DNA from: Candidatus Gastranaerophilales bacterium
GTDB lineage: Bacteria; Cyanobacteriota; Vampirovibrionia; Gastranaerophilales; Gastranaerophilaceae
Direction: 5' to 3'
Assembly (NCBI GenBank): GCA_944324185.1
Contig: CALUVI010000003.1
Location: 1-64,000 of the forward strand
Length of the DNA: 64,000 nucleotides
The notes below the pieces were generated by a model. The model did no database searches. It saw only the letters and a program-made list of their open reading frames with translations, and had not been told where the DNA came from. Below are positions 1 to 64,000 of this stretch, piece by piece. The position numbers were made by a program, and so were the translations under genes. Within the stretch, counting starts at the first letter, position 1; each line of letters begins with the position of its first letter.

Positions 1-213
1 CATTTACCCCCGCAATGACGCTGAACTTGTAGGCTTACTTCATAACTGAAATCATTTACCCCCGCAATGACGCCAAGCTTGTAGTCTCACCTGACAACCC
101 AAATACATTTACCCCTGCTGTCATTCAGAGGGCGCGAGCCCGAAGAATCTCTATAACTTTTGTAAATTACTTGAATATCTATTCACTATTCACTCCTCAC
201 TATTCACCAGTTT
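1..213. repeat. Interspersed repeat cluster (types E and F)
   Basis: Two units of about 53 bases that begin CATTTACCCCCGCAATGACG stand in tandem, followed by a diverged third unit (TGTCATTCAGAGGGCG with AAGAATCTCT) and a CTATTCACTATTCACTCCTC tail. The whole block is almost identical, in inverted orientation, to 19535-19728. A shorter block at 219-256 (TCTTCGCCTCTGAGTTGCTATC) belongs to the same family as 19492-19530 and 32617-32668. No gene is seen in 1-258. Confidence 0.85.
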
Positions 214-258
214 AAGGGTTTCTTCGCCTCTGAGTTGCTATCGGGCTCTAAATGACAG

Positions 259-729
259 CTACACCGTCACCTTCTCGCTGCTGCCAACCTCTTCAAGTTC
301 GCGTTTGATATCTTCAACAGATACGTGAAGAATCGGTGAATTGTCATCTTTTTTGAGATACACATCAACAATACCTGACTGAACAATGAATCTTTTGCAG
401 AGAATGCAAATAAAATTATGCCCGTAGATATACATTGAAGAGCCGGTACATCTGTCCTGACCTGCCTGAATAATAGCGTTTTGTTCCGCATGGATTGAAC
501 GACAGGTTTCGTAACACGTACCTGACGGGATTTTATTTTTTATCCTGTAACATTCGCCGCGTTCGTAGCAGGATTCCACTCCGGAAGGTGTCCCGTTGTA
601 TCCGGTTGCTTTGATTTTTTTATCCTGTCCGACAATAACCGCCCCCACCTGTGCCCTTAAGCAGTTAGAACGGGAAGAGCAGGTTTTTGCAAGATCCAGA
701 AAATAATCTGTCCAAGATTTGATACCCAT
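259..729 (-). CDS. dCMP/deoxycytidylate deaminase family protein
   Basis: This 156-residue protein is a zinc-dependent deaminase of the dCMP deaminase (ComEB-like) family, expected to convert dCMP to dUMP for thymidylate synthesis in the cytoplasm. The HAEQNAI motif supplies the zinc-binding His and catalytic Glu, and CILC near residue 110 supplies the two zinc Cys; the usual Pro before the first of these Cys is Ile. An additional Cys-rich stretch around residues 55-75 is typical of bacterial members. The ATG at 729 follows a GGAGG-type site 8-12 bases upstream, with a TATAAT box further up, so this transcript has a leader. It is divergent from comF. The exact substrate is inferred from the family. 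Confidence 0.85.
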   Translation of the reverse strand: MGIKSWTDYFLDLAKTCSSRSNCLRAQVGAVIVGQDKKIKATGYNGTPSGVESCYERGECYRIKNKIPSGTCYETCRSIHAEQNAIIQAGQDRCTGSSMYIYGHNFICILCKRFIVQSGIVDVYLKKDDNSPILHVSVEDIKRELEEVGSSEKVTV

Positions 730-771
730 ATCCTGATACCTCCGTTATTATTATACTTTAAAAACTCAACA

Positions 772-780
772 TGATATAAT
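772..780 (+). promoter_or_regulatory. Extended -10 promoter of comF, predicted leaderless
   Basis: TGATATAAT ends six bases before the ATG at 787, and there is no Shine-Dalgarno between them. This spacing would put the transcription start on the A of the start codon. Confidence 0.6.
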
Positions 781-786
781 TTGTTT

Positions 787-1431
787 ATGAAAAATTTCTT
801 TTTATCACTTTTGGATTTAATATACAGGAAAAAATGTTATTTTTGCTCTTCGTCCAAATACTCACTAAAAATGTGTCCGGACTGCTATGAAACGCTTAAT
901 TTTGCACAATTTAAACCCTCAAGAATAGTTGACGGGGTAAATATTTATTCCGCCGGAGTGTACGAGAAGAATTTACAGAAACTTATCCGCGGGCTGAAAT
1001 ATCACAGGCAGAAAGAGCTTGCGTTTTATCTGGCAAAATTCATGTACGAATACTGGAAAAATTCGGGGGATAAAAGAGATTTTCAGGTTATTCCGGTTCC
1101 GCTTCACAAAAATAGGATGAAAAAACGAAAATACAACCACATGGAACTTGTTTCAGAAGAGTTTTCCAAAATGTGCGGATACACTTTGAATACAGAGTTA
1201 ATTAAAAGAGTCAAAGACACAAAGCCCCAGTACAGACTCACGCGTAAAGAACGTCTCGACAATCTTTCCGGCGCATTTGAGGTTGATAAAACAAAAGATT
1301 TACACAAGCCAGTTTTAATTCTGGATGATATTTGTACAACCGGCGCAACTTTTGAAGAGATGATAAAAACTCTTCAAGAATCCGGAATAACCGGCATTGT
1401 GTGTTTATCCGCTTCCTCTCCCGCAGGATAA
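787..1431 (+). CDS. comF: ComF family phosphoribosyltransferase-like protein
   Basis: ComF proteins are phosphoribosyltransferase-fold proteins tied to DNA uptake and single-strand DNA handling. This one (214 residues from ATG 787) has the N-terminal zinc finger with CYFC near residue 17 and CPDC near 30, and the PRPP-binding signature VLILDDICTTGAT near residue 180. A TTG six bases upstream is in frame, but ATG 787 sits exactly six bases after the -10 box and is preferred. No other competence gene is in the window, so a role in uptake is only inferred from the family. Confidence 0.85.
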   Translation: MKNFFLSLLDLIYRKKCYFCSSSKYSLKMCPDCYETLNFAQFKPSRIVDGVNIYSAGVYEKNLQKLIRGLKYHRQKELAFYLAKFMYEYWKNSGDKRDFQVIPVPLHKNRMKKRKYNHMELVSEEFSKMCGYTLNTELIKRVKDTKPQYRLTRKERLDNLSGAFEVDKTKDLHKPVLILDDICTTGATFEEMIKTLQESGITGIVCLSASSPAG

Positions 1432-1507
1432 ATGTTTCTAGCTCATCCCCCTTTAAAAAAGTTGAATAATGTAGTACAATAAAAGGGTAGTACTTTAGGA
1501 GGTGTAA

Positions 1508-1885
1508 ATGCATATACACGTAAATGGTAAAAACATTGAGATTACAGATGCTATCAAGGCTTATGTAAAGGAAAAAATCGGTAAAGTAGCTAATCATTAT
1601 GACCAGATTACCGGAATTGACGTAATCCTGTCTGTAATCAAAAATCCGGCAGCAACCGGCAAACATGTTGCAGAAGTTTCCTGCAAAATGAACACCGGCG
1701 TAGTACACTGCGAAGAAGCTGCTGAATCTATGTATGCAAGCATCGATTTGTTGGCGGACAAATTGTCAAGACAGGTTAAGAAATTTAAAGACAAAGCTCT
1801 TTCTTCTGACAAATCTTCCATCAGAAACGTTGAAATTGAAAGTTCAGCAGAATCTGATGAAGCAGCAGAGGCTGTAGAGAGCTAA
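1508..1885 (+). CDS. hpf: Ribosome hibernation promoting factor, short form
   Basis: This 125-residue protein matches the HPF/YfiA N-terminal domain (beta-alpha-beta fold that sits in the mRNA/tRNA channel of the 30S subunit). It begins MHIHVNGKNIEITDAIKAYV, as family members do, and residues 100-125 form an acidic, low-complexity tail. It lacks the C-terminal dimerisation domain of long HPF, so it is the short type. The start has a strong AGGAGG site seven bases upstream, and a TACAAT -10 box lies about 25 bases before that. Transcribed alone; expected to act in stationary or stressed cells. Confidence 0.9.
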   Translation: MHIHVNGKNIEITDAIKAYVKEKIGKVANHYDQITGIDVILSVIKNPAATGKHVAEVSCKMNTGVVHCEEAAESMYASIDLLADKLSRQVKKFKDKALSSDKSSIRNVEIESSAESDEAAEAVES

Positions 1886-1986
1886 GAATCTGTTTTCCCC
1901 GGCAGAGGGAGTGCTATAACATTTAAGAAGAGTTAAACAGGTCAGATAGCGGATATGCAAAAGCATATCGGGAAGTGAAATAAAAA

Positions 1987-2781
1987 ATGATTAACAACAA
2001 AAAAGTTGTAGTAATAATGCCGGCTTATAATGCAGAAAAAACTTTAGAAAAAACTTATAATGAGATTTATCAAAAATTCGTCGACGAGATAATCCTTGTC
2101 GACGATTTCTCTTCTGATAAGACCAAGGAAATTGCAAAGAATTTAAACATAACAACGATTGTTCATGAAAAGAACAAGGGTTACGGCGGGAACCAGAAAT
2201 CGTGTTACCGCGCTGCATTGAAAGCCGGAGCGGATATTGTAATAATGCTTCATCCGGATTATCAGTACACTCCGAAACTTATTCCTGCAATCGCTTCTAT
2301 GATGGCATTTGAAGAATACGACGCGGTAATTGCTTCGAGAATGCTCGGAAATTCTGCATTAAAAGGCGGCATGCCAATGTACAAATTTGTCTCTAACAGA
2401 TTTTTAACAGAGTTTGAAAATTTTGTTACCGGAGAAAAACTTTCTGAATACCACACGGGCTTCAGGGGGTTCACGAAAGAAATACTTGAAAAGCTGCCGC
2501 TTGAAGATTGCAGCGACGATTTTATTTTTGATAATGAAATGCTTGCGCTTATTTTGTTTAACGGATATAAAATCGGTGAGATTTCCTGCCCTACAAAATA
2601 TTTTGCGGAAGCTTCATCTATAAACTTTGTCCGCTCCTGCAAGTACGGGCTTGAAGTTCTGCTTGTAAGTTTAAAATACCGCCTTGCAAAAACGGGATTT
2701 AAGATTAAACTGTTTAACAAAGGCGGAAGAGCTCTTGATACTCAAAAAGAGCTTAATTACTATTACAAAAAGGGAGAATAG
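1987..2781 (+). CDS. Family 2 glycosyltransferase, dolichyl/polyprenyl-phosphate sugar synthase-like
   Basis: The 264-residue protein has a GT-A fold: MPAYNAEKTL near the start, VDDFSSD (nucleotide-sugar binding) near residue 40, and MLHPDYQY (the acidic metal motif, here HPDYQ) near residue 87. The overall pattern is that of polyprenyl-phosphate mannose/glucose synthases, but no C-terminal membrane helices are present, so it would act at the cytoplasmic face. The donor and acceptor cannot be read from sequence. A GATATGC/GCATATC hairpin at 1951-1968 lies just upstream. It ends three bases before rdgB, so the two are probably cotranscribed. Confidence 0.8.
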   Translation: MINNKKVVVIMPAYNAEKTLEKTYNEIYQKFVDEIILVDDFSSDKTKEIAKNLNITTIVHEKNKGYGGNQKSCYRAALKAGADIVIMLHPDYQYTPKLIPAIASMMAFEEYDAVIASRMLGNSALKGGMPMYKFVSNRFLTEFENFVTGEKLSEYHTGFRGFTKEILEKLPLEDCSDDFIFDNEMLALILFNGYKIGEISCPTKYFAEASSINFVRSCKYGLEVLLVSLKYRLAKTGFKIKLFNKGGRALDTQKELNYYYKKGE

Positions 2782-2784
2782 GTT

Positions 2785-3372
2785 TTGAAAATAGTTCTGG
2801 CAACTTCTAACAAGCATAAGGTACAGGAAATTAATGATATGGTCGCCGGAAGCGGTATAGAATTTATCCTGCCTCCGGAGGGGTTTGACCCGATAGAGGA
2901 TGGTAATACTTTTGAAGAAAATTCTAAAATCAAAGCGCTTGAGGCGTGGAAAATTTCTAAAACGTGGACACTTGCTGATGATTCAGGTCTCTGCATAAAA
3001 GCGCTCGGCGGAAAACCGGGAATACATTCAGCAAGATACGCCGAAACTCCTGCAAAAAGGATTGAGCGGGTTTTAAGAGAAATGGACGGGATTTCTGACA
3101 GAGAAGCCGAATTTGTCTGCGCTATGACCCTTGTTAACCCTGATGGCAAAGTAGAATTTGCCTGCCGTGGAATCTGCAAAGGAAGTATCGGAGAAAAACC
3201 TTCCGGACAAAACGGTTTCGGATATGACCCTATTTTTTTAATCAAAGGCACAAATACAACAATGGCAGAGCTTTCCGAAGAAGATAAAAACAAAATTTCC
3301 CACCGCTTTAGAGCTTTAAATCAGGTTATTGATTACCTGTCTAAGCTTGATTCAAAAGTATTTTTGGCGTGA
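2785..3372 (+). CDS. rdgB: RdgB/HAM1 dITP/XTP pyrophosphatase
   Basis: This 195-residue house-cleaning enzyme hydrolyses dITP, XTP and ITP to monophosphates and keeps deaminated purines out of DNA. The start IVLATSNKHKVQEI is the typical SxNxxK motif, followed by ADDSGLCIKALGGKPGIHSARYA, and GQNGFGYDPIF near residue 148. The start codon is TTG at 2785 with a GGGAGAATAGG site before it; no ATG gives the conserved N terminus. It follows the GT2 gene closely and overlaps the convergent lipA by 40 bases. Confidence 0.92.
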   Translation: MKIVLATSNKHKVQEINDMVAGSGIEFILPPEGFDPIEDGNTFEENSKIKALEAWKISKTWTLADDSGLCIKALGGKPGIHSARYAETPAKRIERVLREMDGISDREAEFVCAMTLVNPDGKVEFACRGICKGSIGEKPSGQNGFGYDPIFLIKGTNTTMAELSEEDKNKISHRFRALNQVIDYLSKLDSKVFLA

Positions 3373-4277
3373 TATGAACTTCTGACAAGCGGTCCTATTT
3401 GATAATTTTTAAATCCTGCCCTGCGTGCAAGCTCTTTTAAATCCTCATACTCTTCAAGTGTGTAAAATTTTGCGACTTCAAGATGAGCTTTTGAGGGTTG
3501 AATATACTGCCCTATGGTAATAATATCCACGCCGGCATTTTTTAAATCCGAAAGAGTTTCCGCAATTTCCGCCATATTTTCACCAAGCCCGACCATTAAA
3601 CCGGATTTTGTAACAACAGACGAATTCTCTTTTATATATTTTAATACTCCAAGTGAACAATCGTAATCACCCTGAGGTCTTGCACTCTTAAAAATCCGTC
3701 TTACGGTTTCAATATTATGGTTAAAAACATCAGGTTTAGCGGAAATTATTGTGTCGAGAGAATTTTTATTAAAAACTGCTTTAGGATTTTCAGATTCATC
3801 CGGTTCTTTAAGAACCCCGTCCCCCTCAGCCTTCTGCTCCGCCTTCCGGAAAGGAAAAGAGAGTTTAAAATCCGGAGTCAGGATTTCTATCTTTGCCTGC
3901 GACACTTTCCTGATTTCCTCAATACATTTTTTAAAATGTTCCGCCCCGCCGTCCGGCAGATCATCGCGCGTTACGGAGGTAATTACCGCATATTTTAACC
4001 CCAGCTCCTTAACAGCCTCTGCAATATGAACCGGCTCTTCCCTGTCAGGAGGTTCCGGACGGGCGGGAGAAATATTACAATATCTGCAATTTCTCGTACA
4101 AACCTGACCCATAATCAAAAATGTCGCGGTATTGTGAGAATAACATTCGCTCTTATTAGGACAGCGCGCACCTTCGCACACGGTATTCAAACATTTTGTT
4201 TTCAAAATCCGCCTTACGGTTTTTGTTTTCTCGGTATCAATTATCGGACGTTTTAAATATTCAGGAAGTCTCGGCAT
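3333..4277 (-). CDS. lipA: Lipoyl synthase
   Basis: LipA inserts two sulfur atoms into protein-bound octanoyl groups to make lipoate. The auxiliary cluster Cys (CLNTVCEGARCPNKSEC) and the radical SAM CxxxCxxC (CTRNCRYC) are present, as are NHNIETV and the C-terminal GPLVRSSYHA with the conserved serine. The ATG at 4277 has an AGGAGA site; 14 upstream codons in frame have none. Between LTPDF and AKPDVFNHNIETV there is a hydrophilic stretch of about 40 residues, longer than I expect for the family, coded by DNA with palindromes. It overlaps rdgB tail to tail, and lies 8 bases downstream of the phosphoesterase gene. Confidence 0.93.
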   Translation of the reverse strand: MPRLPEYLKRPIIDTEKTKTVRRILKTKCLNTVCEGARCPNKSECYSHNTATFLIMGQVCTRNCRYCNISPARPEPPDREEPVHIAEAVKELGLKYAVITSVTRDDLPDGGAEHFKKCIEEIRKVSQAKIEILTPDFKLSFPFRKAEQKAEGDGVLKEPDESENPKAVFNKNSLDTIISAKPDVFNHNIETVRRIFKSARPQGDYDCSLGVLKYIKENSSVVTKSGLMVGLGENMAEIAETLSDLKNAGVDIITIGQYIQPSKAHLEVAKFYTLEEYEDLKELARRAGFKNYQIGPLVRSSYHAKNTFESSLDR

Positions 4278-4285
4278 ATTTTCTC

Positions 4286-5041
4286 CTAATTTATTACAAC
4301 AATTTCGGGCACGGAACAAAATCTCACCGGCAAAATACTTGTTCCGATACCTTTTGTAATAATCATCGTATTTTCTGTTTCATTTATAACTCGTCTTGCA
4401 AATTTAGACCCGTATTTTGACGGAACAATAGGGGCGCCGAATACGGGAAAACTTACCTGTCCGCCGTGCGTATGTCCTGCAAGAATTAATTTTACCGGAG
4501 TTTTGACATCATAATATATATCCGGACTATGAGTTATAAGTATTGCATTCCCGCCGGTACCGCTAAGAGCCTTAACTACATCCGGCGTTCCCGTTTGAAT
4601 ATCCTCAACACCCGCAATATAAATATCTTTAAATTGAATATCAGTATTTTCAAGAACCGTAAAACCCGATTCTTTCAAAACTCTTGTAACCCGTTTTTTA
4701 TCATACCAACCGTCGTGATTTCCGAGAACGGTAACAAAAGGAGCTTTTATCTTTTTCAGAATTTCCGCCTGCTCTTCTATGGCAAGTGTATGCTTCCCGT
4801 CGTGCCCTTTTATAAAATCCCCGCCGGATAGTACAATATCCGGATTTTGTTTATTTATAAGCTTTACGACTCTTTCTAACCGGTTTTTGCGGTATTTTGA
4901 GATATGAAAATCACTTACAAAAACAATTCTTATACCTTTTAAAACATCTGTTTTGTAGTGCTTTACAACAAGCAGCTCCGGCTCAATGAAAAACGACCAG
5001 ATGAAAAGAACAAATATTATTGTTAACATTATTTTTAACAT
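4286..5041 (-). CDS. Membrane-anchored calcineurin-like metallophosphoesterase (YkuE-type)
   Basis: The first 20 residues form a single hydrophobic anchor. The phosphoesterase core follows: VSDFH near residue 43, SGGDF near 72, LGNHDG near 107, THSPD and AGHTHGGQ near 190, i.e. all the dimetal ligands (D-H, D, NH, H, GHxH). Proteins of this type hydrolyse phosphoesters at the membrane; some cleave UDP-diacylglucosamine in lipid A synthesis, but that cannot be decided here. A TGTTAAAAT box ends six bases before the ATG and no SD is seen. lipA follows directly, so they form an operon. Confidence 0.85.
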   Translation of the reverse strand: MLKIMLTIIFVLFIWSFFIEPELLVVKHYKTDVLKGIRIVFVSDFHISKYRKNRLERVVKLINKQNPDIVLSGGDFIKGHDGKHTLAIEEQAEILKKIKAPFVTVLGNHDGWYDKKRVTRVLKESGFTVLENTDIQFKDIYIAGVEDIQTGTPDVVKALSGTGGNAILITHSPDIYYDVKTPVKLILAGHTHGGQVSFPVFGAPIVPSKYGSKFARRVINETENTMIITKGIGTSILPVRFCSVPEIVVIN

Positions 5042-5047
5042 AAAAAC

Positions 5048-5056
5048 ATTTTAACA
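5048..5056 (-). promoter_or_regulatory. Extended -10 promoter of the phosphoesterase-lipA operon, predicted leaderless
   Basis: On the minus strand TGTTAAAAT is followed by GTTTTT and then the ATG at 5041. Confidence 0.55.
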
Positions 5057-5135
5057 AATCAATAATTGAATTAAATAGGCAATAATATTAAAACAAGTAC
5101 AGAATACATCACTCTTCACTTTTTAACGGTATTTC

Positions 5136-6755
5136 TCACCCTCTGAAAAATCTGTAATCCTGCATTTCATTAATTGCAAGCATATTGGCAATTCTGGAAG
5201 CTTTTTTCTGTTCTTTTGTAATATATGCATTAACAAAAATCGACGGAATAGAGCTTAGAAGAATTATTCCTATGTATTTACTCATATTGGAAGCCATTTC
5301 AAGCTTTGATTTTAAATTTCCGGATTTTATAAGATATTTTGTTCCGAAAGCCGCACCGGCACCCGTAAACAAAAGAGAAACCGGAAGTGCAACAGCCTGC
5401 CCGAGAGCTTCTATACTTTCAGAATACTTCTGGGATTTTTCATCAACTTTGTTGAAAGTTTTGAATGTATTTCTCTGCAAAGTTTGCGCATCTTTTAATT
5501 GTTCCGGAGTTAAATCAAGAGTTTCTACAGCCTTGTAGAATTTTTCTTCATCCCGCGCAATTGTCTTTTTATATTTATTATATTCTCTGTTATCTTTCCA
5601 TACGTTAGTCAAAAACTTAAAAATATTCTCTTTACGGTCTTTCGGTACTTTAATATTTTTAATTTCATCAGCATTTTCGTCTGAGACATATACGAGTTTT
5701 TCCGGATTATTGAGAAGTTCCTGCTTAACCTTAAACCTTCCGACTCTTGAAGCCTGCTTTTGAATCTGCGCCGCGGCAACAGACAGAGCAACAGGAATTA
5801 CAACCGAAATAACCTGGGTAATTGCAGTAATTTTACCCTCTGATTTTATTTTCATAGCTTTCAAAAATTTACTTAAGAGCATGTTGAATAAAGTTCCGAG
5901 TCCTAAAGCTCCGACCACTGCCGTCTGTGTTGCAAGCTCGGCATTTTCCGCATAATCCTGTGAAGCAATATCTATTTTTTCCACAAGTTTGGTTAAAAGC
6001 TGCCGGTCTTTTTTCGCTTTCAAAACTTCCTCAGGTGTCATCCGGTCGTTAAAATGCTTCTCAGCTTCCATTAGTTCTAAATCAAACTGTTTTTTATGAG
6101 CCTTGTATTCATTGCTGTCAAGCGCCATTTCTTTGAGGTTTTTAATCCCCTGTCCGAATTGAAAATGCGATTTTTTATCTGACTCAAGTACAATACTTTT
6201 TGCTCTCTCGTGTGCAAGTTTTGCCTGTTCGTCCGTAAGAATTGCAAAACCCTTAGGGTTTTTTAAATCTTTTCTCATAGCTTCAAACCTTCCCCGTCTT
6301 GAAGCCGCAATTTCAGCTTTAGCAGCCCAGGCATAAAGAGGGAAAGCTGCTATTATGCCGGCTATAGCCCCGACCCCCATGGGAAGAGCCGCCGCTATTA
6401 TTTTTTTATTCTTACTGTTTTTGAAATATTTCTGTATAGAGTTTTTAACCGGTTTCAAATTTCCGATTACACCGCCTACTGCAGCTCCGCCAAATATTGC
6501 TGCATCCAGACCATATCCTACCGCGGTTTCCGTTGCAACTTCCATATCCTCTGCACGCTTCTGTGAATATTCATCCATAACATCAATTGCGTGAATAAGT
6601 GTTTTGCCGCGCTGTATATCGTTATTATCAATCTTTTCCGGATTTCTGCGCAAATATTCAAGACGCCTTGCATCTACATATTCGCGCCTGCTGTGCCAGC
6701 CTTCATACGCCGGCTCAAACTGTTTATATGATTTATAATCACCAAATGCTGACAT
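5136..6755 (-). CDS. Membrane protein with three internal repeats, function unknown
   Basis: I do not recognise a family. The 539-residue protein consists of three tandem diverged units. Each has a helical hydrophilic part rich in K/E, a segment of the form (V/I)D-x-x-SQ-x-Y-(A/S)E near residues 59, 263 and 425, and two hydrophobic stretches; the second is followed by a basic segment such as ASRRGRFEAM, ASRVGRFKVK or ASRIANML. That predicts six membrane helices with pseudo-threefold symmetry. No signal peptide or catalytic motif is visible. The ATG at 6755 is preferred over an upstream GTG because AGGAAA lies 11 bases before it. It stands alone, divergent from ftsZ. Confidence 0.75.
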   Translation of the reverse strand: MSAFGDYKSYKQFEPAYEGWHSRREYVDARRLEYLRRNPEKIDNNDIQRGKTLIHAIDVMDEYSQKRAEDMEVATETAVGYGLDAAIFGGAAVGGVIGNLKPVKNSIQKYFKNSKNKKIIAAALPMGVGAIAGIIAAFPLYAWAAKAEIAASRRGRFEAMRKDLKNPKGFAILTDEQAKLAHERAKSIVLESDKKSHFQFGQGIKNLKEMALDSNEYKAHKKQFDLELMEAEKHFNDRMTPEEVLKAKKDRQLLTKLVEKIDIASQDYAENAELATQTAVVGALGLGTLFNMLLSKFLKAMKIKSEGKITAITQVISVVIPVALSVAAAQIQKQASRVGRFKVKQELLNNPEKLVYVSDENADEIKNIKVPKDRKENIFKFLTNVWKDNREYNKYKKTIARDEEKFYKAVETLDLTPEQLKDAQTLQRNTFKTFNKVDEKSQKYSESIEALGQAVALPVSLLFTGAGAAFGTKYLIKSGNLKSKLEMASNMSKYIGIILLSSIPSIFVNAYITKEQKKASRIANMLAINEMQDYRFFRG

Positions 6756-6956
6756 TAATTGCACACTTTCCTGTTATTTTAAAACTTATAACTTTAATTT
6801 TTGCTAACCATATTTATAAAGTTTTACATTTCTTAATCTTTTTATTTTTAAAACGCCCTAACCCTTGATATTACATGGTTTTGTCATGTAAATTTATATT
6901 AAATTTAGCTCTAATAACTTTACATTTGTTTCTATTTAAAATAGTATGTTAATATA

Positions 6957-6967
6957 GTGGTATAGTA
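6957..6967 (+). promoter_or_regulatory. Candidate -10 region of ftsZ
   Basis: TGGTATAGTATAG about 30 bases before the GTG start resembles an extended -10 box. Unlike the leaderless genes, an AGAGGAA site follows it. Confidence 0.4.
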
Positions 6968-6995
6968 TAGTTAATGTAGAAAAAGAGGAATAATC

Positions 6996-8165
6996 GTGGA
7001 CAATTTAGGACCGGATATTTTTGGAAGAAAAGATGTTGAGACTATTCAATCATCAGATAATATGGAGTTGCAGCCGGCTCCGGGGATTAATCCCGCAAAA
7101 ATTAAAGTAATCGGTGTTGGCGGCGGCGGCGGAAATGCTGTTAACAGAATGATTAAATCAGGTTTAACAGGTGTTGAATTCTGGTTAATGAATACAGATT
7201 TGCAAGTGTTGAATTATTCGGTTTGTAAGAATAAAATTCAGCTTGGTGCAAAATTAACCAACGGTCTCGGTGCCGGCGGTGAGCCTCAAGTTGGCGAAAA
7301 AGCTGCAGAAGAAGCACAGCAGGAAATTACAAGCGCTATTGAAGGCGCTGATATGGTTTTTGTAACTGCAGGTATGGGCGGCGGAACCGGTACGGGTGCT
7401 GCTCCGGTCGTTGCTAAAATTGCCAAAGATTTAGGTATTTTAACTATCGGTGTTGTTACGAAACCGTTCTCTTTTGAAGGTAAGAGAAGACAAAATCAGG
7501 CTCAGCAAGGTCTGGAAAAATTAAGAGAATCTGTTGACGCTCTTATTGTTATTCCGAATGATAAGCTGCTTGATGTTGTAGACAGACGCGTATCACTTCA
7601 GGAATCTTTCATTGTTGTTGATGAAGTTCTTTTAAGAGGTGTTCAGGGTATTTCAGACATAATTACTATACCGGGCTTGATTAACGTTGACTTTGCGGAT
7701 GTTAAGAGTGTAATGGCGGCATCAGGCTCAGCTCTTATGGGTATCGGACGCGGTACCGGTGAAGGCAGAGCTATTGAGGCTGCTAAAATTGCAATTAACT
7801 CACAGCTTCTTGAAACTTCAATCAACGGAGCTTCCGGTGTTATTGTTAACATTACCGGCGGTCCGGATATGACACTTCACGAAGTTACAGACGCTACAAA
7901 TATCATTAACGATGCAGTATTAGATGATGCAAGAGTTATTATCGGTGCGGTTGTTGATGACAATATTCAGGGTGAAATCCAGATTACGGTTATTGCAACA
8001 GGGTTTGAACTCAAATCTCAAATGCCGATTGAGGAAAAGGTTGAAAACCGTTCAATCAGCGCTGCCGAGTTCTTCTCGGGTGCTTTTAACAACACACAGC
8101 AGCCTAAGGCACCTACAATGTCTAATTTCTCAGACATTCAAATTCCGGATTTCTTACGTAAATAA
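6996..8165 (+). CDS. ftsZ: Cell division protein FtsZ
   Basis: FtsZ is the tubulin-like GTPase that forms the division ring. The 389-residue protein has [10 protein letters not shown] near residue 40, the tubulin signature [12 protein letters not shown] near residue 125, and [11 protein letters not shown] (T7 loop) near 230. A linker of about 40 residues leads to the tail [10 protein letters not shown], the peptide that usually binds FtsA/SepF-type partners. The start is GTG at 6996, set by AGAGGAA seven bases upstream. No other division-cluster gene is adjacent; a strong terminator follows, so the gene is monocistronic. Confidence 0.97.
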
Positions 8166-8186
8166 TATGTGTAGAAGTTAGTATAT

Positions 8187-8220
8187 AAAAAACGGGGAAG
8201 GCAAAGCTATCCCCGTTTTT
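8187..8220. terminator. Bidirectional terminator between ftsZ and tspO
   Basis: CGGGGA pairs with TCCCCG across a 11-base loop, flanked by A6 on one side and T5 on the other, so it can end both convergent transcripts. Confidence 0.85.
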
Positions 8221-8608
8221 AATTTAAAAATACTATGCCGCCGTTAAGATAGGTTGCAAACAAAAGCCATAAAAAATACGGAATAAGAAGAAGCCCCGCA
8301 AGTTTTGAGCATTTATAAAACTCTCTTATATTTATAAATGTGAGAATATCGAGAATAATAATTATACAAAACGCCAAAAGCGGTTTGTGCAGCAAAAAGA
8401 ACGCCGGAGTCCAGAGGATGTTAGTAAACATTTGAAGCCCGAAAAAGATATATCCTTCTTTTTTCGACAGAGGCGTTTTAGCGGTTATAAAAATCAAAAG
8501 TGACACTATGATTGATACATAGAGAAAAACCCAGGCGGGAGTAAATACGCCTGATGGCGGTGTAAACATCGGTTTTGTAAGAGTTTGATACCAGTTTAAA
8601 TCAGTCAT
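8219..8608 (-). CDS. tspO: TspO/MBR family protein
   Basis: A 129-residue membrane protein with five predicted helices, in the TspO (translocator/benzodiazepine receptor) family that binds porphyrins and cholesterol-like ligands. The motifs WYQTLTKPMFTPPSGVFTPAW and LQMFTNILWTPAFF are diagnostic (PxWxP...AW, QL.lN..W...FF). It is shorter than the usual 150-160 residues because helix 1 begins just after the start or is missing. The start codon sits six bases after a TACAAT box with no SD. Its stop overlaps the shared terminator. Confidence 0.85.
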   Translation of the reverse strand: MTDLNWYQTLTKPMFTPPSGVFTPAWVFLYVSIIVSLLIFITAKTPLSKKEGYIFFGLQMFTNILWTPAFFLLHKPLLAFCIIIILDILTFINIREFYKCSKLAGLLLIPYFLWLLFATYLNGGIVFLN

Positions 8609-8614
8609 AATAAT

Positions 8615-8620
8615 ATTGTA
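8615..8620 (-). promoter_or_regulatory. -10 box of tspO, predicted leaderless
   Basis: TACAAT on the minus strand, then ATTATT, then the ATG at 8608. It lacks the TGn extension. Confidence 0.45.
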
Positions 8621-8725
8621 AACTTTCTTATAAATTTTTCATTAAACATCAGGGTAATATATGCGATTTATCAGATTAATTAAACGGCGAATCCGGTTAT
8701 TCAAAATTTCAGGTACATTTATTTA

Positions 8726-8734
8726 TGTTATAAT
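8726..8734 (+). promoter_or_regulatory. Extended -10 promoter of rbfA-truB
   Basis: TGTTATAAT lies 30 bases before the rbfA start, and an AAAAGGAG site follows it, so this transcript has a leader. It is a useful contrast to the leaderless starts. Confidence 0.6.
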
Positions 8735-8764
8735 AAAATCAACACTGGTTAAAAGGAGAAAACA

Positions 8765-9112
8765 ATGTCTTTAAGAAATGAAAGGGTTCGAAAAGAACTT
8801 ATGAGGGATATTTCTGAAATTATTCGAAAAGAAGTCAGAGGTATAGAAGGGGTTTTATCTATAGTTGACGTTGAAGTTTCTCATGACAATTCTTACGCAA
8901 AAGTTTTCTACAGTGTTCTGGGCACACCTGAACAGGTAGAGAAAGATAAAGAGATTATTGAAAAAAATACCGGCAAAGTCAGGTATGAAGTCGGCAGACG
9001 CATAAGACTCAGAGTCACTCCTGAAATAAAATTTGTATATTCAGACGGACTTGAACAGGGTTCAAAAGTGCTGGATTTAATTAACAAAATCTCTAAAGGC
9101 GAGATAAAGTAA
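8765..9112 (+). CDS. rbfA: Ribosome-binding factor A
   Basis: RbfA (115 residues here) is a KH-like protein that matures the 5' end of 16S rRNA in the 30S subunit. The sequence begins with RNERVRKELMRDISEIIRKEV, contains VEVSHDNSYAKVFYSVLG in the centre, and ends with RIRLRVTPEIKFVYSDGLEQG, the family signature. A clear AAAGGAG site precedes the ATG. The stop is one base before truB, so the two are cotranscribed, as is usual for these genes. Confidence 0.95.
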   Translation: MSLRNERVRKELMRDISEIIRKEVRGIEGVLSIVDVEVSHDNSYAKVFYSVLGTPEQVEKDKEIIEKNTGKVRYEVGRRIRLRVTPEIKFVYSDGLEQGSKVLDLINKISKGEIK

Positions 9113-9113
9113 A

Positions 9114-9974
9114 ATGTTTGGCTTTTTAAACGTATACAAACCCTCCGGAATGACATCCCACGACGTTATTTCCGTTTTAAGGCGTGTAACAAAAATAAAA
9201 CAAATAGGACACACCGGAACTTTAGACCCTTTTGCGGAAGGAGTTTTACCGGTTTGTATCGGAAAAGCAACCCGCCTTATTGAATATTTAAACGATGATA
9301 AGGCTTATATAGGTACGGTAAAACTCGGAAAAGCGACAACAACTTATGATATAGAAGGTGAAACCGTAAATTTTTCCGATAAAAAAGCAAACCTTGATGA
9401 AATTAAAGAAGCTCTAAAGGTTTTCCGCGGTGAAATAGAACAGCTTCCGCCCGTTTATTCCGCAATAAAGGTTAAAGGCAAAAAGCTTTACGAATACGCA
9501 AGAGAAGGAAAAGAGGTTGAGATTAGTCCGCGCAGGGTAACTATTTCCAAACTGGAAACAGTTGATTTTAATTTTGAAAAACAGGAGGTTTCGCTGCTTA
9601 TTGAATGTTCAAAAGGGACATATATCCGCTCAATTGCAAACGATTTAGGGAAAAATTTAGGGACATACGGACATCTTATAAAACTTGTAAGAATAAAAGC
9701 GGGAGATTTTTGTATTGATAATGCAATCAGGCTTAATGAACTTGATTCAACAGAAAAAGTTTGTGAAAATTTAATTTCTCCTGAAGAAAAACTGCATTTT
9801 CCGGTATATGAATTAGATGAAGAAGAGAAAAACAAAGTTTCTAACGGTATGAAGATAAAATTGCCTGATTCTTTAAAAAACGCGGATTTGGTAACATTGA
9901 CTTTCAATCATAAACTTGCTGCAATAACGAAAACCGATGAACATCAGCTGCGGTGCGAAAAAGTGTTTATCTAA
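9114..9974 (+). CDS. truB: tRNA pseudouridine(55) synthase
   Basis: TruB makes pseudouridine 55 in the T loop of tRNA. The 286-residue protein starts GFLNVYKPSGMTSHDV, has the catalytic loop GHTGTLDPFAEGVLPVCIGKATR with its Asp near residue 39, and later YEYAREG and CSKGTYIRS motifs. The C-terminal part (after about residue 220) is short and diverged. No SD of its own is obvious because it starts one base after rbfA stops, so translation is probably coupled. Confidence 0.95.
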   Translation: MFGFLNVYKPSGMTSHDVISVLRRVTKIKQIGHTGTLDPFAEGVLPVCIGKATRLIEYLNDDKAYIGTVKLGKATTTYDIEGETVNFSDKKANLDEIKEALKVFRGEIEQLPPVYSAIKVKGKKLYEYAREGKEVEISPRRVTISKLETVDFNFEKQEVSLLIECSKGTYIRSIANDLGKNLGTYGHLIKLVRIKAGDFCIDNAIRLNELDSTEKVCENLISPEEKLHFPVYELDEEEKNKVSNGMKIKLPDSLKNADLVTLTFNHKLAAITKTDEHQLRCEKVFI

Positions 9975-10015
9975 AGTACAAAAGCGACATGCCTATTGCC
10001 CAAATCGGCTAAATA

Positions 10016-10024
10016 TGATATAAT
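10016..10024 (+). promoter_or_regulatory. Extended -10 promoter of the S1 protein gene
   Basis: TGATATAAT lies 34 bases before the ATG at 10059, followed by AAAAAGGAG. This transcript has a leader. Confidence 0.6.
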
Positions 10025-10058
10025 ACCGACGTGTTTATTTGGAAAAAGGAGAATACGC

Positions 10059-11117
10059 ATGGTAGAACAGTATTCAGATGTTGATTTTGAGGCTCTTCTT
10101 GCGAAGTATGACTACAGTTTCAAACGCGGAGATATTGTTAAGGGCGTTGTGTGTGCTTACGAATCGGACGGTGCAATAGTTGATATCGGTTCAAAAAGTG
10201 CTGCATTTGTACCTTCATACGAAGTTTCATCCGATAAAAAAGCTAAAGTTGAAAATGTTCTGGAACTTAATGGCGAATATGAATTTTTGATTACTCAGGA
10301 TTGTGACGAAAACGGAAAATTTACACTTTCTTATAAGAAAGTTCACCTTGCTCACACCTGGGCAGAGCTTGAAAAGGTTAAGGAAGCCGATGAAACAATT
10401 GCCGTTGTGGTATCACAAATAGTTAAAGGCGGCGTGGTTGTTGATATATCAGGCGTTCAGGGATTTATTCCTCAAGGTCAGCTCTGTGCGAGGGAAACTA
10501 TCTGCAATCCCGGCGATAAAATTGAGGTTAAAATTTTGACTCTTGATAAATCGCAAAACAATCTTATTTTATCTAACAGAAAAGTTTTTGAAACAAATAT
10601 GGCAGAAACCCGCAAAAATGTATTTGAACAGGTAGAAGTCGGGCAGATTGTAAAAGGTGAAGTTGTAAGAATTACCGATTTTGGTGCATTTGTTAATGTT
10701 GGCGGAGTTGATTGCCTGCTTCCGCTTTCTCAGATTTCCTGGAAATGGGTTGAACATCCTACTGATTTGTTAAAAGTCGGACAGGAAATTAATGTTGAAA
10801 TTATTGATGTTGACTATAACAAACAGAGAATAAGTCTGAGTTTGAAAAATACCGAACCTGATCCGTGGATAAGAGCAGAGGAAGAGTTAAAAGAAGGCGA
10901 TGTTAAAGAAGGGAAAATTACAAGAATTAAACCTTTCGGCGCGTTTGTTGAAGTCCTTCCGGGAGTTGAGGCGCTGCTTCCTCAAACTTCGGTTGCAGAA
11001 TACCAGAATAAAACTAACAGCATTCTAAATGCAGGAGATACAATTAATACTAAGATAGTTAAATTCAACCCGAAAGATAAGCGTATTTCTCTCGGGCTTC
11101 CGGATAGTGATTTGTAA
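10059..11117 (+). CDS. rpsA: 30S ribosomal protein S1-like protein with four S1 domains
   Basis: The 352-residue protein consists of four S1 (OB-fold) RNA-binding domains at about residues 20-90, 105-175, 190-262 and 278-346. The last two are the most canonical: GQIVKGEVVRITDFGAFVNVGGVDCLLPLSQISW and GDVKEGKITRIKPFGAFVEVLPGVEALLP. Cyanobacteria-type S1 is about this length with fewer domains than the six of E. coli, which fits. The ATG at 10059 is set by AAAAAGGAG; an upstream in-frame extension to 9996 covers the promoter and is rejected. A perfect terminator follows, so it is a single-gene transcript. Confidence 0.9.
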   Translation: MVEQYSDVDFEALLAKYDYSFKRGDIVKGVVCAYESDGAIVDIGSKSAAFVPSYEVSSDKKAKVENVLELNGEYEFLITQDCDENGKFTLSYKKVHLAHTWAELEKVKEADETIAVVVSQIVKGGVVVDISGVQGFIPQGQLCARETICNPGDKIEVKILTLDKSQNNLILSNRKVFETNMAETRKNVFEQVEVGQIVKGEVVRITDFGAFVNVGGVDCLLPLSQISWKWVEHPTDLLKVGQEINVEIIDVDYNKQRISLSLKNTEPDPWIRAEEELKEGDVKEGKITRIKPFGAFVEVLPGVEALLPQTSVAEYQNKTNSILNAGDTINTKIVKFNPKDKRISLGLPDSDL

Positions 11118-11122
11118 GATTC

Positions 11123-11158
11123 TGCGGGGCGGCTTAATTAAGCCGCCCCGCATTTTAT
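11123..11158 (+). terminator. Intrinsic terminator after rpsA
   Basis: A perfect palindrome, GCGGGGCGGCTTAA with its complement, is followed by ATTTTATT. Confidence 0.9.
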
Positions 11159-11218
11159 TATCAGTCTGCTTATTATAAACCCTTGTGTTTTAGTAAGAAT
11201 TTCTAATGCAGAGAGTTG

Positions 11219-11227
11219 TGATATAAT
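11219..11227 (+). promoter_or_regulatory. Extended -10 promoter of the acidic-tail TPR gene, predicted leaderless
   Basis: TGATATAAT, then TGTTTT, then ATG at 11234. It is identical in layout to the comF promoter. Confidence 0.6.
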
Positions 11228-11233
11228 TGTTTT

Positions 11234-12406
11234 ATGGATAATGATATCGAATCACTTCAGAATATTCTTAAAAATGATCCGTCAAATTTTCAGGCAAGAA
11301 GAGAGCTTTCCATTCTTCTTGTAAACAACGGCTTTAATGAAGAAGCAGAGGGGAATTTGCTGTACCTGCTTAAGTTTTTTTCCGATGATGCGGAGATTTA
11401 TTACAACCTCGGAATTGTGAGTGAGAAGTTAAAGAAATATACAGAAGCCCGCGATTATTACAAAAAAGCGGTGGAACTTTCTCCCCAGGAGGATTTTTAT
11501 TACAATCTCGGAGATGTTCTGGTCGAACTTAAAGAATGGGATGAAGCAATAGAGGCTTTCAGAAAAGTTCTGGAAACGGATCCCGAGGACGGAAACTGCT
11601 ATTTTAATCTCGGGGTTTGTTACTTTAATAAAGATGAAAAAAATCTGGCGCTTGATAATTTTCAAAAAGCGGTCTCTATTAACCCGAAAGATGTTTATGC
11701 ATATTTTTATCTCGGGTATATCTATCAGAACGACGGACTGACAAATTTTGCGATTGACAGCTACAACAAGGTTTTGGAAATCTCTCCGGATTACAGCTGG
11801 GCTTATTTTAATCTTGGCTCAATAGCTTTCAGAAACGGGAATATAGAAGAGGCTAAAAATTATTTGCTTAAGACAATTCAATATAATTCAACAGATATTG
11901 AGGCGTACAAACTTCTTACGAAAATTTGTCTTAAATCAGGCGAAACAGAGGAGATTCTGGAGATTTTGCACACGAGACTTCAGGAGGAAGAAAACGGAGA
12001 TTTGTATTATTGTCTGGCAAGAGTTTATAAATATATAGGGGATTCAGAGGAGTATTGCAGCAATCTGGAACTTGCGCTTAATAATCCTTATACTTTGACT
12101 TTCCCTAAAAAAATTATAAAACAGGAACTTGAATATATAGAGCAAAAATTAGACAGAAATGAGCAGCCTGAGCCGCAGGCTCATATAGAAGAATATTCGG
12201 AATCTGAGGAAGAAACCGGAACGGATGAGGCGGAAGAAGAATCAGACGAAGATTTTTCTGAGGATGATGACGAAGAAGACGATAATATTGATGAAGAGGA
12301 AGAAGAGTCTGATTATTCCGATGATATTGAGGACGAGGAATACAACGAAGAAGATGAAGAGCCGGAGGATGAGGATTTAGACGATTCGGAGGACGAAGAC
12401 GAGTAG
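11234..12406 (+). CDS. TPR protein with a long acidic C-terminal tail
   Basis: The 390-residue protein holds about eight tetratricopeptide repeats (residues 1-300), visible as repeated A-x-x-x-Y-x-x-A-I/V-x-x-x-P-x-D units such as YYNLGIVSEKLKKYTEARDY and YFNLGSIAFRNGNIEEAKNY. From about residue 310 to the end nearly every residue is Asp, Glu or Ser, with no hydrophobic core, so this tail must be disordered and highly charged. No enzyme domain or export signal is present. TPRs bind partner proteins; the partner is unknown. It ends three bases before recN, implying one operon. Confidence 0.85.
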   Translation: MDNDIESLQNILKNDPSNFQARRELSILLVNNGFNEEAEGNLLYLLKFFSDDAEIYYNLGIVSEKLKKYTEARDYYKKAVELSPQEDFYYNLGDVLVELKEWDEAIEAFRKVLETDPEDGNCYFNLGVCYFNKDEKNLALDNFQKAVSINPKDVYAYFYLGYIYQNDGLTNFAIDSYNKVLEISPDYSWAYFNLGSIAFRNGNIEEAKNYLLKTIQYNSTDIEAYKLLTKICLKSGETEEILEILHTRLQEEENGDLYYCLARVYKYIGDSEEYCSNLELALNNPYTLTFPKKIIKQELEYIEQKLDRNEQPEPQAHIEEYSESEEETGTDEAEEESDEDFSEDDDEEDDNIDEEEEESDYSDDIEDEEYNEEDEEPEDEDLDDSEDEDE

Positions 12407-12409
12407 GGT

Positions 12410-14059
12410 ATGTTATCAAAAATTTTTATAAAAAATTACATATTGATTGATGAGCTGGAACTTGATTTTGCAGATGGTTTAAACATAATAACCGGTGAGA
12501 CCGGAGCCGGCAAAAGTATTTTGATTAACGCTATTGATATAGCGTTTGGCGCAAGAGCAGGAAGGGAAGTAATCAAAGGCGACGCGGACAAGGCGGTTAT
12601 CGAACTTACTATTCTTAACAAAAAGCAGGACGTTTCAAAGCTTTTTGAAGAAAACGGAATTGATAATTGCGGAGAAGAAATTATTCTTTCGCGCGAGATT
12701 ACAAAAAGCGGTTCGCGCTCAAGAGTTAACGGATGTCTTGTTAATCAGGAGTTTTTGAAACATTTTCGCGAACTCTTTATTGATATTCATTCCCAGCACC
12801 AGACCTATTCGTTTTTACAGCCTAAATATCATATAATCCTGCTTGATGCGTATGCAAAAAATACCTGCGGAGAAATGATTGAAAAATACAGGACAGAATA
12901 CAATGCTTACAAGGATATGATATCAAAGCTTGAAGAACTTAAAAATTCTGCTGATAAAACTTCTGAGCAGATAGATTTTCTTAAGTTTCAGGTAAATGAA
13001 ATTGACGAAGCGCAGCTAACTTCCACAACAGAGGATGAAGAATTAAATAACGAACTGGCAGTTCTTGAAAACGTAGAGAAGCTTAAAGACCTCACCGGAA
13101 GCTCTTACTGGACAATTTCAGGTGACGACGGCGCTATTATGGACGGATTGCTGCAGATAAAAATGAACCTTGCTAAAGCCTCCGGCATGGATAAAACTCT
13201 TGAAGAGCAGGAAAATCAATTAATAGAGGCAATAGAAATCTTAAAAGACCTCTCATCAACGCTTCGGGAGTATTCAAGTTCGCTTGATAATGATGAAGAG
13301 CGGATAAATTCCATACAGGAGCGGTTGTTTTTGCTGGACAAACTCAAGCGAAAATACGGCGGAACCCTTGAAAGTGTTATGAAACAGGGAGAAGCTTTAA
13401 GGGCGGAGCTTGAAGGAATTGAGTTTTCGACACAGCATATTGAAGAGCTGGAAGCTAAGATTGAAGAGGCTCGAAAACATCTTGAAATTCTTGCGGGTGA
13501 GATTTCTGATGAGAGAAAAAATTACGCTGCAGTTCTTTCTGATTTGATTGTTGAAAAACTTGAGAAACTCGAGCTTCCAAAAGTCAGGTTTGAAATCCAT
13601 TTTGAAAAAGGAGAACTTTCGTCGAACGGGGTTGATAAGGTGGAATTTTTGATTTCAACCAATATCTCGGAAGGCTTAAAGCCGCTTGCTAAAGTTGCAT
13701 CCGGCGGCGAAATCTCACGTGTTATGCTTGCAATTAAAACAATTTTTGCGCAGAGTGACAATATTGAAACTGTTATTTTTGATGAAATTGATACGGGAAT
13801 TTCCGGCAAAACCTCTCAAGCTGTAGCGGACGAAGTTAAAGAACTTTCCAAATACATGCAGATTGTAATGATTACCCATCAGGCAATTATAGCTTCCAAA
13901 TCTGACAGACATTTTTATGTCAAAAAAACACAGAACGGACAAACAAGTGTTGATATTTCCATTCTGGAGAATGAAGCCAAGCTTAAAGCGGTTGCCGAAC
14001 TTGCCGGGGGCGAGATAACGGATGAATCGCTAAAATTTGCCCGAACTTTAATAAGTTAA
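12410..14059 (+). CDS. recN: DNA repair protein RecN
   Basis: RecN is an SMC-like ATPase that helps double-strand break repair. The 549-residue protein has Walker A GETGAGKSILINAI near residue 30, a coiled-coil centre (about residues 160-370), the ABC signature ASGGEISRVMLAIK near 430 and Walker B VIFDEIDTGISG near 460. It follows the TPR gene by three bases, so the two share the TPR promoter and translation may be coupled; RecN behind a leaderless TPR gene is unusual in my experience. No SOS-like operator is visible in the region. Confidence 0.95.
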   Translation: MLSKIFIKNYILIDELELDFADGLNIITGETGAGKSILINAIDIAFGARAGREVIKGDADKAVIELTILNKKQDVSKLFEENGIDNCGEEIILSREITKSGSRSRVNGCLVNQEFLKHFRELFIDIHSQHQTYSFLQPKYHIILLDAYAKNTCGEMIEKYRTEYNAYKDMISKLEELKNSADKTSEQIDFLKFQVNEIDEAQLTSTTEDEELNNELAVLENVEKLKDLTGSSYWTISGDDGAIMDGLLQIKMNLAKASGMDKTLEEQENQLIEAIEILKDLSSTLREYSSSLDNDEERINSIQERLFLLDKLKRKYGGTLESVMKQGEALRAELEGIEFSTQHIEELEAKIEEARKHLEILAGEISDERKNYAAVLSDLIVEKLEKLELPKVRFEIHFEKGELSSNGVDKVEFLISTNISEGLKPLAKVASGGEISRVMLAIKTIFAQSDNIETVIFDEIDTGISGKTSQAVADEVKELSKYMQIVMITHQAIIASKSDRHFYVKKTQNGQTSVDISILENEAKLKAVAELAGGEITDESLKFARTLIS

Positions 14060-14114
14060 TTTTCTAAATTTCAGTTACTGAACAGCTCTGAGTGAGTTGA
14101 AAACTATTGAATCC

Positions 14115-14153
14115 GATTAATAAAAAGGAAAGTCTTGCAGTGTGTGCAAGACT
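14115..14153 (-). terminator. Terminator downstream of recA
   Basis: AGTCTTGC pairs with GCAAGACT over a seven-base loop. On the minus strand the stem is followed by TTTTCCTTTTTATT, so it serves recA, about 95 bases after its stop. Confidence 0.6.
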
Positions 14154-14248
14154 CAAAAATATACATTTACCCCACTAACTTTATATCACATTAAAACTTT
14201 TTTGTCAACAAAAAGTTCAATGTCAATAAAATCAGGGGAAAACACCTG

Positions 14249-15268
14249 TTAATTATTTGCAAGTTTTTCACGAACAAGAGTTTCAACTTGATTTAAAATG
14301 TCAGGGTTAGCAGCGAGAAATTCTTTAGCCTTGTCTCTTCCCTGCCCTAATTTGTCATCATTGAAACTAAACCATGACCCTGCTTTTTTAACAATATCCA
14401 AATCAACAGCTACATCAAGGATATTGCCGATTTTGCAAATTCCCTTGCCGAAAATAATATCAAATTCCGCGGTTCTGAAAGGAGGTGCAACTTTGTTTTT
14501 CAAAATTCTTACCCTTACGTGGTTTCCGATTTCTTCGCCGTCGCCTTTCAAACCTTCAACACGTTTGATTTCCAAGCGAACTGATGCATAATATTTTAAG
14601 GCATTACCGCCGGTTGTAGTTTCAGGGTTTCCGTACATAACACCGATTTTTTGTCTCAATTGGTTGATAAAGATTACTGTTGTACGGGTTTTGCCTATTA
14701 TACCCGTTAATTTTCTTAAAGCTTTTGACATCAATCTTGCCTGCAAGCCCATTTGCTGGTCTTCCATAGAGCCTTCAATTTCAGCCTTAGGAACCAGAGC
14801 TGCAACAGAGTCGACAACGATTACATCAACTGCGCCGGAGCGTACGAGTTCTTCTGTAATATCAAGCGCCTGTTCACCCGTATCAGGCTGGGAGATAAGA
14901 AGTTCGTCAATATTAACCCCGAGATTTCTTGCGTATTCAGGGTCAAGTGCGTGTTCCGCATCAACGAATGCTGCAATTCCGCCTCTTTTCTGGCATTCTG
15001 CAACAATGTGCTGCGCAAGGGTTGTTTTACCTGATGATTCAGGACCGTAAATCTCAATTATACGTCCTCTCGGAATACCGCCTACGCCTAAAGCAACATC
15101 AAGCGCCAGCGCTCCTGTAGGAATAGTCTCTACACTAACGGCAGGTTTGTCGCCCAGCTTCATAATTGCGCCTTTGCCAAAATCTTTTTCGATTTTTTCT
15201 ATAGCAAGTTTTAGCGCTTTATTTCTCTCGTCCGTTGTATTTACAGCTGTTTCTTCCTTTACTGCCAT
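14249..15268 (-). CDS. recA: Recombinase RecA
   Basis: RecA (339 residues) catalyses homologous strand exchange. Walker [14 protein letters not shown] is near residue 75, the MAW motif and Walker [13 protein letters not shown] near 145-155, loop L1 with [23 protein letters not shown], and loop L2 with [32 protein letters not shown]. The C-terminal end is short and lacks the long acidic tail. An AAAGG site precedes the ATG. No LexA-type or SOS-box-like inverted repeat is visible upstream; the upstream gap holds repeat type F instead. Confidence 0.98.
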
Positions 15269-15287
15269 TAATTTAACCTTTCTTTTT

Positions 15288-15398
15288 GGGTGAATAGTGA
15301 ATAGGGGTTGATGTCAGGCAAAGCCCGACCTGCTGATATTAAAAGGAAAATCCAATCAATAAAATTCTATTCTCTATTCACTCCTCACCATTCACTAA
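15288..15398. repeat. Repeat F pair upstream of recA
   Basis: GTGAATAGTGAATAGGGG at 15290 and CTATTCTCTATTCACTCCTC at 15368 are inverted copies of the type F element, enclosing GTCAGGCAAAGCCCGACCTG, a diverged type B element. The pair could fold into one hairpin. Confidence 0.7.
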
Positions 15399-15965
15399 CT
15401 ACAACATAAAATTCGTATCTTCTTCTTTTTTAATATAGAATCCGCACATAAGCGGCTTAAAGCTGTTCAAGACATTCTTAAGCTTAAAGTTTTCTTTGTT
15501 TAATTCATTAACTTTATTTTTAAGATTTTCGTTTTCAGTCTTGCATCTTACAAGTTCCAAAACCACATCATCCATACCTTCAAGCTTTTCGTCAATAAGT
15601 TTTGTCATAGATGATGTAATATTATTTTCCATTTTATTAAGAGTTTCTAATAAACCGTTAACTACAGTTTGTGAATTTGTCTTTGTCATGGGTAATGCCG
15701 CATTTTTGCCGTTGTTCGGGCTAGTCATTTTCATAGGTTCCAAAACTTTCTTTGCTCCTTTTCCATTCATGCCTGCAATAATTGACGATGATGATTTTGC
15801 ATTTCTCAGCTTCTTAACTTCGTCAACAGAGAAATAAATTTGTCCTCTGTGGTCTTTCTTAGGGGTTACTGCAGTTTTTTTGCATAACTCAACTATCTCT
15901 TTATTATCAACATTTAAAAGTTTTCTTACGTCATTAGGTAAAAGTACTTTATTTGAATTCATCAT
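15399..15965 (-). CDS. MerR-like HTH protein with C-terminal coiled coil
   Basis: The 188-residue protein opens with a helix-turn-helix like that of MerR/plasmid-partition regulators (LLPNDVRKLLNVDNKEIVELCKKT...QIYFSVDEVKKLR, residues 8-55). A linker rich in Ser, Asn and Lys (60-105) leads to a coiled coil (about 110-170) built of Leu/Glu/Lys/Asn heptads. No effector domain is present. It may bind DNA as a dimer through the coil. Two adjacent ATGs are possible; the first follows GAGGGGAA 11 bases upstream. It is divergent from the AAA gene, so it might regulate it, but no operator was recognised. Confidence 0.65.
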   Translation of the reverse strand: MMNSNKVLLPNDVRKLLNVDNKEIVELCKKTAVTPKKDHRGQIYFSVDEVKKLRNAKSSSSIIAGMNGKGAKKVLEPMKMTSPNNGKNAALPMTKTNSQTVVNGLLETLNKMENNITSSMTKLIDEKLEGMDDVVLELVRCKTENENLKNKVNELNKENFKLKNVLNSFKPLMCGFYIKKEEDTNFML

Positions 15966-16135
15966 TTAAAAAATTCCCCTCTTTCTACACCCAATAGATA
16001 TTCTAATCAATAAAAAAATTTATTTCCACTAATTGTTACAAATCTTTAATGTATCGTTACACTGCTAGCAAAATTTATTTTTAGGCGTTTTTTACCAGAT
16101 AAATATTTACACAACCGGAATAAAGGAATTAATTA

Positions 16136-19100
16136 ATGTACATTACGGCAAACCCGCGCGCTGTAGTATTAAGCAGAACTGTTTCATTTAAAGCAAATGA
16201 TGATTTTCCGTCTGAAAATGAACTTATGGCAGCATTGAGACAAGGAAAGTTTTCCCCGAATGATATAAATCAAAATTCAGAAAGCATATTTCAGCATATT
16301 GTAAAAAATGATTATTTTTATCTGGTAAATTATTTGACTGCTAAGCCGCATATCAGACAGGAAATTATAAATTTTGCACCGAACGGAAAAACACCTCTTG
16401 ATTATGCCGTAAGCGACGAGATGAAAACAATACTTATTCAAAGAGGGGGAAAATATTCTGCTGAAATTTTGCCGCCTGAAAAACAGGCTCAACCTCCAAT
16501 CAGCCCGAAGCCTGAAAAACAGGCTGAAAAACCGGATGTAGAGGATGCAAGAACTGCAGCAGCTAAGATGTATATGTCAGATCCGGTTGTGGTTAAGCCT
16601 TCTCAAATGCAGCCGGCAGTGAAGGTTAGTGAAAATATTGAGCCGGCGGAAACTAAAATTACACACCAAAAGAAAGTGCCGGAGCCTGAAAATAAACCGG
16701 AAGAAAACATAGATTTTTTTGATTCTTTTGAAGAAGTCGAAGAGGAAGCTCCGCAAAGCCTGGAGCTTCAAAAAGCAGAAAATACCAATACGGAAGCAGC
16801 TCCTCAGAAAGATTATGAAGAAATATCAAATGAGCCTGCAGGCAAGACAGAGCAGAAAAAACCCGAACAAAAGAAGCTTCCTTCTGCATTCAAAAATCAT
16901 TCTCCGCTTGTAATTCTGCCTTCCGACCCGAAAAAAATAGATGAAATTATCGGAATGGATAAGATTAAGGAAGAATTGAAAGAAGATGTTATTACTCCTT
17001 TAAAAGAACAGGCTGCAAATGCAACCTTGAGGGCAAACAATATCAGCATTCCGAACGGTATTTTGTTAGAAACCTCGGAGGACACAATAAATTTTGTAAA
17101 AGCACTTTCTAACGAAACAGAAATGCCGGTTTTACAATTATACACACCGCAGGAATTTAAACCTATGCTCAAAGACATTGAAAATGAGTATAAGAAAAAC
17201 GGTTTAAAAACGATTGTTTTGATTCGCGGTTTTGATAAATTCTTCACAACCGGACCAAACTGCGATTTAGACAAAAAGAATTTTCTTCTTACAGCCGAAA
17301 ACTGCGGAGACAAAGGAGCCCTGCTTTTTGCTACGGCAGATAAAAAGTGCGATGTAGACCCGAAATTTCTAAGTTCCGGAATTTTTGACAAAGTAATGGA
17401 ATTAAAAATTCCTGACCTTGAGGACAGAAAAGAATACTTGACCCAGTATTTTAAGGACAAATATCTATTCAAAGATTTAAATACGGAAGAAATGATTAAT
17501 GAAATCGGCGAAAAGACAGAGGGATTTAAGTATTCCGATATAGAAAACGTACTTGCGGAAAGCGCCAGAGCTTCGGTTTACAACAAAAAGTACAGCGTAG
17601 AGCCGGAAACAGTAAGAGAAGAACTTGCGGAATTTACTAAGGCGGCAGGGATTCAGCCTGTAGATGAATTCAATAAAACGACAATGTATGATACGCCTGA
17701 ATTCAAACGTGTGTCTGTAAGTCCGGACGAGATTATGAAGCTCGATGATTTAGGCGGAATGCCTGATATTAAAGAAAAATTGAAGAAATTATATATTGAA
17801 CCTTTCAAAAACCTTGATAAATTAAAAGAAAATCTCGGAAGCAGCGCAATTCCGGACGGGGCAATTTTCTACGGTCCTGCCGGCAACGGAAAAACTTTGA
17901 CAGCAAGAGTTCTTGCCCGTGAGTTGGGATTACCGTTCTACGAGACAAAGCTTTCGGATGTTGCAAGCGCTTACATTCACGAAGTCAGCCGCCGCATAAG
18001 ACAAATGGCAAAGCAGCTTAATGACAAGTACGCCGCAACCGGAGAAATGTCGGTCTGGTTCTTTGATGAATTTGATTCTCTCGGAGAAGCACGAGGGGAT
18101 GAAACTGCCAGCCACAAGCAGGAAGTTACGGACACGCTTTTGCAGGAACTCAACAACCCTTCTTCAAAAGGTTATATTCTGATTGCAGCAACTAATAATC
18201 TTGAAGGTATTGATCCGGCTTTGAGACGCCGAGGCAGACTCGGAAACTGGATTGCGTTTTCTAATCCTGATAAAGCCGCAATTAAAGATGTTGTGCAGAA
18301 AGAACTTGCCAAAACTCCATTCTCAAAAGAATTAGCAGATAATAATGAATTTCTTGAAGCAGCGGCAAAAGAGTTTGACGGAAGCTCAATGTCAACAATT
18401 GCTTCTGTTTTGACTGACGCAAAAAGAATGGCAATTCTTGACGGCAAGGATTTCAGCGAATGCATAAAAGAATGTTTTGATGATTATAACAAGCGTTTGA
18501 TGGGCGAATTCTGCAACAAAGCCGGTTTAGAGCAGCATAAATACAACGAATGGGATTTTAAATCTCTTGATGAATTAGGCGGAATGGAAGAAGTTAAGCA
18601 GGCGCTTGAAGAAAATATAATAGACATCTGGCGTCCGGAAGTCCGTCAGGCGCTTATTGCAAACAGAAGAAGCCTTCCGGGCGGTGTTATACTTGAAGGT
18701 CCTCCGGGTACAGGTAAAACTACGATTGTTGAAACTCTTGCAAGGCAAATGGATGTTCCTTTGTATAAAATGAATTATTCGCAAGTAGGAAACGAATTTA
18801 TCCACGGAGTTTCAAGAAATGTAACGGATATCTTTAACCGCCTTGCACTTGAAGCAAAAATAATCAAAAAACCTGTAATGCTTTTCTTTGATGAAGCGGA
18901 AAAATTCTTCCCTCGAAACGCTGACAGGCATCAGGTGGAAGAAGTTAACACTTATAAAGAACTTATGAATACGGCAGCCGCCTCCGGTTTAATACTTGTT
19001 GCGGCAACAAACCACATTAATCTGGTTAATGCGGAAATTATCGGCAACCCTCGAAGAATGGGAACAATAATTCACTGCGGAAACCCTGATTTTAATTCAA

Positions 19101-19318
19101 GAGTAAATCTCTTTGAAAAACTTCTGAAAGATTTGCCGATTCTGAAAGAAGCACTGAATGAGAACCATTATCAGAAACTTGCCAAACTTTCGGACGGATT
19201 GTCAATCGGTAATATTGCCGATACCATTGATAAAACTATCACTCAGGCAATTAAAAAGCGAAAAAATATTGATTCGGAAACCCTGATGCTGGCGTTTGTA
19301 AGAAAAGCGGTAAGGTAA
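16136..19318 (+). CDS. Three-module AAA ATPase (Cdc48/FtsH-like) with N-terminal FK box and ankyrin-like segment
   Basis: The 1060-residue protein has an N-terminal VSFKAN box (residues 16-21), an ankyrin-like stretch (30-100, ending GKTPLDYAV), and a Pro/Glu/Lys-rich linker (110-250). Three AAA modules follow. Module 1 (about 260-480) has lost Walker A (GILLETSED replaces the P-loop) and Walker B. Module 2 has GPAGNGKT near 580, WFFDEFDSL, ATNN and RRRGRLG. Module 3 has GPPGTGKT near 855, LFFDEAEKFF and AATNH. Such proteins unfold or remodel targets as hexamers. No protease domain is present. An AAAGGA site precedes the ATG. Target unknown; the family layout is not one I can name. Confidence 0.8.
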   Translation: MYITANPRAVVLSRTVSFKANDDFPSENELMAALRQGKFSPNDINQNSESIFQHIVKNDYFYLVNYLTAKPHIRQEIINFAPNGKTPLDYAVSDEMKTILIQRGGKYSAEILPPEKQAQPPISPKPEKQAEKPDVEDARTAAAKMYMSDPVVVKPSQMQPAVKVSENIEPAETKITHQKKVPEPENKPEENIDFFDSFEEVEEEAPQSLELQKAENTNTEAAPQKDYEEISNEPAGKTEQKKPEQKKLPSAFKNHSPLVILPSDPKKIDEIIGMDKIKEELKEDVITPLKEQAANATLRANNISIPNGILLETSEDTINFVKALSNETEMPVLQLYTPQEFKPMLKDIENEYKKNGLKTIVLIRGFDKFFTTGPNCDLDKKNFLLTAENCGDKGALLFATADKKCDVDPKFLSSGIFDKVMELKIPDLEDRKEYLTQYFKDKYLFKDLNTEEMINEIGEKTEGFKYSDIENVLAESARASVYNKKYSVEPETVREELAEFTKAAGIQPVDEFNKTTMYDTPEFKRVSVSPDEIMKLDDLGGMPDIKEKLKKLYIEPFKNLDKLKENLGSSAIPDGAIFYGPAGNGKTLTARVLARELGLPFYETKLSDVASAYIHEVSRRIRQMAKQLNDKYAATGEMSVWFFDEFDSLGEARGDETASHKQEVTDTLLQELNNPSSKGYILIAATNNLEGIDPALRRRGRLGNWIAFSNPDKAAIKDVVQKELAKTPFSKELADNNEFLEAAAKEFDGSSMSTIASVLTDAKRMAILDGKDFSECIKECFDDYNKRLMGEFCNKAGLEQHKYNEWDFKSLDELGGMEEVKQALEENIIDIWRPEVRQALIANRRSLPGGVILEGPPGTGKTTIVETLARQMDVPLYKMNYSQVGNEFIHGVSRNVTDIFNRLALEAKIIKKPVMLFFDEAEKFFPRNADRHQVEEVNTYKELMNTAAASGLILVAATNHINLVNAEIIGNPRRMGTIIHCGNPDFNSRVNLFEKLLKDLPILKEALNENHYQKLAKLSDGLSIGNIADTIDKTITQAIKKRKNIDSETLMLAFVRKAVR

Positions 19319-19530
19319 ATCTCTTACAGGTGACTGAGATGATAAACAAGTCGGTTGGGTGACATCAATAACTTGAATGGATTGCCACGAAAATCAGAGA
19401 TTTTCTCGCAATGACAGGTAGTGAATTGCCACGGCGCTCACGCGCCTCGCAATGACAGCAAACTTGGAAGTAAACCTAAAAGCTTGCCGTCATTCAGAGC
19501 CCGACAGCAATTCAGGGGCGAAGAATCCCT
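19319..19530. repeat. REP-like sequences downstream of the AAA gene
   Basis: GGATTGCCACG with CTCGCAATGACAG at 19376-19420, and ATTGCCACGGCGCTCACGCG with CTCGCAATGACAG at 19424-19457, resemble the widespread palindromic repeats built on CGTCATTGCGAG. They are followed at 19487-19530 by the GTCATTCAGAGCCCGA unit that also occurs at 219-256 inverted. Confidence 0.7.
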
Positions 19531-19534
19531 TTTG

Positions 19535-19728
19535 CTGGTGAATAGTGAGGAATGAATAGTGAATAGAAAATTTTTACAAAAGTTAAAGAGATTCTTCGGG
19601 CTCCCGCCCTCTGAATGACAGCAGGGGTAAATGTATTTGGGTTGTCAGGTGAGACTACAAGCTTGGCGTCATTGCGGGGGTAAATGATTTCAGTCATGAA
19701 GTGAACCTACAAGTTAGTCGTCATTGCG
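19535..19728. repeat. Inverted copy of the repeat cluster at 1-213
   Basis: Read on the minus strand, this block matches 1-213 nearly base for base, including both type E units and the type F tail. Small indels occur near the GTAAATTACTTGAATA part. It ends in GTCATTGCGAG and GCGAAGCAATCC-like sequence to 19762. Confidence 0.85.
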
Positions 19729-19786
19729 AGGGAACAGCCATTTAGCCCGAAGCAATCCAGAACAAATTTGACAACTTAATAAAAAA

Positions 19787-19880
19787 TAGTAGTGGTAGGG
19801 TGGGTGGGAACGCTTACGCTTTTCCCACCCTACGGCTACTACATTTCTTGATCACTTGATCACCCGGTCACTTGATCACT
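19787..19880. repeat. Repeat G hairpin and repeat D tandem array
   Basis: GTAGGGTGGG (19795-19804) pairs with CCCACCCTAC (19824-19833) around CGCTTACGCTTT; a diverged copy is at 32413-32443. Next to it, TTGATCAC/TTGGTCAC-type 10-base units are repeated at 19847-19880 (type D). Nothing else is seen up to the start of the next gene. Confidence 0.75.
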
Positions 19881-19902
19881 GTTTAGAAAGAAAGGACAAA
19901 TT

Positions 19903-20613
19903 ATGATAATATCTAGAATTAACACAATCAATTTTAAATCAAATAAACACCGTGAAGCCGAGATGCGTGAGCTTGCACGGCTCAAAGAATTCCACCGCCA
20001 GTATATGAAACAAAAACTTCTGGAACAACAACATATGGAAGAAGAATTGATTAACAGAATTTCTTATCCAGAACTTGACAATCCGATGAGTACAAAAATG
20101 GCAGGATTTCTGTCAAAATTCACCTGCGCTATCCAGAATGCTTCCGAGCATAATATTATGGAATTTTTCGGTGATGAAACAACTGCGAAAAATTTAAGGA
20201 AAAATCTTTCACCGGAGTGTCAGGCTGACAGTGAAATTCTAAGAAAGCAGCTTCAGGAGACAGAAGAACTCAAAGACCCTGTTATGACACTTATTTGCGC
20301 AAACAGAATGAAAAAATTTGTGCCGAAAAAAGGAATTCTGACAGAAGAGCAGCATACAAATTTTGTTGAAGGTATCAAAAAAACTATTTCAACTATTGTA
20401 AGAAACGCCGATTTGGATAAATTTGAACCGCAGGATAAGGCTGCCATACTTGAGATGGTTCAAAAGGTTGAAGAATCTGACAGCGTTAATTTTGGTATTG
20501 AAGCAAAACTCAAAACCCTTGTTGACAGACTTAATTCCAAGAAATTCAAACCGGGATTTATTCCGCCGGTTCAAGTCAAATACCTTGAAGTGGTGAAAAA
20601 GATATTAAAATAG
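19903..20613 (+). CDS. FK-box protein of unknown function
   Basis: I recognise no family. The 236-residue protein begins IISRINTINFKSNKHR, an Ile/Asn-rich start with FKSN at residues 11-14, as in three other proteins of this window. The rest is predicted almost entirely helical and charged, with a Gln/Glu/Lys-rich helix at 20-50 and no Cys-rich or catalytic motif. An AAAGGA site lies nine bases before the ATG, just after the type D array, so the repeat has entered right up to the ribosome site. It is convergent and nearly abutting with the radical SAM gene. Confidence 0.65.
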   Translation: MIISRINTINFKSNKHREAEMRELARLKEFHRQYMKQKLLEQQHMEEELINRISYPELDNPMSTKMAGFLSKFTCAIQNASEHNIMEFFGDETTAKNLRKNLSPECQADSEILRKQLQETEELKDPVMTLICANRMKKFVPKKGILTEEQHTNFVEGIKKTISTIVRNADLDKFEPQDKAAILEMVQKVEESDSVNFGIEAKLKTLVDRLNSKKFKPGFIPPVQVKYLEVVKKILK

Positions 20614-21792
20614 TCAGTCTATATTAATGTCACTGAAAACTTTTCTTGCAGGAGTTTTGTTTTCATAATTCAGTTTTATGCCGGTTCCGATAGTCAATTC
20701 AACCGGAGCAGAGATATGTTCAACTTTCGTTGCCGGTATGGTTGTATAAACACTCCCGTCAATATCGACACATTTTACGGCACAGTCAAGGAGTGTTTTT
20801 TGTCTCTCATCAGGACTCATCATTTCCCAGTCTAAAGCTTCGTCAATAAGTTCAGACTGTTCTTTTAGATTTTTGTCTTGCGGGAAGAATCTTCTCCCCC
20901 TGCCGCTCGGCTCAATCAGGTGTGACTTATCAAAGCGGGTAAGGTTTTCCGGTTTTAACTCCGGTACAAAATCAAGCGCCGAGCCGGTTTTTTGCCGGAG
21001 TTTCGTATAAATTTCCCCGTAAAGTTTTTTTGTTTCATTTTCTCCTACGAGTTCATTTCCTTGAAAATCAGGAGCGTGACGGTAAATCACACGGGCTTTT
21101 CCGGTTTCAAAAAGTTTTAAAAATACAGCCAGAGTATTTGCCATTCTGTCAGTATAAATGTTTCTGAAAAACAACGCTTTATCAGACTTGCCGTCATTCA
21201 GCGCCGCGCGTGATTTTTCCATAATTCCGGAAAAAGGGTTTATTGATATTTCTACCGACTCAACAGAGGCAGGATTTTTCTCAATTTGTTTAACTAAATC
21301 TTCTGCCGCCTGCCCGGAATATTTAGAAGCTTTACTCCAGCCTGAGGTTACAAAGATTACGGGAAGATTGATTTTATCGTAAATCTGTTTAATTGCCTCG
21401 ACTACGCTATGACTTCGGTATTTACCCTTTATCGGAATATCGGAAGGATTGGCGTCATCAATTATATTAACGTATTTATTGCCCTGAAAAACATTGAACC
21501 CGACACGTTCGCTTAAAGTTTTAAATCCGTCCAAAAAATTAATTAAATCTTCAAATAAAACAGTTTCTCTGCCTTTTACAGGCTCTTTTGCGTCCTTAAG
21601 ACAATGAGAACAGTTAACCCTGCATCCTCTGAATAGATTTAATGTTTCAAACCTTTTTGTTACAAATGCAATATCTCTTATATTAACCCCGTGAAAAAGC
21701 GGTATTCCTTTCTGAATACCTTCAATACTATTTAACGGAAGTCTTGTCAGCGGATAGGCTGAGTTTTTTATACTTGGCGGAATTATGTTCAT
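20614..21792 (-). CDS. Radical SAM-like protein, function unknown
   Basis: The 392-residue protein has LNLFRGCRVNCSHCLKD near residue 55, a CxxxCxxC cluster motif, and an NPF/GI segment after a predicted TIM-barrel strand, so it is probably a radical SAM enzyme. The rest does not match a named subfamily I can recall. Residues near the C terminus (CAVKCVDIDGSVYTTIPA) add two Cys that could hold another cluster, similar to SPASM-like endings. The ATG at 21792 is preferred over an in-frame TTG twelve bases upstream. No SD is clear. Substrate unknown. Confidence 0.65.
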   Translation of the reverse strand: MNIIPPSIKNSAYPLTRLPLNSIEGIQKGIPLFHGVNIRDIAFVTKRFETLNLFRGCRVNCSHCLKDAKEPVKGRETVLFEDLINFLDGFKTLSERVGFNVFQGNKYVNIIDDANPSDIPIKGKYRSHSVVEAIKQIYDKINLPVIFVTSGWSKASKYSGQAAEDLVKQIEKNPASVESVEISINPFSGIMEKSRAALNDGKSDKALFFRNIYTDRMANTLAVFLKLFETGKARVIYRHAPDFQGNELVGENETKKLYGEIYTKLRQKTGSALDFVPELKPENLTRFDKSHLIEPSGRGRRFFPQDKNLKEQSELIDEALDWEMMSPDERQKTLLDCAVKCVDIDGSVYTTIPATKVEHISAPVELTIGTGIKLNYENKTPARKVFSDINID

Positions 21793-21931
21793 ATATAAAT
21801 ACAAACCCCGTGAAAAAAATTTTTGCTTTACAAATTCTTAATATCCGGACTATTGACCTATTTTGAAAAAAAATATATGATAAAGCTTTGGTGTAGATAC
21901 TACAATTATTAAGAAGAACGGAGGGATATGT

Positions 21932-23293
21932 ATGGAATTTCATCACCAGCCTTTGAACGGCGCAAACTATACTGACGCAGATATCAAGAGGCTTATTACA
22001 GAATATAATGTTCAGTTTATCAAGCTTCAATTTGTTGATATAAACGGTCAGGTTAAGAATATGGCAGTTCCTTCGGAACACATTGACAGAATTCTTAATA
22101 ATGAAATTATGCTTGACGGCTCATCAATTAAGGGTTTTAGAAACATTGAAACTTCTGATATGTTTTTCTATCCGGACAAAAATACTTTCCAGATTCTTCC
22201 GTGGCAGGAACGCGACGGCAGAAATTCCGCAAGGCTGATTTGTGATATTTATAACTCTGACGGAACTCCGTTTGAAGGATGTCCTAGATGCAACCTGAAA
22301 CGTCTTATGGAAGAGGCTCACAAGTTAGGCTTCTCAATGAATGTAGGACCGGAAGCCGAGTTTTTCCTCTTTGAAAAAGATGAGGAAGACCATATTACAA
22401 CAAAAACCCACGACAGAGCCGGATATTATGATGTGGGACCGGATGATTTAGGAGAAGCTGTAAGGGCTGATATTGTAAGCACCCTGCAGGAAATGGATTT
22501 TGATATAGAAGCTTCTCACCACGAAGTTGCGGACGGACAGCATGAAGTTGATTTCAAATACTCTGATATTTTAACAACCGCGGATAATGTTGCAACATTC
22601 AGAGTTGCTGTTAAAGCTATTGCTGCACAATATGGTTTGCACGCAACATTTATGCCTAAACCTGTTTACGGAATCAACGGCTCGGGTATGCACTGCAATA
22701 TCTCGTTATTCAAAGACGGAAAAAACGCTTTTTATGATGAAAAAGCGGAATACCAGCTTTCTGATACTGCAAAATACGCAATCGGCGGACTTTTGAAACA
22801 TATTAAGAGTATAACCGCAATTCTTAACCCGACTGTAAACAGCTACAAGAGACTTGTTCCGGGCTATGAAGCTCCTGTATATATGGCGTGGTCTCTGGCT
22901 AACAGAAGCGCTCTTTTGAGAGTTCCGGCAAAACGCGGAATGTCAACACGTGTAGAACTTCGCTCGCCTGACCCGAGCTGCAACCCGTATCTTGCGTTTG
23001 CAACAATTCTTGCTGCATGCTTAGACGGTGTAAGAAACAAAATTGAGCCGCCTAAACCTGTAGAAGCAAATATCTACAAGCTTTCCGATAAAGAAAGAAA
23101 GAAAATGAGAATAGAATCTCTTCCGGGAAGTTTGAAAGAAGCTTTGTATTATATGGACAAGTCTCTGATAGCCAAAACCGCACTCGGCAGCCACATTCTG
23201 GACGAGTTCATAACCGCCAAAGAGATTGAGTGGGATTCATTCAGAACTTATGTTTCCCGGTGGGAAATCGACAGGTATCTGGCAAGATATTAA
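21932..23293 (+). CDS. glnA: Glutamine synthetase, type I
   Basis: GlnA makes glutamine from glutamate, ammonia and ATP. The 453-residue protein shows all class I marks: DGSSIKGF near residue 66, GPEAEFFLF near 140, ASHHEVADGQHEVDF near 190, NGSGMHCNIS near 250, PGYEAPVYMAWSLANRSALLRVP near 305 and RVELRSPDPSCNPYLAFA near 340. Length and lack of an adenylylation Tyr loop place it with the GSI-alpha type, which is feedback-controlled rather than adenylylated. A GGAGGG site precedes the ATG. The gene is alone; no GlnR-like gene is near. Confidence 0.97.
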   Translation: MEFHHQPLNGANYTDADIKRLITEYNVQFIKLQFVDINGQVKNMAVPSEHIDRILNNEIMLDGSSIKGFRNIETSDMFFYPDKNTFQILPWQERDGRNSARLICDIYNSDGTPFEGCPRCNLKRLMEEAHKLGFSMNVGPEAEFFLFEKDEEDHITTKTHDRAGYYDVGPDDLGEAVRADIVSTLQEMDFDIEASHHEVADGQHEVDFKYSDILTTADNVATFRVAVKAIAAQYGLHATFMPKPVYGINGSGMHCNISLFKDGKNAFYDEKAEYQLSDTAKYAIGGLLKHIKSITAILNPTVNSYKRLVPGYEAPVYMAWSLANRSALLRVPAKRGMSTRVELRSPDPSCNPYLAFATILAACLDGVRNKIEPPKPVEANIYKLSDKERKKMRIESLPGSLKEALYYMDKSLIAKTALGSHILDEFITAKEIEWDSFRTYVSRWEIDRYLARY

Positions 23294-23490
23294 ACTTCTA
23301 TTGTCAGATATGTATTATATATATGATGTTTGTAATTAAAAGCATACAGTCAAATATATTTTTCTGATGAAATAACTATGTCTTTTAAAATAAAAAATAA
23401 AAAATTTTGTTTTTAAAAGAATAAAAGATTAATAATAATATTATTATTAATTATATATATTTAATCATCTTCATCATAAGCTCTGATTAT
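23294..23490. other. AT-rich gap after glnA
   Basis: This 200-base stretch is nearly pure A and T, with TAATAATAATATTATTATTA at about 23430. No gene, terminator or RNA could be recognised in it. Confidence 0.5.
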
Positions 23491-23699
23491 TTGTTCAAAA
23501 CTATATGAAAGTATTGTGAATATTGAGTTTTTCATGTTCAAAAGAATGTAGAAAACTTGTAGAAAACTTTAAAGTTATTGACATTTTTCTACATAAAATA
23601 ATAAAAAAGTAAAAATTAAAAAAAAGAATGTAGAAAACTTTCAACTTTTCTACATTCTTTCTACATTTTTTTACAAGTTATTGACATAGTTTTGAACAA
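23491..23699. repeat. Nested inverted-repeat element at the edge of the glycan island
   Basis: A perfect 14-base inverted repeat, TTGTTCAAAACTAT (23491-23504) and ATAGTTTTGAACAA (23686-23699), encloses a second perfect 13-base hairpin, AGAATGTAGAAAA (23625-23637) with TTTTCTACATTCT (23646-23658). ATGTAGAAAACTT occurs twice and GTAGAAAACTT once more, with three TTTCTACAT complements. AGTTATTGACAT occurs twice. It could be a small mobile element with terminal repeats, an operator cluster or an iteron set. No target duplication is visible. Confidence 0.65.
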
Positions 23700-23844
23700 T
23701 TTTTGAACCGTGTTGACAGTTAGAAATCTGAAACAAACTCAGGATAAATTTTATCATTTTTTATTTGTGATATAAATTCTGTAGCTTTTTCATTGTTTTT
23801 ACTTAACTTTTATAATACAATTATCATAATTATAATTAAAAGAA

Positions 23845-23850
23845 TATAAA
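23845..23850 (+). promoter_or_regulatory. -10-like box before the GT4 gene
   Basis: TATAAA, then GATATT, then ATG at 23857; no SD. A TATAAT box lies 20 bases before the ATG as an alternative. Confidence 0.35.
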
Positions 23851-23856
23851 GATATT

Positions 23857-25089
23857 ATGAAATATTTGTTCAGAAAAATTATTTATTTTATAAACTTTTT
23901 ATCAAAAATGCCAGACGATGAGTTTCAGCTAAAATTGTTTAGAAACCATATGAGAAAAGTTATTTTTAATAAAGATAACTTATATTTCTTAGATACCTGT
24001 AACAGCAATTGTGCAATAAATGTTCAAAAGACAGATAAGCCGAATATCATGGTTGTAACTCATGATTTTTCAAATACCGGTGCACCAAAAGTTACACTGG
24101 ATTTATGTAAAAAATTAAGAGAAATATATGATGCAAATCTTTATATAATCGGACCGTGTTACGGTGCTTTGAAAGATGAATTTGAAAAATACGGAAAAGT
24201 TTTTTATATAGCAGATTTACCGGCAAAAAAAGATACATTTGCATCTTTTTGTAATAAATTTGATTTAATACTGGTGTCTTCATTATCAAAAGAAATTATA
24301 TCCTGTCTTTATATTTGTAAAGAAAATATTAACACTCCTCTAATTTGGTATACTCATGAGATTCACAATGATATTTTATTTGCAAAGACAGCTATCAAGG
24401 TTTTTGATTCAATTTTATGTGTAAGTCCACCTGTGGAAAAATCTATAAAAAGTATTAATAAAAATGCTAAAACTAAACTGTTAATGTACGGTCTTGATGA
24501 TATAAAAATTCCTGCCTGTTCAGTTAAAAAAGATAAAGTAGTATTTTTATGCATAGGAACTGTTAATAAAAGAAAAAATCAAAAACTTTTTGTTCAGGCG
24601 ATAAAATTGATGCCGGAAAAATTAAGAGAAAAATGTAAATTTTATATAATAGGTTCTCCTGTGCAAAAAGAGGATTTTGTATATGAAACAGAGTTAAAAA
24701 CAATATCATCAGGTATAAAAGAAATCGAATATGTTCCTAACATTCCTCAAAGAGAATTGTTTGAGTATTACAATAAAAGTGATTGTGTTGTTTGTACTTC
24801 AGTTCAGGACCCTCTGCCGATTGTTGTTACTCACGGTTTTATGTTCGGTAAAATTCCTGTTATTTCGAATGTAATAGGGCAGGCACTGTTGTGTGAAAAT
24901 AATAAAAACGCGGTTATTTTTAATTACCGTAATCCGGCTGAATTGTCCGGTATTTTATCGGATATTGCGGAAAATAAGGAAAAATATGAACATATAGCTA
25001 AAAATTCAAGAGAAATCTATGACAAATATTTCTCCATGGAAAGTTTTAAAAATTCCGTTAAAAATATTTTAGATAAATATTTAATTTAG
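23857..25089 (+). CDS. Family 4 glycosyltransferase
   Basis: The 410-residue protein is a GT-B fold transferase. N-terminal half: NIMVVTHDFSNTGAPKVTLDLCKKLRE (the glycine-poor acceptor loop) near residue 65. C-terminal half: VVFLCIGTVNKRKNQKLFVQAIKLMPE near 230, YVPNIPQRELFEYYNKSDCVVCTS near 295 and DPLPIVVTHGFMFGKIPVISN near 320, where PLPIVVTHG replaces the usual E-x7-E motif's first part. Base composition is richer in A/T than the core genes. It opens the glycan island and is convergent with the DUF1796 gene, overlapping it by four bases. Donor and acceptor unknown. Confidence 0.85.
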   Translation: MKYLFRKIIYFINFLSKMPDDEFQLKLFRNHMRKVIFNKDNLYFLDTCNSNCAINVQKTDKPNIMVVTHDFSNTGAPKVTLDLCKKLREIYDANLYIIGPCYGALKDEFEKYGKVFYIADLPAKKDTFASFCNKFDLILVSSLSKEIISCLYICKENINTPLIWYTHEIHNDILFAKTAIKVFDSILCVSPPVEKSIKSINKNAKTKLLMYGLDDIKIPACSVKKDKVVFLCIGTVNKRKNQKLFVQAIKLMPEKLREKCKFYIIGSPVQKEDFVYETELKTISSGIKEIEYVPNIPQRELFEYYNKSDCVVCTSVQDPLPIVVTHGFMFGKIPVISNVIGQALLCENNKNAVIFNYRNPAELSGILSDIAENKEKYEHIAKNSREIYDKYFSMESFKNSVKNILDKYLI

Positions 25090-25844
25090 TTTGCTAAATA
25101 TGTCCTGATTGCTTTTCTAAGTTTTTTAAAAGGTATTAAATTAATTAAATAGTGATATATTATTTTCTGTAGTTTGTAAAACCATAAGTTTTTAATATGA
25201 TATTTTCTAAAAATTAATGTTGAAAGTTCCGTATTTCCCATACATGCGGCAAGAGGCGTACTTTTATCATCACTTTCAATATTGTATATGTATTTGATAA
25301 TATTATCATTTATATGTTTTTTTTCTATGTCTGAAGAATTATGGTTAAAATTGTTTTCAAGAACCGCAATATTTATATTTTTATTTAAAAATTTATTATT
25401 CAATCTGCTTAATGCGTTTTTGAGTGTATCATCAGATAAAACTTTATCTCTGCTAAACCATATAAATAATATATTTTTTGATTTATCAATTAGTTTATAT
25501 AATCTCTTAATTCTTCTGTCATATTTATTTTTTACGAAAGGATATGATTGTTCTAACGTTTGATTTATATCAAAATCATGGTAATAAATAAAACTGTTTC
25601 TTTTGTTGGCATAAGGTGCAAAATTATTACCCGGAGTATTTTGTATATCCATTAAATACAAATCATCAATATTTAAAAAGTTTTCAAAATTATTTATGAT
25701 ACTGTCTATTCTGGTTTCAAACGGAGCGCGGGTAAGCCAGTCAAACGGCAGAGAGACAAATTGAAGATTGTTTTTTCTCAGATAACTCGTACAGGCACAG
25801 TCTTCACCAAGACTTATAAATAAATCATATTTTATTTTTTTCAC
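25086..25844 (-). CDS. DUF1796 family protein (papain-like fold)
   Basis: The 252-residue protein starts with the DUF1796 signature: LFISLGEDCACTSYLRKNNLQFVSLPFDWL. These proteins are predicted papain-like cysteine hydrolases and are often coded in surface-polysaccharide clusters; their reaction is not established. C29-like and H/N residues for a catalytic triad cannot be assigned from this sequence alone. The start is GTG at 25844 with GGAG nine bases upstream, inside the last codons of the upstream GT2 gene (20-base overlap), so the two are translated together. Confidence 0.75.
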   Translation of the reverse strand: MKKIKYDLFISLGEDCACTSYLRKNNLQFVSLPFDWLTRAPFETRIDSIINNFENFLNIDDLYLMDIQNTPGNNFAPYANKRNSFIYYHDFDINQTLEQSYPFVKNKYDRRIKRLYKLIDKSKNILFIWFSRDKVLSDDTLKNALSRLNNKFLNKNINIAVLENNFNHNSSDIEKKHINDNIIKYIYNIESDDKSTPLAACMGNTELSTLIFRKYHIKNLWFYKLQKIIYHYLINLIPFKKLRKAIRTYLAN

Positions 25845-26799
25845 AAATCAGCTCCAGAAAATTGGGTATGGACCTATCAATTGTTACAACACCCTGTTCC
25901 ATTAAAAACTTTCTCATATCTTCATTATAAAGTTTGTCATAATTTTCTTTTAATTCGCCGGATTCGTATTGTTTTATAAGTTTTCTCATATGTACACCGA
26001 ATCCTTCACCAATTAGTTTTAAAGATTCTTTATACCTTTCTACTTTTTTGATTGATTCATTGAAATTTCTTATTGTGTAATGGTACAGAGTAATTTCAGC
26101 CGGTTCTACACAAACTTTATTTCTCATTTTGATATCGTGATTTCCTATAATAATTCTTCTGTATCCCTTTGTTTTATGTATAACTTTGGTACATCCCTGT
26201 GACCCGATGAAACCTTTAAATTCAGGTTTATCAATTATTCCGAGCTTTTGTGCCGCATACTCGTGAAACGGTCTTGTTGCAAAATACGGAGAACTTAGAA
26301 AATCGTCTCTGTTGTCAGGATAATAAAATGTGGAATCTACTTTAAGAACATTGACATTAGTTTTTTTGTACTTTATTATACTTTTCTTCAAATTTAAATC
26401 TTTTGAATAATAAAATTCATCGGCATCTGCGTTTATAATCCAGTCAGCTTTATATTTGCGTTTTGCAAGTTTTATCATTCTGTCAACAAATTTTACCTGA
26501 TTATAAGCAGGGTCTGTTTCATAAATTATTTCAAGAACAAGACCCTCCTTCTTTAATTTTTCCAGAATTTCATTTGTCCTGTCAGTAGAATTATGGCTTG
26601 TTACAATAAACCCGTCGGCTCCCATTTCCTTATGAAAACGAATATTTTTCTCTATAAGATACTCTTCATCTTTTACAAGAAGAGTCATTATGAGTTTTAA
26701 ATCTCGTACACTTTTTTCATACAAATATTTACTAACCCTGTTTCTGGCTTTTCTTGAAATAGGGAACTTTAAAAATGATTTTAATATTCCAGTATCCAT
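25825..26799 (-). CDS. Glycosyltransferase family 2-like protein (GT2_4/GT92 type)
   Basis: This 324-residue protein has the short-type GT-A pattern: LIMTLLVKDEEYLIEKNIRFHKEMGADGFIVTSHNSTDRTNEIL, then WIINADADEFYY near residue 125 with the DxD metal motif (DAD). Members of this family transfer sugars to surface glycans. The C-terminal half is helical and basic. A TGATAAAAT box ends seven bases before the ATG and overlaps the last codons of the upstream fusion gene, so a leaderless internal start is possible within the island operon. Confidence 0.8.
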   Translation of the reverse strand: MDTGILKSFLKFPISRKARNRVSKYLYEKSVRDLKLIMTLLVKDEEYLIEKNIRFHKEMGADGFIVTSHNSTDRTNEILEKLKKEGLVLEIIYETDPAYNQVKFVDRMIKLAKRKYKADWIINADADEFYYSKDLNLKKSIIKYKKTNVNVLKVDSTFYYPDNRDDFLSSPYFATRPFHEYAAQKLGIIDKPEFKGFIGSQGCTKVIHKTKGYRRIIIGNHDIKMRNKVCVEPAEITLYHYTIRNFNESIKKVERYKESLKLIGEGFGVHMRKLIKQYESGELKENYDKLYNEDMRKFLMEQGVVTIDRSIPNFLELICEKNKI

Positions 26800-26806
26800 A
26801 CAACTG

Positions 26807-26815
26807 ATTTTATCA
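26807..26815 (-). promoter_or_regulatory. Extended -10 promoter within the glycan operon, predicted leaderless
   Basis: TGATAAAAT on the minus strand, then CAGTTGT, then ATG at 26799. It overlaps the stop of the upstream gene. Confidence 0.5.
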
Positions 26816-29161
26816 CAAATTTTGTAAATGTTTAATAGCTCCGGAACAATATTTCTTATTATTTTTATATATTTTGTATAAATATTTCCTGTTATTCATT
26901 TTTTCAAAATATTTTTCTTTTCTGAATAAGTTATACATTAATTTATATCTTGTATGTCGGAGTAAATATTTTATGTATGATTTATTGTATAGTTTTTTTT
27001 GTAAAGAAAAATATAACTTTAAGTTTTTAATCTTTTCTTCTTGTTTTTCTTTAGAAACAGTATTCTCCAGACTTTTTTTCAGGTATTCAATACCGTCTTC
27101 TCTTTTTATTTTTATTATTTCATTAACTCTTTGATAATCGATTTTATCGTTGACAATTTTTTCCACATTAATATTTTCAAATGAGTCATATAAACGATTT
27201 TTTATACCGAACATTTCCAGCAGACTTTCCATTCTCTCCATGGTAACTTTATTTTTATTTATACAAATGAAAGGTTTGTTAAATATTATTGCAAAACATA
27301 TTCCGTGAAAACTGTCGGTTATAAACAGGTCGCAATTATTAATTTCTGCAAGCCATTCTTCTACAGGTGTATTAAATGTTACATCTTTTACATTTCCGGT
27401 ATTTATTGCAGGATTTGTCCTTATGAAATTTATTATTTCATTTTTTATTTTTGAATCTATAGTGTAGAAAACAATTTTCGTGTGTATATCTTTTTTATCA
27501 TTAAATAAATTTTCCCACATTGTTTTATCAAGAAGGAAAACAGGGTCAATACTCTGAACGGGATTTTTTATACCGAGACTTTTGCAGTATTCAACACCAT
27601 TAAGCTCCCGTAAAGATAGGCTGTCAAAATTTGAAAGCAATAGTTGAAATATTCTGTCCTGTTTTGAGTTTGATTTTTCCATTTTCATACCAAAACTTGC
27701 AGCATAAGAAAGGATATTTTTATCCGCATCAGCAAATGAAAATAAGAAAGCATCAATGTCAAACTGAATATGCCATGGTCTGAAAACCTGATCAGAACCG
27801 ACTACAAAATTATGAAAGGTTTTATTAAGAGTTTTTAGTTCTTCAAAATTATTTAATTTTACGGTTTCAGGTATATATTTTTTTCTGAAATCATCAAAAT
27901 ATTTATTTTCCGGTTCTTGTGAAACATAAGGCTGACGCAAAGGATAATTAATATTTTGTGCGTTATAACCCGCATCATTTATCTTTTTGTTTAGCGCAAA
28001 AGCAGTCAGTACAGCTCCGAAATTAACATTTTCCCAGTGATAATTCAAAATTGCAACATTTTTCTTTGAACAAAAATTTTTATCCATGGCCTCTTTTATA
28101 CTCATATTATTAACATCTCCCATGAATTCGTCTCTTGAAGGGTGCGGAGCCGGTGGTGCATTGAGGTGTGGAAGACCTTTTCGTACAATATCTACCGGAA
28201 ATTCTTTTAAAAATTGAAAATTATTTTTTATTTTTTCAAAAACTAATCTTGCTTTTTCATTATTAATCAGAACAAGTGATATTCCGTTTTTATTTTTATA
28301 TTTTTTAGGAACTCCCCAGAAATCTGCAATAGTAATATCTCCGACTCTTTTTATACGGGAATACTTACAATCGGAACAACTTTTTCTTAAACTCATATTT
28401 GCAAAAAAGCTTCTGTAATAATCATTTTTATCTGAATTATTTGTAAAAATCTTATTTTCAGTTTTTAAAGACATTACATTATAGTTATTACCCCAGCCGT
28501 CTCTTTTGTCTCTGAAATTTACATCAATAATTTTTTCGCCTCTATAGTTTTCATCAAGATATTTTCTGAATAATTTATAAGGCGGAACACCATGGCATAT
28601 TAAATCAATTATCAGTAAATTGTCATAATCTTTATTTAAAAAATTTTTTAAACCGGCAGCCTGACACGGAGTTCCCGTAAACAAAACCGGACGCCCCTGT
28701 TCAAGATAAGTTTTAATATTTTTAAAAACATTTCCTAATTTACTTTGCAGGTATTTGGAACCCCTGAGTTTTATTAAATCTTCACTGTTATCAACAATAA
28801 TATGTTCAACTTCCATATTACTGTTATATGCAGCACCGCAGACAACACCGTTTTGTTTAAGAATATATTCGGCAATTACGGTAAATACTCCGCCTGACGA
28901 AGATTTATTTAACAATATTTCATCATCCGCATAAGCCCCGTAAGCCTTTTGTTCACCAGTATTAAATTGTTTTCCGGTATTATCCGGACAAACAATTTTG
29001 CACTTGCCGCAATTAATACATTTTATCGCGTCAATTTGCGGATATAAAAATCCCTCTTTATTTTCAACCATTTTAATTGCACCCGAAGGACATGCGTTGT
29101 AACATGCTGTGCATCCTGTACAATTTTCTAATTTACATATATAATTCAAATCTTTTTTCAT
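26813..29161 (-). CDS. Ferredoxin/FrhB-type domain fused to polysaccharide pyruvyl transferase
   Basis: The 782-residue protein joins two enzymes. Residues 10-60 hold two 4Fe-4S motifs (CTGCTACYNACP and CINCGKCKIVCP); 80-330 match the coenzyme F420 hydrogenase/dehydrogenase beta-subunit family, with SSSGGVFT, FTGTPCQAAGLK and ICHGVPP. From about residue 365 a polysaccharide pyruvyl transferase domain follows (NYHWENVNFGAVLTAFAL, VVGSDQVFRPWH, DSFHGICFAI). Such fusions occur in surface-polysaccharide loci. Pyruvyl transferases put ketal pyruvate on sugars; the redox half's partner is unknown. The start used is MKKDLNYIC at 29161; the longer frame adds 18 residues without an SD. The SD is weak. 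Confidence 0.85.
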   Translation of the reverse strand: MKKDLNYICKLENCTGCTACYNACPSGAIKMVENKEGFLYPQIDAIKCINCGKCKIVCPDNTGKQFNTGEQKAYGAYADDEILLNKSSSGGVFTVIAEYILKQNGVVCGAAYNSNMEVEHIIVDNSEDLIKLRGSKYLQSKLGNVFKNIKTYLEQGRPVLFTGTPCQAAGLKNFLNKDYDNLLIIDLICHGVPPYKLFRKYLDENYRGEKIIDVNFRDKRDGWGNNYNVMSLKTENKIFTNNSDKNDYYRSFFANMSLRKSCSDCKYSRIKRVGDITIADFWGVPKKYKNKNGISLVLINNEKARLVFEKIKNNFQFLKEFPVDIVRKGLPHLNAPPAPHPSRDEFMGDVNNMSIKEAMDKNFCSKKNVAILNYHWENVNFGAVLTAFALNKKINDAGYNAQNINYPLRQPYVSQEPENKYFDDFRKKYIPETVKLNNFEELKTLNKTFHNFVVGSDQVFRPWHIQFDIDAFLFSFADADKNILSYAASFGMKMEKSNSKQDRIFQLLLSNFDSLSLRELNGVEYCKSLGIKNPVQSIDPVFLLDKTMWENLFNDKKDIHTKIVFYTIDSKIKNEIINFIRTNPAINTGNVKDVTFNTPVEEWLAEINNCDLFITDSFHGICFAIIFNKPFICINKNKVTMERMESLLEMFGIKNRLYDSFENINVEKIVNDKIDYQRVNEIIKIKREDGIEYLKKSLENTVSKEKQEEKIKNLKLYFSLQKKLYNKSYIKYLLRHTRYKLMYNLFRKEKYFEKMNNRKYLYKIYKNNKKYCSGAIKHLQNL

Positions 29162-29183
29162 ACAGCTTTTTTGATTTATGAAA

Positions 29184-29202
29184 CATAACAAAATATACAA
29201 AA
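29184..29202. repeat. Third copy of the 19-base CATAACAAAATATACAAAA motif
   Basis: It matches the first 19 bases of the inverted repeat at 29294 in the same orientation, then diverges (CGGTGC). It lies 23 bases before the FrhB-fusion start. Confidence 0.8.
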
Positions 29203-29293
29203 CGGTGCTACGCACGTAAACCTTTGTACGGCACTTTTAGTAAAATTTCCAAACATTATTTTTTCAATTCCACACCCGCCTTTTAGTCTCCTG

Positions 29294-29431
29294 CATAACA
29301 AAATATACAAAATGTTATGGGTTCAGTATCTACAATATCATGAAGCCGTTTTTATATCAATAAAAAATTTTTTCATCAGCCGAAAAGGTACATTATAAGA
29401 ATATCCATAACATTTTGTATATTTTGTTATG
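29294..29431. repeat. Perfect 27-base inverted repeats enclosing an 84-base segment with a promoter-like site
   Basis: 29294-29320 and 29405-29431 are exact reverse complements and each is itself a partial palindrome (CATAAC...GTTATG). The enclosed segment, read toward the fusion gene (minus strand), contains TTGATA, 17 bases, TATTGT, a good -35/-10 pair. It lies in the only long gap of the minus-strand glycan genes, between the GT2 gene at 29473 and the fusion gene. The layout fits an invertible promoter or a large operator. Confidence 0.7.
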
Positions 29432-29472
29432 GATTTGAAAAATTTTTATAAAAATTTATAACAATTATTTAA

Positions 29473-30270
29473 CTATTCCAAACCTTCCTTGATGTAATTT
29501 TTGATATCTCTTATTAAATTAGACCGTTTGTGTTCCCAAATCCATTTGCCCAGCGGGTGTTTTTTGTAGAAATATATCCGGTTTCTTTCGTAAATATCTT
29601 TGCTTATTTGAGAGCTTGTTGTGCTGTGGTTGTGGAATACAAAAGAAATGTTTGAAGTTGCGAGGCTGAATCCCGCATATAAAGCTCTCAGGCAATAATC
29701 CTGGTCTTCCCAGAATGCAGGTGTAAAGTTTTCGTCCATCAGCCCGATTTTTTCTATAACTTCGCGTTTAACAATTACACAGCTGAATAAAGGTTCAAGC
29801 ATGTATTTATACGGCTCTTTAAAACGTTTTAGATATTCTTTGTAGTGCATAATATAATTGTCAGCGGTTAATTTCTTTTTGAAGAATTTTCTTCTTCCGG
29901 CATCACGCGGAGAAACCATCCCGAGCTGGGAATCGTATTCAAAAATTCTTATTGCGTTTTCAAGCCATTCAGGAGTAAACAAAATATCGTTATTCAAAAG
30001 TCCGATGTATTCATAATCAGATTTCAGAGCAAGTTCAATTCCCTGATTATTTGCTTTTGAATACCCTAAGTTTTCATTATTGTATATAACTTTGAGGTTT
30101 GAATGCTCTTTTTCAAACTCTTTTAAGTATTCTGTCGTTCCGTCGGTTGAATTGTTATCAATCACAATCAGGTCAAAAGAGTCCGTATATTTGTATATTG
30201 AATCCAAAAACGGTTTTGTTGCTTGCTCAAATTTATTATATACAGGTGTAATTATTACTGTTTTGTTCAT
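29473..30270 (-). CDS. Family 2 glycosyltransferase (rhamnosyltransferase-like)
   Basis: The 265-residue protein is a classic GT2: VIITPVYNKFEQATKPFLDSI, then LIVIDNNSTDGTTEYL near residue 35, NNENLGYSKANNQGIELA near 65, GLLNNDILFTPEWLE near 93 (the DxD-like NND), and the acceptor/catalytic FWEDQDYCLRALYAGF near 190 with ED. This pattern is that of WbbL-type rhamnosyltransferases. A CGGAGAAAC site precedes the ATG. It lies upstream of the 29294-29431 inverted repeat. The gap 30271-30507 upstream holds only repeats. Confidence 0.85.
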   Translation of the reverse strand: MNKTVIITPVYNKFEQATKPFLDSIYKYTDSFDLIVIDNNSTDGTTEYLKEFEKEHSNLKVIYNNENLGYSKANNQGIELALKSDYEYIGLLNNDILFTPEWLENAIRIFEYDSQLGMVSPRDAGRRKFFKKKLTADNYIMHYKEYLKRFKEPYKYMLEPLFSCVIVKREVIEKIGLMDENFTPAFWEDQDYCLRALYAGFSLATSNISFVFHNHSTTSSQISKDIYERNRIYFYKKHPLGKWIWEHKRSNLIRDIKNYIKEGLE

Positions 30271-30309
30271 TTTGTTTCTCCGGAATTTATTTAGTTAATG
30301 AAGATTATT

Positions 30310-30507
30310 GTCAAGCAATGCCTGCCATGCGTTTCTTAATTGTAACATGTAATGTCTGATATTGAAACCAATTTACCCATTTGAATGACAGCAAATTGTG
30401 CCGGTATTATAATTTTCCAATTTGCCGTCATTCAGTTAGTAGTTAGTAGTGTGGAGCAAGCTCCACAAAAGTTATTGTTGGGCTTCACCTAACCTATATT
30501 TATATTC
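30310..30507. repeat. Repeats A and B with REP-like remnant
   Basis: GTCAAGCAATGCCTGCC (30310) is a diverged type B hairpin; TTGAATGACAGCAAATTG and CAATTTGCCGTCATTCAG enclose a 30-base gap (30380-30435); the type A palindrome GTAGTGTGGAGCAAGCTCCAC is at 30446-30468, followed by type B (GTTATTGTTGGGCTTCACCTAACC). No gene is seen. Confidence 0.75.
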
Positions 30508-31392
30508 TCACTCGCTCACCCGCAAGTTTACTATCCAATCATAGTAACTCTTTCCGCTTGTTTTGTCAGTTAGCGTTTTATAAGTCAATTTATGTATTGC
30601 ACATTTTGATATCAATTTTTCCCACTCAACCTGATTAAAATCTTCAAACATAATTCTCTGAAGCTGTCCGGAAATCTCTCCGTCTAAGTATGGCATTTTA
30701 TCCCACTCGGCTTTAAGTTCCGGAGTTTTGTCAGATAGAATTGTTGACAGGTGTTCAAACATAAAATAATTTATAAGAAAATCATTTTCATCCCAGTATT
30801 TTTCTATTGCCCGTTTTATTGCCTGCAAATTAGGACTTCCCTTTTTTGCTCGGATAAAATAACAGGACATTTTATTTTCCTGTAAGTCAGTAATTGGGTC
30901 TTTTTGAAACACACAAAAATCCGATTTCCAAACCTCCTGCGGAATTTTGTCCGTGAGATAAATGGTAGAATCAACCCAGCAGCCGCCGTATTTTTTCAGA
31001 AGGTTAAGCCTCAAAATATCGCTGAATATTGCAATCGGAATCTTTTTGGCTTTCAAAAGCTCATAATACTTTTGCGGGAGTTCAACATAATCTTTTATTG
31101 TCTCAAAGCTTAAGACATTGATTTTTTTATCACTCTCATATTTTTGAACGCTTTCAAAACATTTTTGAATCAACAAAGGTGCGTTTTCCCTGCCCTGATG
31201 CCAGTATTGCCAGATAATTTCCTCATCTTGCCCGTTTGGTTTTTCAAACGGAAAACTTATTGCATAATCGGCATATTTCTTTAAATCCTTCTTAATCTGA
31301 CGTGCTTTTATACGGCTTCTCTTTTCTCTGTTGAAAATAAAAAGCTCAATAAAAATTTTAAAAAGACTGTTTTTTAGTTTTAACAAACTCAT
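30508..31392 (-). CDS. Capsular polysaccharide synthesis protein (Caps_synth, GT32-like)
   Basis: The 294-residue protein matches the Caps_synth family of GT-A glycosyltransferases: EEIIWQYWHQGRENAPLLIQKCFESV near residue 57, then PIAIFSDILRLNLLKKYGGCWVDSTIYLT near 120, which carries the metal-binding DxT-type acidic motif and the GG loop typical of DXD sugar-binding enzymes. It is a cytoplasmic enzyme with a hydrophobic, basic N terminus. The start ATG overlaps the stop of the GT8 gene (ATGA), so they are translationally coupled. Confidence 0.85.
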   Translation of the reverse strand: MSLLKLKNSLFKIFIELFIFNREKRSRIKARQIKKDLKKYADYAISFPFEKPNGQDEEIIWQYWHQGRENAPLLIQKCFESVQKYESDKKINVLSFETIKDYVELPQKYYELLKAKKIPIAIFSDILRLNLLKKYGGCWVDSTIYLTDKIPQEVWKSDFCVFQKDPITDLQENKMSCYFIRAKKGSPNLQAIKRAIEKYWDENDFLINYFMFEHLSTILSDKTPELKAEWDKMPYLDGEISGQLQRIMFEDFNQVEWEKLISKCAIHKLTYKTLTDKTSGKSYYDWIVNLRVSE

Positions 31393-32279
31393 ACTTTGCT
31401 GAAAAACCTTTTTCTTATGTCTCTGAAAGTAAACCTTCTTAATTTTTCAGGAATTTTATCCATACATTCTTTGTAATCAGAAGGTATGTGTTTTCTTCTC
31501 CACGGTTTGCCCGGTTTTCCTGCATAATGAAGCATTATGACATTTTTAACTTCTTCCCTTAAGGTATCATCAGTGTATACATTTTTCAAGAATTTATATT
31601 CATAAGAATCTGACCAGTCGTCGCTATAATACAAACTCTGGAATACTCCGTAACGGTACGGAAGAGCGTAAATTCTGTCGCAGGTTATATTCAAAACGTC
31701 TACATCAAAGAATTTGAGCCTTGTGTTGAAAGTTTCGATTGTTTTGTACATTCTCTGTACAAATTTTTCCTCGCGCATTCTTTTGGAATTAAACACAATA
31801 AAACTTGAAATAAATGTAAGCTCGTTCTTGTTTTCCGGAAAATACTTGTGGCAAATCATTTCTGCATTGTTTGGCTCCATTGCAACCGCCGCGCATTCGT
31901 AGTCTGAAATGTCTGTATTAAATACGTCAGTTAAGTCGCCTTTGAATAAAACATCCGTGTCTGCATAAATTACTTTGTCATACTCCTGCAACAATTCCGG
32001 TATCAAAAGCCTGTAATAAACAATCTCTGTCCAGCTTCCGCCCTTATTTATCGGCGCGTCTTTGAACCTCTCTTTTGAAATGTATTCAAAACGGATTGTA
32101 TGATTGGTTCCTTCAAGCATTTTTTCAAACTCTTTTACATCCTTCTCCTCAATATCCGGATGGTAGACGTAAATATCGTAAGAAGTTTCTTTGCCTGCTG
32201 TATCAATAAGGCTTTTTATTGTTACAGCCGCGCCTAATATTATTCTTTTGTCAAATGTAAATACTACAGGAATTTTCAT
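31389..32279 (-). CDS. Family 8 glycosyltransferase
   Basis: The 296-residue protein is a retaining GT8 (LgtC/RfaJ-like) transferase: IPVVFTFDKRIILGAAVTIKSL at the start, TEIVYYRLLIPELL near residue 85, KVIYADTDVLFKGDL with the DxD near 100, and C-terminal HYAGKPGKPWRRK with His. The acceptor is probably a lipid-linked or LPS-core sugar. The ATG at 32279 is set by AAAGGAT; the frame extends 40 codons upstream into repeat D and is rejected there. Its stop overlaps the start of Caps_synth. Confidence 0.9.
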   Translation of the reverse strand: MKIPVVFTFDKRIILGAAVTIKSLIDTAGKETSYDIYVYHPDIEEKDVKEFEKMLEGTNHTIRFEYISKERFKDAPINKGGSWTEIVYYRLLIPELLQEYDKVIYADTDVLFKGDLTDVFNTDISDYECAAVAMEPNNAEMICHKYFPENKNELTFISSFIVFNSKRMREEKFVQRMYKTIETFNTRLKFFDVDVLNITCDRIYALPYRYGVFQSLYYSDDWSDSYEYKFLKNVYTDDTLREEVKNVIMLHYAGKPGKPWRRKHIPSDYKECMDKIPEKLRRFTFRDIRKRFFSKV

Positions 32280-32707
32280 TGGATATCCTTTCTGTTTAAC
32301 AGTGATCAAGTGATCAGGTGACCAAGTGATCAAGAGCGGAGAATATATGTTATTTGTGACTAAGTGACTGAGAAATGCAGGTTGGGTGAAACCCAACAAT
32401 AACTTTTTTATTCCGGTGGGAATGCTGACGCTTTTCCCACCCTACACCGACTTCCCCTCGCCCCTTGCGGGAGAGCGGATTTTCGGTAGGGCGACGGCTT
32501 TGCCTAGCCCGTAAGGTGGAGGAAAGCTGTGAACTTTCCGACACCCCGAATAATCCAAGACGGGAAGAATTTCAAGTTGAGCTTGAGCGAAACTTAGAAA
32601 TTCGGGTGAGGGGTTGGAGTTAAAGAGATTCTTCGCCCCTGAATTGTTATCGGGCTCTGAAAGACGGCACTTTGGGAGGTCTTAGTCCCAGCCAGACAAT
32701 AACATTG
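32280..32707. repeat. Repeats D, G, B and others between GT genes
   Basis: Type D units (GTGATCAAGTGATCAGGTGACC) run at 32300-32335 and 32356-32372; GGTTGGGTGAAACCCAAC at 32381 is type B-like; type G (GGTGGGAATGCTGACGCTTTTCCCACC) at 32415-32441. From 32448 CCCCTCGCCCCTTGCGGGAGAG with CGGATTTTCGG and GGTGAGGGGTTGG resembles the element inside prmA. TAAAGAGATTCTTCGCCCCTG at 32621 is type E. No gene is seen. Confidence 0.75.
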
Positions 32708-34657
32708 TTAACCTCCGGTCACTAATTTCTTCAAATTATTCAATGATTCAATGTACAATTTTTGTTCGTATTCTCTCAACTTACCCTGCATTTTGGAATA
32801 ACTGTCCTGAGACATGTTAATCCCTTCAATCAAGGCGTCTGCATAATTCTCATCTTCTTTGTATAAAATGGCATTTTCCCTGTTAAAACCATTCAAAGGC
32901 GCAAATTCTTCCACAATTATACACGGTTTCAAAAACCCGTATACAAGCTGGAAGTTCCCGCTCGTTCCGGTTGTATTGTACCTTATATGCATTGGGTCTT
33001 TTTTGTTATATGAAGTCAGCATAAAATCCGCCTTTTCCAGCTCTTCATACATTTTATCGAACGGGAGTCTGCCTTTTATATCAAAATATTTTTGAATTTC
33101 TTTCGGGAGCTTTTTGAGGTGTCCTTTCCCGACAACTGTAATTTTAAAATTATGTATGCCTCTTTCATGCAATTCTTTTACTGAATTTATAATCAAATCG
33201 TTGTTTTTCTTTTTACCCTGAATAGCTCCTATTGTAATAAAATTTGTGACAGTTTCATTTTTAGGTGTAATTTTGACCTCTCCAAAATAATGCGGATTAA
33301 CAACAACTGACTTTGCGCCTTTGTAATTTAACTTTCTCAAAGTAATTAAATTTTCTTTCCATAATCCGGCATCCACTGCGTGTTTTGCTTCATGTTCCAC
33401 CAGAAAAAGTTTTGATTTATCCATATCAGGATTAAATGTTTCATAACACTCATCATAATGAATACTGTCGCACAACTTTCCGGCAGTTGTTACAAGAATT
33501 CCGGCGGCATTACTTAAAGCATCTTTTTTGAAAAATTCTTTAACTTGATTTCTTGACAATTTATTCAGTGTAAGATTTTCATCTTTAAATCTTGAAAACA
33601 AACCTTCTTTGTATTTTTGCGGGTTAACAATAACAGAGACGTGATAGCCTGAATCCAGCAAATACTTGCAAAAACCGGGTACTACTTCCGAGTGGCTTTT
33701 TGAGCAGGGCTCCCATACAATAAAAGTATTGGATTTTATTACAGGTTTTTTATATTCAAAAAGCGGATAAATATAAGTTTTGATTAATGCTTCGTAAAAT
33801 TTTGGTCTTAATAAAAACAGAGGTCGATATTTTACGTATTCAAAAAGCGAAGCTATCTGGTTGTCAAAAGTCCAGTGTCTTAATTCTTTTTTGCCCATTT
33901 TCCACGGAGTAAGCTGCAAATATTTGAAATAAAGCGGTCTATGGTAACTAAAAGAAGCAAAATGCCATGGTTTTTTCTTTGCAACAAAATGAATTGCTTT
34001 AGGATTTTTAGTAAAACTTGACCTGTTTGTAAAGTTGCTTGACTGGACATTCCACGCGTCATCAACAAGCATTATTTGACCTTTCAATGCTTCGTTTATA
34101 ATCTCCTGATCACCGACTTTTATTGTATCAAAATGCTCTTTTGTCCAGTCAAGAAAAATCTTTTCCGCATTGATTTTTCTCATGTTTTCAATGTCCATAA
34201 CGAGCATACCGGCATTAACGTAGTTCGGATTTTTCTTTGTGATTTTCTTATTTATATCCCGAACCCCTGCTATCGGATAACTGCCCATCCGGATATTAAA
34301 AAGTTCTTTCAGGCTGCTGTTGATAACAAAATCACAATCAAAATATATTACCCGTTTAACATTAGGTAAAAGACTCGGAAGCTTGAGCCGGTAAAAAGTC
34401 GGAAGTGAAATATATGAGTGTGTTTTTACGTCCATATAGTCAATAAAAAGACTGTTATCAATTTCAATAAACTCAATATTACAATCTTTTACGGACTTTA
34501 ATTCCAGTAATTTTTCTTTATTTTTGTTTTTTATCCCGCCGTCTAAAATATAAAAATTCAAATAATCATCTTTTGCGGCATTAGCAAGAGCTGAGGCTAT
34601 AACAACGCCTGCATATTTTGCATAATTATCATCACACGCTAAACAAACATTAATCAA
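32708..34657 (-). CDS. GT8-GT4 fusion glycosyltransferase
   Basis: The 649-residue protein fuses two transferases. Residues 1-250 are GT8: INVCLACDDNYAKYAGVVIASAL, LPTFYRLKLPSLLPNVKRVIYFDCDFVINSSL (DxD) and HFVAKKKPWHF. Residues about 315-640 are a GT-B domain: VWEPCSKSHSEVVPGFCKYLLDSGYHVSVIV, VGKGHLKKLPKEIQKYFDIKGRLPFDKMYEELEKADFML, and GTSGNFQLVYGFLKPCI near the sugar-nucleotide site. Two transfer steps would thus be coupled in one chain. The start is TTG at 34657 with GAGAGG nine bases upstream. It is separated from the next island gene by 428 bases of repeats. Confidence 0.85.
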   Translation of the reverse strand: MINVCLACDDNYAKYAGVVIASALANAAKDDYLNFYILDGGIKNKNKEKLLELKSVKDCNIEFIEIDNSLFIDYMDVKTHSYISLPTFYRLKLPSLLPNVKRVIYFDCDFVINSSLKELFNIRMGSYPIAGVRDINKKITKKNPNYVNAGMLVMDIENMRKINAEKIFLDWTKEHFDTIKVGDQEIINEALKGQIMLVDDAWNVQSSNFTNRSSFTKNPKAIHFVAKKKPWHFASFSYHRPLYFKYLQLTPWKMGKKELRHWTFDNQIASLFEYVKYRPLFLLRPKFYEALIKTYIYPLFEYKKPVIKSNTFIVWEPCSKSHSEVVPGFCKYLLDSGYHVSVIVNPQKYKEGLFSRFKDENLTLNKLSRNQVKEFFKKDALSNAAGILVTTAGKLCDSIHYDECYETFNPDMDKSKLFLVEHEAKHAVDAGLWKENLITLRKLNYKGAKSVVVNPHYFGEVKITPKNETVTNFITIGAIQGKKKNNDLIINSVKELHERGIHNFKITVVGKGHLKKLPKEIQKYFDIKGRLPFDKMYEELEKADFMLTSYNKKDPMHIRYNTTGTSGNFQLVYGFLKPCIIVEEFAPLNGFNRENAILYKEDENYADALIEGINMSQDSYSKMQGKLREYEQKLYIESLNNLKKLVTGG

Positions 34658-34740
34658 TCAAATAACCTCTCAATACTCCTTTTATAATCATACATGTTGA
34701 ATCCGCTAAATCAACTTTTGAATTGGATTTTATTCTTTTA

Positions 34741-34749
34741 TGTTATAAT
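34741..34749 (+). promoter_or_regulatory. Extended -10 promoter of the M49-like gene, predicted leaderless
   Basis: TGTTATAAT, then CAGGTT, then ATG at 34756. A TTTTATT stretch precedes it, and a frame reading through this box from 34723 is rejected. Confidence 0.6.
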
Positions 34750-34755
34750 CAGGTT

Positions 34756-36657
34756 ATGAATATTAACCCGATTAACAATATAAGTAATTATAATTTGAAT
34801 TTTAAAAATAATCCAAAAACACCCGCTCAAAATGCGGAAATAAGTCCTGATGAAAATAAGTTAGTAAAGGAGCTTGATAAGATGAGTATGATTAATAATG
34901 TGAATATTAATAAAAAAGATTATGAAATGAATCTTTCAATGGAAGAGTTGGAAAAAAGAACACACAAAGATTATCTGACTACGAAAAAAATGCTTGCAGT
35001 TGACGCTCCTGAGTATCTTGAACTGGCAGACGGAGATAAAGAAGCTTTGAAGCATCTTGTTAAGGCTGCTGTAGTGTTGGATAAAGTAAACATGCAGCTT
35101 GATAATCCAAACAACCTGCCTTTCAAGGAATATCTTGAATCTGAAATTGCTAAAGGAAATAAAAAAGCAGAGTTAACAAAAATTCTTTTCGACGCGCAAA
35201 AAGGCGTCTGCTCTCTTGATAGAGAAAGCAATATGATTGAACTGGCTAAAGGTGTTTCGGAAAGACCGGGCAAAGGTGTGTATCCGCAGGATTTGGAGAA
35301 AGAAGAATTTCATCAGATTTTAATTAATATGCTCAAAAACGGCAAGGTTGACGATGTAGCAAAAATCCTTAACCAGCGCTCTGTAGTTGAAAGAGTCGGG
35401 AATGAACTTGTCGCAACCGATTATGTTGATAAATTCAAAGACGATTTTGCATATATGGCATCAGAACTTGAAAAAGCGGCAGAGACTTCAACAAACTCTG
35501 ATTTTAACGAGTTTTTGATTCTTCAGGCAAAAGCGCTTAGAACAGCAGACCCGATGCTTGACGCTTATGCTGATAAAAAATGGGCAACTCTTCAGGACAC
35601 GCCTCTGGAATTTACCATCACAAGAGAAAATTATTCTGATGAATTAACCGAAACAGTTGTAGAAAATCCGGAACTTAAAAAAATTCTTGATGAGAACGGA
35701 ATTGTGCCGACTGCTAAGGATTTTCTCGGCGGCAGAGTTGGAATTATTAATAAAAAAGGAACGGAAGCTATTTTGAATGTAAAAAGGTTCCTTCCTCTTA
35801 TGGCTCAAAATATGCCGTTCAAAGACGATTATATCCAGAATATTACTCCTGACAGCAAGGATTCCAAACAGACAATGGTTGATGCGGATTTAGTTGCGGT
35901 AACAGGTGATGTCGGAGAATTCAGAGCGGGAATTACTCTTGCTGAAAACCTTCCGAACGATGATAAATTGTCTATAAAAGAATTAGACGGCGGAAGAAGA
36001 AATGTTTACCACAGACAAATCCGTTTGATAACATCAGATGATGCCAGAGAAAAAATGAGAAAGAGATTAAATGCGACACTCAATCCGGATTTGCATAAAT
36101 ATTACAATGACGAAGCAGACCACTGGTTCACTGTCGGACACGAAAACGGTCACTCACTCGGTCCAAAATCCGGTACGGAAGGATTAGGCAAATATAAATC
36201 AATTATTGAAGAAAATAAAGCCGATATGGTCTCTCTTGCAATGCTCGATATCTTAACGGAAGCCGGTATGTACACGCCTGAGCAGAGAAATCAGATTATT
36301 GTAACGTATGCGGCTGATAATATGATGACATCAAAACCTACTTTGAGTCAGGCGCATAGAGTCCGCTCGGTTATGCAGAATTATTATTTCATCAAAGAAG
36401 GCGCAATGGAAATTACACCTGACGGTATTTTGAACGTTAATATAGACAAAATGGTTCCTACGGCAAGAAAAATGCTTGAAGAAATTATTCAGGTTCAGAT
36501 GAAAGGCGATTTTTCTAAAGGCGAAAAATACGTTATGGATAATTTTGTCTGGACGCCTGAAATGCAGACTATGGCGGATAATATCAAAAAAGTTTCTAAA
36601 ACTCTTAACGGAAAAGTTGAATCTCCGCTTGCAGACAAGCTGCTTGCAGAGGTGTAG
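34756..36657 (+). CDS. M49-like (dipeptidyl peptidase III-type) zinc metallopeptidase with FK box
   Basis: The 633-residue protein opens with an Ile/Asn-rich start and LNFKNN (residues 14-19), the FK box. The HENGH zinc motif (H462, E463, H466) is followed by SLGPKSG and, 24 residues after the first His, by EENKAD (485-490), which supplies the third ligand. HExxH-type M49 relatives with short spacing to EExKAD are known among Nudix-linked bacterial homologues, and the pattern fits them. The N-terminal 430 residues are helical and have no other catalytic motif. No membrane segment is present. Substrate unknown. Confidence 0.7.
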   Translation: MNINPINNISNYNLNFKNNPKTPAQNAEISPDENKLVKELDKMSMINNVNINKKDYEMNLSMEELEKRTHKDYLTTKKMLAVDAPEYLELADGDKEALKHLVKAAVVLDKVNMQLDNPNNLPFKEYLESEIAKGNKKAELTKILFDAQKGVCSLDRESNMIELAKGVSERPGKGVYPQDLEKEEFHQILINMLKNGKVDDVAKILNQRSVVERVGNELVATDYVDKFKDDFAYMASELEKAAETSTNSDFNEFLILQAKALRTADPMLDAYADKKWATLQDTPLEFTITRENYSDELTETVVENPELKKILDENGIVPTAKDFLGGRVGIINKKGTEAILNVKRFLPLMAQNMPFKDDYIQNITPDSKDSKQTMVDADLVAVTGDVGEFRAGITLAENLPNDDKLSIKELDGGRRNVYHRQIRLITSDDAREKMRKRLNATLNPDLHKYYNDEADHWFTVGHENGHSLGPKSGTEGLGKYKSIIEENKADMVSLAMLDILTEAGMYTPEQRNQIIVTYAADNMMTSKPTLSQAHRVRSVMQNYYFIKEGAMEITPDGILNVNIDKMVPTARKMLEEIIQVQMKGDFSKGEKYVMDNFVWTPEMQTMADNIKKVSKTLNGKVESPLADKLLAEV

Positions 36658-36675
36658 AGGTAAATTTATCGGACC

Positions 36676-36830
36676 GGTATTAAGATTTCCCAATTTGCTG
36701 TTATTGCGGGGGTAAATAAATTAGGTTAGTAAGTGAAATCACAAGTTCAGCGTCATTGCGGGGGTAAATGAATCAGGTTAGTAAGTGAGATTACTGTTTT
36801 GGCTGTCACGGCGCAAGACAGTAAGCTTGT
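36676..36830. repeat. Two type E repeat units
   Basis: TATTGCGGGGGTAAATAAATTAGGTTAGTAAG and CATTGCGGGGGTAAATGAATCAGGTTAGTAAG stand in tandem about 55 bases apart (36700-36785), followed by GGCTGTCACGGCGC. The units lie between two convergent genes. Confidence 0.8.
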
Positions 36831-36836
36831 TTATCC

Positions 36837-38642
36837 CTAACCCTCGTCATCAAGGCTCAAAACTGCCATAAAAGCTTCCTGCGGGACTTCTACACGTCCG
36901 ATAGCTTTCATGCGCTTCTTACCCTTCTTCTGTTTTTCCAGAAGTTTGCGTTTACGTGTAATATCACCGCCGTAACACTTATCAAGAACGCTTTTTCTAA
37001 GTGCTTTAATGTTGGTTCTTGCAATAACTCTTCCGCCGATTGCCGCCTGAATCGGAACTTCAAACATCTGGCGCGGAATAATTGTTTTTAATTTTTCAGT
37101 CAATTTCTGCCCGATATAATAAGCATTATCCTCATGGCAGATTACCGAAAGCGCATCTACAACTTCGCCTGCAAGCATCACATCAAGTTTGATAAGCTTA
37201 GAGCGCTTGTAATCCTCAAATTCATAATCCAGACTTGCATATCCTTTTGAGCGGGATTTTAACTGGTCATAAAAATCAGTAATAACTTCACTCAAAGGCA
37301 AATGGTAAATCAAATCAACACGGACTTTGTCCAGATAATTCATGTTAATAAAAATACCGCGTTTTGTCTGGCACAAATCCATCAGAGTCCCGACATAATC
37401 ATTCGGAGTGATTATCGAAACTTTTACATACGGTTCTTCTATATAGTCTCTGTATTGCGCAGCAGGCAGATTTGCCGGATTATCGATTTCCACAACCTCG
37501 CCGTTTGTTTTATGGACTCTATATACAACAGAAGGCGCGGTGGTAACAATAGAGAGATCATATTCTCTCTCCAGACGTTCCTGAGCAATTTCCATATGAA
37601 GCATTCCCAAAAAACCGCAGCGGAATCCAAAACCAAGCGCGCTGGAGGTTTCCGGCTCAAATGTAATTGAACTGTCAGAAAGCTTGAGTTTTTCCAGCGC
37701 TTCTTTAAGTTCGTGGTAATCTTCATTATCAACAGGATACATGCCGGAAAATACCATTGGAAGAGCTTCTTTGTAACCGGGTAAAGGCTCTGCTGCAGGA
37801 TTTTCAACGTGTGTTACCGTATCACCGACAAATCTTGTAATCTCTTTGATTGAGCCGGCAAAATACCCTACATCCCCGCAGACAAGCTCCTGTACCTGAA
37901 CTCTATGAGGTGTTAAATACCCGAGTTCAACAATTTCATACTCTTTTCCGGACGCCATAAATTTAACTTTATCCCCGAGTTTCATTTTGCCGTCCATAAT
38001 CTTAAAGAAGCACAAAGTTCCGAGATACGGGTCGTAAGCACTGTCAAAAACAAGCGCCCTTAGAGGTTTTTCAGAGGTATCAACAGGCGGAGGAACGTAT
38101 TTTACAATAGCTTCCAGAACCTGATCAATATTTAAACCGGTTTTTGCACTTACAGGAATTGCCATAGAAGTATCAATTCCTAATATTTCTTCAATTTCTT
38201 CTTTAACCCTTTCGACATCGGCAGACGGAAGGTCAATTTTATTGATAACAGGAATTATTTCCAGATTCTGCTCTATTGCCATATAAACATTGGCTAACGT
38301 TTGCGCCTCAACCCCCTGAGTAGCGTCTACGATAAGCAAAGCACCTTCGCAAGCAGCAAGCGAGCGTGAAACTTCATAAGAAAAATCAACGTGTCCGGGG
38401 GTGTCAATCAGGTTAAAAATATACTTTTCGCCGTTTTGTGCCTCATAATTCATTCTTGCAGCATTCAATTTGATAGTAATACCACGCTCACGTTCAATAT
38501 CCATCGTATCAAGAAGCTGTTCCTGCATATCCCTTTCGGCAATAGTACCGGTAGCCTCCAGCAATCTGTCAGCCAGCGTTGATTTCCCGTGGTCTATATG
38601 TGCAATTATGCAAAAATTTCTTACATTTTCCCTGTATTTCAT
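36837..38642 (-). CDS. lepA: Elongation factor 4 (LepA)
   Basis: LepA is a ribosome-bound GTPase that back-translocates or remodels stalled ribosomes. The 601-residue protein begins with [21 protein letters not shown], has [22 protein letters not shown] and, at the C terminus, the diagnostic domain with [42 protein letters not shown] and [16 protein letters not shown]. Length is the usual 600. TATAAT lies nine bases before the ATG, and no SD is clear, so this is a near-leaderless start. Followed by metG in the upstream direction but separated from it by 69 bases. Confidence 0.97.
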
Positions 38643-38711
38643 AGTGTTTTTATTATAAATGAAAGATATTTCCGGAGCAACAGAGGCGGGAACATTAGTC
38701 CCGCAATAATC

Positions 38712-40265
38712 TTACTTTTTCTTGTCGGCAAGTTCGCTGTCTACCCTTAAAAATACGGGATTGATGTTTTCTTTGTCAATCAAATGCCCTGCTTTTAAGC
38801 TTTCGCAGGTAATATCATCAAGTTGTGTCTTTAAATCGTAAGAAAGCTGTTCTGCCATTCTTGATGCAATATTCGGACAATAAGGGTAAATAAGAGATGA
38901 AATTACTGTCATAACCTGAAGTACATTGGTTAAAACCTCTCCGCATTTTTCCGTCTGTCCTTCTTTGGCAAGTGTCCAAGGTGCATTATCAGTTACGTAT
39001 TTGTTTGTAACATCAACAAGTTCATTGATTTTTAACGCCGCTTCCTGAACTTCCATATAATCAAAATGGTGTTTTACAGCTTTAACTGTCTCTAGTGACT
39101 GTTCTTTCAAAGTATTTTTGCCGAGGAATTCTGGCTTAATATCTCCGTCAAAGTATTTTACAAGCATTGAAAGAGTTCTGTTCAGGAGATTTCCCATTGA
39201 GTTTGCAAGATGCGCATTAACTTTTTCCTTAAAATCTTCATCAGAATAGTTACCGTCTTTTCCGCAAGGTGCAGCTGATGCCATATAGTATCTCAAAGGA
39301 TCCGGAATATCCAGGTTAAACGCTTCAAGAACGCTTGTCGGAGAAATAACATTTCCTAAAGACTTTGACATTTTTGTCTGGTCAATTGTAATCCAGCCGT
39401 GCGCAAGAATATGTTCAGGAAGCGGAAGTTCAAGCGCCATAAGTATTGCAATCCAGTATATGCTGTGGAATTTTAAAATATCTTTTCCGATAACCTGAAC
39501 ATTTGCAGGCCAGAACTGTTTAAACTTATCTTCCGAATTTTCCGTATCATATCCGAGCGCTGTAATATAGTTAGAAAGAGCATCTATCCAAACATAAATT
39601 ACCTGAGAATCATCATCAAGAACAGGTATACCCCAGTTTACGCTTGTTTTTGCACGCGAAACCGAAATATCTTCAATATTTTCAAGCTGATTGATAACCT
39701 CGTTTGCTCTGAATGACGGAATTATAAAATCCGGATGTGTTTTGATATGCTTGATTATCGCATCTTTGTACTTTGTAAGTTTGAAGAAGTAATTTTCTTC
39801 CTGAACAACTTCCGGTTTTTTCAAATGGTCAGGACAAAGTCCGTCCTCCGTAAGGTCTTTTTCGCTCAAAAAAGCTTCGCAGCCGGAGCAGTAAAGCCCT
39901 GTATAAGCGTGTTTATAAATATCACCTTTTTCTACAAGTTTTTTGAAAATTTTTTGTACAACCCTTTCGTGCTGTTCATCGGTAGTTCTAATAAATTGAG
40001 AATATTCTACATCCAGAGCTTTCCAGGCGTCTTTAAATTTTTGTGCATTCATATCGCAAAATTCTCTTGGGGAAACTCCCTTTTCCGCCGATGTTTTCTG
40101 AATCTTAATTCCGTGCTCATCAGTTCCGGTAAGAAAATAAGTATTGTCGCATCTTTGCGTAAAGTGTCTGTAAATTACATCCGTAAGAATTTTTTCATAA
40201 GCGTGACCGATATGCGGCGCTCCGTTCACATAATCAATAGCTGTTGTGATATAAAATTTTTCCAT
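38712..40265 (-). CDS. metG: Methionyl-tRNA synthetase
   Basis: MetRS charges tRNA-Met. The 517-residue protein has the class I motifs HIGHAYEK (residue 17) and KMSKSLGN (near 305), and a zinc knuckle CSGCEAFLSEKDLTEDGLCPDH near 125 (three Cys and one His). It lacks the C-terminal OB-fold tRNA-binding domain present in many longer forms, so it is the short type of roughly 510-520 residues. The start is at ATG 40265 with AGAGGA nine bases upstream; nine codons further upstream in frame are rejected. Confidence 0.95.
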   Translation of the reverse strand: MEKFYITTAIDYVNGAPHIGHAYEKILTDVIYRHFTQRCDNTYFLTGTDEHGIKIQKTSAEKGVSPREFCDMNAQKFKDAWKALDVEYSQFIRTTDEQHERVVQKIFKKLVEKGDIYKHAYTGLYCSGCEAFLSEKDLTEDGLCPDHLKKPEVVQEENYFFKLTKYKDAIIKHIKTHPDFIIPSFRANEVINQLENIEDISVSRAKTSVNWGIPVLDDDSQVIYVWIDALSNYITALGYDTENSEDKFKQFWPANVQVIGKDILKFHSIYWIAILMALELPLPEHILAHGWITIDQTKMSKSLGNVISPTSVLEAFNLDIPDPLRYYMASAAPCGKDGNYSDEDFKEKVNAHLANSMGNLLNRTLSMLVKYFDGDIKPEFLGKNTLKEQSLETVKAVKHHFDYMEVQEAALKINELVDVTNKYVTDNAPWTLAKEGQTEKCGEVLTNVLQVMTVISSLIYPYCPNIASRMAEQLSYDLKTQLDDITCESLKAGHLIDKENINPVFLRVDSELADKKK

Positions 40266-40289
40266 GATCTCAATTCCTCTTTTGAAATA

Positions 40290-40414
40290 CATCTTACTAT
40301 AAAGATAGCGAATAGTGAACTCATCCCCCCGTGCTCCGAAATTACTGTCGGGTTCAGCTGGGTAAATATACGAACCGGCAGCGGTTCAGAACAGGCTTTG
40401 GTCTGATAATATTC
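40290..40414. repeat. Diverged type F/B repeats between metG and tolC
   Basis: GCGAATAGTGAACTCATCCCCCCG and ACTGTCGGGTTCAGCTGGG resemble types F and B; CCGGCAGCGG follows. Weakly supported. Confidence 0.4.
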
Positions 40415-41905
40415 TTATAAATTATCTTTCCGCTTTTTCATTTTTTTTGAGCGCTCCGGCATATTCTCCTCATGCTCATCGCAGCCGAGAACCTCGTTTA
40501 AATGATTAATCAATGCTTCAGAGTGATAACACATTGCATGTTCTGATTTGTGGTGGATATCAACTATATGATAATGCATCGCCATCTCAACCTGTATTAA
40601 TGCCATATTGTAATTGTAAATTGTATCAATATACCTGTTTAAAGCCATTATATAATCTTTTCTTGCATCTTGAAGAGCTACATAATTTAACTCGTCATTT
40701 TTATATTTCGCCTCAACAATTTTTAAGTTATCAAGCGCCTGCTCCGCTTCCTGCTGAGAAGCCGGAATTTGCCGTTCGGTTCTGTCAAAGTTGTTAAATG
40801 CTCTTTTAATTTCGTAATACAAGTCTTTTTTAAACAAAATTATCTCATTATCCGCAAGACTGACCTGTGCATCAGCACCTTTAATTGAATGCTTTAGCTC
40901 CATAAGATTAACATTTGAACTCAGATTAACTCCAACCTGCAAACTGTTGTTTGAAACTTCATTTGTATTATTAAAACCGTATCCGACATTTCCTGAAAGT
41001 GTCGGAAGGTAAGTTTTTTTAATATATTTTAAAGACTGAATCATTGCGTCTCTGGTTGAAATTAAAACCCTTAAATCAGGACTGCTTTCATACGCAAGCT
41101 CAACGGCATTTTCTCTCTCAAACGGAAATACATATTTTGAATATACTTCCGGCTTGTGAGGATTGGATGTATAAGCATAATCATTTTCAAAATTAAAGGT
41201 TTTTGTATTTTTTATACTAAAATCGGGCTGACTATCCAAATACATTGAATTTGTTAAATCGACTCTGGCATTATAAAAATTGTTTTTTGCCTCAATAAAA
41301 GCAATTTCTGCCTCGCTTAAATTGAGTTTTGCTGTAGCTAAATCCGCACCCGGCTTTGCATTCTCAACAAAATTTCTGTTAATTTCAACATTGTTTTCCG
41401 CAATACACATCAATGCCTGCGCCCTTAACATATTATAATACTTGACTTTTATATCAAATAACGTTGCGCAAAGACTGTCCATGAATTCATACTCGGCACC
41501 TATTTTATAAAACTCTTCCATCTTAATATAAGCAGTGGTTTTTCCGAAATCCCATATCATTTTATTTACCGAAACCCCGACATTCGGAAGCTCCCTGTAG
41601 TGATGATTGTAATAAACACTGTCGGAATTGTTCTCGTTATAAAATCCGGCTCCCACACTGATTACCGGAAAATATGAAGAACGTGCAAGCCCGAGATTAC
41701 TCTTTGCAATATCAAGATTGTATTTTTGTCTCTTGATTTTTGGACTGTTTTTAAACGCCGAGGCAACGCAATCTATCATTGACAAATTGCTTCCATCCTT
41801 AATATCAATCGGATGAAAAAGTTCATCATCGTCATGCGCAAAGGCAGGGTAAAAATTCCAGCAAAAAAGCGCAAGAAAAAACATTACTAAAAATCTTTTC
41901 CTCAT
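40415..41905 (-). CDS. tolC: TolC-family outer-membrane efflux channel
   Basis: The 496-residue protein begins with a basic, hydrophobic signal peptide (about 23 residues, cleaving near AFA-HDDD). Residues 45-450 hold the two repeated OEP domains with long coiled-coil alpha segments, for example LIDCVASAFKNSPKIKRQKYNLDIAKSNLGLARSSYFP and later SSPDLRVLISTRDAM. TolC forms a trimeric tunnel for type I export or drug efflux. The C-terminal end is rich in His and acidic residues (HYHIVDIHHKSEH), possibly metal binding. No inner-membrane partner is adjacent. A TGGTATAAT box ends seven bases before the ATG. Confidence 0.85.
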   Translation of the reverse strand: MRKRFLVMFFLALFCWNFYPAFAHDDDELFHPIDIKDGSNLSMIDCVASAFKNSPKIKRQKYNLDIAKSNLGLARSSYFPVISVGAGFYNENNSDSVYYNHHYRELPNVGVSVNKMIWDFGKTTAYIKMEEFYKIGAEYEFMDSLCATLFDIKVKYYNMLRAQALMCIAENNVEINRNFVENAKPGADLATAKLNLSEAEIAFIEAKNNFYNARVDLTNSMYLDSQPDFSIKNTKTFNFENDYAYTSNPHKPEVYSKYVFPFERENAVELAYESSPDLRVLISTRDAMIQSLKYIKKTYLPTLSGNVGYGFNNTNEVSNNSLQVGVNLSSNVNLMELKHSIKGADAQVSLADNEIILFKKDLYYEIKRAFNNFDRTERQIPASQQEAEQALDNLKIVEAKYKNDELNYVALQDARKDYIMALNRYIDTIYNYNMALIQVEMAMHYHIVDIHHKSEHAMCYHSEALINHLNEVLGCDEHEENMPERSKKMKKRKDNL

Positions 41906-41912
41906 ACATACA

Positions 41913-41921
41913 ATTATACCA
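41913..41921 (-). promoter_or_regulatory. Extended -10 promoter of the tolC-like gene, predicted leaderless
   Basis: TGGTATAAT, then TGTATGT, then ATG at 41905. An out-of-frame ATG inside the spacer is ignored. Confidence 0.55.
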
Positions 41922-41993
41922 CGACTGTCAAGTCTGAAAAGCTGAAAACAGCGCCTTCTCTACCCTACAGGGCAAATGTCTCATGCCGGAGAC

Positions 41994-42170
41994 TTAGTGA
42001 TTAAGTAATTGAGGTAATAAAATTACAGACCGGGTTTACTAACCCCCTCCCTAACCCTCCCCGCCGGAGAGGGAATGCGCTTGCGTCTTTCAATTAACGC
42101 GTATCCCCCGCCTATTTGGGGAGGGGGATAATCTTAGTCCGTAGTGTGGAGCTTGCTCCGCAAGAAATAC
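41994..42170. repeat. Repeats D, C and A cluster
   Basis: A degenerate type D unit (AGTGATTAAGTAATTGAGG) runs into type C (42009-42132): AATAAAATTACAGACCGGGTTTACTAACCCCCTCCCTAACC with GAGAGGGAATGCGCTTGCG and AACGCGTATCCCC. Type A (GTAGTGTGGAGCTTGCTCC) follows at 42141-42163, then type B. The same order D-C-A is seen at 44380-44530 and, reversed, at 54571-54790. Confidence 0.85.
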
Positions 42171-42228
42171 AGGTCAGGCAATGCCTGATATGTAACATCT
42201 TCTGTAATATTTTTATAAACAAGCTCTA

Positions 42229-42417
42229 CTAATCCAGAAGTGCTTCCAGAATTGCAGCATTTTTGCCTGCCATTGTATTAGCTTTTACTCTGCTTTTGTA
42301 CATGTAGCTTCTTAATGCTTCTCTGATTAATTCTGAACGTGTTCTGTTTTCGCCTTCAGCAACTTTGTCAATTCTGTCTAAAAATTCTTCAGGCATTGAA
42401 ATTAGTACTCTTGCCAT
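42229..42417 (-). CDS. CopG/ribbon-helix-helix regulator
   Basis: A 62-residue protein that fits the ribbon-helix-helix fold: MARVLISMPEEFLDRIDKVAEGENRTRSELIREALRSYM, with a beta strand (RVLIS) and two helices. It binds DNA as a dimer. A TTTCTCCTTTATT context in the leader gives an AAAGGAGA site. No toxin-like gene is next to it, so it may be an orphan regulator or antitoxin. The 3' remainder (20 residues) is helical. Confidence 0.8.
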   Translation of the reverse strand: MARVLISMPEEFLDRIDKVAEGENRTRSELIREALRSYMYKSRVKANTMAGKNAAILEALLD

Positions 42418-42553
42418 ATATTTCTCCTTTATTATATAGTGATGTTTGATATCCTATATATATAAAGTTTTAAAAATAATAAAAATTGCTTTTTTAAGTT
42501 AAAATATGAAGTTTTGTAAAGTTTGTTTTTTTAATTATAAACTCTGTACCTTT

Positions 42554-43231
42554 TTAACCGTTAAATCTTTTCATTAATTCTTCAACAATAATCCAGTCAT
42601 CTTCTTCATCTATTTCATAAGATGTATAAGCCGGAAGCTCATATACTCCGATTTTTCCGGAAAGTCTGCACTTATCTTTTAAAATGTTTTTGACTAAATT
42701 GATGTAACAGGCGCCGTTTTCGGCTATCAAACCTTCAAAATCCTGCCTTCTCGGTCGATTTTTGTAATTATAGTTTACTGGCACAACTTCAAAATTTTCA
42801 AACCGCCAGTGAAATTGTTTTTCCCGTACCCCTGTAAACATTGAATCATATTCGGTTTTGACAAATTTTTCATACATTCCGTCAATATCTTCTGCCCTTA
42901 GCATTGGAGAAGTTGCCTGTATAAGGAAAAATAAATCTTCACCGTTAAGATTGGCACTGTCAAGATATTCAAGCATGGTACTTTCCGTTGAAGAAGTGTC
43001 GGAAGCATTTTCCGGCTTTCTGTTATATATCTCAACTTTTGGAAACTCAAAGGATAAAACAGTTTTTTTAATTTCATCACTGTCTGTCGCAATAACAACT
43101 TTGTCTATATAACCCGCATTATTTGCAGCTTTTGCCGTCCAGTAAACAAGAGGTCTGCCGTTAAGAAATTTTATATTTTTTAGAGGAATTGATTTACTTC
43201 CGCCTCTAACGGGTATGAAAGCTATATTCAT
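42554..43231 (-). CDS. CMP-sugar/acylneuraminate cytidylyltransferase-like protein
   Basis: The 225-residue protein starts IAFIPVRGGSKSIPLKNIKFLNGRPLVYWTAKAA, the CTP-binding motif of NeuA/PseF/KdsB-type enzymes (PxRGGSKxIPxKNI), and has VVIATDSDEIK, FFLIQATSPMLRAEDI near residue 105 and a C-terminal AENGACYINL and DEEDDWI. It would load a nine-carbon or eight-carbon acid onto CMP for glycan synthesis; the sugar cannot be told. No Neu/Pse/Kdo synthase is in the window. It overlaps panE by 26 bases and lies downstream of it. Confidence 0.85.
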   Translation of the reverse strand: MNIAFIPVRGGSKSIPLKNIKFLNGRPLVYWTAKAANNAGYIDKVVIATDSDEIKKTVLSFEFPKVEIYNRKPENASDTSSTESTMLEYLDSANLNGEDLFFLIQATSPMLRAEDIDGMYEKFVKTEYDSMFTGVREKQFHWRFENFEVVPVNYNYKNRPRRQDFEGLIAENGACYINLVKNILKDKCRLSGKIGVYELPAYTSYEIDEEDDWIIVEELMKRFNG

Positions 43232-44102
43232 TGTTTTCTTCCTTAATTTTAATTAAGTCGTATAAAACCTGATTGTACGGAGTCGGGATTTTGAATTCTT
43301 TCCCGAGCTTTATAATCTCGCCTGCAAACATATCAACTTCCGTTCTGCGCCCTGCAAGTATATCCTGATGCATTGAAGTCTTGCCCTCATCACACATTTT
43401 ATCCAGAGCCGCAAGAGCATCTCTTTCAAGATTGTCAAGGTTTCTCACTCCCTTTTTTTCTGCAATACTTCTGACTTCCGAGATAATCTTTTTTGCGGTT
43501 TCTCTGAAAATTTTATTGTGTTTAAGTTCTCCAAATGTCATATTTAATATTGCAGAAATCTGGTTGGAAAAAATATTCATTGTAAATTTCAACCAGAGAG
43601 CATAATTAATATCTTTCGGAATAGAGTAATTTATACTGCAATCTTTAAGAATTTGAACAGTTTTTCTATCATATTCCAGAACAATCTCACCGACTCCGTC
43701 CTGAGTGACACTGTTACCGTTCCTTACTGCGCTGTGCCCGATAAAATAAGACTTTAAAACCTTAGCCTGTGGATATTTCCCGCTGATTATTTCTTCTGAT
43801 GAAACACCGTTTAACAATGAAATTATTCTTGTATTCTCCGATACAAAATTTTTAATACTGTTTATTGCAGACTCAAATCCCTGATACTTTGTGGCTATAA
43901 TAATCAAATCCGCTTTAAAATCACTATTGTCAGGAAGAATGTATTCAAACTCCTGAACGTCTCCGTTAAATACCGGTTTATTCTTTGAATATTTTTCTAA
44001 CCGTTCTTTATTAACGAGTATTTTAAGATTACACTTACCCCTGAACCGAACTGCATACGTAAGTCCGACAGCCCCCAGACCGCATATTAAAACATTTTTC
44101 AT
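43206..44102 (-). CDS. panE: 2-dehydropantoate 2-reductase family protein
   Basis: The 298-residue protein has a Rossmann start (NVLICGLGAVGLTYAVRF), LLNGVSSEEIISGKYP near residue 97, NGDV-like loops and the C-terminal dehydrogenase domain with the Lys-containing ALWLKFTMNIFSNQISAILNMTFGEL near 165 and SMHQDILAGRRTEVDMFAGEIIKLGKEF near 250. KPA reductase makes pantoate for CoA. A TAAAAT box ends six bases before the ATG, no SD. Its 3' end overlaps the cytidylyltransferase gene, so the pair is one unit despite unrelated functions; the reductase could instead act on a glycan precursor. Confidence 0.8.
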   Translation of the reverse strand: MKNVLICGLGAVGLTYAVRFRGKCNLKILVNKERLEKYSKNKPVFNGDVQEFEYILPDNSDFKADLIIIATKYQGFESAINSIKNFVSENTRIISLLNGVSSEEIISGKYPQAKVLKSYFIGHSAVRNGNSVTQDGVGEIVLEYDRKTVQILKDCSINYSIPKDINYALWLKFTMNIFSNQISAILNMTFGELKHNKIFRETAKKIISEVRSIAEKKGVRNLDNLERDALAALDKMCDEGKTSMHQDILAGRRTEVDMFAGEIIKLGKEFKIPTPYNQVLYDLIKIKEENNEYSFHTR

Positions 44103-44108
44103 ACAATT

Positions 44109-44114
44109 ATTTTA
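44109..44114 (-). promoter_or_regulatory. -10 box of panE, predicted leaderless
   Basis: TAAAAT, then AATTGT, then ATG at 44102 on the minus strand. Confidence 0.45.
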
Positions 44115-44169
44115 CATCAACTTTTGATTATAAGCAAAGGGAGGAGGGGTGAATGGATTTGGCAGTTAA

Positions 44170-44272
44170 GTAGTGTGGAGCTTGCTCCACAAAATATAAT
44201 GCTTGTGGAGCAAGCTCCACACTACTACTTTACTTATTTAGTTATTGTCAGGCTGAAGCCAGACCTATTTAC
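44170..44272. repeat. Foldback of two type A repeats, then type B
   Basis: GTAGTGTGGAGCTTGCTCCAC and GTGGAGCAAGCTCCACACTAC are inverted around AAAATATAATGCTT (44170-44225). TATTGTCAGGCTGAAGCCAGACC (type B) follows. Confidence 0.85.
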
Positions 44273-44303
44273 TCAATCTTTCATAAGCGTATTAATAAAA
44301 CAA

Positions 44304-44336
44304 TAAAAAAGAGTCCTTTAAGGACTCTTTTTTATT
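44304..44336. terminator. Terminator of the truncated tRNA
   Basis: GAGTCC pairs with GGACTC over TTTAA, with A6 before and T6 after. On the minus strand it lies directly downstream of the tRNA 3' end, where a tRNA terminator is expected. Confidence 0.85.
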
Positions 44337-44337
44337 A

Positions 44338-44385
44338 GCGGAAGACGAGACTCAAACTCGCGACAGTCTGCTTGGAAGGCAGTGA
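44338..44385 (-). pseudogene. 3' half of tRNA-Gly(TCC)
   Basis: On the minus strand, CACTGCCTTCCAAGCAG forms an anticodon arm with anticodon TCC, followed by CGAG-TTTGAGT-CTCG (T arm, with the invariant C56 as T) and CTTCCGC (3' acceptor strand). The 5' acceptor strand, D arm and first part are absent; in their place upstream runs repeat D/C sequence (GTGACTGAGGTAATAAAATTGCAG). The downstream terminator is intact. Confidence 0.8.
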
Positions 44386-44530
44386 CTGAGGTAATAAAAT
44401 TGCAGACAGGGTTTACTAACCCCCTCCCTAACCCTCCCCGTTGGAGAGGGAACGTGCTTGCGTCGTTCAACTAACGCGTATCCCCCGCGTCCATTTTAAG
44501 AGGCAGTAGTGTGGAGCTTGCTCCGCAAGA
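44386..44530. repeat. Type C and A repeats joined to the tRNA remnant
   Basis: GAGGTAATAAAATTGCAGACAGGG, then TTACTAACCCCCTCCCTAACCC and AGGGAACGTGCTTGCGTCG, AACGCGTATCCCCC (type C, 44388-44490), then type A at 44506-44530. It is about 85 percent like 42009-42163 by eye. Confidence 0.85.
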
Positions 44531-44570
44531 GACGCAAGTCGGAAAACTTTTCTTTATAATAACTTTTATA

Positions 44571-44579
44571 TGATAAAAT
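44571..44579 (+). promoter_or_regulatory. Extended -10 promoter of the DUF1653 gene, predicted leaderless
   Basis: TGATAAAAT, then TAACTT, then ATG at 44586. Confidence 0.55.
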
Positions 44580-44585
44580 TAACTT

Positions 44586-44795
44586 ATGCAGGAAATAACA
44601 GCAGGAAAAGTATACAGACATTACAAAGGCAATATTTATAAAATCATTGCGCTTGCCCGTCATTCAGAAACAGGCGAGGATATGGTCGTTTATCAATCAG
44701 TAAAAAACGGAGATATCTGGACCCGTCCGAAAAGCATGTGGAATGAAAAAATTGACAACAACACGCTAAGATTTACGCTTGCGGAAAATCTTTAA
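44586..44795 (+). CDS. DUF1653 family protein
   Basis: A 69-residue protein with the DUF1653 pattern: GKVYRHYKGNIYKIIALARHSETGEDMVVYQSVKNGDIWTRPKSMW. The family is small, widespread and of unknown function; a beta-barrel-like fold is expected. It has no SD and sits six bases after the -10 box. Its 3' end overlaps the convergent maf gene by 23 bases. The reading frame is supported by the complete family match. Confidence 0.8.
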   Translation: MQEITAGKVYRHYKGNIYKIIALARHSETGEDMVVYQSVKNGDIWTRPKSMWNEKIDNNTLRFTLAENL

Positions 44796-45372
44796 ACTTT
44801 TCCGATTCATACCCTAATTGTCTGAGAACCGCAACTACCGCCTCCGGTGCAAGTCCGACAATGTTTTCAAAACTCCCTTCATATTTTTCCACAAAGTGCG
44901 GCGGAAGTTCTTGTATACCGTAGCTTCCGGCTTTATCAAGCGGGTTATAGGTTTCAATATAATAATTAATTAAATAATCCGAAAGCTCATTAAAACGGAC
45001 ATAACTCGAGGTTGAAATTAACGCGGCTCTGTTAGTCCCGGTATTTATTCCGCAGGTGGAAGTTACAACCGTGTGAGTTTCACCGGAGAGAGATTTTAAC
45101 ATTTTATAAGCATCCTCTTTTGAATGCGGTTTGCCGAGAATTTTGTTGTGCAAAACAACAACAGTATCAGCAGCAAGCACAATTGAATCCTTATCCGAAC
45201 GATTTGAAACATCAAGACACTTTTTTGTTGCTAAATCTTCTATTTTTTCATAAGAAAAAACATCATCAGGCAGCTTCTCGTCATAGTTTGACGGAATAAC
45301 TTCAAATTCTAATCCCAAATCAGCAAGTATCTTTTTTCTCCGGGGAGAGTTGGATGCAAGAATAAGTTTCAT
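44773..45372 (-). CDS. maf: Maf-like nucleoside triphosphate pyrophosphatase
   Basis: Maf proteins hydrolyse non-canonical or m5U/m7G-type NTPs and affect septation. The 199-residue protein begins KLILASNSPRRKKILADLGLEFEV, the family signature, then VLAADTVVVLHNKILGKPHS (DTVV) and SYGIQELPPHFVEKYEGSFENIVGL near 160. The ATG at 45372 follows GGAG; a longer frame is rejected. It starts 11 bases after the upstream radical SAM gene stops, so they are one operon. Confidence 0.93.
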   Translation of the reverse strand: MKLILASNSPRRKKILADLGLEFEVIPSNYDEKLPDDVFSYEKIEDLATKKCLDVSNRSDKDSIVLAADTVVVLHNKILGKPHSKEDAYKMLKSLSGETHTVVTSTCGINTGTNRAALISTSSYVRFNELSDYLINYYIETYNPLDKAGSYGIQELPPHFVEKYEGSFENIVGLAPEAVVAVLRQLGYESEKFKDFPQA

Positions 45373-45383
45373 AAAAAAGCTCC

Positions 45384-46013
45384 TTAATATCCGTTTTCTA
45401 TAAATTCTCTGTTTCTGAATTTTGCTCCTAATTCTTTTGCAATCTTTTCGCATTCGGACGCATCTACATAGTGAATTTTATCAAATCCCGTAACAACGGA
45501 GGCAGTAACTTCTGTCCCTTCATCCGCACAAGCTTTAATAAATTTTTTAACTTCCTCATAAGCATTTTTAATCTTAGGTTTGCAAATGTTATCATAATCC
45601 GTATCATTTGCGGCATTTAAACTTACGGAATACGAATCAACCAGCCCTTTAAATTCTTTCGGAATGTTTGTTTTGTAAACGGCACTGGCATGTCCGTTCG
45701 TATTAACTCTGATTTTAATCTGAGGGTAATTTTCTCTCAAATATTTACAAAATTCCTTCATCATCTCTCGTCTTAAAAACGGTTCTCCATAGCCGCAAAA
45801 TACAACATTCTCCGGAGTTGGATTATACTTTTCAAACTGGTTTATTATGTCTTCCAGCGAATAGTTATCATCATGCCACATCTCCGCGCCGCAAACATCG
45901 TCTTTTTGGCTTCTTAAACAAAAAATGCAAGAATTTGTGCAAGCGTTTGTAAGATTAACATAAACCGTTTCAGGATGTTCGTTTTTATCAATTGAATAAA
46001 CCAGTGTATACAT
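45384..46013 (-). CDS. Radical SAM protein, TatD-associated type
   Basis: The 209-residue protein has the cluster motif CTNSCIFCLRSQ (CxxxCxxC) near residue 25, VYVNLTNA just before it, and VVFCGYGEPFLRREMM (GGEP-like, GYGEP) near residue 70. This pattern is that of the family called TatD-associated radical SAM; no TatD gene is present here. The enzyme's reaction is unknown. An AGGAGGT site precedes the ATG, with a TATAAT box about 20 bases further up. Confidence 0.82.
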   Translation of the reverse strand: MYTLVYSIDKNEHPETVYVNLTNACTNSCIFCLRSQKDDVCGAEMWHDDNYSLEDIINQFEKYNPTPENVVFCGYGEPFLRREMMKEFCKYLRENYPQIKIRVNTNGHASAVYKTNIPKEFKGLVDSYSVSLNAANDTDYDNICKPKIKNAYEEVKKFIKACADEGTEVTASVVTGFDKIHYVDASECEKIAKELGAKFRNREFIENGY

Positions 46014-46139
46014 TTTTACCTCCTAAATAATTATAATACAAAATATCAAAGGAAAGATGAGATTTAGTAAATATAGTTTGAAGTTTTAGCTCAACAAAAA
46101 ATAATTTTTTTAAAATACATGGTAGACATCAGACTGCAA

Positions 46140-46170
46140 ATATAATTAAATAGTTATTGACAGAGCGGAT
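46140..46170 (+). promoter_or_regulatory. -35-like region of the ferritin gene
   Basis: TAGTTATTGACAGAGCGGATATAACC shows TTGACA and, downstream, ATATAAC; the spacing is shorter than ideal (about 8 bases), so the -10 assignment is doubtful. Confidence 0.3.
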
Positions 46171-46218
46171 ATAACCAATCCGACAAAAAGCTCGCCCAAA
46201 GAGTAGAAAGGATAAAAA

Positions 46219-46728
46219 ATGATTAATGAGAAATTAGAAGAGGCATTTAACGACCAGATTAACAAAGAACTTTATTCTGAGTATCTTTATTATGCAATGA
46301 AAGTTTACTTTCAGGAACTCAATTTACAGGGTTTTGTAAACTGGTTTGACGTACAGGTTCAGGAAGAAAGAGCACATGCAGTCGGAATGATTGATTATTT
46401 GAATGACAGAGGGGGAAAAGTGGACCTAAGAGCGATAGAAAAGCCCGTAATCGAAGGCAATACTCCTCTTGAAGTATTTGAACATGTATTGAGACATGAA
46501 GAATATGTTACTTCAAGAATTAATCATGTTATGGACATTGCTGAAGAAGTTCGCGACAGAGCTGCAATGCATCTTCTGGACTGGTATATAAAAGAACAGG
46601 TAGAGGAAGAAGCAAGCGTTGGCGGAGTTCTGGCTACATTAAGATTAATCGGTGATGATAAAAAAGCTTTATTAATGCTGGACAAAGACCTTGCGGCAAG
46701 AACATTTGTTGCTCCGGTAATAGGATAA
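46219..46728 (+). CDS. ftnA: Ferritin (FtnA-type)
   Basis: The 169-residue ferritin-like protein stores iron as a 24-mer. The diiron ligands are in INKELYSEYLYYAMKVYF (Glu near 17), VQEERAHAVGMIDYLNDRGGKV (Glu and His near 50), and LLDWYIKEQVEEEASVGGVL (Glu near 127). Length and motif order fit bacterial non-haem ferritin rather than bacterioferritin, since no haem Met is seen. An AAAGGATA site precedes the ATG. It is monocistronic. Confidence 0.92.
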   Translation: MINEKLEEAFNDQINKELYSEYLYYAMKVYFQELNLQGFVNWFDVQVQEERAHAVGMIDYLNDRGGKVDLRAIEKPVIEGNTPLEVFEHVLRHEEYVTSRINHVMDIAEEVRDRAAMHLLDWYIKEQVEEEASVGGVLATLRLIGDDKKALLMLDKDLAARTFVAPVIG

Positions 46729-46845
46729 GTTATAATCAGGGCGGGCTTCCGGTCTGCCCTTTTAAATTTTCCGGGTTGAAATAAATTTTATAAACAAGTA
46801 CAATTAGAATAAGAAAAAATTTTACCGGCAAGAAGAGAGAAGATA

Positions 46846-48309
46846 ATGGCTGCAGTAGAAGATGTTAACAGACTGATTAATATAGGGTTTGCACTCCATG
46901 AAGCAGGCAAGCTTGAGGACGCTGAAACCGCGTATCAGGAAGCGCTTGCAAAGGATAGTGAAAACGCAGAAATATACAATCTTCTGGGTGTATTAAAACT
47001 GCAGCAAAATGATGTAATTTCCGCCGTAAATTGGATTGAAAAAGCAATTGAACGCAAACCGGAATCATATTTTTACGAAACTCTTTTTCAAGCGTATGTA
47101 AGAGCGGGGCTTTATAAACAGATTGTAAAACGTCAGGATGAAGTATTAAAACTGTTTCCGGAGAATTTTTCGCTTTTATTCAACATAGCTCTTGCAAATA
47201 CTAAGATTAAAAATATCCGGACCGCAATAATTTTTTATGACAAAGCTTTGAAGATTAATCCCGGTTCGTATGATGCGTGGTTTAATCTGTCTCATCTCTA
47301 TAGCATTGAAGGGGAGGCGGAAAATGCTATCTCAGCGTTAAAAATATGTAAGAAAATTAGACCGGATGATATTGATATAGATTATTTTTTAAGCCTTGCA
47401 TATATGAGGACTAAAAACTATGAAAAAGGATTAAAGCTTTTTGAAACAAGACTTTGTCGTGAAACTGCGTTTGCACTGAGAAATAAAACTTATCCAAACA
47501 AATTAACCCGGAAAAATCTCTGGAAAGGTGAGAATATTAAGGATAAGACTATTTATGTTTATTATGAAGCAGGTTTTGGTGATGTGATAATGTTTTCAAG
47601 ATATCTTCCGCTTCTTGCTCAAAGGTGTAAAAAAATTATATTTTTCCCGCAAAAACCGCTTGCTCCTCTTTTTAGAGATAATCCGCTCGGCGTTGACGTA
47701 ATTATTGACAAATATATTCCTGAAAAAGATATTGATTTTGATGTCCACGCCCCGCTTTTAAGTCTTCCGTATCTTCTGGGACTTAAGGGCAACAAAGTTT
47801 TTGCTTATCCTGAAGGTTACATAAGACCTAATAAAGAGCTTGCTGAAGAATACAGAAAAAAATATTTTGACAACAAAAAGATTAAAGTCGGTATCAAATG
47901 GCAGGGAAATACATATTATGATCAGGACAGAGTCATTCCGGTTAAGTATTTTAAACCGCTTATGGAAGTAGAAAATACGCAGTATTGTTCCTTCCAAACA
48001 TTTGAAGGTTCTGAGGATATTAAGGATTTAGACGGGATTATCGACATCGGAAAAGATTTGACAGATTTTTCCCGGACAGCGGCAGCGTTGAGTAATCTGG
48101 ATTTAGTTATCTGTAACGACACTTCCCTTGTTCATCTTGCAGGTGCTATGGGAATTCCTTGCTGGGTTATGCTTCCTTATGAAGTTAACTGGAGATGGCA
48201 TACGGATTTAAGTAAATGCGACTGGTATGACAGCGTAAAGCTTTTCCGCCAGCATAAAATCAGAGATTGGAAAAGCGTCTTTGATGATATATTAAAAGAA
48301 ATGGTTTAA
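46846..48309 (+). CDS. TPR protein with GT9/GT41-like C-terminal domain
   Basis: The 487-residue protein has about five tetratricopeptide repeats in residues 1-200 (AGKLEDAETAYQEALAKDSENAEIYNLLGVL and others). From about 215 a GT-B type domain like heptosyltransferases follows: IYVYYEAGFGDVIMFSRYLPLLAQRCKKIIFF, KVGIKWQGNTYYDQDR near 345 and the NDTSLVHLAGAMGIPCWVMLP near 430 typical of GT9 and OGT. It may glycosylate proteins or lipids. An AGAGAG site precedes the ATG. It is followed by the ACT gene after 29 bases. Confidence 0.85.
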   Translation: MAAVEDVNRLINIGFALHEAGKLEDAETAYQEALAKDSENAEIYNLLGVLKLQQNDVISAVNWIEKAIERKPESYFYETLFQAYVRAGLYKQIVKRQDEVLKLFPENFSLLFNIALANTKIKNIRTAIIFYDKALKINPGSYDAWFNLSHLYSIEGEAENAISALKICKKIRPDDIDIDYFLSLAYMRTKNYEKGLKLFETRLCRETAFALRNKTYPNKLTRKNLWKGENIKDKTIYVYYEAGFGDVIMFSRYLPLLAQRCKKIIFFPQKPLAPLFRDNPLGVDVIIDKYIPEKDIDFDVHAPLLSLPYLLGLKGNKVFAYPEGYIRPNKELAEEYRKKYFDNKKIKVGIKWQGNTYYDQDRVIPVKYFKPLMEVENTQYCSFQTFEGSEDIKDLDGIIDIGKDLTDFSRTAAALSNLDLVICNDTSLVHLAGAMGIPCWVMLPYEVNWRWHTDLSKCDWYDSVKLFRQHKIRDWKSVFDDILKEMV

Positions 48310-48338
48310 TACAAAAAATTAAACCGGAGGAGTGAAAA

Positions 48339-48617
48339 ATGGACGATTACAAAATTATCATTACAGTATCAGGCGCGGACAAAGTCGGAATTGTATCAGG
48401 AGTTTCGACGGTTCTTGCAAAGTACAGAGTTAACATTGAAGATATCAAGCAAACCCTTATGCAGGGGCATTTTGTAATGTTCATGCTCTGTGATATTAAA
48501 GAATCCGAACTCAATTTCAAAGAGCTTAAGAATGTTCTTATAGAAGAAGGCAACCGGCTCGAAGTAGAAATATGGGTTCAGAAAAAAGGTATTTTTGAAA
48601 AGATGCATACTGTATAA
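48339..48617 (+). CDS. ACT-domain protein (UPF0237 type)
   Basis: A 92-residue protein with a single ACT domain: YKIIITVSGADKVGIVSGVSTVLAKYRVNIEDIKQTLMQGHFVMFMLCDI, the pattern of the UPF0237 (YheV/ACT GcvR-like) family. ACT domains bind amino acids or other ligands. A strong CGGAGGAG site precedes the ATG. It probably shares the TPR-GT gene's transcript. Its 3' end runs into a foldback of repeat D. Confidence 0.85.
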   Translation: MDDYKIIITVSGADKVGIVSGVSTVLAKYRVNIEDIKQTLMQGHFVMFMLCDIKESELNFKELKNVLIEEGNRLEVEIWVQKKGIFEKMHTV

Positions 48618-48620
48618 GGT

Positions 48621-48738
48621 TTAGTGATCAAGTGACCAAGTGATCAGGTGATCAAGAAAATTTGTTAAAAATTTTAAATAAATTTCAAATATTTATTTTC
48701 ATCTTGGTCACTTAGTCACTTGGTCACCTGGTCACTGA
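48621..48738. repeat. Foldback of type D arrays
   Basis: An array of TGATCAAG/TGACCAAG units (48621-48657) faces its diverged complement (TTGGTCAC/TTAGTCAC, 48702-48738) across 44 bases of AT-rich sequence. The second arm ends four bases before the start codon of the next gene. Confidence 0.85.
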
Positions 48739-48741
48739 AAA

Positions 48742-49206
48742 ATGTCAAACGAACTAACTCATCTAAACCAAATATCAGAATTTTTCAAACGCGCAAGCGC
48801 AAAGGTAAAACTTATAACGCTTATTGAAAAAGCAAAAAAAGAGTATGACAGCTTTGATTACACATCGGGAATTCAGACTCTTGAAGAAGCTTATAAGCTT
48901 GACCCTTCAAACCCTGCTGTCCTGCGCGGACTGGGGTGCATGCATCAGTTTAATAAAAAATATGACAGGGCGCTTGAGTATTTTGAAAAGGCGCTGGAGT
49001 TTTCTACTTCAAAAGAGATTGAATATACGCTTATAGGAATGGTTTACTATCTTGAGAACAGGCTTGATGAAGCGGTTGAAAATTTTAACCTCGCAATTGA
49101 TGAAAACGATAGTTATACAAAGGCTTACGAAGGAAGAAATCAGGCAATGCTTGAAAACCATGTAAAAATTCTCGACTTACAGGAAGCTTTAAAAAAATAC
49201 TTCTGA
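48742..49206 (+). CDS. TPR protein, 154 residues
   Basis: A small protein with two to three TPR units from residue 35 on (FDYTSGIQTLEEAYKLDPSNPAVLRGLGCMHQFNKKYDRALEYFEKALEF). No other domain is present. The start ATG 48742 follows TCACTGAAAA directly after the type D array, so no SD exists; the repeat has moved between this gene and any promoter or ribosome site. It may be poorly expressed or translated by readthrough from the ACT gene. Confidence 0.7.
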   Translation: MSNELTHLNQISEFFKRASAKVKLITLIEKAKKEYDSFDYTSGIQTLEEAYKLDPSNPAVLRGLGCMHQFNKKYDRALEYFEKALEFSTSKEIEYTLIGMVYYLENRLDEAVENFNLAIDENDSYTKAYEGRNQAMLENHVKILDLQEALKKYF

Positions 49207-49355
49207 ATTTAACCGCGCTATTATTACCGTTTAAAAATATTTACTCCTGCAATTTAAGAAATATAGAAAGCGTTTTAATATTATAACGGGTAATTGGCTT
49301 CCAACCTCACCCCGACCCTCTTTAAACCAGGGGGTGTGAATTATAAGGAGGTTTT

Positions 49356-50012
49356 ATGCAAATAAAAATATTACTTGTTGAAGACCAGAAGTTAATGCGT
49401 ATCGGTATAAAATCTTTGTTTTCTGACTACCCGGAACTCTCAATAATAGGCGAAGCCGTAAACGGTAAAGAAGCGGTTGAAAAAGCGAAACTTATAAAAC
49501 CGGATATAATCCTTATGGATATCGGACTCCCGGATATTTCAGGCATTGATGCCTGTAAACAAATACTTGAGTATAACAACAATATCAAAGTAATTATGCT
49601 CACATCACATATCTCGGATTCCGAACTGACTTCTTCACTTTGTGCGGGCGCAAGTGCTTATGTAATAAAAGATATAAGCACTGATTTTTTGATGAGTGTA
49701 ATAAAAATGGTAAAAGAAGGAGCTATGTGGATAGACCCTCATGTGGTTCCGTTTATCCGCGATAAAAACAGTGTTATTCCTTCCCGCCAGCTTTCCCGTA
49801 GTGCTTTTAAGGAACATCATTCAAATCTTACCCAGAGAGAGTATGAAGTCTTAAAGCTTGTGGTAGACGGACAGTCGAACAGTCAGATAGCAAAAACGCT
49901 TACAATAAGCGAACATACCGCAAAAGCGCATGTTTGCAATATTATACAAAAGCTTGTAGTTGATGACAGAACGCAGGCTGCGGTCAAAGCGCTTAAAGAA
50001 GGTCTGGTTTAA
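49356..50012 (+). CDS. NarL/FixJ-type response regulator
   Basis: The 218-residue regulator has a receiver domain with the acidic pair at E9/D10, phospho-acceptor D55 (IILMDIGLPDISG), T/S 83 region and Lys near 105 (VIKDIS), and a LuxR-type HTH at the end (LTQREYEVLKLVVDGQSNSQIAKTLTISEHTAKAHVCNIIQKL). No sensor kinase gene is next to it. An AAGGAGGT site precedes the ATG. The stop lies inside the following terminator. Confidence 0.93.
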   Translation: MQIKILLVEDQKLMRIGIKSLFSDYPELSIIGEAVNGKEAVEKAKLIKPDIILMDIGLPDISGIDACKQILEYNNNIKVIMLTSHISDSELTSSLCAGASAYVIKDISTDFLMSVIKMVKEGAMWIDPHVVPFIRDKNSVIPSRQLSRSAFKEHHSNLTQREYEVLKLVVDGQSNSQIAKTLTISEHTAKAHVCNIIQKLVVDDRTQAAVKALKEGLV

Positions 50013-50034
50013 AAACCGGACCTTCTTTTTTTAT
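49998..50034 (+). terminator. Terminator after the NarL-type gene
   Basis: GAAGGTCTGGTT pairs with AACCGGACCTTC (one wobble), followed by T8; the stem includes the stop codon. Confidence 0.85.
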
Positions 50035-50124
50035 TTGTGGTATAATTTATGTGTGGTCTGCAAACTAATGTCAAAAAAATTTTTTACAAGTTTTATTTGA
50101 TATTATGATGTAAAAGGAGAAAAT

Positions 50125-50508
50125 ATGCCGGGACTATTAGATATCGCAACCGTAACCGTAGGGAAACAGCGGACTGCAAATGCAGAAAATGCTCTGTTAC
50201 AATATTCAAGAGGATTGTACAGACCGCCTCTAAGTATAAAAAATAAGTTAAAAACCCAATTTCATTTTGGCGATGAATCAAAGCTCGGAAAAATGGTTAT
50301 ACCTGCAGAAAGTGACGGAGTTTTTGCAAGCTGGCGCAAAGAATTAAACAGACAGCCGGCAGCAGATGTTTTTGAACTCCAGCCGATAAATAAGGTTAAA
50401 ACGCCGGATGATGCGGAAGAACTCAAAGAATTAGAACTGGAAATCAGGCATAAGGAATGGCTTAAAGAAATAGATACAAGATTGAAAAAACTCGGTTTTA
50501 AACGTTAG
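50125..50508 (+). CDS. Hypothetical protein, 127 residues
   Basis: I recognise no family. The protein is hydrophilic, predicted helical at its C terminus (DDAEELKELELEIRHKEWLKEIDTRLKKLGFKR), with a short basic N-terminal part containing RTANAENALLQYSRGLYRPP. No signal peptide or membrane segment is present. An AAAAGGAG site precedes the ATG, which supports the frame. It lies upstream of accD-accA and may share their transcript, but 100 bases with an accD leader lie between them. Confidence 0.65.
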   Translation: MPGLLDIATVTVGKQRTANAENALLQYSRGLYRPPLSIKNKLKTQFHFGDESKLGKMVIPAESDGVFASWRKELNRQPAADVFELQPINKVKTPDDAEELKELELEIRHKEWLKEIDTRLKKLGFKR

Positions 50509-50562
50509 TAAATTTTAAGTTTCCATTCCGGTATTTTTGGTGTAAAATGTGTAAGTGGATTT

Positions 50563-50607
50563 TAAAAGGAGAAGGACGGTTCTTTTTGAACCGGATGTGT
50601 ATATAAT
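50563..50607 (+). promoter_or_regulatory. accD leader with SD and stem-loop spacer
   Basis: AAAAGGAG (50564-50571) is 37 bases before the accD ATG. Between them CGGTTC (50577-50582) pairs with GAACCG (50588-50593) over T5. The fold would bring the SD closer to the start. A TGTAAAAT box lies upstream at 50541-50548. Confidence 0.5.
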
Positions 50608-51474
50608 ATGACGATACAAGAATGGTTTGATAAACGAAAAGAGGCTCAAATTGAGCGCAGAGCCCGTGATATGAAGGGCATTGAAATTGAAACACCCGAG
50701 CTCTGGACAAAATGCGTTCATTGCGGTGCTCAAATGTTAAAAACTGATCTGGAAGAAAATATGTTTGTTTGTCCCCATTGCGACTATCACTTCCGGATAA
50801 ACGCAACCGAGAGGATTAAACAGCTTTTTGATGAAAGCTCTTTTGAAGAAATGTTCAAAAATGTACTTCCGACAGACCCTCTTAATTTTGTTGATACCGA
50901 GCCTTACGCTGAGAGACTGAAAAAAGCCCACGCAAAAACCGGGCTTGATGAGGCTGTAATTACAGGTATCGGGAAAATTGAAGGACATAAAATTGCTGCC
51001 GCCGTTATGGACTTTGATTATATGGGCGGTTCAATGGGAAGCGTTGTCGGAGAAAAAGTTACAAGGATTATGGAAGAAGCTTTGAAGCAAAAACTTCCTA
51101 TGCTTGCAGTGACTTCATCAGGCGGCGCAAGAATGCAGGAAAGCGCTTTGAGCCTTATGCAGATGGCAAAAACTTCTTGCGCTGCAGGAAGGCTTGATGA
51201 AGCCGGAATTCTTTATATCAACCTTCTTACCGAGCCTACTTTCGGCGGTATTACAGCAAGTTTCGGAACTCTCGGAGACATAATTATTGCAGAACAGGGC
51301 GCAAGAATCGGTTTTGCGGGAAGAAGGGTTATTGAACAGACAATAAGACAAAAACTTCCGGAGGATTTCCAGACAGCGGAATATCTGCTGAAATTCGGTC
51401 AGGTGGATATAGTCTCCAAGAGAAAGAATTTAAGAAAAACACTGGCTAATATTTTAGATATGCATGGGGTGTAA
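50608..51474 (+). CDS. accD: Acetyl-CoA carboxylase carboxyltransferase, beta subunit
   Basis: AccD with AccA transfers CO2 from carboxybiotin to acetyl-CoA to start fatty acid synthesis. The 288-residue protein has the N-terminal zinc ribbon CVHCGAQ-CPHCDYHF near residue 35-55, then MGGSMGSVVGEKVTR near 137, SSGGARMQESALSLMQMAKT near 170, and GFAGRRVIEQTI near 235. It begins MTIQEWFDKRKEAQIERRAR and lies five bases before accA, so the pair is an operon; the biotin carboxylase and carrier are not here. Confidence 0.96.
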   Translation: MTIQEWFDKRKEAQIERRARDMKGIEIETPELWTKCVHCGAQMLKTDLEENMFVCPHCDYHFRINATERIKQLFDESSFEEMFKNVLPTDPLNFVDTEPYAERLKKAHAKTGLDEAVITGIGKIEGHKIAAAVMDFDYMGGSMGSVVGEKVTRIMEEALKQKLPMLAVTSSGGARMQESALSLMQMAKTSCAAGRLDEAGILYINLLTEPTFGGITASFGTLGDIIIAEQGARIGFAGRRVIEQTIRQKLPEDFQTAEYLLKFGQVDIVSKRKNLRKTLANILDMHGV

Positions 51475-51479
51475 AAAAG

Positions 51480-52436
51480 ATGACACAGGTATTAGACTTT
51501 GAAAAACCAATTGTAGAAATACAAAAAAAGATAGATGAACTTAAAAAGATGAGCGAAGAGTCCGGCATGGATTTAAACAGTCAGATTGAGGACTTTGAAA
51601 AACAGGCTCAGGATTACAAAAAGGAGTTGTATTCAAAATTGAAACCTTCACAAAAATTACAGATTGCTAGGCATCCTGAAAGACCAAAATTTTTAGATTA
51701 TGTTGATTTAATTTGCGAAGATTTTATCGAACTTCACGGCGACCGCGAAGGGATGGACGACAGAGCAATTATCGGCGGTCTGGCTAAACTTGACGGCAAA
51801 CCGGTTATGATTATCGGGATTCAAAAAGGCAAAAATACCAAAGAAAATCTGGAATATAATTTTGGTATGCCGCAGCCGCAAGGTTACAGAAAGGCATTGA
51901 GACTTTTTAAACACGCAAACAAATTTAATATGCCGATTGTAACAATTATCGACACACCGGGTGCTTATCCGGGGATTAAAGCAGAAGAAACGGGGCAGGG
52001 CGCGGCTATTGCAATGAACCTTAGAGAAATGTCAAAACTTAACGTTCCGATTGTTTCTATTATTACAGGCGAAGGCTGCAGCGGCGGAGCACTCGGATTA
52101 GCGGTCGCAGACAGGGTAATGATGCTCGAACACGCTTATTACACGGTTATTTCACCGGAAGGCTGCGCTTCTATTCTCTGGAGAGACGCTTCACGCTTTG
52201 CTGATGCTGCAGAAGCTTTGAAAATCACCTCGAAAGATTTATTGGAATTTAATATTATTGACGAAGAAATAAAAGAACCTTTAGGCGGCGCGCACTGCGA
52301 TTACAACGAAACCGCTTCTAATATGAAGAGTGCTATAGTTAATGCGCTTAAAGAATTATCCAAAAAATCTCCTGAAACACTCAAGAACGAGCGCTACAAC
52401 AAATTCCGCGCAATGGGAAGATTTGTAGAGGGGTAG
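51480..52436 (+). CDS. accA: Acetyl-CoA carboxylase carboxyltransferase, alpha subunit
   Basis: The 318-residue AccA protein has an N-terminal coiled region (DFEKPIVEIQKKIDELKKM), HPERPKFLDYVDLICEDFIELHGDREG near 75, IGIQKGKNTKENLEYNFGMPQPQGYRKALRLF near 130, and the crotonase-like site IDTPGAYPGIKAEETGQGAAIAMNL near 165, then GEGCSGGALGLAVADRVMMLEHA and SPEGCASILWRD. This matches family length. It follows accD within five bases and is probably coupled in translation. Confidence 0.97.
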   Translation: MTQVLDFEKPIVEIQKKIDELKKMSEESGMDLNSQIEDFEKQAQDYKKELYSKLKPSQKLQIARHPERPKFLDYVDLICEDFIELHGDREGMDDRAIIGGLAKLDGKPVMIIGIQKGKNTKENLEYNFGMPQPQGYRKALRLFKHANKFNMPIVTIIDTPGAYPGIKAEETGQGAAIAMNLREMSKLNVPIVSIITGEGCSGGALGLAVADRVMMLEHAYYTVISPEGCASILWRDASRFADAAEALKITSKDLLEFNIIDEEIKEPLGGAHCDYNETASNMKSAIVNALKELSKKSPETLKNERYNKFRAMGRFVEG

Positions 52437-52448
52437 ATTGATTTTGCG

Positions 52449-52615
52449 GTAAGTGACTAAGAAGGATTTTATTAGTGACTGAGTGATTAAGTGACTAAGT
52501 GACTGAGAATTTAAAAACAGTAGTGTGGAGCTTGCTCCACAAGGTAAGAACGGTAGGTTGGGTGAAACCCGACAAAAATCTTCAGGAAAGTTCGCAGTAA
52601 AATAATGGAAAGTTT
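52449..52615. repeat. Type D array and type A repeat
   Basis: GTGACTAAG/GTGATTAAG/GTGACTGAG units at 52449-52507, then type A (GTAGTGTGGAGCTTGCTCCAC) at 52520-52542 and GGTTGGGTGAAACCCGAC (type B-like) to 52575. No gene is seen. Confidence 0.8.
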
Positions 52616-52777
52616 TTAAAAGTCCTGCAATTCTTCCTTGTTGTCCCAACGATACAACATAAGTACTTCCCGGATTATTGCAAGGTATTCGTTCAAAGTA
52701 GTAATGTCGTAGGTGAGACCTTCTTCGATTGCTTTCAGTTTTTGGTAAATCCTTATTCTGATTTCCTTCTCTAACAT
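52616..52777 (-). CDS. Small protein divergent from an XRE regulator
   Basis: I recognise no family for this 53-residue helical protein (LEKEIRIRIYQKLKAIEEGLTYDITTLNEYLAIIREVLMLYRWDNKEELQDF by fragments). An AGGAGG site nine bases before the ATG at 52777 decides the start; a longer frame begins without an SD. It shares an intergenic region and an operator with the XRE gene, as toxin-antitoxin or immunity-repressor pairs do, but no toxin motif is seen. Membrane segments are absent. Confidence 0.6.
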   Translation of the reverse strand: MLEKEIRIRIYQKLKAIEEGLTYDITTLNEYLAIIREVLMLYRWDNKEELQDF

Positions 52778-52858
52778 AATCATACTCCTCCTGTGTAGAC
52801 ATGTATGCATGGCTATAAGAGAAGTATACATTCTTGTTATCCGATTGTCAATAGATTA

Positions 52859-52885
52859 GTATACTTGTTATGATGACAAGTATAC
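52859..52885. promoter_or_regulatory. Palindromic operator across the XRE gene start
   Basis: GTATACTTGT (52859-52868) and ACAAGTATAC (52876-52885) are perfect inverted repeats around TATGATG, which holds the start codon. TATACT (52860-52865) is a -10 candidate within the left arm; related half-sites AAGTATACATTCTTGTTATCC lie at 52822-52842. This fits autoregulation. Confidence 0.8.
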
Positions 52886-53112
52886 ATAGTAATATAGTAA
52901 GTAAAATTGGTTTAAAGATTAAATTATTGAGAAATAAGCTCGGGCTGAGTCAGGAAGAATTTGCAGAAAAAGCTGAACTAAGTAAGAATTCCCTTGGTGC
53001 TATAGAGCGTGGTACCAGCGTTGCTGGTATTGACACTTTAGAACGTATTGCAATTGCTCTGGGTATTGAGCTTAAAGAACTCGTAGATGTATCTAAGATT
53101 GACTTAGATTAA
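52870..53112 (+). CDS. XRE/Cro-type helix-turn-helix regulator
   Basis: The 80-residue protein has the HTH core IKLLRNKLGLSQEEFAEKAELSKNSLGAIERGTSVAGIDTLERIAIALGIELKELVD and no other domain; it is the size of a phage or toxin-antitoxin type repressor. Two ATGs are three bases apart; ATG 52873 lies seven bases after TATACT and could be leaderless. The start lies inside the palindromic operator, which strongly implies autorepression. The divergent 53-residue protein is the other probable target. No SD is seen. Confidence 0.82.
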   Translation: MMTSIHSNIVSKIGLKIKLLRNKLGLSQEEFAEKAELSKNSLGAIERGTSVAGIDTLERIAIALGIELKELVDVSKIDLD

Positions 53113-53176
53113 AATTCTGAACTTTGAAATAAAAATACAGGCTAAAGATTTTTACTACATTCGCTGAATTTAAATC

Positions 53177-53219
53177 AGGGGAACGTAAATAATTACCTCC
53201 CCTCAATTAAGAAAGGAGG
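53177..53219 (+). promoter_or_regulatory. Possible RNA switch before the 23-residue peptide
   Basis: AGGGGA (53177-53182) can pair with TCCCCT (53198-53203), while CCTCC (53196-53200) can pair instead with the peptide's GGAGG SD (53215-53219). The two pairings exclude each other. Confidence 0.4.
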
Positions 53220-53223
53220 CAAA

Positions 53224-53295
53224 ATGCTAGTTGAAATCAGCGAAAAAGAACTATTACTGGTTATAGTTTTAGTTCTATTGTACCAAGTCCTATAG
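53224..53295 (+). CDS. Small hydrophobic peptide, 23 residues, module 1
   Basis: After a strong GAAAGGAGGC site, an open frame codes for a 23-residue peptide, MLVEISEKEL then nine branched aliphatic residues, ending LLYQVL. It begins charged and continues as one hydrophobic span long enough to enter a membrane. A bipartite stem starts eight bases after the stop. It is too short for any length-limited gene finder. Similar modules lie at 59072 and 59398. A toxin of type I kind or a leader peptide are possible roles. Confidence 0.6.
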   Translation: MLVEISEKELLLVIVLVLLYQVL

Positions 53296-53303
53296 TTTAG
53301 GAC

Positions 53304-53336
53304 ACGGGCTGGGGTATTAACGCTACCCTTGCCTGT
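53304..53336 (+). ncRNA. Bipartite hairpin after peptide 1
   Basis: ACGGGC (53304-53309) pairs with GCCTGT (53331-53336, one G-U); inside, GGGTA (53312-53316) pairs with TACCC (53324-53328). No T-run follows closely, so it is not a plain terminator. Confidence 0.6.
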
Positions 53337-53384
53337 ATTCTTATTATAACGTATTTTTTCAAAAATACAAGCCGGAAGGGGAAT

Positions 53385-54380
53385 ATGAACAATTATTATG
53401 AATTAAAAATTTCAATAAATCCTGAAATGGAAGAAATTGTGTCAGACATTTGTTTTTCAAATTTTGACTGCGAAGGTGTGGTGCTTGCGGAAGAAGCTTA
53501 CAAAGACCTTGAGATGACTTCAACTACAAGAGGAACTTTAAAGGTGTTCTTAAGAGCTGATTCCGGTATGGAGCAGGCTTATCCTCCCCTTGAGGGAGGG
53601 GCGAAATCTCCGATTTCGGGGTGGGGTAAAACTCAAAATGAATCTGCGGCATCCCTTGAGGAAATGTTAATCAGGATTCAGAGCGTTTTACATAGAGAGC
53701 GTGAACTCTTAAAAGAACGGGGATTTACAGAGGAAGAGCTCGGAAGCTGGAAAATTACATTAGACGAAAAAGAAAATCAGGATTGGTCTAAGAAATGGAA
53801 AGAAAAATGGACTGTAACGCACGTTACAGACAGAATTGCCGTTGTTCCGAGCTGGCTTGAATATACGCCTAAGGAAGACGAAATTACAATTACGCTTGAC
53901 CCGGGCTGTGCATTCGGAACCGGAACACACCAAACAACGCAGCTTTGTATGAAGGCGCTTGAAAAATACATGCCAAAAGGGGCTAAAGTTGCCGATATCG
54001 GAACAGGTTCGGGAATTCTGGCTATTTGCGCAATGAAGCTCGGCGCATCTTTTGCTTACGGCTGTGACAATGACGGAACGGTAATTGAAGTCTGCAAAGA
54101 AAATGCAAAAATTAATAACGCAGATTGCGTATTTGAATATGGAACCGCTGATAAAATTACAGAACAGTATGATTTTGTATGCGCAAATATTCTGCATAAT
54201 GTACTTGCGCAAATTACCGGTGATTTAAAAAATATTATGAAACCCGGTGCAAAAATGGTTTTGAGCGGAATTTTGAATGACAAAAAAGACATAGTGCTTG
54301 AAGCTGCAGCAAAACATAATTTGAAAGTTGTTGAAATAACGGCACAAGACCGGTGGGTTGCAATTGTTGTTGAAAAATAA
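53385..54380 (+). CDS. prmA: Ribosomal protein L11 methyltransferase, with an in-frame insert
   Basis: PrmA methylates L11. The 331-residue protein has the N-terminal substrate-binding domain (NNYYELKISI), the ridge WKEKWTVTHVTDRIAVVPSWLEY, and the SAM domain: ITLDPGCAFGTGTHQTTQLCMKAL near residue 170, VADIGTGSGILAICAMKLGA near 200 and CANILHNVLAQI near 265 (NxL). Residues about 63-86 (MEQAYPPLEGGAKSPISGWG) are not typical of the family and come from a GC-rich palindromic stretch (53580-53630). The frame is intact, so the protein is probably functional. An AAGGGGA site sets the start. Confidence 0.9.
   Translation: MNNYYELKISINPEMEEIVSDICFSNFDCEGVVLAEEAYKDLEMTSTTRGTLKVFLRADSGMEQAYPPLEGGAKSPISGWGKTQNESAASLEEMLIRIQSVLHRERELLKERGFTEEELGSWKITLDEKENQDWSKKWKEKWTVTHVTDRIAVVPSWLEYTPKEDEITITLDPGCAFGTGTHQTTQLCMKALEKYMPKGAKVADIGTGSGILAICAMKLGASFAYGCDNDGTVIEVCKENAKINNADCVFEYGTADKITEQYDFVCANILHNVLAQITGDLKNIMKPGAKMVLSGILNDKKDIVLEAAAKHNLKVVEITAQDRWVAIVVEK
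53580..53630. repeat. Palindromic repeat-like insert inside prmA
   Basis: TCCTCCCCTTGAGGGAGGGG is a hairpin and CGAAATCTCCGATTTCGGGG another; both have a G+C content well above the flanking gene. The style (CCTCCCC, GAGGG, GATTTCGG) matches the sequence at 32448-32525 and the type C repeats. Confidence 0.7.
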
Positions 54381-54399
54381 ACGATTTTCCGATTAAAAT

Positions 54400-54800
54400 G
54401 GATTCATTTTATTCAATTATCAAATTTTACCTGTTTAAATGCAGGTCGGTTTAGTAAAACCGGCATTAGCTTTTTCAGATTGTATGATGATTTCGCCGGA
54501 ATATAAAAGTTATTGTCGGGCTGAAGCGCGACCTATATTTCTAAATTATCATGTACAGTGAAGTAGTGAAGTAGTGTGGAGCTTGCTCCACAAATATTTA
54601 AATTATTTAAAAATGTTTAAATTTTACACAATACCTGTGGAGCAAGCTCCACACTACGGACTACAAAGGGACGAGAGGTACGCGTCAATTGAACAACGCA
54701 AGCACGTTCCCTCTCCGGCGGGGAGGGTTAGGGAGGGGGGTAAACTCAACCGGCAATTTTATTACCTCAATCACTCAGTCACTCAGTTACCGGCAAGAGA
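54400..54800. repeat. Repeats B, A, C and D between prmA and aroB
   Basis: Type B (TATTGTCGGGCTGAAGCGCGACC) at 54508; an inverted pair of type A (54571-54593 and 54636-54657) around 40 bases of AT-rich sequence; type C in reverse orientation at 54668-54772 (CGTCAATTGAACAACGCAAGCACG, then GGGTTAGGGAGG); type D at 54769-54790. No gene other than a spurious frame is seen. Confidence 0.85.
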
Positions 54801-54803
54801 CCT

Positions 54804-55892
54804 TTACACCCTTTTTGAAGATAACATATCCGTAACTTCGAGCGGTGTAAGTTTAATTTCTTTAACCTTTTTCTTAGCACACGGAATTATAAAAGTAATT
54901 TTTCCGTCAGAAACTTTCTTATCTTTTTTCATTATTTCTACAAGCTTTTCAGGCGGAAATTTTTTATTAAGAGGTTTAAATCCGTATTTTTCCAGAAGTT
55001 CGATTGACAGTCTATAGTATGAATAAGTTATATATTCCTGCTTGTATGCCCGGTTTATTATAAAGAACATTCCATACACAACCGCCTCACCGTGAGTATA
55101 TTTTTTGTATCCGGTAATTGTCTCAAGCGCATGCGCAAGAGTATGACCGAAGTTGAGAACTTTTCTCAAACCGCCTTCTTTTTCATCCTGATTTACGACA
55201 GCTGTCTTTAAGTTCAGACAGTATTCAATCATTCTAATTATTGTTATCGGCTCTTTCTGGAGAATTTTCTCGCAGCCGAGAGTCAAAAATTCAAACAAAT
55301 AAAGCGCCGTTTCATACCCGCAGTTTTCTTCAATAAAGGCGTATTTCAGAACTTCTCCCAAGCCGGATAAAAATTGTCTTTTATCAAGTGTATTCAAAAA
55401 ATTAATGTTAATAAATACAGCCTTTGGCTGCCAGAAAGTTCCGATAATGTTTTTGGCATCTTTTAAATCTATTGCGGTTTTTCCTCCGACAGAAGAGTCT
55501 ACGGCAGAAAGAAGCGTTGTCGGAACCTGAATATAGTCAATTCCTCTCATATAAGTCGAAGCCGCAAAACCGGTAATATCGCCGACAACTCCGCCTCCTA
55601 CAGCTACCATAACATCTTTTCGCGTAAGCCCCAGCTCTGCTGCACGCTCAATAATTTTCAGGTAATTTTTGTAATTCTTTTCCTGTTCACCGTCTTTCAG
55701 AATAAAAAGTTCGTCCTCAGAAAAATCAAATTTGTTATAGTATAAATCGTAAACCTTTTTGGAAATTACAATAAGCCTTTTCTGCCCCGCTGTTGCTTCG
55801 TCAATTTCCTTATTGAGTTTAGCGAAACTGTTGTCGGAAATCTCTATATTGTATTCTTTTTCATTAGTTTTTACATTAAGAATCTGCTTCAT
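54804..55892 (-). CDS. aroB: 3-Dehydroquinate synthase
   Basis: AroB makes dehydroquinate from DAHP in the shikimate pathway. The 362-residue protein has the NAD-binding region GGGVVGDITGFAASTYMRGIDYIQVPTTLLSAVDSSVGGKTAID near residue 100-145, then KNIIGTFWQPKAV and the metal ligands in GLRKVLNFGHTLAHALE near 245 and HGEAVVYGM near 268. It overlaps aroK by 17 bases and follows aroC, so the three make an operon transcribed from the aroC promoter. Confidence 0.95.
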   Translation of the reverse strand: MKQILNVKTNEKEYNIEISDNSFAKLNKEIDEATAGQKRLIVISKKVYDLYYNKFDFSEDELFILKDGEQEKNYKNYLKIIERAAELGLTRKDVMVAVGGGVVGDITGFAASTYMRGIDYIQVPTTLLSAVDSSVGGKTAIDLKDAKNIIGTFWQPKAVFININFLNTLDKRQFLSGLGEVLKYAFIEENCGYETALYLFEFLTLGCEKILQKEPITIIRMIEYCLNLKTAVVNQDEKEGGLRKVLNFGHTLAHALETITGYKKYTHGEAVVYGMFFIINRAYKQEYITYSYYRLSIELLEKYGFKPLNKKFPPEKLVEIMKKDKKVSDGKITFIIPCAKKKVKEIKLTPLEVTDMLSSKRV

Positions 55893-56385
55893 TCAATATA
55901 AACCTTATAATTTCATCTTCGCTTAATAAATCAGTATTGATTGTATAATGCGCTTTTTTATAATTTTCTTCCCGCTTTTTAAGCATATTTTCAAGAATTT
56001 CACGCGGATTTTCTTTCTGCAAAAGCGGTCTTGAAGAATCATCCGCCAATCTTTCATACAGTATATCAGGATTTGTTTTTAAGTAAAACACTTTGCCTGT
56101 TTTTAGAAATGTCGCTCTGTTATCCGGATTTTCAAACGCTCCGCCGCCGGTTGATATAATGCGGTTAGAACCTGTACAGCAAGATTTTATTGTGTCATAT
56201 TCAAGCTTTCTGAAGTAATCTTCGGAATACTTAGCAAAAATATCACTGATTTTCATTCCTGCAGTTCTTTCGATTACACTGTCAAGGTCAATATGAATGT
56301 AATCAGGAAGTCTCTCTGCAAGCTTCGCGCCAAAAGTGGTTTTACCGCATCCTGGCATGCCTATGAGAATAATATTATTCCCCAT
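55876..56385 (-). CDS. aroK: Shikimate kinase
   Basis: The 169-residue kinase phosphorylates shikimate. It has Walker A GMPGCGKTTFGAKLAER near residue 9, HIDLDSVIERTAGMKISDIF near 33 (D for shikimate), ISTGGGAFENP near 78 (GGG) and RPLL/RY-like LADDSSRPLLQKENPRE near 112, the lid. Length is usual. It overlaps aroC by 11 bases at its start and aroB by 17 bases at its end, so translation is coupled. Confidence 0.95.
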   Translation of the reverse strand: MGNNIILIGMPGCGKTTFGAKLAERLPDYIHIDLDSVIERTAGMKISDIFAKYSEDYFRKLEYDTIKSCCTGSNRIISTGGGAFENPDNRATFLKTGKVFYLKTNPDILYERLADDSSRPLLQKENPREILENMLKKREENYKKAHYTINTDLLSEDEIIRFILNEADS

Positions 56386-57538
56386 AATGCGCTTTCATCT
56401 CCACAAAGTTGTCTCCGCCGATTTTGGAGAGAAGTTCATCTACAAGTATAATAGCAGCCCTTGCCTCCGCAACAACGGCACATGCAGGAACCGCACAAGT
56501 ATCAGAGCGTTCGAAATGCGCACTTGCAGGACTCATATCCTTAATATCCACTGTTGCAAGAGCTTTCCGCATTGTAGGAATCGGCTTCATTGTACCTCTT
56601 ATTACAAGCGCTTCCCCGTTTGTCATGCCGCCTTCCAAGCCTCCGGCGTTATTTGTCTGACGGTAAATTGTTTTATTCTTTACAAAAACTTCATCATGCA
56701 TTTGAGAGCCTTTGAGAGATGCTGCCTCAACTCCCGCTCCGATTTCTACGGCTTTAACCGCCGGAATACTCATAACCGCTTGCGCCAGACGTCCGTCTAA
56801 AGCTCTGTCCCAGTGTACGTATGAACCAAGCCCTACAGGAAGATTGCCGAAAATCACTTCAAATTTTCCGCCGAGCGTGTCTCCTGCCTGAGCCGCTTCG
56901 TCAATTGCATTGCGCATTCTGTCGGCTGTGAGATCATCCGCGCATCTTACGTCTGATTTTTCAGCTTTTTCTTTAATTAAAGTGTAAGTTTTCGGATAAA
57001 AATCGAGTTTTACGTTCCCTATCTGCACAACATGAGAAAATCCCATGATTCCGAACTCTTTGAGGATTTGTTTTGCAACAGAACCTACAGCTACTTCAAT
57101 AGCAGTTTTTCTGGCGCTTGAACGCTCAAGAACATCTCTTAAGTCCGTAAAATTGTACTTAACAGCGCCCGCATAATCGGCATGCCCGGGGCGGAGTTTT
57201 GTAAAAGCTTTTGCCTCGATTTTTTTTAATGTTTCCTGCGTCGGATAATCCTGATGTTCAACATTCATAACCTCCTGCCAGTTTTCAAAATCCTTGTTTT
57301 TAATTTCCAGACAAATAGGCGCCCCTGTTGATTTTCCGAAACGTACGCCGGATTTAATCTCAACAGTGTCATGCTCAATTTTCATCCTGCCTCCGCGTCC
57401 GTAGCCGGTCTGACGCCGCGCAAGGTCTTCATTAATAACAGAAGCTTTTATGCGAAAACCCGCCGGAACACCTTCTATTATGGCATTCAGGCATTTGCCG
57501 TGGCTTTCTCCCGAAGTTAAAAATCTGAATCTTTCCAT
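56375..57538 (-). CDS. aroC: Chorismate synthase
   Basis: AroC completes the shikimate pathway by making chorismate with reduced FMN. The 387-residue protein has RFLTSGESHGKCLNAIIEGVPAGF, RRQTGYGRGGRMKIEHDTVEIKSGVRFGKSTGAPI near residue 45, LRPGHADYAGAVKYNFTDLRDVLERSSARKT (family signature 2) near 110 and NNAGGLEGGMTNGEALVIRGTMKPI near 315. The start ATG is six bases after a TATAAT box and has no SD; it is the first gene of aroC-aroK-aroB. Confidence 0.97.
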   Translation of the reverse strand: MERFRFLTSGESHGKCLNAIIEGVPAGFRIKASVINEDLARRQTGYGRGGRMKIEHDTVEIKSGVRFGKSTGAPICLEIKNKDFENWQEVMNVEHQDYPTQETLKKIEAKAFTKLRPGHADYAGAVKYNFTDLRDVLERSSARKTAIEVAVGSVAKQILKEFGIMGFSHVVQIGNVKLDFYPKTYTLIKEKAEKSDVRCADDLTADRMRNAIDEAAQAGDTLGGKFEVIFGNLPVGLGSYVHWDRALDGRLAQAVMSIPAVKAVEIGAGVEAASLKGSQMHDEVFVKNKTIYRQTNNAGGLEGGMTNGEALVIRGTMKPIPTMRKALATVDIKDMSPASAHFERSDTCAVPACAVVAEARAAIILVDELLSKIGGDNFVEMKAHYGE

Positions 57539-57544
57539 GCCAAT

Positions 57545-57550
57545 ATTATA
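57545..57550 (-). promoter_or_regulatory. -10 box of the aro operon, predicted leaderless
   Basis: TATAAT, then ATTGGC, then the aroC ATG at 57538. It touches the terminator of the gene upstream. Confidence 0.5.
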
Positions 57551-57551
57551 C

Positions 57552-57586
57552 AACAAAAAAAACGCCCCGAGCCGGGACGTTTTTTC
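57552..57586. terminator. Bidirectional terminator between the small exported protein gene and aroC
   Basis: AACG-C-CCCG, loop AGC, CGGG-A-CGTT, flanked by A8 and T6. Confidence 0.8.
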
Positions 57587-57595
57587 ATGTAAAAA

Positions 57596-57919
57596 TCATA
57601 AATCCTTGAAGCTCGGAGATTGATGAATATCGTGATGATATCTTTCGTCGTTATCAACAGCAGGATCAATATATGAATAGCAGTTGCGCAGGAACCTTAC
57701 AAATTTATTGTGTTTCTTTTCATATAAAGGCTCACAAGGTTCACCCGCATAACGGTTTTTCTGAATCAAAACCTGTTCTGCACCTGCTTCTGAATACCCG
57801 TTATTAATAAGGTATTCCGCATCCGTTTGTTGTGCAGGAGTAATGTCTGCTCTTGCACCGAGACATAAAGCTGTAAATAAAGCTAATACTAAAAATAAAT
57901 TTCTTCTCATAACACCCAT
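57596..57919 (-). CDS. Small exported protein, function unknown
   Basis: The 107-residue protein begins with a typical signal peptide (RRNLFLVLALFTALCLGARA, cleavage after ARA near residue 24). The mature part is short, hydrophilic and has two Cys (near residues 62 and 80) that could form a disulfide; it is rich in Tyr, Asn and His near the end (DNDERYHHDIHQ). No family is recognised. It starts two bases after ispG ends, so it is in the ispG operon. Two ATGs are possible, ten bases apart. Confidence 0.65.
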   Translation of the reverse strand: MGVMRRNLFLVLALFTALCLGARADITPAQQTDAEYLINNGYSEAGAEQVLIQKNRYAGEPCEPLYEKKHNKFVRFLRNCYSYIDPAVDNDERYHHDIHQSPSFKDL

Positions 57920-57921
57920 TC

Positions 57922-58986
57922 TTATTTAACTGAACTATATGATTCCATTATAATATTTTCTAAAGAATTAATCAAGTCAGATTCCGGAACTCTTGCAATA
58001 ATTTCTCCTTTTTTAAAAATGTATCCTTCCTTAATTGCTCCGGCTATGCCAAAATCCGCATGTCTGGCTTCTCCCGGACCGTTAACAGGGCATCCCATGA
58101 CCGCTATTGTGATAGGTAAATCAAGGTTTTTAAAGCGTTCTTCCACTTTTTTTGCCAGTCCGATTAAATCAATTTGAGTCCTGCCGCATGTCGGGCATGA
58201 AATAAAATTAATACCTTTTTGTCTCAAATTAAGGGCTTTCAGGATTCCAAACCCTGCCTGAACCTCTTCTACCGGATTTTCGGTCAAAGATACTCTGATT
58301 GTATCTCCGATTCCTTCGCTTAACAGTGTTCCTAAGCCTATTGATGATTTAATTAAGCCTGATTTTAAAGTTCCTGCTTCGGTTACGCCAAGATGCAGAG
58401 GATAGTCGACTTTTTTTGCAATAAGTCTGTATGCCTCGATTGTAGTAGGTACATCAGAGGATTTTAAAGAAATTTTTGTATCATAGAAATTCAAATCCTC
58501 TAAAATTTCTAAATGTCTCATTGCTGACAAAACCATTTTTTCGGCAAGCGGAATCTCTTTTTCGGCAAATTCTTTTTCTAAAGAGCCTGCATTAATACCT
58601 ATTCGTATCGGAACGTTATGCGCTTTAGCAGCCTCCACAACCTTAACTGTATGCTCTCTTTTGCCGATATTTCCCGGATTAATACGAAGGGCATGGATTC
58701 CGTTTTCAATACAGGTTAAGGCAAGGCGGTAGTCAAAATGAATATCCGCAACCAGAGGTACAGGAGATTTTTTAACAATATCTTTAATAGCAGCCGCCGC
58801 GTCTTTATTCAAAACCGCAAGCCTTACGATTTCACACCCCGCGGAAGCCAGTTCGCTTATCTGGTCTAAAGTCTTTGCAACATCACGCGTGTCGGTGTTA
58901 CACATAGACTGAACACTAACAGGGGCGTCACCGCCGATTTTTACACTTCCGATAGAAATCTGTTTTGATTTTCGTCTGTTTATCAT
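57922..58986 (-). CDS. ispG: 4-Hydroxy-3-methylbut-2-enyl diphosphate synthase (IspG)
   Basis: IspG makes HMBPP in the MEP isoprenoid pathway. The 354-residue protein has VSVQSMCNTDTRD near residue 25, the GCEIVRLAV barrel strand, PLVADIHFDYRLAL, LRINPGNIG and, at the C terminus, FISCPTCGRTQID and VMGCPVNGPGEARHADFGIAG, which carry the three Cys and Glu of the 4Fe-4S cluster. A TGGTAAAAT box ends six bases before the ATG, no SD. The MEP pathway agrees with the proposed lineage. Confidence 0.96.
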   Translation of the reverse strand: MINRRKSKQISIGSVKIGGDAPVSVQSMCNTDTRDVAKTLDQISELASAGCEIVRLAVLNKDAAAAIKDIVKKSPVPLVADIHFDYRLALTCIENGIHALRINPGNIGKREHTVKVVEAAKAHNVPIRIGINAGSLEKEFAEKEIPLAEKMVLSAMRHLEILEDLNFYDTKISLKSSDVPTTIEAYRLIAKKVDYPLHLGVTEAGTLKSGLIKSSIGLGTLLSEGIGDTIRVSLTENPVEEVQAGFGILKALNLRQKGINFISCPTCGRTQIDLIGLAKKVEERFKNLDLPITIAVMGCPVNGPGEARHADFGIAGAIKEGYIFKKGEIIARVPESDLINSLENIIMESYSSVK

Positions 58987-58992
58987 ACATAA

Positions 58993-59001
58993 ATTTTACC
59001 A
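58993..59001 (-). promoter_or_regulatory. Extended -10 promoter of ispG, predicted leaderless
   Basis: TGGTAAAAT, then TTATGT, then ATG at 58986 on the minus strand. Confidence 0.55.
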
Positions 59002-59071
59002 CGAAAAGTTAACGCAAGGTAAATATGAACTGTATTCTTTGTGAAATTGGACGAAAGGAGGCATAAATGCT

Positions 59072-59146
59072 ATGGTTGATAAAATAATAATGCTACTAAT
59101 TGCATTTGACTTACTATTAGTAGCATTATTATTATTAAAACTGTAG
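59072..59146 (+). CDS. Small hydrophobic peptide, 24 residues, module 2
   Basis: The frame follows GAAAGGAGGCATAAATGCT; ATG 59072 is used because an ATG five bases earlier stops after six codons. The peptide reads MVDKIIMLLIAFDLLLVALL and ends LLKL. Its first eleven residues match module 3 (M-V/I-D/E-K-I-I/V-M-L-L-I/L-A) at the protein level although the DNA has diverged, which supports coding. It stops inside the first bases of a hairpin. Confidence 0.6.
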   Translation: MVDKIIMLLIAFDLLLVALLLLKL

Positions 59147-59197
59147 GGTGCAAAGAAAGCCTTTAGCCGAAGCTTAAAACGCTAAGGGCTTCACCCT
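59145..59197 (+). ncRNA. Bipartite hairpin after peptide 2
   Basis: AGGGTG (59145-59150) pairs with CACCCT (59192-59197); inside, GCCTTTAGC (59159-59167) pairs with GCTAAGGGC (59181-59189) with one G-U. The outer stem includes the peptide's stop codon. Confidence 0.65.
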
Positions 59198-59205
59198 GCT
59201 ATTAT

Positions 59206-59290
59206 ATTATTTACTATTTCATGAGATTTGTCAATATTATACAAAGGAGCGAAAGATAGAAATAGTGATATTTCTCAATATTAGATTGAA
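59206..59290 (+). pseudogene. Duplicated leader and remnant start of the phosphoesterase gene
   Basis: 59206-59257 is identical over 52 bases to 59534-59585, the leader of the phosphoesterase gene including its AAAGGAGCGAAAGAT. The first copy continues ATAGAAATAGTGATATTTC where the real gene has ATGAAAATAGCGGTGATTTC, so it is a decayed gene start with ATG changed to ATA, and it breaks off soon after. Confidence 0.7.
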
Positions 59291-59397
59291 ATTTGAATTT
59301 AGTGTAAATTTATAATATTATTGACTTGTTAGGTAAGCTCATGCTTTCTGCCGGCACACACAAACAGTGAAGGATGAAAGGTCGGAAAGGAGGCGCT

Positions 59398-59463
59398 ATG
59401 ATTGAAAAAATAGTAATGCTATTGCTAGCGATTTCAATACTAACAATAGCATTCAAGATTTAG
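59398..59463 (+). CDS. Small hydrophobic peptide, 21 residues, module 3
   Basis: The frame follows GGAAAGGAGGCGCT. The peptide reads MIEKIVMLLLAISILTIAFK plus Ile: an acidic-basic start, then one hydrophobic helix long enough to span a membrane. It is paralogous to the peptide at 59072. A bipartite hairpin follows six bases after the stop, and the phosphoesterase gene starts 120 bases later. Such architecture resembles Ibs- or TxpA-like type I toxins, but also leader peptides; function is open. Confidence 0.62.
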   Translation: MIEKIVMLLLAISILTIAFKI

Positions 59464-59468
59464 TCAAT

Positions 59469-59528
59469 TGTAGGAGTGAAGCGGGTCTTCAGGAAAGCCT
59501 GTACTTTTTCCGGAAGACTCGTCCTACA
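59469..59528 (+). ncRNA. Bipartite hairpin after peptide 3
   Basis: TGTAGGA (59469-59475) pairs with TCCTACA (59522-59528); inside, GGGTCTTC (59483-59490) pairs with GAAGACTC (59513-59520), one G-U. Confidence 0.65.
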
Positions 59529-59583
59529 CTATCATTATTTACTATTTCATGAGATTTGTCAATATTATACAAAGGAGCGAAAG

Positions 59584-60339
59584 ATGAAAATAGCGGTGAT
59601 TTCAGACATACACGGTAATATGGAAGCAATAGAAGCGGTTATGGCAGACATTGAACAAAAAGAGTGTGATAGAATTTTTGTCCTCGGAGACTACGCTATG
59701 GCCGGTCCTGAACCTAATTATGCCGTACAGTATTTCCTCAACAGGAAAAATGACCCTAAATTTACCATGATTCAGGGTAATACAGACTTAATGATTGCTG
59801 ATTATTCGGATGAGCTCTACAATACACTCCGCGAAAAAGCTCCTATTATGGCAGAGGCTTTAAAAAATGATGTTGAACTTCTAAATCCGCTTGAGAAAAA
59901 ATTCCTGAAAAATCTCCCTATTCAAAAAGAAGTTGAAGAAGAAGGTATAAAATTTTTGCTTGTACACGGCTCTCCGAGAAAAAACAACGAGGATATTCTG
60001 CCGGATACGCCGATAGAAGAAGTTGAAAAAATGCTTGTGAATGTTGACGCGGATGTAGTTTTGTGCGGACATACCCATATTCCGTGTGGGTTTCAGACGG
60101 AAAGCAAAAAAACCGTAGTAAATGACGGCAGTATCGGAAGACCGTTTTTTATCCCCGAAGACGGTGAGGTTAAGGCGTGCTATTTGATTATTGAAGTTCA
60201 AAACGGAAAGTGTGTATTTGAACATCAATTTGTAAAATATAATAAAGAGCAGGCAGCAGAAAAACTTGCTGCAAGGAGCTTTACAGGGTCGGATAAACTT
60301 GCCGGAATGCTCCTGAATCCGGAAGTAAGACATTTTTAG
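59584..60339 (+). CDS. YfcE/MJ0936-type metallophosphoesterase
   Basis: The 251-residue protein has the dimetal phosphoesterase motifs KIAVISDIHGNMEAIEAV (D-x-H), RIFVLGDYAMAGPEP (GD), IQGNTDL near residue 60 (GNxD; N-T-D in place of NHD), LLVHGSPR near 120, and VLCGHTHIPCGF near 160. Related proteins are phosphodiesterases with broad activity. The start is ATG 59584 set by AAAGGAGCGAAAG; the longer frame from 59476 covers the hairpin and peptide region and is rejected. Downstream repeats follow at 60346. Confidence 0.85.
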   Translation: MKIAVISDIHGNMEAIEAVMADIEQKECDRIFVLGDYAMAGPEPNYAVQYFLNRKNDPKFTMIQGNTDLMIADYSDELYNTLREKAPIMAEALKNDVELLNPLEKKFLKNLPIQKEVEEEGIKFLLVHGSPRKNNEDILPDTPIEEVEKMLVNVDADVVLCGHTHIPCGFQTESKKTVVNDGSIGRPFFIPEDGEVKACYLIIEVQNGKCVFEHQFVKYNKEQAAEKLAARSFTGSDKLAGMLLNPEVRHF

Positions 60340-60345
60340 GTTAAT

Positions 60346-60520
60346 GTCAGGCTGATTATTAAGACTTTCCGGAGTACCGTTATTGCGAGGGGTAAATACA
60401 TTGGGCTGGTATTGAAATTTCTAAATGCGCTGTCATTCAGAGGGCGTCAGTCCGAAGAATCTCTTTAACTTATAAAAAATTCTATTCACTCCTCACCGGC
60501 AACATACCTTTTCCCCTCTA
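60346..60520. repeat. Types B, E and F repeat remnants
   Basis: ACCGTTATTGCGAGGGGTAAATACATTGG (60377) is type E; GCTGTCATTCAGAGGGCGTC with CCGAAGAATCTCTTTAAC (60430-60470) matches 115-165 in the same orientation; TCTATTCACTCCTCACCGG is type F. Nothing else is seen up to 60635 except TGTGTGTGT-rich sequence. Confidence 0.8.
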
Positions 60521-60635
60521 AAAAAGTAAAAGCGATAATTGCCTTAATTACCGCTAAATTATGTGTGTGTATTATATTATAGATTTTATAAAGTGTGTGT
60601 GTTCTTTTTGGTAAATGCTAAAACTTATATTCGGC

Positions 60636-60917
60636 TTATGCCATGACTGCAAATTGTTTTGTCTCGTTTTGAGAAGCCTGATCATTATTTCTTATCATGC
60701 TGAATGTTCTATACAATTTGTAACCTAAAGCTTTTAAAGGATTCGTATCAACTGAATCAGCGTTCTGAGCAAATTCTCTGCTCTGTTGGAACTTTACTGA
60801 AGCTTTCGGGTCTCTCAACATTAAGATTGCGTTTTGAGATTCCATATTAGTTGATGCTGTATTAGATTTAAAACCCGGATTTATATAATTTATATTTGAT
60901 ATTCTATTAACTAACAT
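60636..60917 (-). CDS. Small FK-box protein, 93 residues
   Basis: No family is recognised. The protein starts LVNRISNINYINPGFKSNTAST with FKSN at residues 16-19, the box also found in proteins at 16136, 19903 and 34756. The remainder is helical and charged with a predicted basic patch (GYKLYRTFSMIRNN) and ends QFAVMA. No Cys, no membrane span. The ATG at 60917 follows AGAGGTG by eight bases; an in-frame GTG nine bases further upstream overlaps that site and is rejected. Confidence 0.7.
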   Translation of the reverse strand: MLVNRISNINYINPGFKSNTASTNMESQNAILMLRDPKASVKFQQSREFAQNADSVDTNPLKALGYKLYRTFSMIRNNDQASQNETKQFAVMA

Positions 60918-61272
60918 AATAATCACCTCTGTGAACTTTCTGTTGTTATTAAGTGTTTCATTTACACTTCATTCAACAATTTCATTATGCAACATTTAAA
61001 ATAAAAAGTCAAGAGGGTAAAACCCTATTTGTTAACTTTTGTGAAACCCTCGTGCAGCAAGCGTTTGGGGATAAAATGTCAAAAATACACTTAAAAAATA
61101 GCCCACCCGGGTATAGTTTTTCGGTGTAAAAAATACACTTTTTCATGAGGCATGCCCGTTTTTTAACAAAAATCGTAAAAATTCTGCCGGATTCTCCTGT
61201 TTATATCTTTACATTCTTTTCAATTTCCACCCATTATGTTAATATTAAATAGTAAAACAGCATCGGGGACGT
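60918..61272. other. Gap upstream of the PBP gene
   Basis: GGGTAAAACCC (61015) and GTGTAAAAAATACAC followed by T5 (61124-61143) are short hairpins, the latter a weak terminator. The rest shows no gene. The PBP start has a CGGGGAC site only three bases from ATG. Confidence 0.5.
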
Positions 61273-63024
61273 ATGAGGAGAAGTAATAATATTAATAAAA
61301 ATAAGTCGTTTTCAGACCGCCTTGTCTGGATACAGGGCTTCTTTCTTATTGCTATTTTATTGTTCATTATTTACCTCTTTTGTGTTCAGGTACTTGATAT
61401 AAGGCATTTTAGAGTCAAAGCTAAGAATCAGAGACGTGCAAGCTCTTTTGTGATGAGGGGAAATATTTATGATAGAAACGGAATTAAGCTTGCAACCGAC
61501 ACGGTTTATTATGACATTTTCGCAAGAAAAGAAGACTTTGTTCACACACCGGAAGAACTTGCAAAACTGCTTGCTCCGATATTAAAAATCTCTCAGGTTG
61601 ACCTTACGGAAAAGCTTAAGCAGGATGTATCTTTAATTTCCCTAAAAAAAAATGTAGACCGCCATACGAGGGATGAAATTGCAAAGTTAAATTTGCGAGA
61701 AATACCCATGGATAAGAAAAGTATCAGAAATTATCCGCAGGGAACCCTCGCGGCGCATGTTCTCGGGTATTACAATTTCGATGCCGATGTTGCATCAGGA
61801 GTCGAATTAACCGCAAAAGACGTTCTGGAGAGCGTTACAAAGAATTCCAACTTTGAGATGACACCTAAAGGAAAGGTCATATATAATATTTCAACCGACC
61901 CGGTTGCGGCAACCAAGCCGGTCAAAGGTAAGGATATTACATTAACTATTGACGCTGCCGTTCAGCATGTTTGTGAAAAAGAGTTGATGAAGTCTATAGA
62001 AAAATTTAAAGCTCACAGGGGGGCAGTTATTGTAATGAATCCGCGTAACGGTGAAATACTTGCTTACGCTGTTTATCCGTATTTTGACCCTAATAATTTC
62101 AAGAATGCAACAAGTTTTCAGACAAAAAACTGGACATTGACCGATGTATTTCCGCCCGGCTCTACTTTTAAAGCAATAACTGTAGCTTCGGCAATTGAGC
62201 TGGGAAAAATCAACCGTTATTCACGTATTAACGACACCGGTAAAATTAAAGTCGGCTGGTGGACAATAAAAAATTATGATTATAACAGACATCCAAATCC
62301 CGGAATGATTGATTTAGTCTATCTTTTCGAGCATTCAAGCAATGTAGGTTCGGTTATTGTTGCACAGATGATGAGCCGGTTTGAATTTTACAAAATGCTT
62401 AAAAAATTCGGGTTTGGAGAAAAAACAGGGATTGATCTTCCCGGAGAATCTGTCGGACTTCTTAAATATCCCGGCAGATGGGATGCAGCTGACCACGCGT
62501 CCATGGGATACGGTTACGGCTCGTCTGTTACGGCAATACAAATGGTTTCAGCGATTGCTGCTATTGCAAATGACGGGGTGAAAATTACTCCGCATGTAAT
62601 TAAATACACTTCCGAGGAAGAAGCAGTAAAGATAAAGAGAGAGCAGGTTATGACGCCGGAGCATGCCAGAGTTGTTACCGAGCTTCTTACTGAAAGCATT
62701 AATCGCGGAAAATCTCCGATTAAGTCTGACAGTTATAATATTGCAGCAAAAACCGGAACATCAATTAAGCCTAAAGAAAACGGCAGCGGGTATACTGACA
62801 AATTATATACTTCAATTGTAGGTTATATGCCTTCTTCAGACCCGCAAGTTTTAATATATGTTATTGTAGATTCCGCTCAGGGCGGTGAAATTTGGGGTAA
62901 TACTGTTGCGGCTCCTATTTTTAAAGAAATTTCAACACAAATTTCACACATATTAAACTTACAGCCCGATAAAACAGTGCCTGCCATAAACAAAGATATT
63001 AAGAAAGGAACAACGGAAGAATGA
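61273..63024 (+). CDS. ftsI: Penicillin-binding protein, FtsI type
   Basis: The 583-residue class B PBP cross-links septal peptidoglycan. A single N-terminal transmembrane segment (about 20-42) precedes the dimerisation domain (RGNIYDRNGIKLATD near residue 62), and the transpeptidase domain carries SxxK as STFK (near residue 298), SxN as SSN (near 356) and KTGT (near 495). The overlap with murE by four bases (ATGA) matches the usual dcw order ftsI-murE, which supports FtsI over other PBP2 types. Confidence 0.92.
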   Translation: MRRSNNINKNKSFSDRLVWIQGFFLIAILLFIIYLFCVQVLDIRHFRVKAKNQRRASSFVMRGNIYDRNGIKLATDTVYYDIFARKEDFVHTPEELAKLLAPILKISQVDLTEKLKQDVSLISLKKNVDRHTRDEIAKLNLREIPMDKKSIRNYPQGTLAAHVLGYYNFDADVASGVELTAKDVLESVTKNSNFEMTPKGKVIYNISTDPVAATKPVKGKDITLTIDAAVQHVCEKELMKSIEKFKAHRGAVIVMNPRNGEILAYAVYPYFDPNNFKNATSFQTKNWTLTDVFPPGSTFKAITVASAIELGKINRYSRINDTGKIKVGWWTIKNYDYNRHPNPGMIDLVYLFEHSSNVGSVIVAQMMSRFEFYKMLKKFGFGEKTGIDLPGESVGLLKYPGRWDAADHASMGYGYGSSVTAIQMVSAIAAIANDGVKITPHVIKYTSEEEAVKIKREQVMTPEHARVVTELLTESINRGKSPIKSDSYNIAAKTGTSIKPKENGSGYTDKLYTSIVGYMPSSDPQVLIYVIVDSAQGGEIWGNTVAAPIFKEISTQISHILNLQPDKTVPAINKDIKKGTTEE

Positions 63025-64000
63025 AATTAAGAAACTTAGTAGACAGCATAAATTATAGAGAACTTGTAAACATTGAGGATATGTCTGATGAAATAATGGG
63101 AATATCATACAATTCTAAAAAGACAAAACCCAATGACCTGTTTATTTGTCTAACCGGAGAGCATGTAGACGGACATGAATATGCGGAAGAAGCATTTGCA
63201 AACGGAGCATGTGCATGTATTGTGGAACGCCGGCTTAATCTTGATAAACCCCAAATTGTTGTCGATGATACAAGTGAAATTATTGCGGAAGTTTCTGATT
63301 TGTTTTACAATTCTCCGTCCAAAAAGCTGAATGTTATCGGCGTTACCGGAACCAACGGCAAAACAACTGTTACACATCTTATACAAAAGCTTTTTGAAGG
63401 AAACGACCAGCAATGCGCACTTATAGGAACACTCGGACATAAGTTCTTCTCAGAAGATATTTACCGTGATGCAAGACATACAACACCTCAGGCTCCTGAA
63501 TTACAGGCAATCTTATATGAAATTAATGAAAAATGCATAAAAAATGTGGTTATGGAAGTTTCTTCACACGCTCTTGCACAGCACAGGGTTGATTATTGCG
63601 ATTTTAACGGAGCTGTTTTTACAAACCTTACACAGGACCATCTGGATTTCCATATCACAATGAACAATTATTTCAAAGCCAAGGCGATTTTGTTTGAGAA
63701 TCTTGTAGCAGGAGATTTTGCAGTAATAAATGCAGATGATGAGTACGCATCCAAGTTTCTTGATGTAATTTCTCCTACGGTAAGTACATACACGTATGGT
63801 GTTAATATGCCGGCTGATGTCAGAGCAAAAGATATAAAATTTAATCATGACGGCGCTTCTTTTATCTGTACCGTAAACAATAGAGATTATAATGTTAATC
63901 TGAAAATGAACGGTCTTTTCTCCGTATACAATGTTCTTGCGGCAATAACAACAGCGAATGCACTCGGAATGGATATTGAAAAATCTATCAAAATACTTGA
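63021..64000 (+). CDS. murE: UDP-MurNAc-tripeptide synthetase MurE, 5' part
   Basis: The frame runs off the window end after 326 codons. It has the N-terminal UDP-binding domain (ISYNSKKTKPNDLFICLTGEHVDGHEYAEEAFANGACACIVER), the ATP loop GVTGTNGKTTVTHLIQKLF near residue 110, MEVSSHALAQHRVDYCDFNGAVFTNLTQDHLDFH near 180 and the K of AKAILF (carbamylated Lys). The amino acid added (usually meso-DAP) is decided by residues beyond the window. It overlaps ftsI by four bases, so translation is coupled. Confidence 0.95.
   Translation, partial: MKLRNLVDSINYRELVNIEDMSDEIMGISYNSKKTKPNDLFICLTGEHVDGHEYAEEAFANGACACIVERRLNLDKPQIVVDDTSEIIAEVSDLFYNSPSKKLNVIGVTGTNGKTTVTHLIQKLFEGNDQQCALIGTLGHKFFSEDIYRDARHTTPQAPELQAILYEINEKCIKNVVMEVSSHALAQHRVDYCDFNGAVFTNLTQDHLDFHITMNNYFKAKAILFENLVAGDFAVINADDEYASKFLDVISPTVSTYTYGVNMPADVRAKDIKFNHDGASFICTVNNRDYNVNLKMNGLFSVYNVLAAITTANALGMDIEKSIKIL

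Follow-up and report, generated by a model that had tools for sequence, protein, structure and literature searches.

We find that a 138-bp unit at positions 29294-29431 of the window (the 64,000-nt stretch of DNA analysed here, from contig C3 of a Candidatus Gastranaerophilales bacterium) is, with high probability, an inverton, which a tyrosine recombinase of ~180 amino acids encoded in trans would flip, thereby switching the promoter of an FrhB operon. This invertible-promoter reading had been put forward in an initial annotation of the sequence, and it is now strongly supported by a family of loci, not by the window copy alone. At other loci of this family, the reversal of a segment between orthologues and the branch points of contigs argue for the existence of both orientations, and we infer that the window copy itself also flips.

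In the mechanism that we propose, the recombinase, whose gene lies on contig C59, would bind each 26-bp site at its inverted arms of ~10 bp, pair the two sites and exchange strands across their ~6-bp core (TATACA/TGTATA), and the 84-bp spacer between the sites would flip reversibly. In the ON orientation, promoter sequences within the spacer would face the operon encoding the FrhB-pyruvyltransferase, a glycosyltransferase and a DUF1796 protein, and in the OFF orientation the inverted promoters would be directed at the 3′ end of the glycosyltransferase gene that lies upstream. Besides the window copy, at least five loci of this genome would be served by the same enzyme. By means of the window switch and similar ones, cells in one population can very probably differ in their surfaces.

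The inverted repeats and their surroundings

The unit is bounded by a left, gene-proximal recombination site (29294-29320, plus strand) and its exact inverted partner, the right, gene-distal site (29405-29431, minus strand), which together enclose a predicted invertible spacer of 84 bp (29321-29404). These positions and lengths agree with the two exact 27-base inverted repeats, 84 bases apart, of the initial annotation. At 27 bp, this is the longest exact inverted repeat in the window for spacers of 20-300 bases; the next-longest (24 and 22 bp) both come from another repeat, and the longest per simulated window measured 0-16 bp in 30 first-order Markov simulations. The arms had also been described as partly palindromic, and each is indeed a quasi-palindrome (CATAACA-N12-TGTTATG), in which two arms of ~10-11 bp flank a 6-bp core. 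The left 26-bp site (29294-29319) reads CATAACAAAA-TATACA-AAATGTTATG, to which the repeat adds 1 bp, and the right 26-bp site corresponds to 29406-29431; both belong to the site family described below. The window copy was assembled through in one orientation on contig C3. The exact 26-mer had no match in the genome_contigs and viral_contigs collections, from which records near the window's genome were left out, and a search of positions 28000-31000 gave no meaningful Rfam match. Several palindromic REP-like repeats (GTAGTGTGGAGCTTGCTCCACA) also occur in the window, at 44169-44226, 44505-44524, 54571-54592 and 54636-54657.

The segment is intergenic and sits between the 3′ end of a family-2 glycosyltransferase gene (29473-30270, minus strand; Pfam), which the promoter would face in the OFF orientation, and the start of a gene for an FrhB/FdhB-polysaccharide pyruvyltransferase fusion (26813-29161, minus strand, ATG at 29161; Pfam PF04422, PF04432 and PF04230), the start codon of which lies 132 bp away. 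The fusion gene is the first of the operon; a family 2/92 glycosyltransferase gene (25825-26799, minus strand; Pfam) follows after a gap of 13 bp, and a gene for a DUF1796 papain-like protein (25086-25844, minus strand; Pfam) comes third, with an overlap of 20 bp. In its repeats and short segment, the unit falls within the range of the invertons described from gut bacteria, the repeats of which measure 10-40 nt (PMC11892184).

A partial third site (29184-29202, plus strand) is oriented as the left one. The initial annotation had listed a 19-base third copy at 29184, and an exact copy is present there, but it amounts to only a half-site plus core: the left arm, the core and 3 bp are retained, and the right arm is missing. 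At locus C4 of the window's own genome (G000; 1.97 Mb in 67 contigs) a full third site occurs in an arrangement like that of the window. Such third sites possibly allow alternative inversions or deletions at both loci.

The partial third site is located just downstream of a member of a dispersed structured repeat of ~90 nt (29203-29290, minus strand), which would form part of the leader of the ON transcript. This repeat ends in CTACGTGCGTAGCAC and was found in 46 of the 65 genomes of our genus set (G000 and 64 others), with the control almost at zero; G000 has 10 copies, among them those on contigs C52, C11, C15, C18 and C65, and other genomes have up to 25. Its 7-bp stem carries compensatory substitutions, with five pairs doubly changed and all four pair types represented at one position. 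In two genomes (G077 and G007) it forms tandem arrays with a unit of ~108-112 bp. Genomes that lack the switches have it as well, and it can lie in either orientation relative to genes, for example between rpsH and rplF. An Rfam search with the leader copy and the dispersed copies gave only low scores, below the gathering scores.

Related sites, adjacent genes and candidate promoters

When flanking DNA was used as the query against the genus, distant repeat fragments came to light elsewhere, and these led to a new definition of the site, the 26-bp quasi-palindrome CATAACAWWWT-RTAY-AWWWTGTTATG. With up to three mismatches, this pattern matches G000 12 times and its reversed control not once. 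With up to two, 5 to 10 sites were found in each of six genomes (control 0), namely G000 and five of the 64 others (G028, G075, G078, G084 and G085; 5-9 sites each). A variant form (CACAACAAAATATATATTTTGTTGTG) accounts for four sites in G065, one match each was found in five further genomes, and none in the rest, the reversed-pattern control being zero throughout. When 383 genomes from the order were searched with one mismatch allowed, more than one site was found only in the drawn members of the site-bearing group. Several copies of the variant palindrome CACAACAAAATATATATTTTGTTGTG lie on contigs C132, C293 and C324 of G065, a genome in which the small recombinase shows only 50% identity.

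Sites occur at six loci of G000, on contigs C3 (the window), C4, C7, C9, C11 and C41; all are inverted pairs, 136-203 bp overall, except the one on C11. Outside the window, the paired segments lie at C4:35781-35983, C7:6874-7009, C9:46358-46548 and C41:7490-7679. Only a single site is recognisable at this locus and at two in G075 (C1 and C24). At G084:C4:163565-163711 (L121), two identical sites with the core TGAACA stand in direct orientation and would delete, not invert, the intervening DNA. The single-site loci and this direct pair may be decayed or different systems. Contig C75 of G007 starts exactly with a related quasi-palindrome (positions 1-26, L210), directly before a nucleotidyltransferase-like gene, and is possibly another switch broken in assembly. 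Four switches (G000:C9, G000:C41, G028:C20 and G085:C4; L107, L108, L118 and L124) have homologous spacers, with 72-84% identity; since homologous spacers also occur at separate loci of the same genome, switch cassettes have apparently been duplicated.

The genes beside the switches, named from their translated sequences (Pfam was used only for the window), encode glycosyltransferases at C4 and its relatives and at G028:C3, the flagellar cap protein FliD at G028:C20, G028:C158 and G078:C4, a transporter-like protein at the C9 switch, and small proteins of unknown role at others.

The window copy contains two candidate promoters, both facing the operon and matching 9-10 of 12 promoter positions. 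The first, TTGATA-N17-TATTGT (29332-29360, minus strand, read from 29360 to 29332), has a TG before its -10 element and is the -35/-10 pair of the initial annotation; the pair is confirmed on the minus strand and, in the assembled orientation, is directed at the FrhB gene, but its sequence is weak, agreeing with the consensus at 9 of 12 positions only. The second, TATACA-N18-TATAAT (29392-29421, minus strand, read from 29421 to 29392), also faces the FrhB gene, with its -35 element inside the right site. Because the region is so AT-rich, matches of this quality are expected by chance, and their number (4 in this region, compared to 3.2 ± 1.8 in shuffles) does not exceed that expectation. Since both candidates face the operon, the assembled orientation of the window switch would be ON, and the window promoter is predicted to drive the operon.

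The segment may, of course, invert and yet switch no promoter, carrying instead, for example, a terminator or leader structure placed between an outside promoter and the operon. The weakness of the window promoter and the structured repeat that follows the window switch would suit such an arrangement, as would two of the fliD loci (G028:C158 and G078:C4), where a good promoter-like sequence (GGGGTTCACA...TATAAT) stands outside the two sites, directed through the segment. At five other loci (G000:C9, G000:C41, G028:C20, G084:C2 and G084:C6), however, a strong promoter (TTCACA-N16/17-TATAAT) is situated within the segment, and the stretch 29100-29560 of the window holds no terminator-like sequence. 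We consider a switch of this kind unlikely and favour an invertible promoter.

A candidate recombinase and the evidence for recombination

According to the initial annotation, no invertase gene lies in the window, and contig C3 indeed has no match to PF00589 or PF00239. A recombinase sought elsewhere in the genome was found on another contig, in the form of a 180-aa tyrosine recombinase (G000:C59:6946-7485; PF00589 at 2.2e-27). It is one of five PF00589 genes in G000, which encode XerC, XerD, a 417-aa integrase (the gene of which adjoins one for a predicted DNA-binding protein) and two proteins of ~180 aa that consist of the catalytic domain only. Among all 65 genomes, orthologues of the C59 protein with 76-82% identity are present in exactly the five other site-pair genomes, with identities elsewhere of at most 69%, and the presumed catalytic residues (R40, K63/K64, H128-x-x-R131, H154 and Y163) are invariant in the six orthologues. 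Across the genus, such small catalytic-domain recombinases of ~180 aa are diverse. In a tree built from 22 of them (nine genomes), one clade (support 99/99) unites a single member per genome from all six site-pair genomes, and the three site-less genomes are absent from it.

In a XerC tree, the six site-pair genomes are related, and because of this clustering the co-occurrence does not amount to 65 independent observations. Two genomes that have neither the enzyme nor the site pairs (G074 and G002) fall among them, which implies that enzyme and sites disappeared, or were acquired, in concert on at least one occasion. No recognisable site pair was found beside the C59 gene, and its product would thus act in trans. 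On the strength of its co-occurrence with the sites, on which it is presumed to act, the C59 enzyme is the likely invertase.

Another recombinase of this genome, be it XerC/XerD, the C11 paralogue or the integrase, might act on the family sites instead, given that five PF00589 genes are available and that two arms around a 6-bp core are also the architecture of Xer sites. Yet nearly every genome of the genus has XerC, whether or not sites are present, the C11 paralogue has a neighbouring inverted pair of its own with a different arm (TTTAACCATTTTGTAAG), and only the C59 clade matches the phylogenetic profile of the sites. XerC and the C11 paralogue were both rejected as the invertase, and the involvement of an enzyme other than that of C59 appears improbable.

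Private inverted pairs, 130-190 bp apart and with arms unlike those of the window, adjoin genes for other small tyrosine recombinases (G000:C11:1081-1256, L111; G085:C19:1148-1316, L170; G074:C11:1250-1426, L172; G065:C61:2067-2288, L144). These are probably local invertons, and the position of the pairs beside the genes supports the notion that small recombinases are invertases with private sites. A serine recombinase was considered and rejected: the only PF00239 match in G000 is a 539-aa open frame on contig C23, of the large type by its size, and no small serine recombinase of the Hin/Mpi kind was found in this genome.

The sites themselves show features expected under recombination. Their arms are common to all loci and the central six bases vary (TGTATA, TCTATA, TATCTA, TTTATA, TATTTA and TGTACA), but in 19 of the 21 pairs the core is the exact reverse complement of that of its partner; with shuffled partners, the mean was 5.0 and the maximum 12 in 20,000 shuffles. 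Tyrosine recombinases require identity of the crossover core between partner sites, and cores that match within a locus and differ between loci are therefore as expected of recombination crossover sites.

Moreover, a comparison of G000:C41 with the orthologous G085:C4 revealed that both flanks are collinear (82-92%), whereas 192 bp including the sites align in reverse (82%), and the strong promoter TTCACA-N16-TATAAT (GGGGTTCACA...TATAAT), which points toward the gene in one genome, has the opposite direction in the other. Contigs C35 and C30 of G075 share 77 identical bases, located at the end of C35, which stops at the final base of a site, and at the start of C30, which runs on through the inverted pair; in G078, contig C7 ends and contig C39 begins exactly at the inner edge of a site, with a matching rare core (ATCT/AGAT). 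De Bruijn assembly breaks in this manner when a flank plus site has two different continuations. From these contig ends at inner site edges we infer that both orientations were present among the reads of the relatives, chance coincidence being very unlikely.

These observations also bear on the alternative, raised in the initial annotation, that the repeats form a large operator, that is, paired operators for a dimeric regulator that acts by DNA looping or cooperative repression and with no recombination. The sites are AT-rich and quasi-palindromic, lie upstream of genes and have a spacing of 110-190 bp, as such operators could; nevertheless, a regulator needs neither locus-matched 6-bp cores nor an inverted orientation of its sites, and the operator reading leaves the reversed orthologous segment, the contig ends at inner site edges and the co-occurrence with the recombinase unexplained, which makes it very improbable. 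Least probable is a miniature inverted-repeat transposon (MITE) with the repeats as its ends, which would fit a compact unit with terminal inverted repeats, several dispersed loci and the four homologous spacers, but not a window spacer without relatives among the other loci, a unit that is not multicopy (the exact 19-mer was found at the window locus only), or ends that match within a locus and differ between loci, a pattern opposite to that of copies of a single transposon.

Comparison with known invertible systems

Returning to inversion by the C59 enzyme, we give roughly even weight to a broader reading, in which several Gastranaerophilales species would each possess one miniature recombinase that acts in trans on a regulon of about six switches (glycan operons, fliD, transporters and small proteins), with the switches insulated from one another by their own matched cores, and in which the loci with a third site (the window and C4) could have more than two states. 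Cores matched in this locus-specific way point to a means by which a single enzyme can serve several switches without joining different loci.

Gastranaerophilales are common gut members and non-photosynthetic relatives of cyanobacteria. In a survey of 209 datasets (203 bacterial, from 13 phyla), the bacterial phyla with inversion-positive species numbered six and did not include a cyanobacterial one, and our literature search, which was short on subscription journals and preprints, found no report of phase variation by DNA inversion in Gastranaerophilales/Melainabacteria. The present analysis identifies a specific candidate enzyme, along with its sites in six species, and so supplies the two halves of a system that can be tested; genes for surface glycans and the flagellar cap protein are among the targets. 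The window system would join the known RecV- and Fim-like invertons, in a lineage for which we found no such report.

Among known systems, promoter inversion ahead of polysaccharide genes is shared with the capsule loci of Bacteroides, in which an enzyme acting in trans (Mpi and others) inverts promoters at several loci. Mpi is a serine recombinase, whereas G000 has only a serine recombinase of the large type, and the matching core of its sites is 6 bp long. FimB/FimE, which act on fimS, and the C59 enzyme are both small tyrosine recombinases with no domain other than the catalytic one. Against the NCBIfam models for tyrosine-type DNA invertases (NF007371 and NF007370), the C59 protein scores 43 and 33 bits, far below their cut-offs of 222 and 221, and it is by score closer to the catalytic domains of XerA/XerD; membership in the FimB/FimE family was thus rejected. 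Furthermore, the fim recombinases adjoin their switch, whereas the C59 enzyme would serve many loci and adjoins none of those examined.

The closest parallel in mechanism is offered by RecV of Clostridioides difficile, a tyrosine recombinase that acts in trans on scattered flagellar, surface and signalling switches, some of which need other recombinases (PMC5903667). As at the flagellar, cwpV and other C. difficile loci, one tyrosine recombinase would serve several loci in trans, and this likeness of RecV and the C59 enzyme is one of proposed mechanism; the phylum and the site sequence differ. The switches are similar in size, as the C. difficile pdcB switch measures 174 bp and has imperfect 19-bp repeats (PMC9286219), compared to 136-203 bp in G000, where, however, the sites are 26 bp long. 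What sets the family described here apart from the RecV switches is the architecture of two arms around a 6-bp core, with a locus-specific matching of cores that is clear across species.
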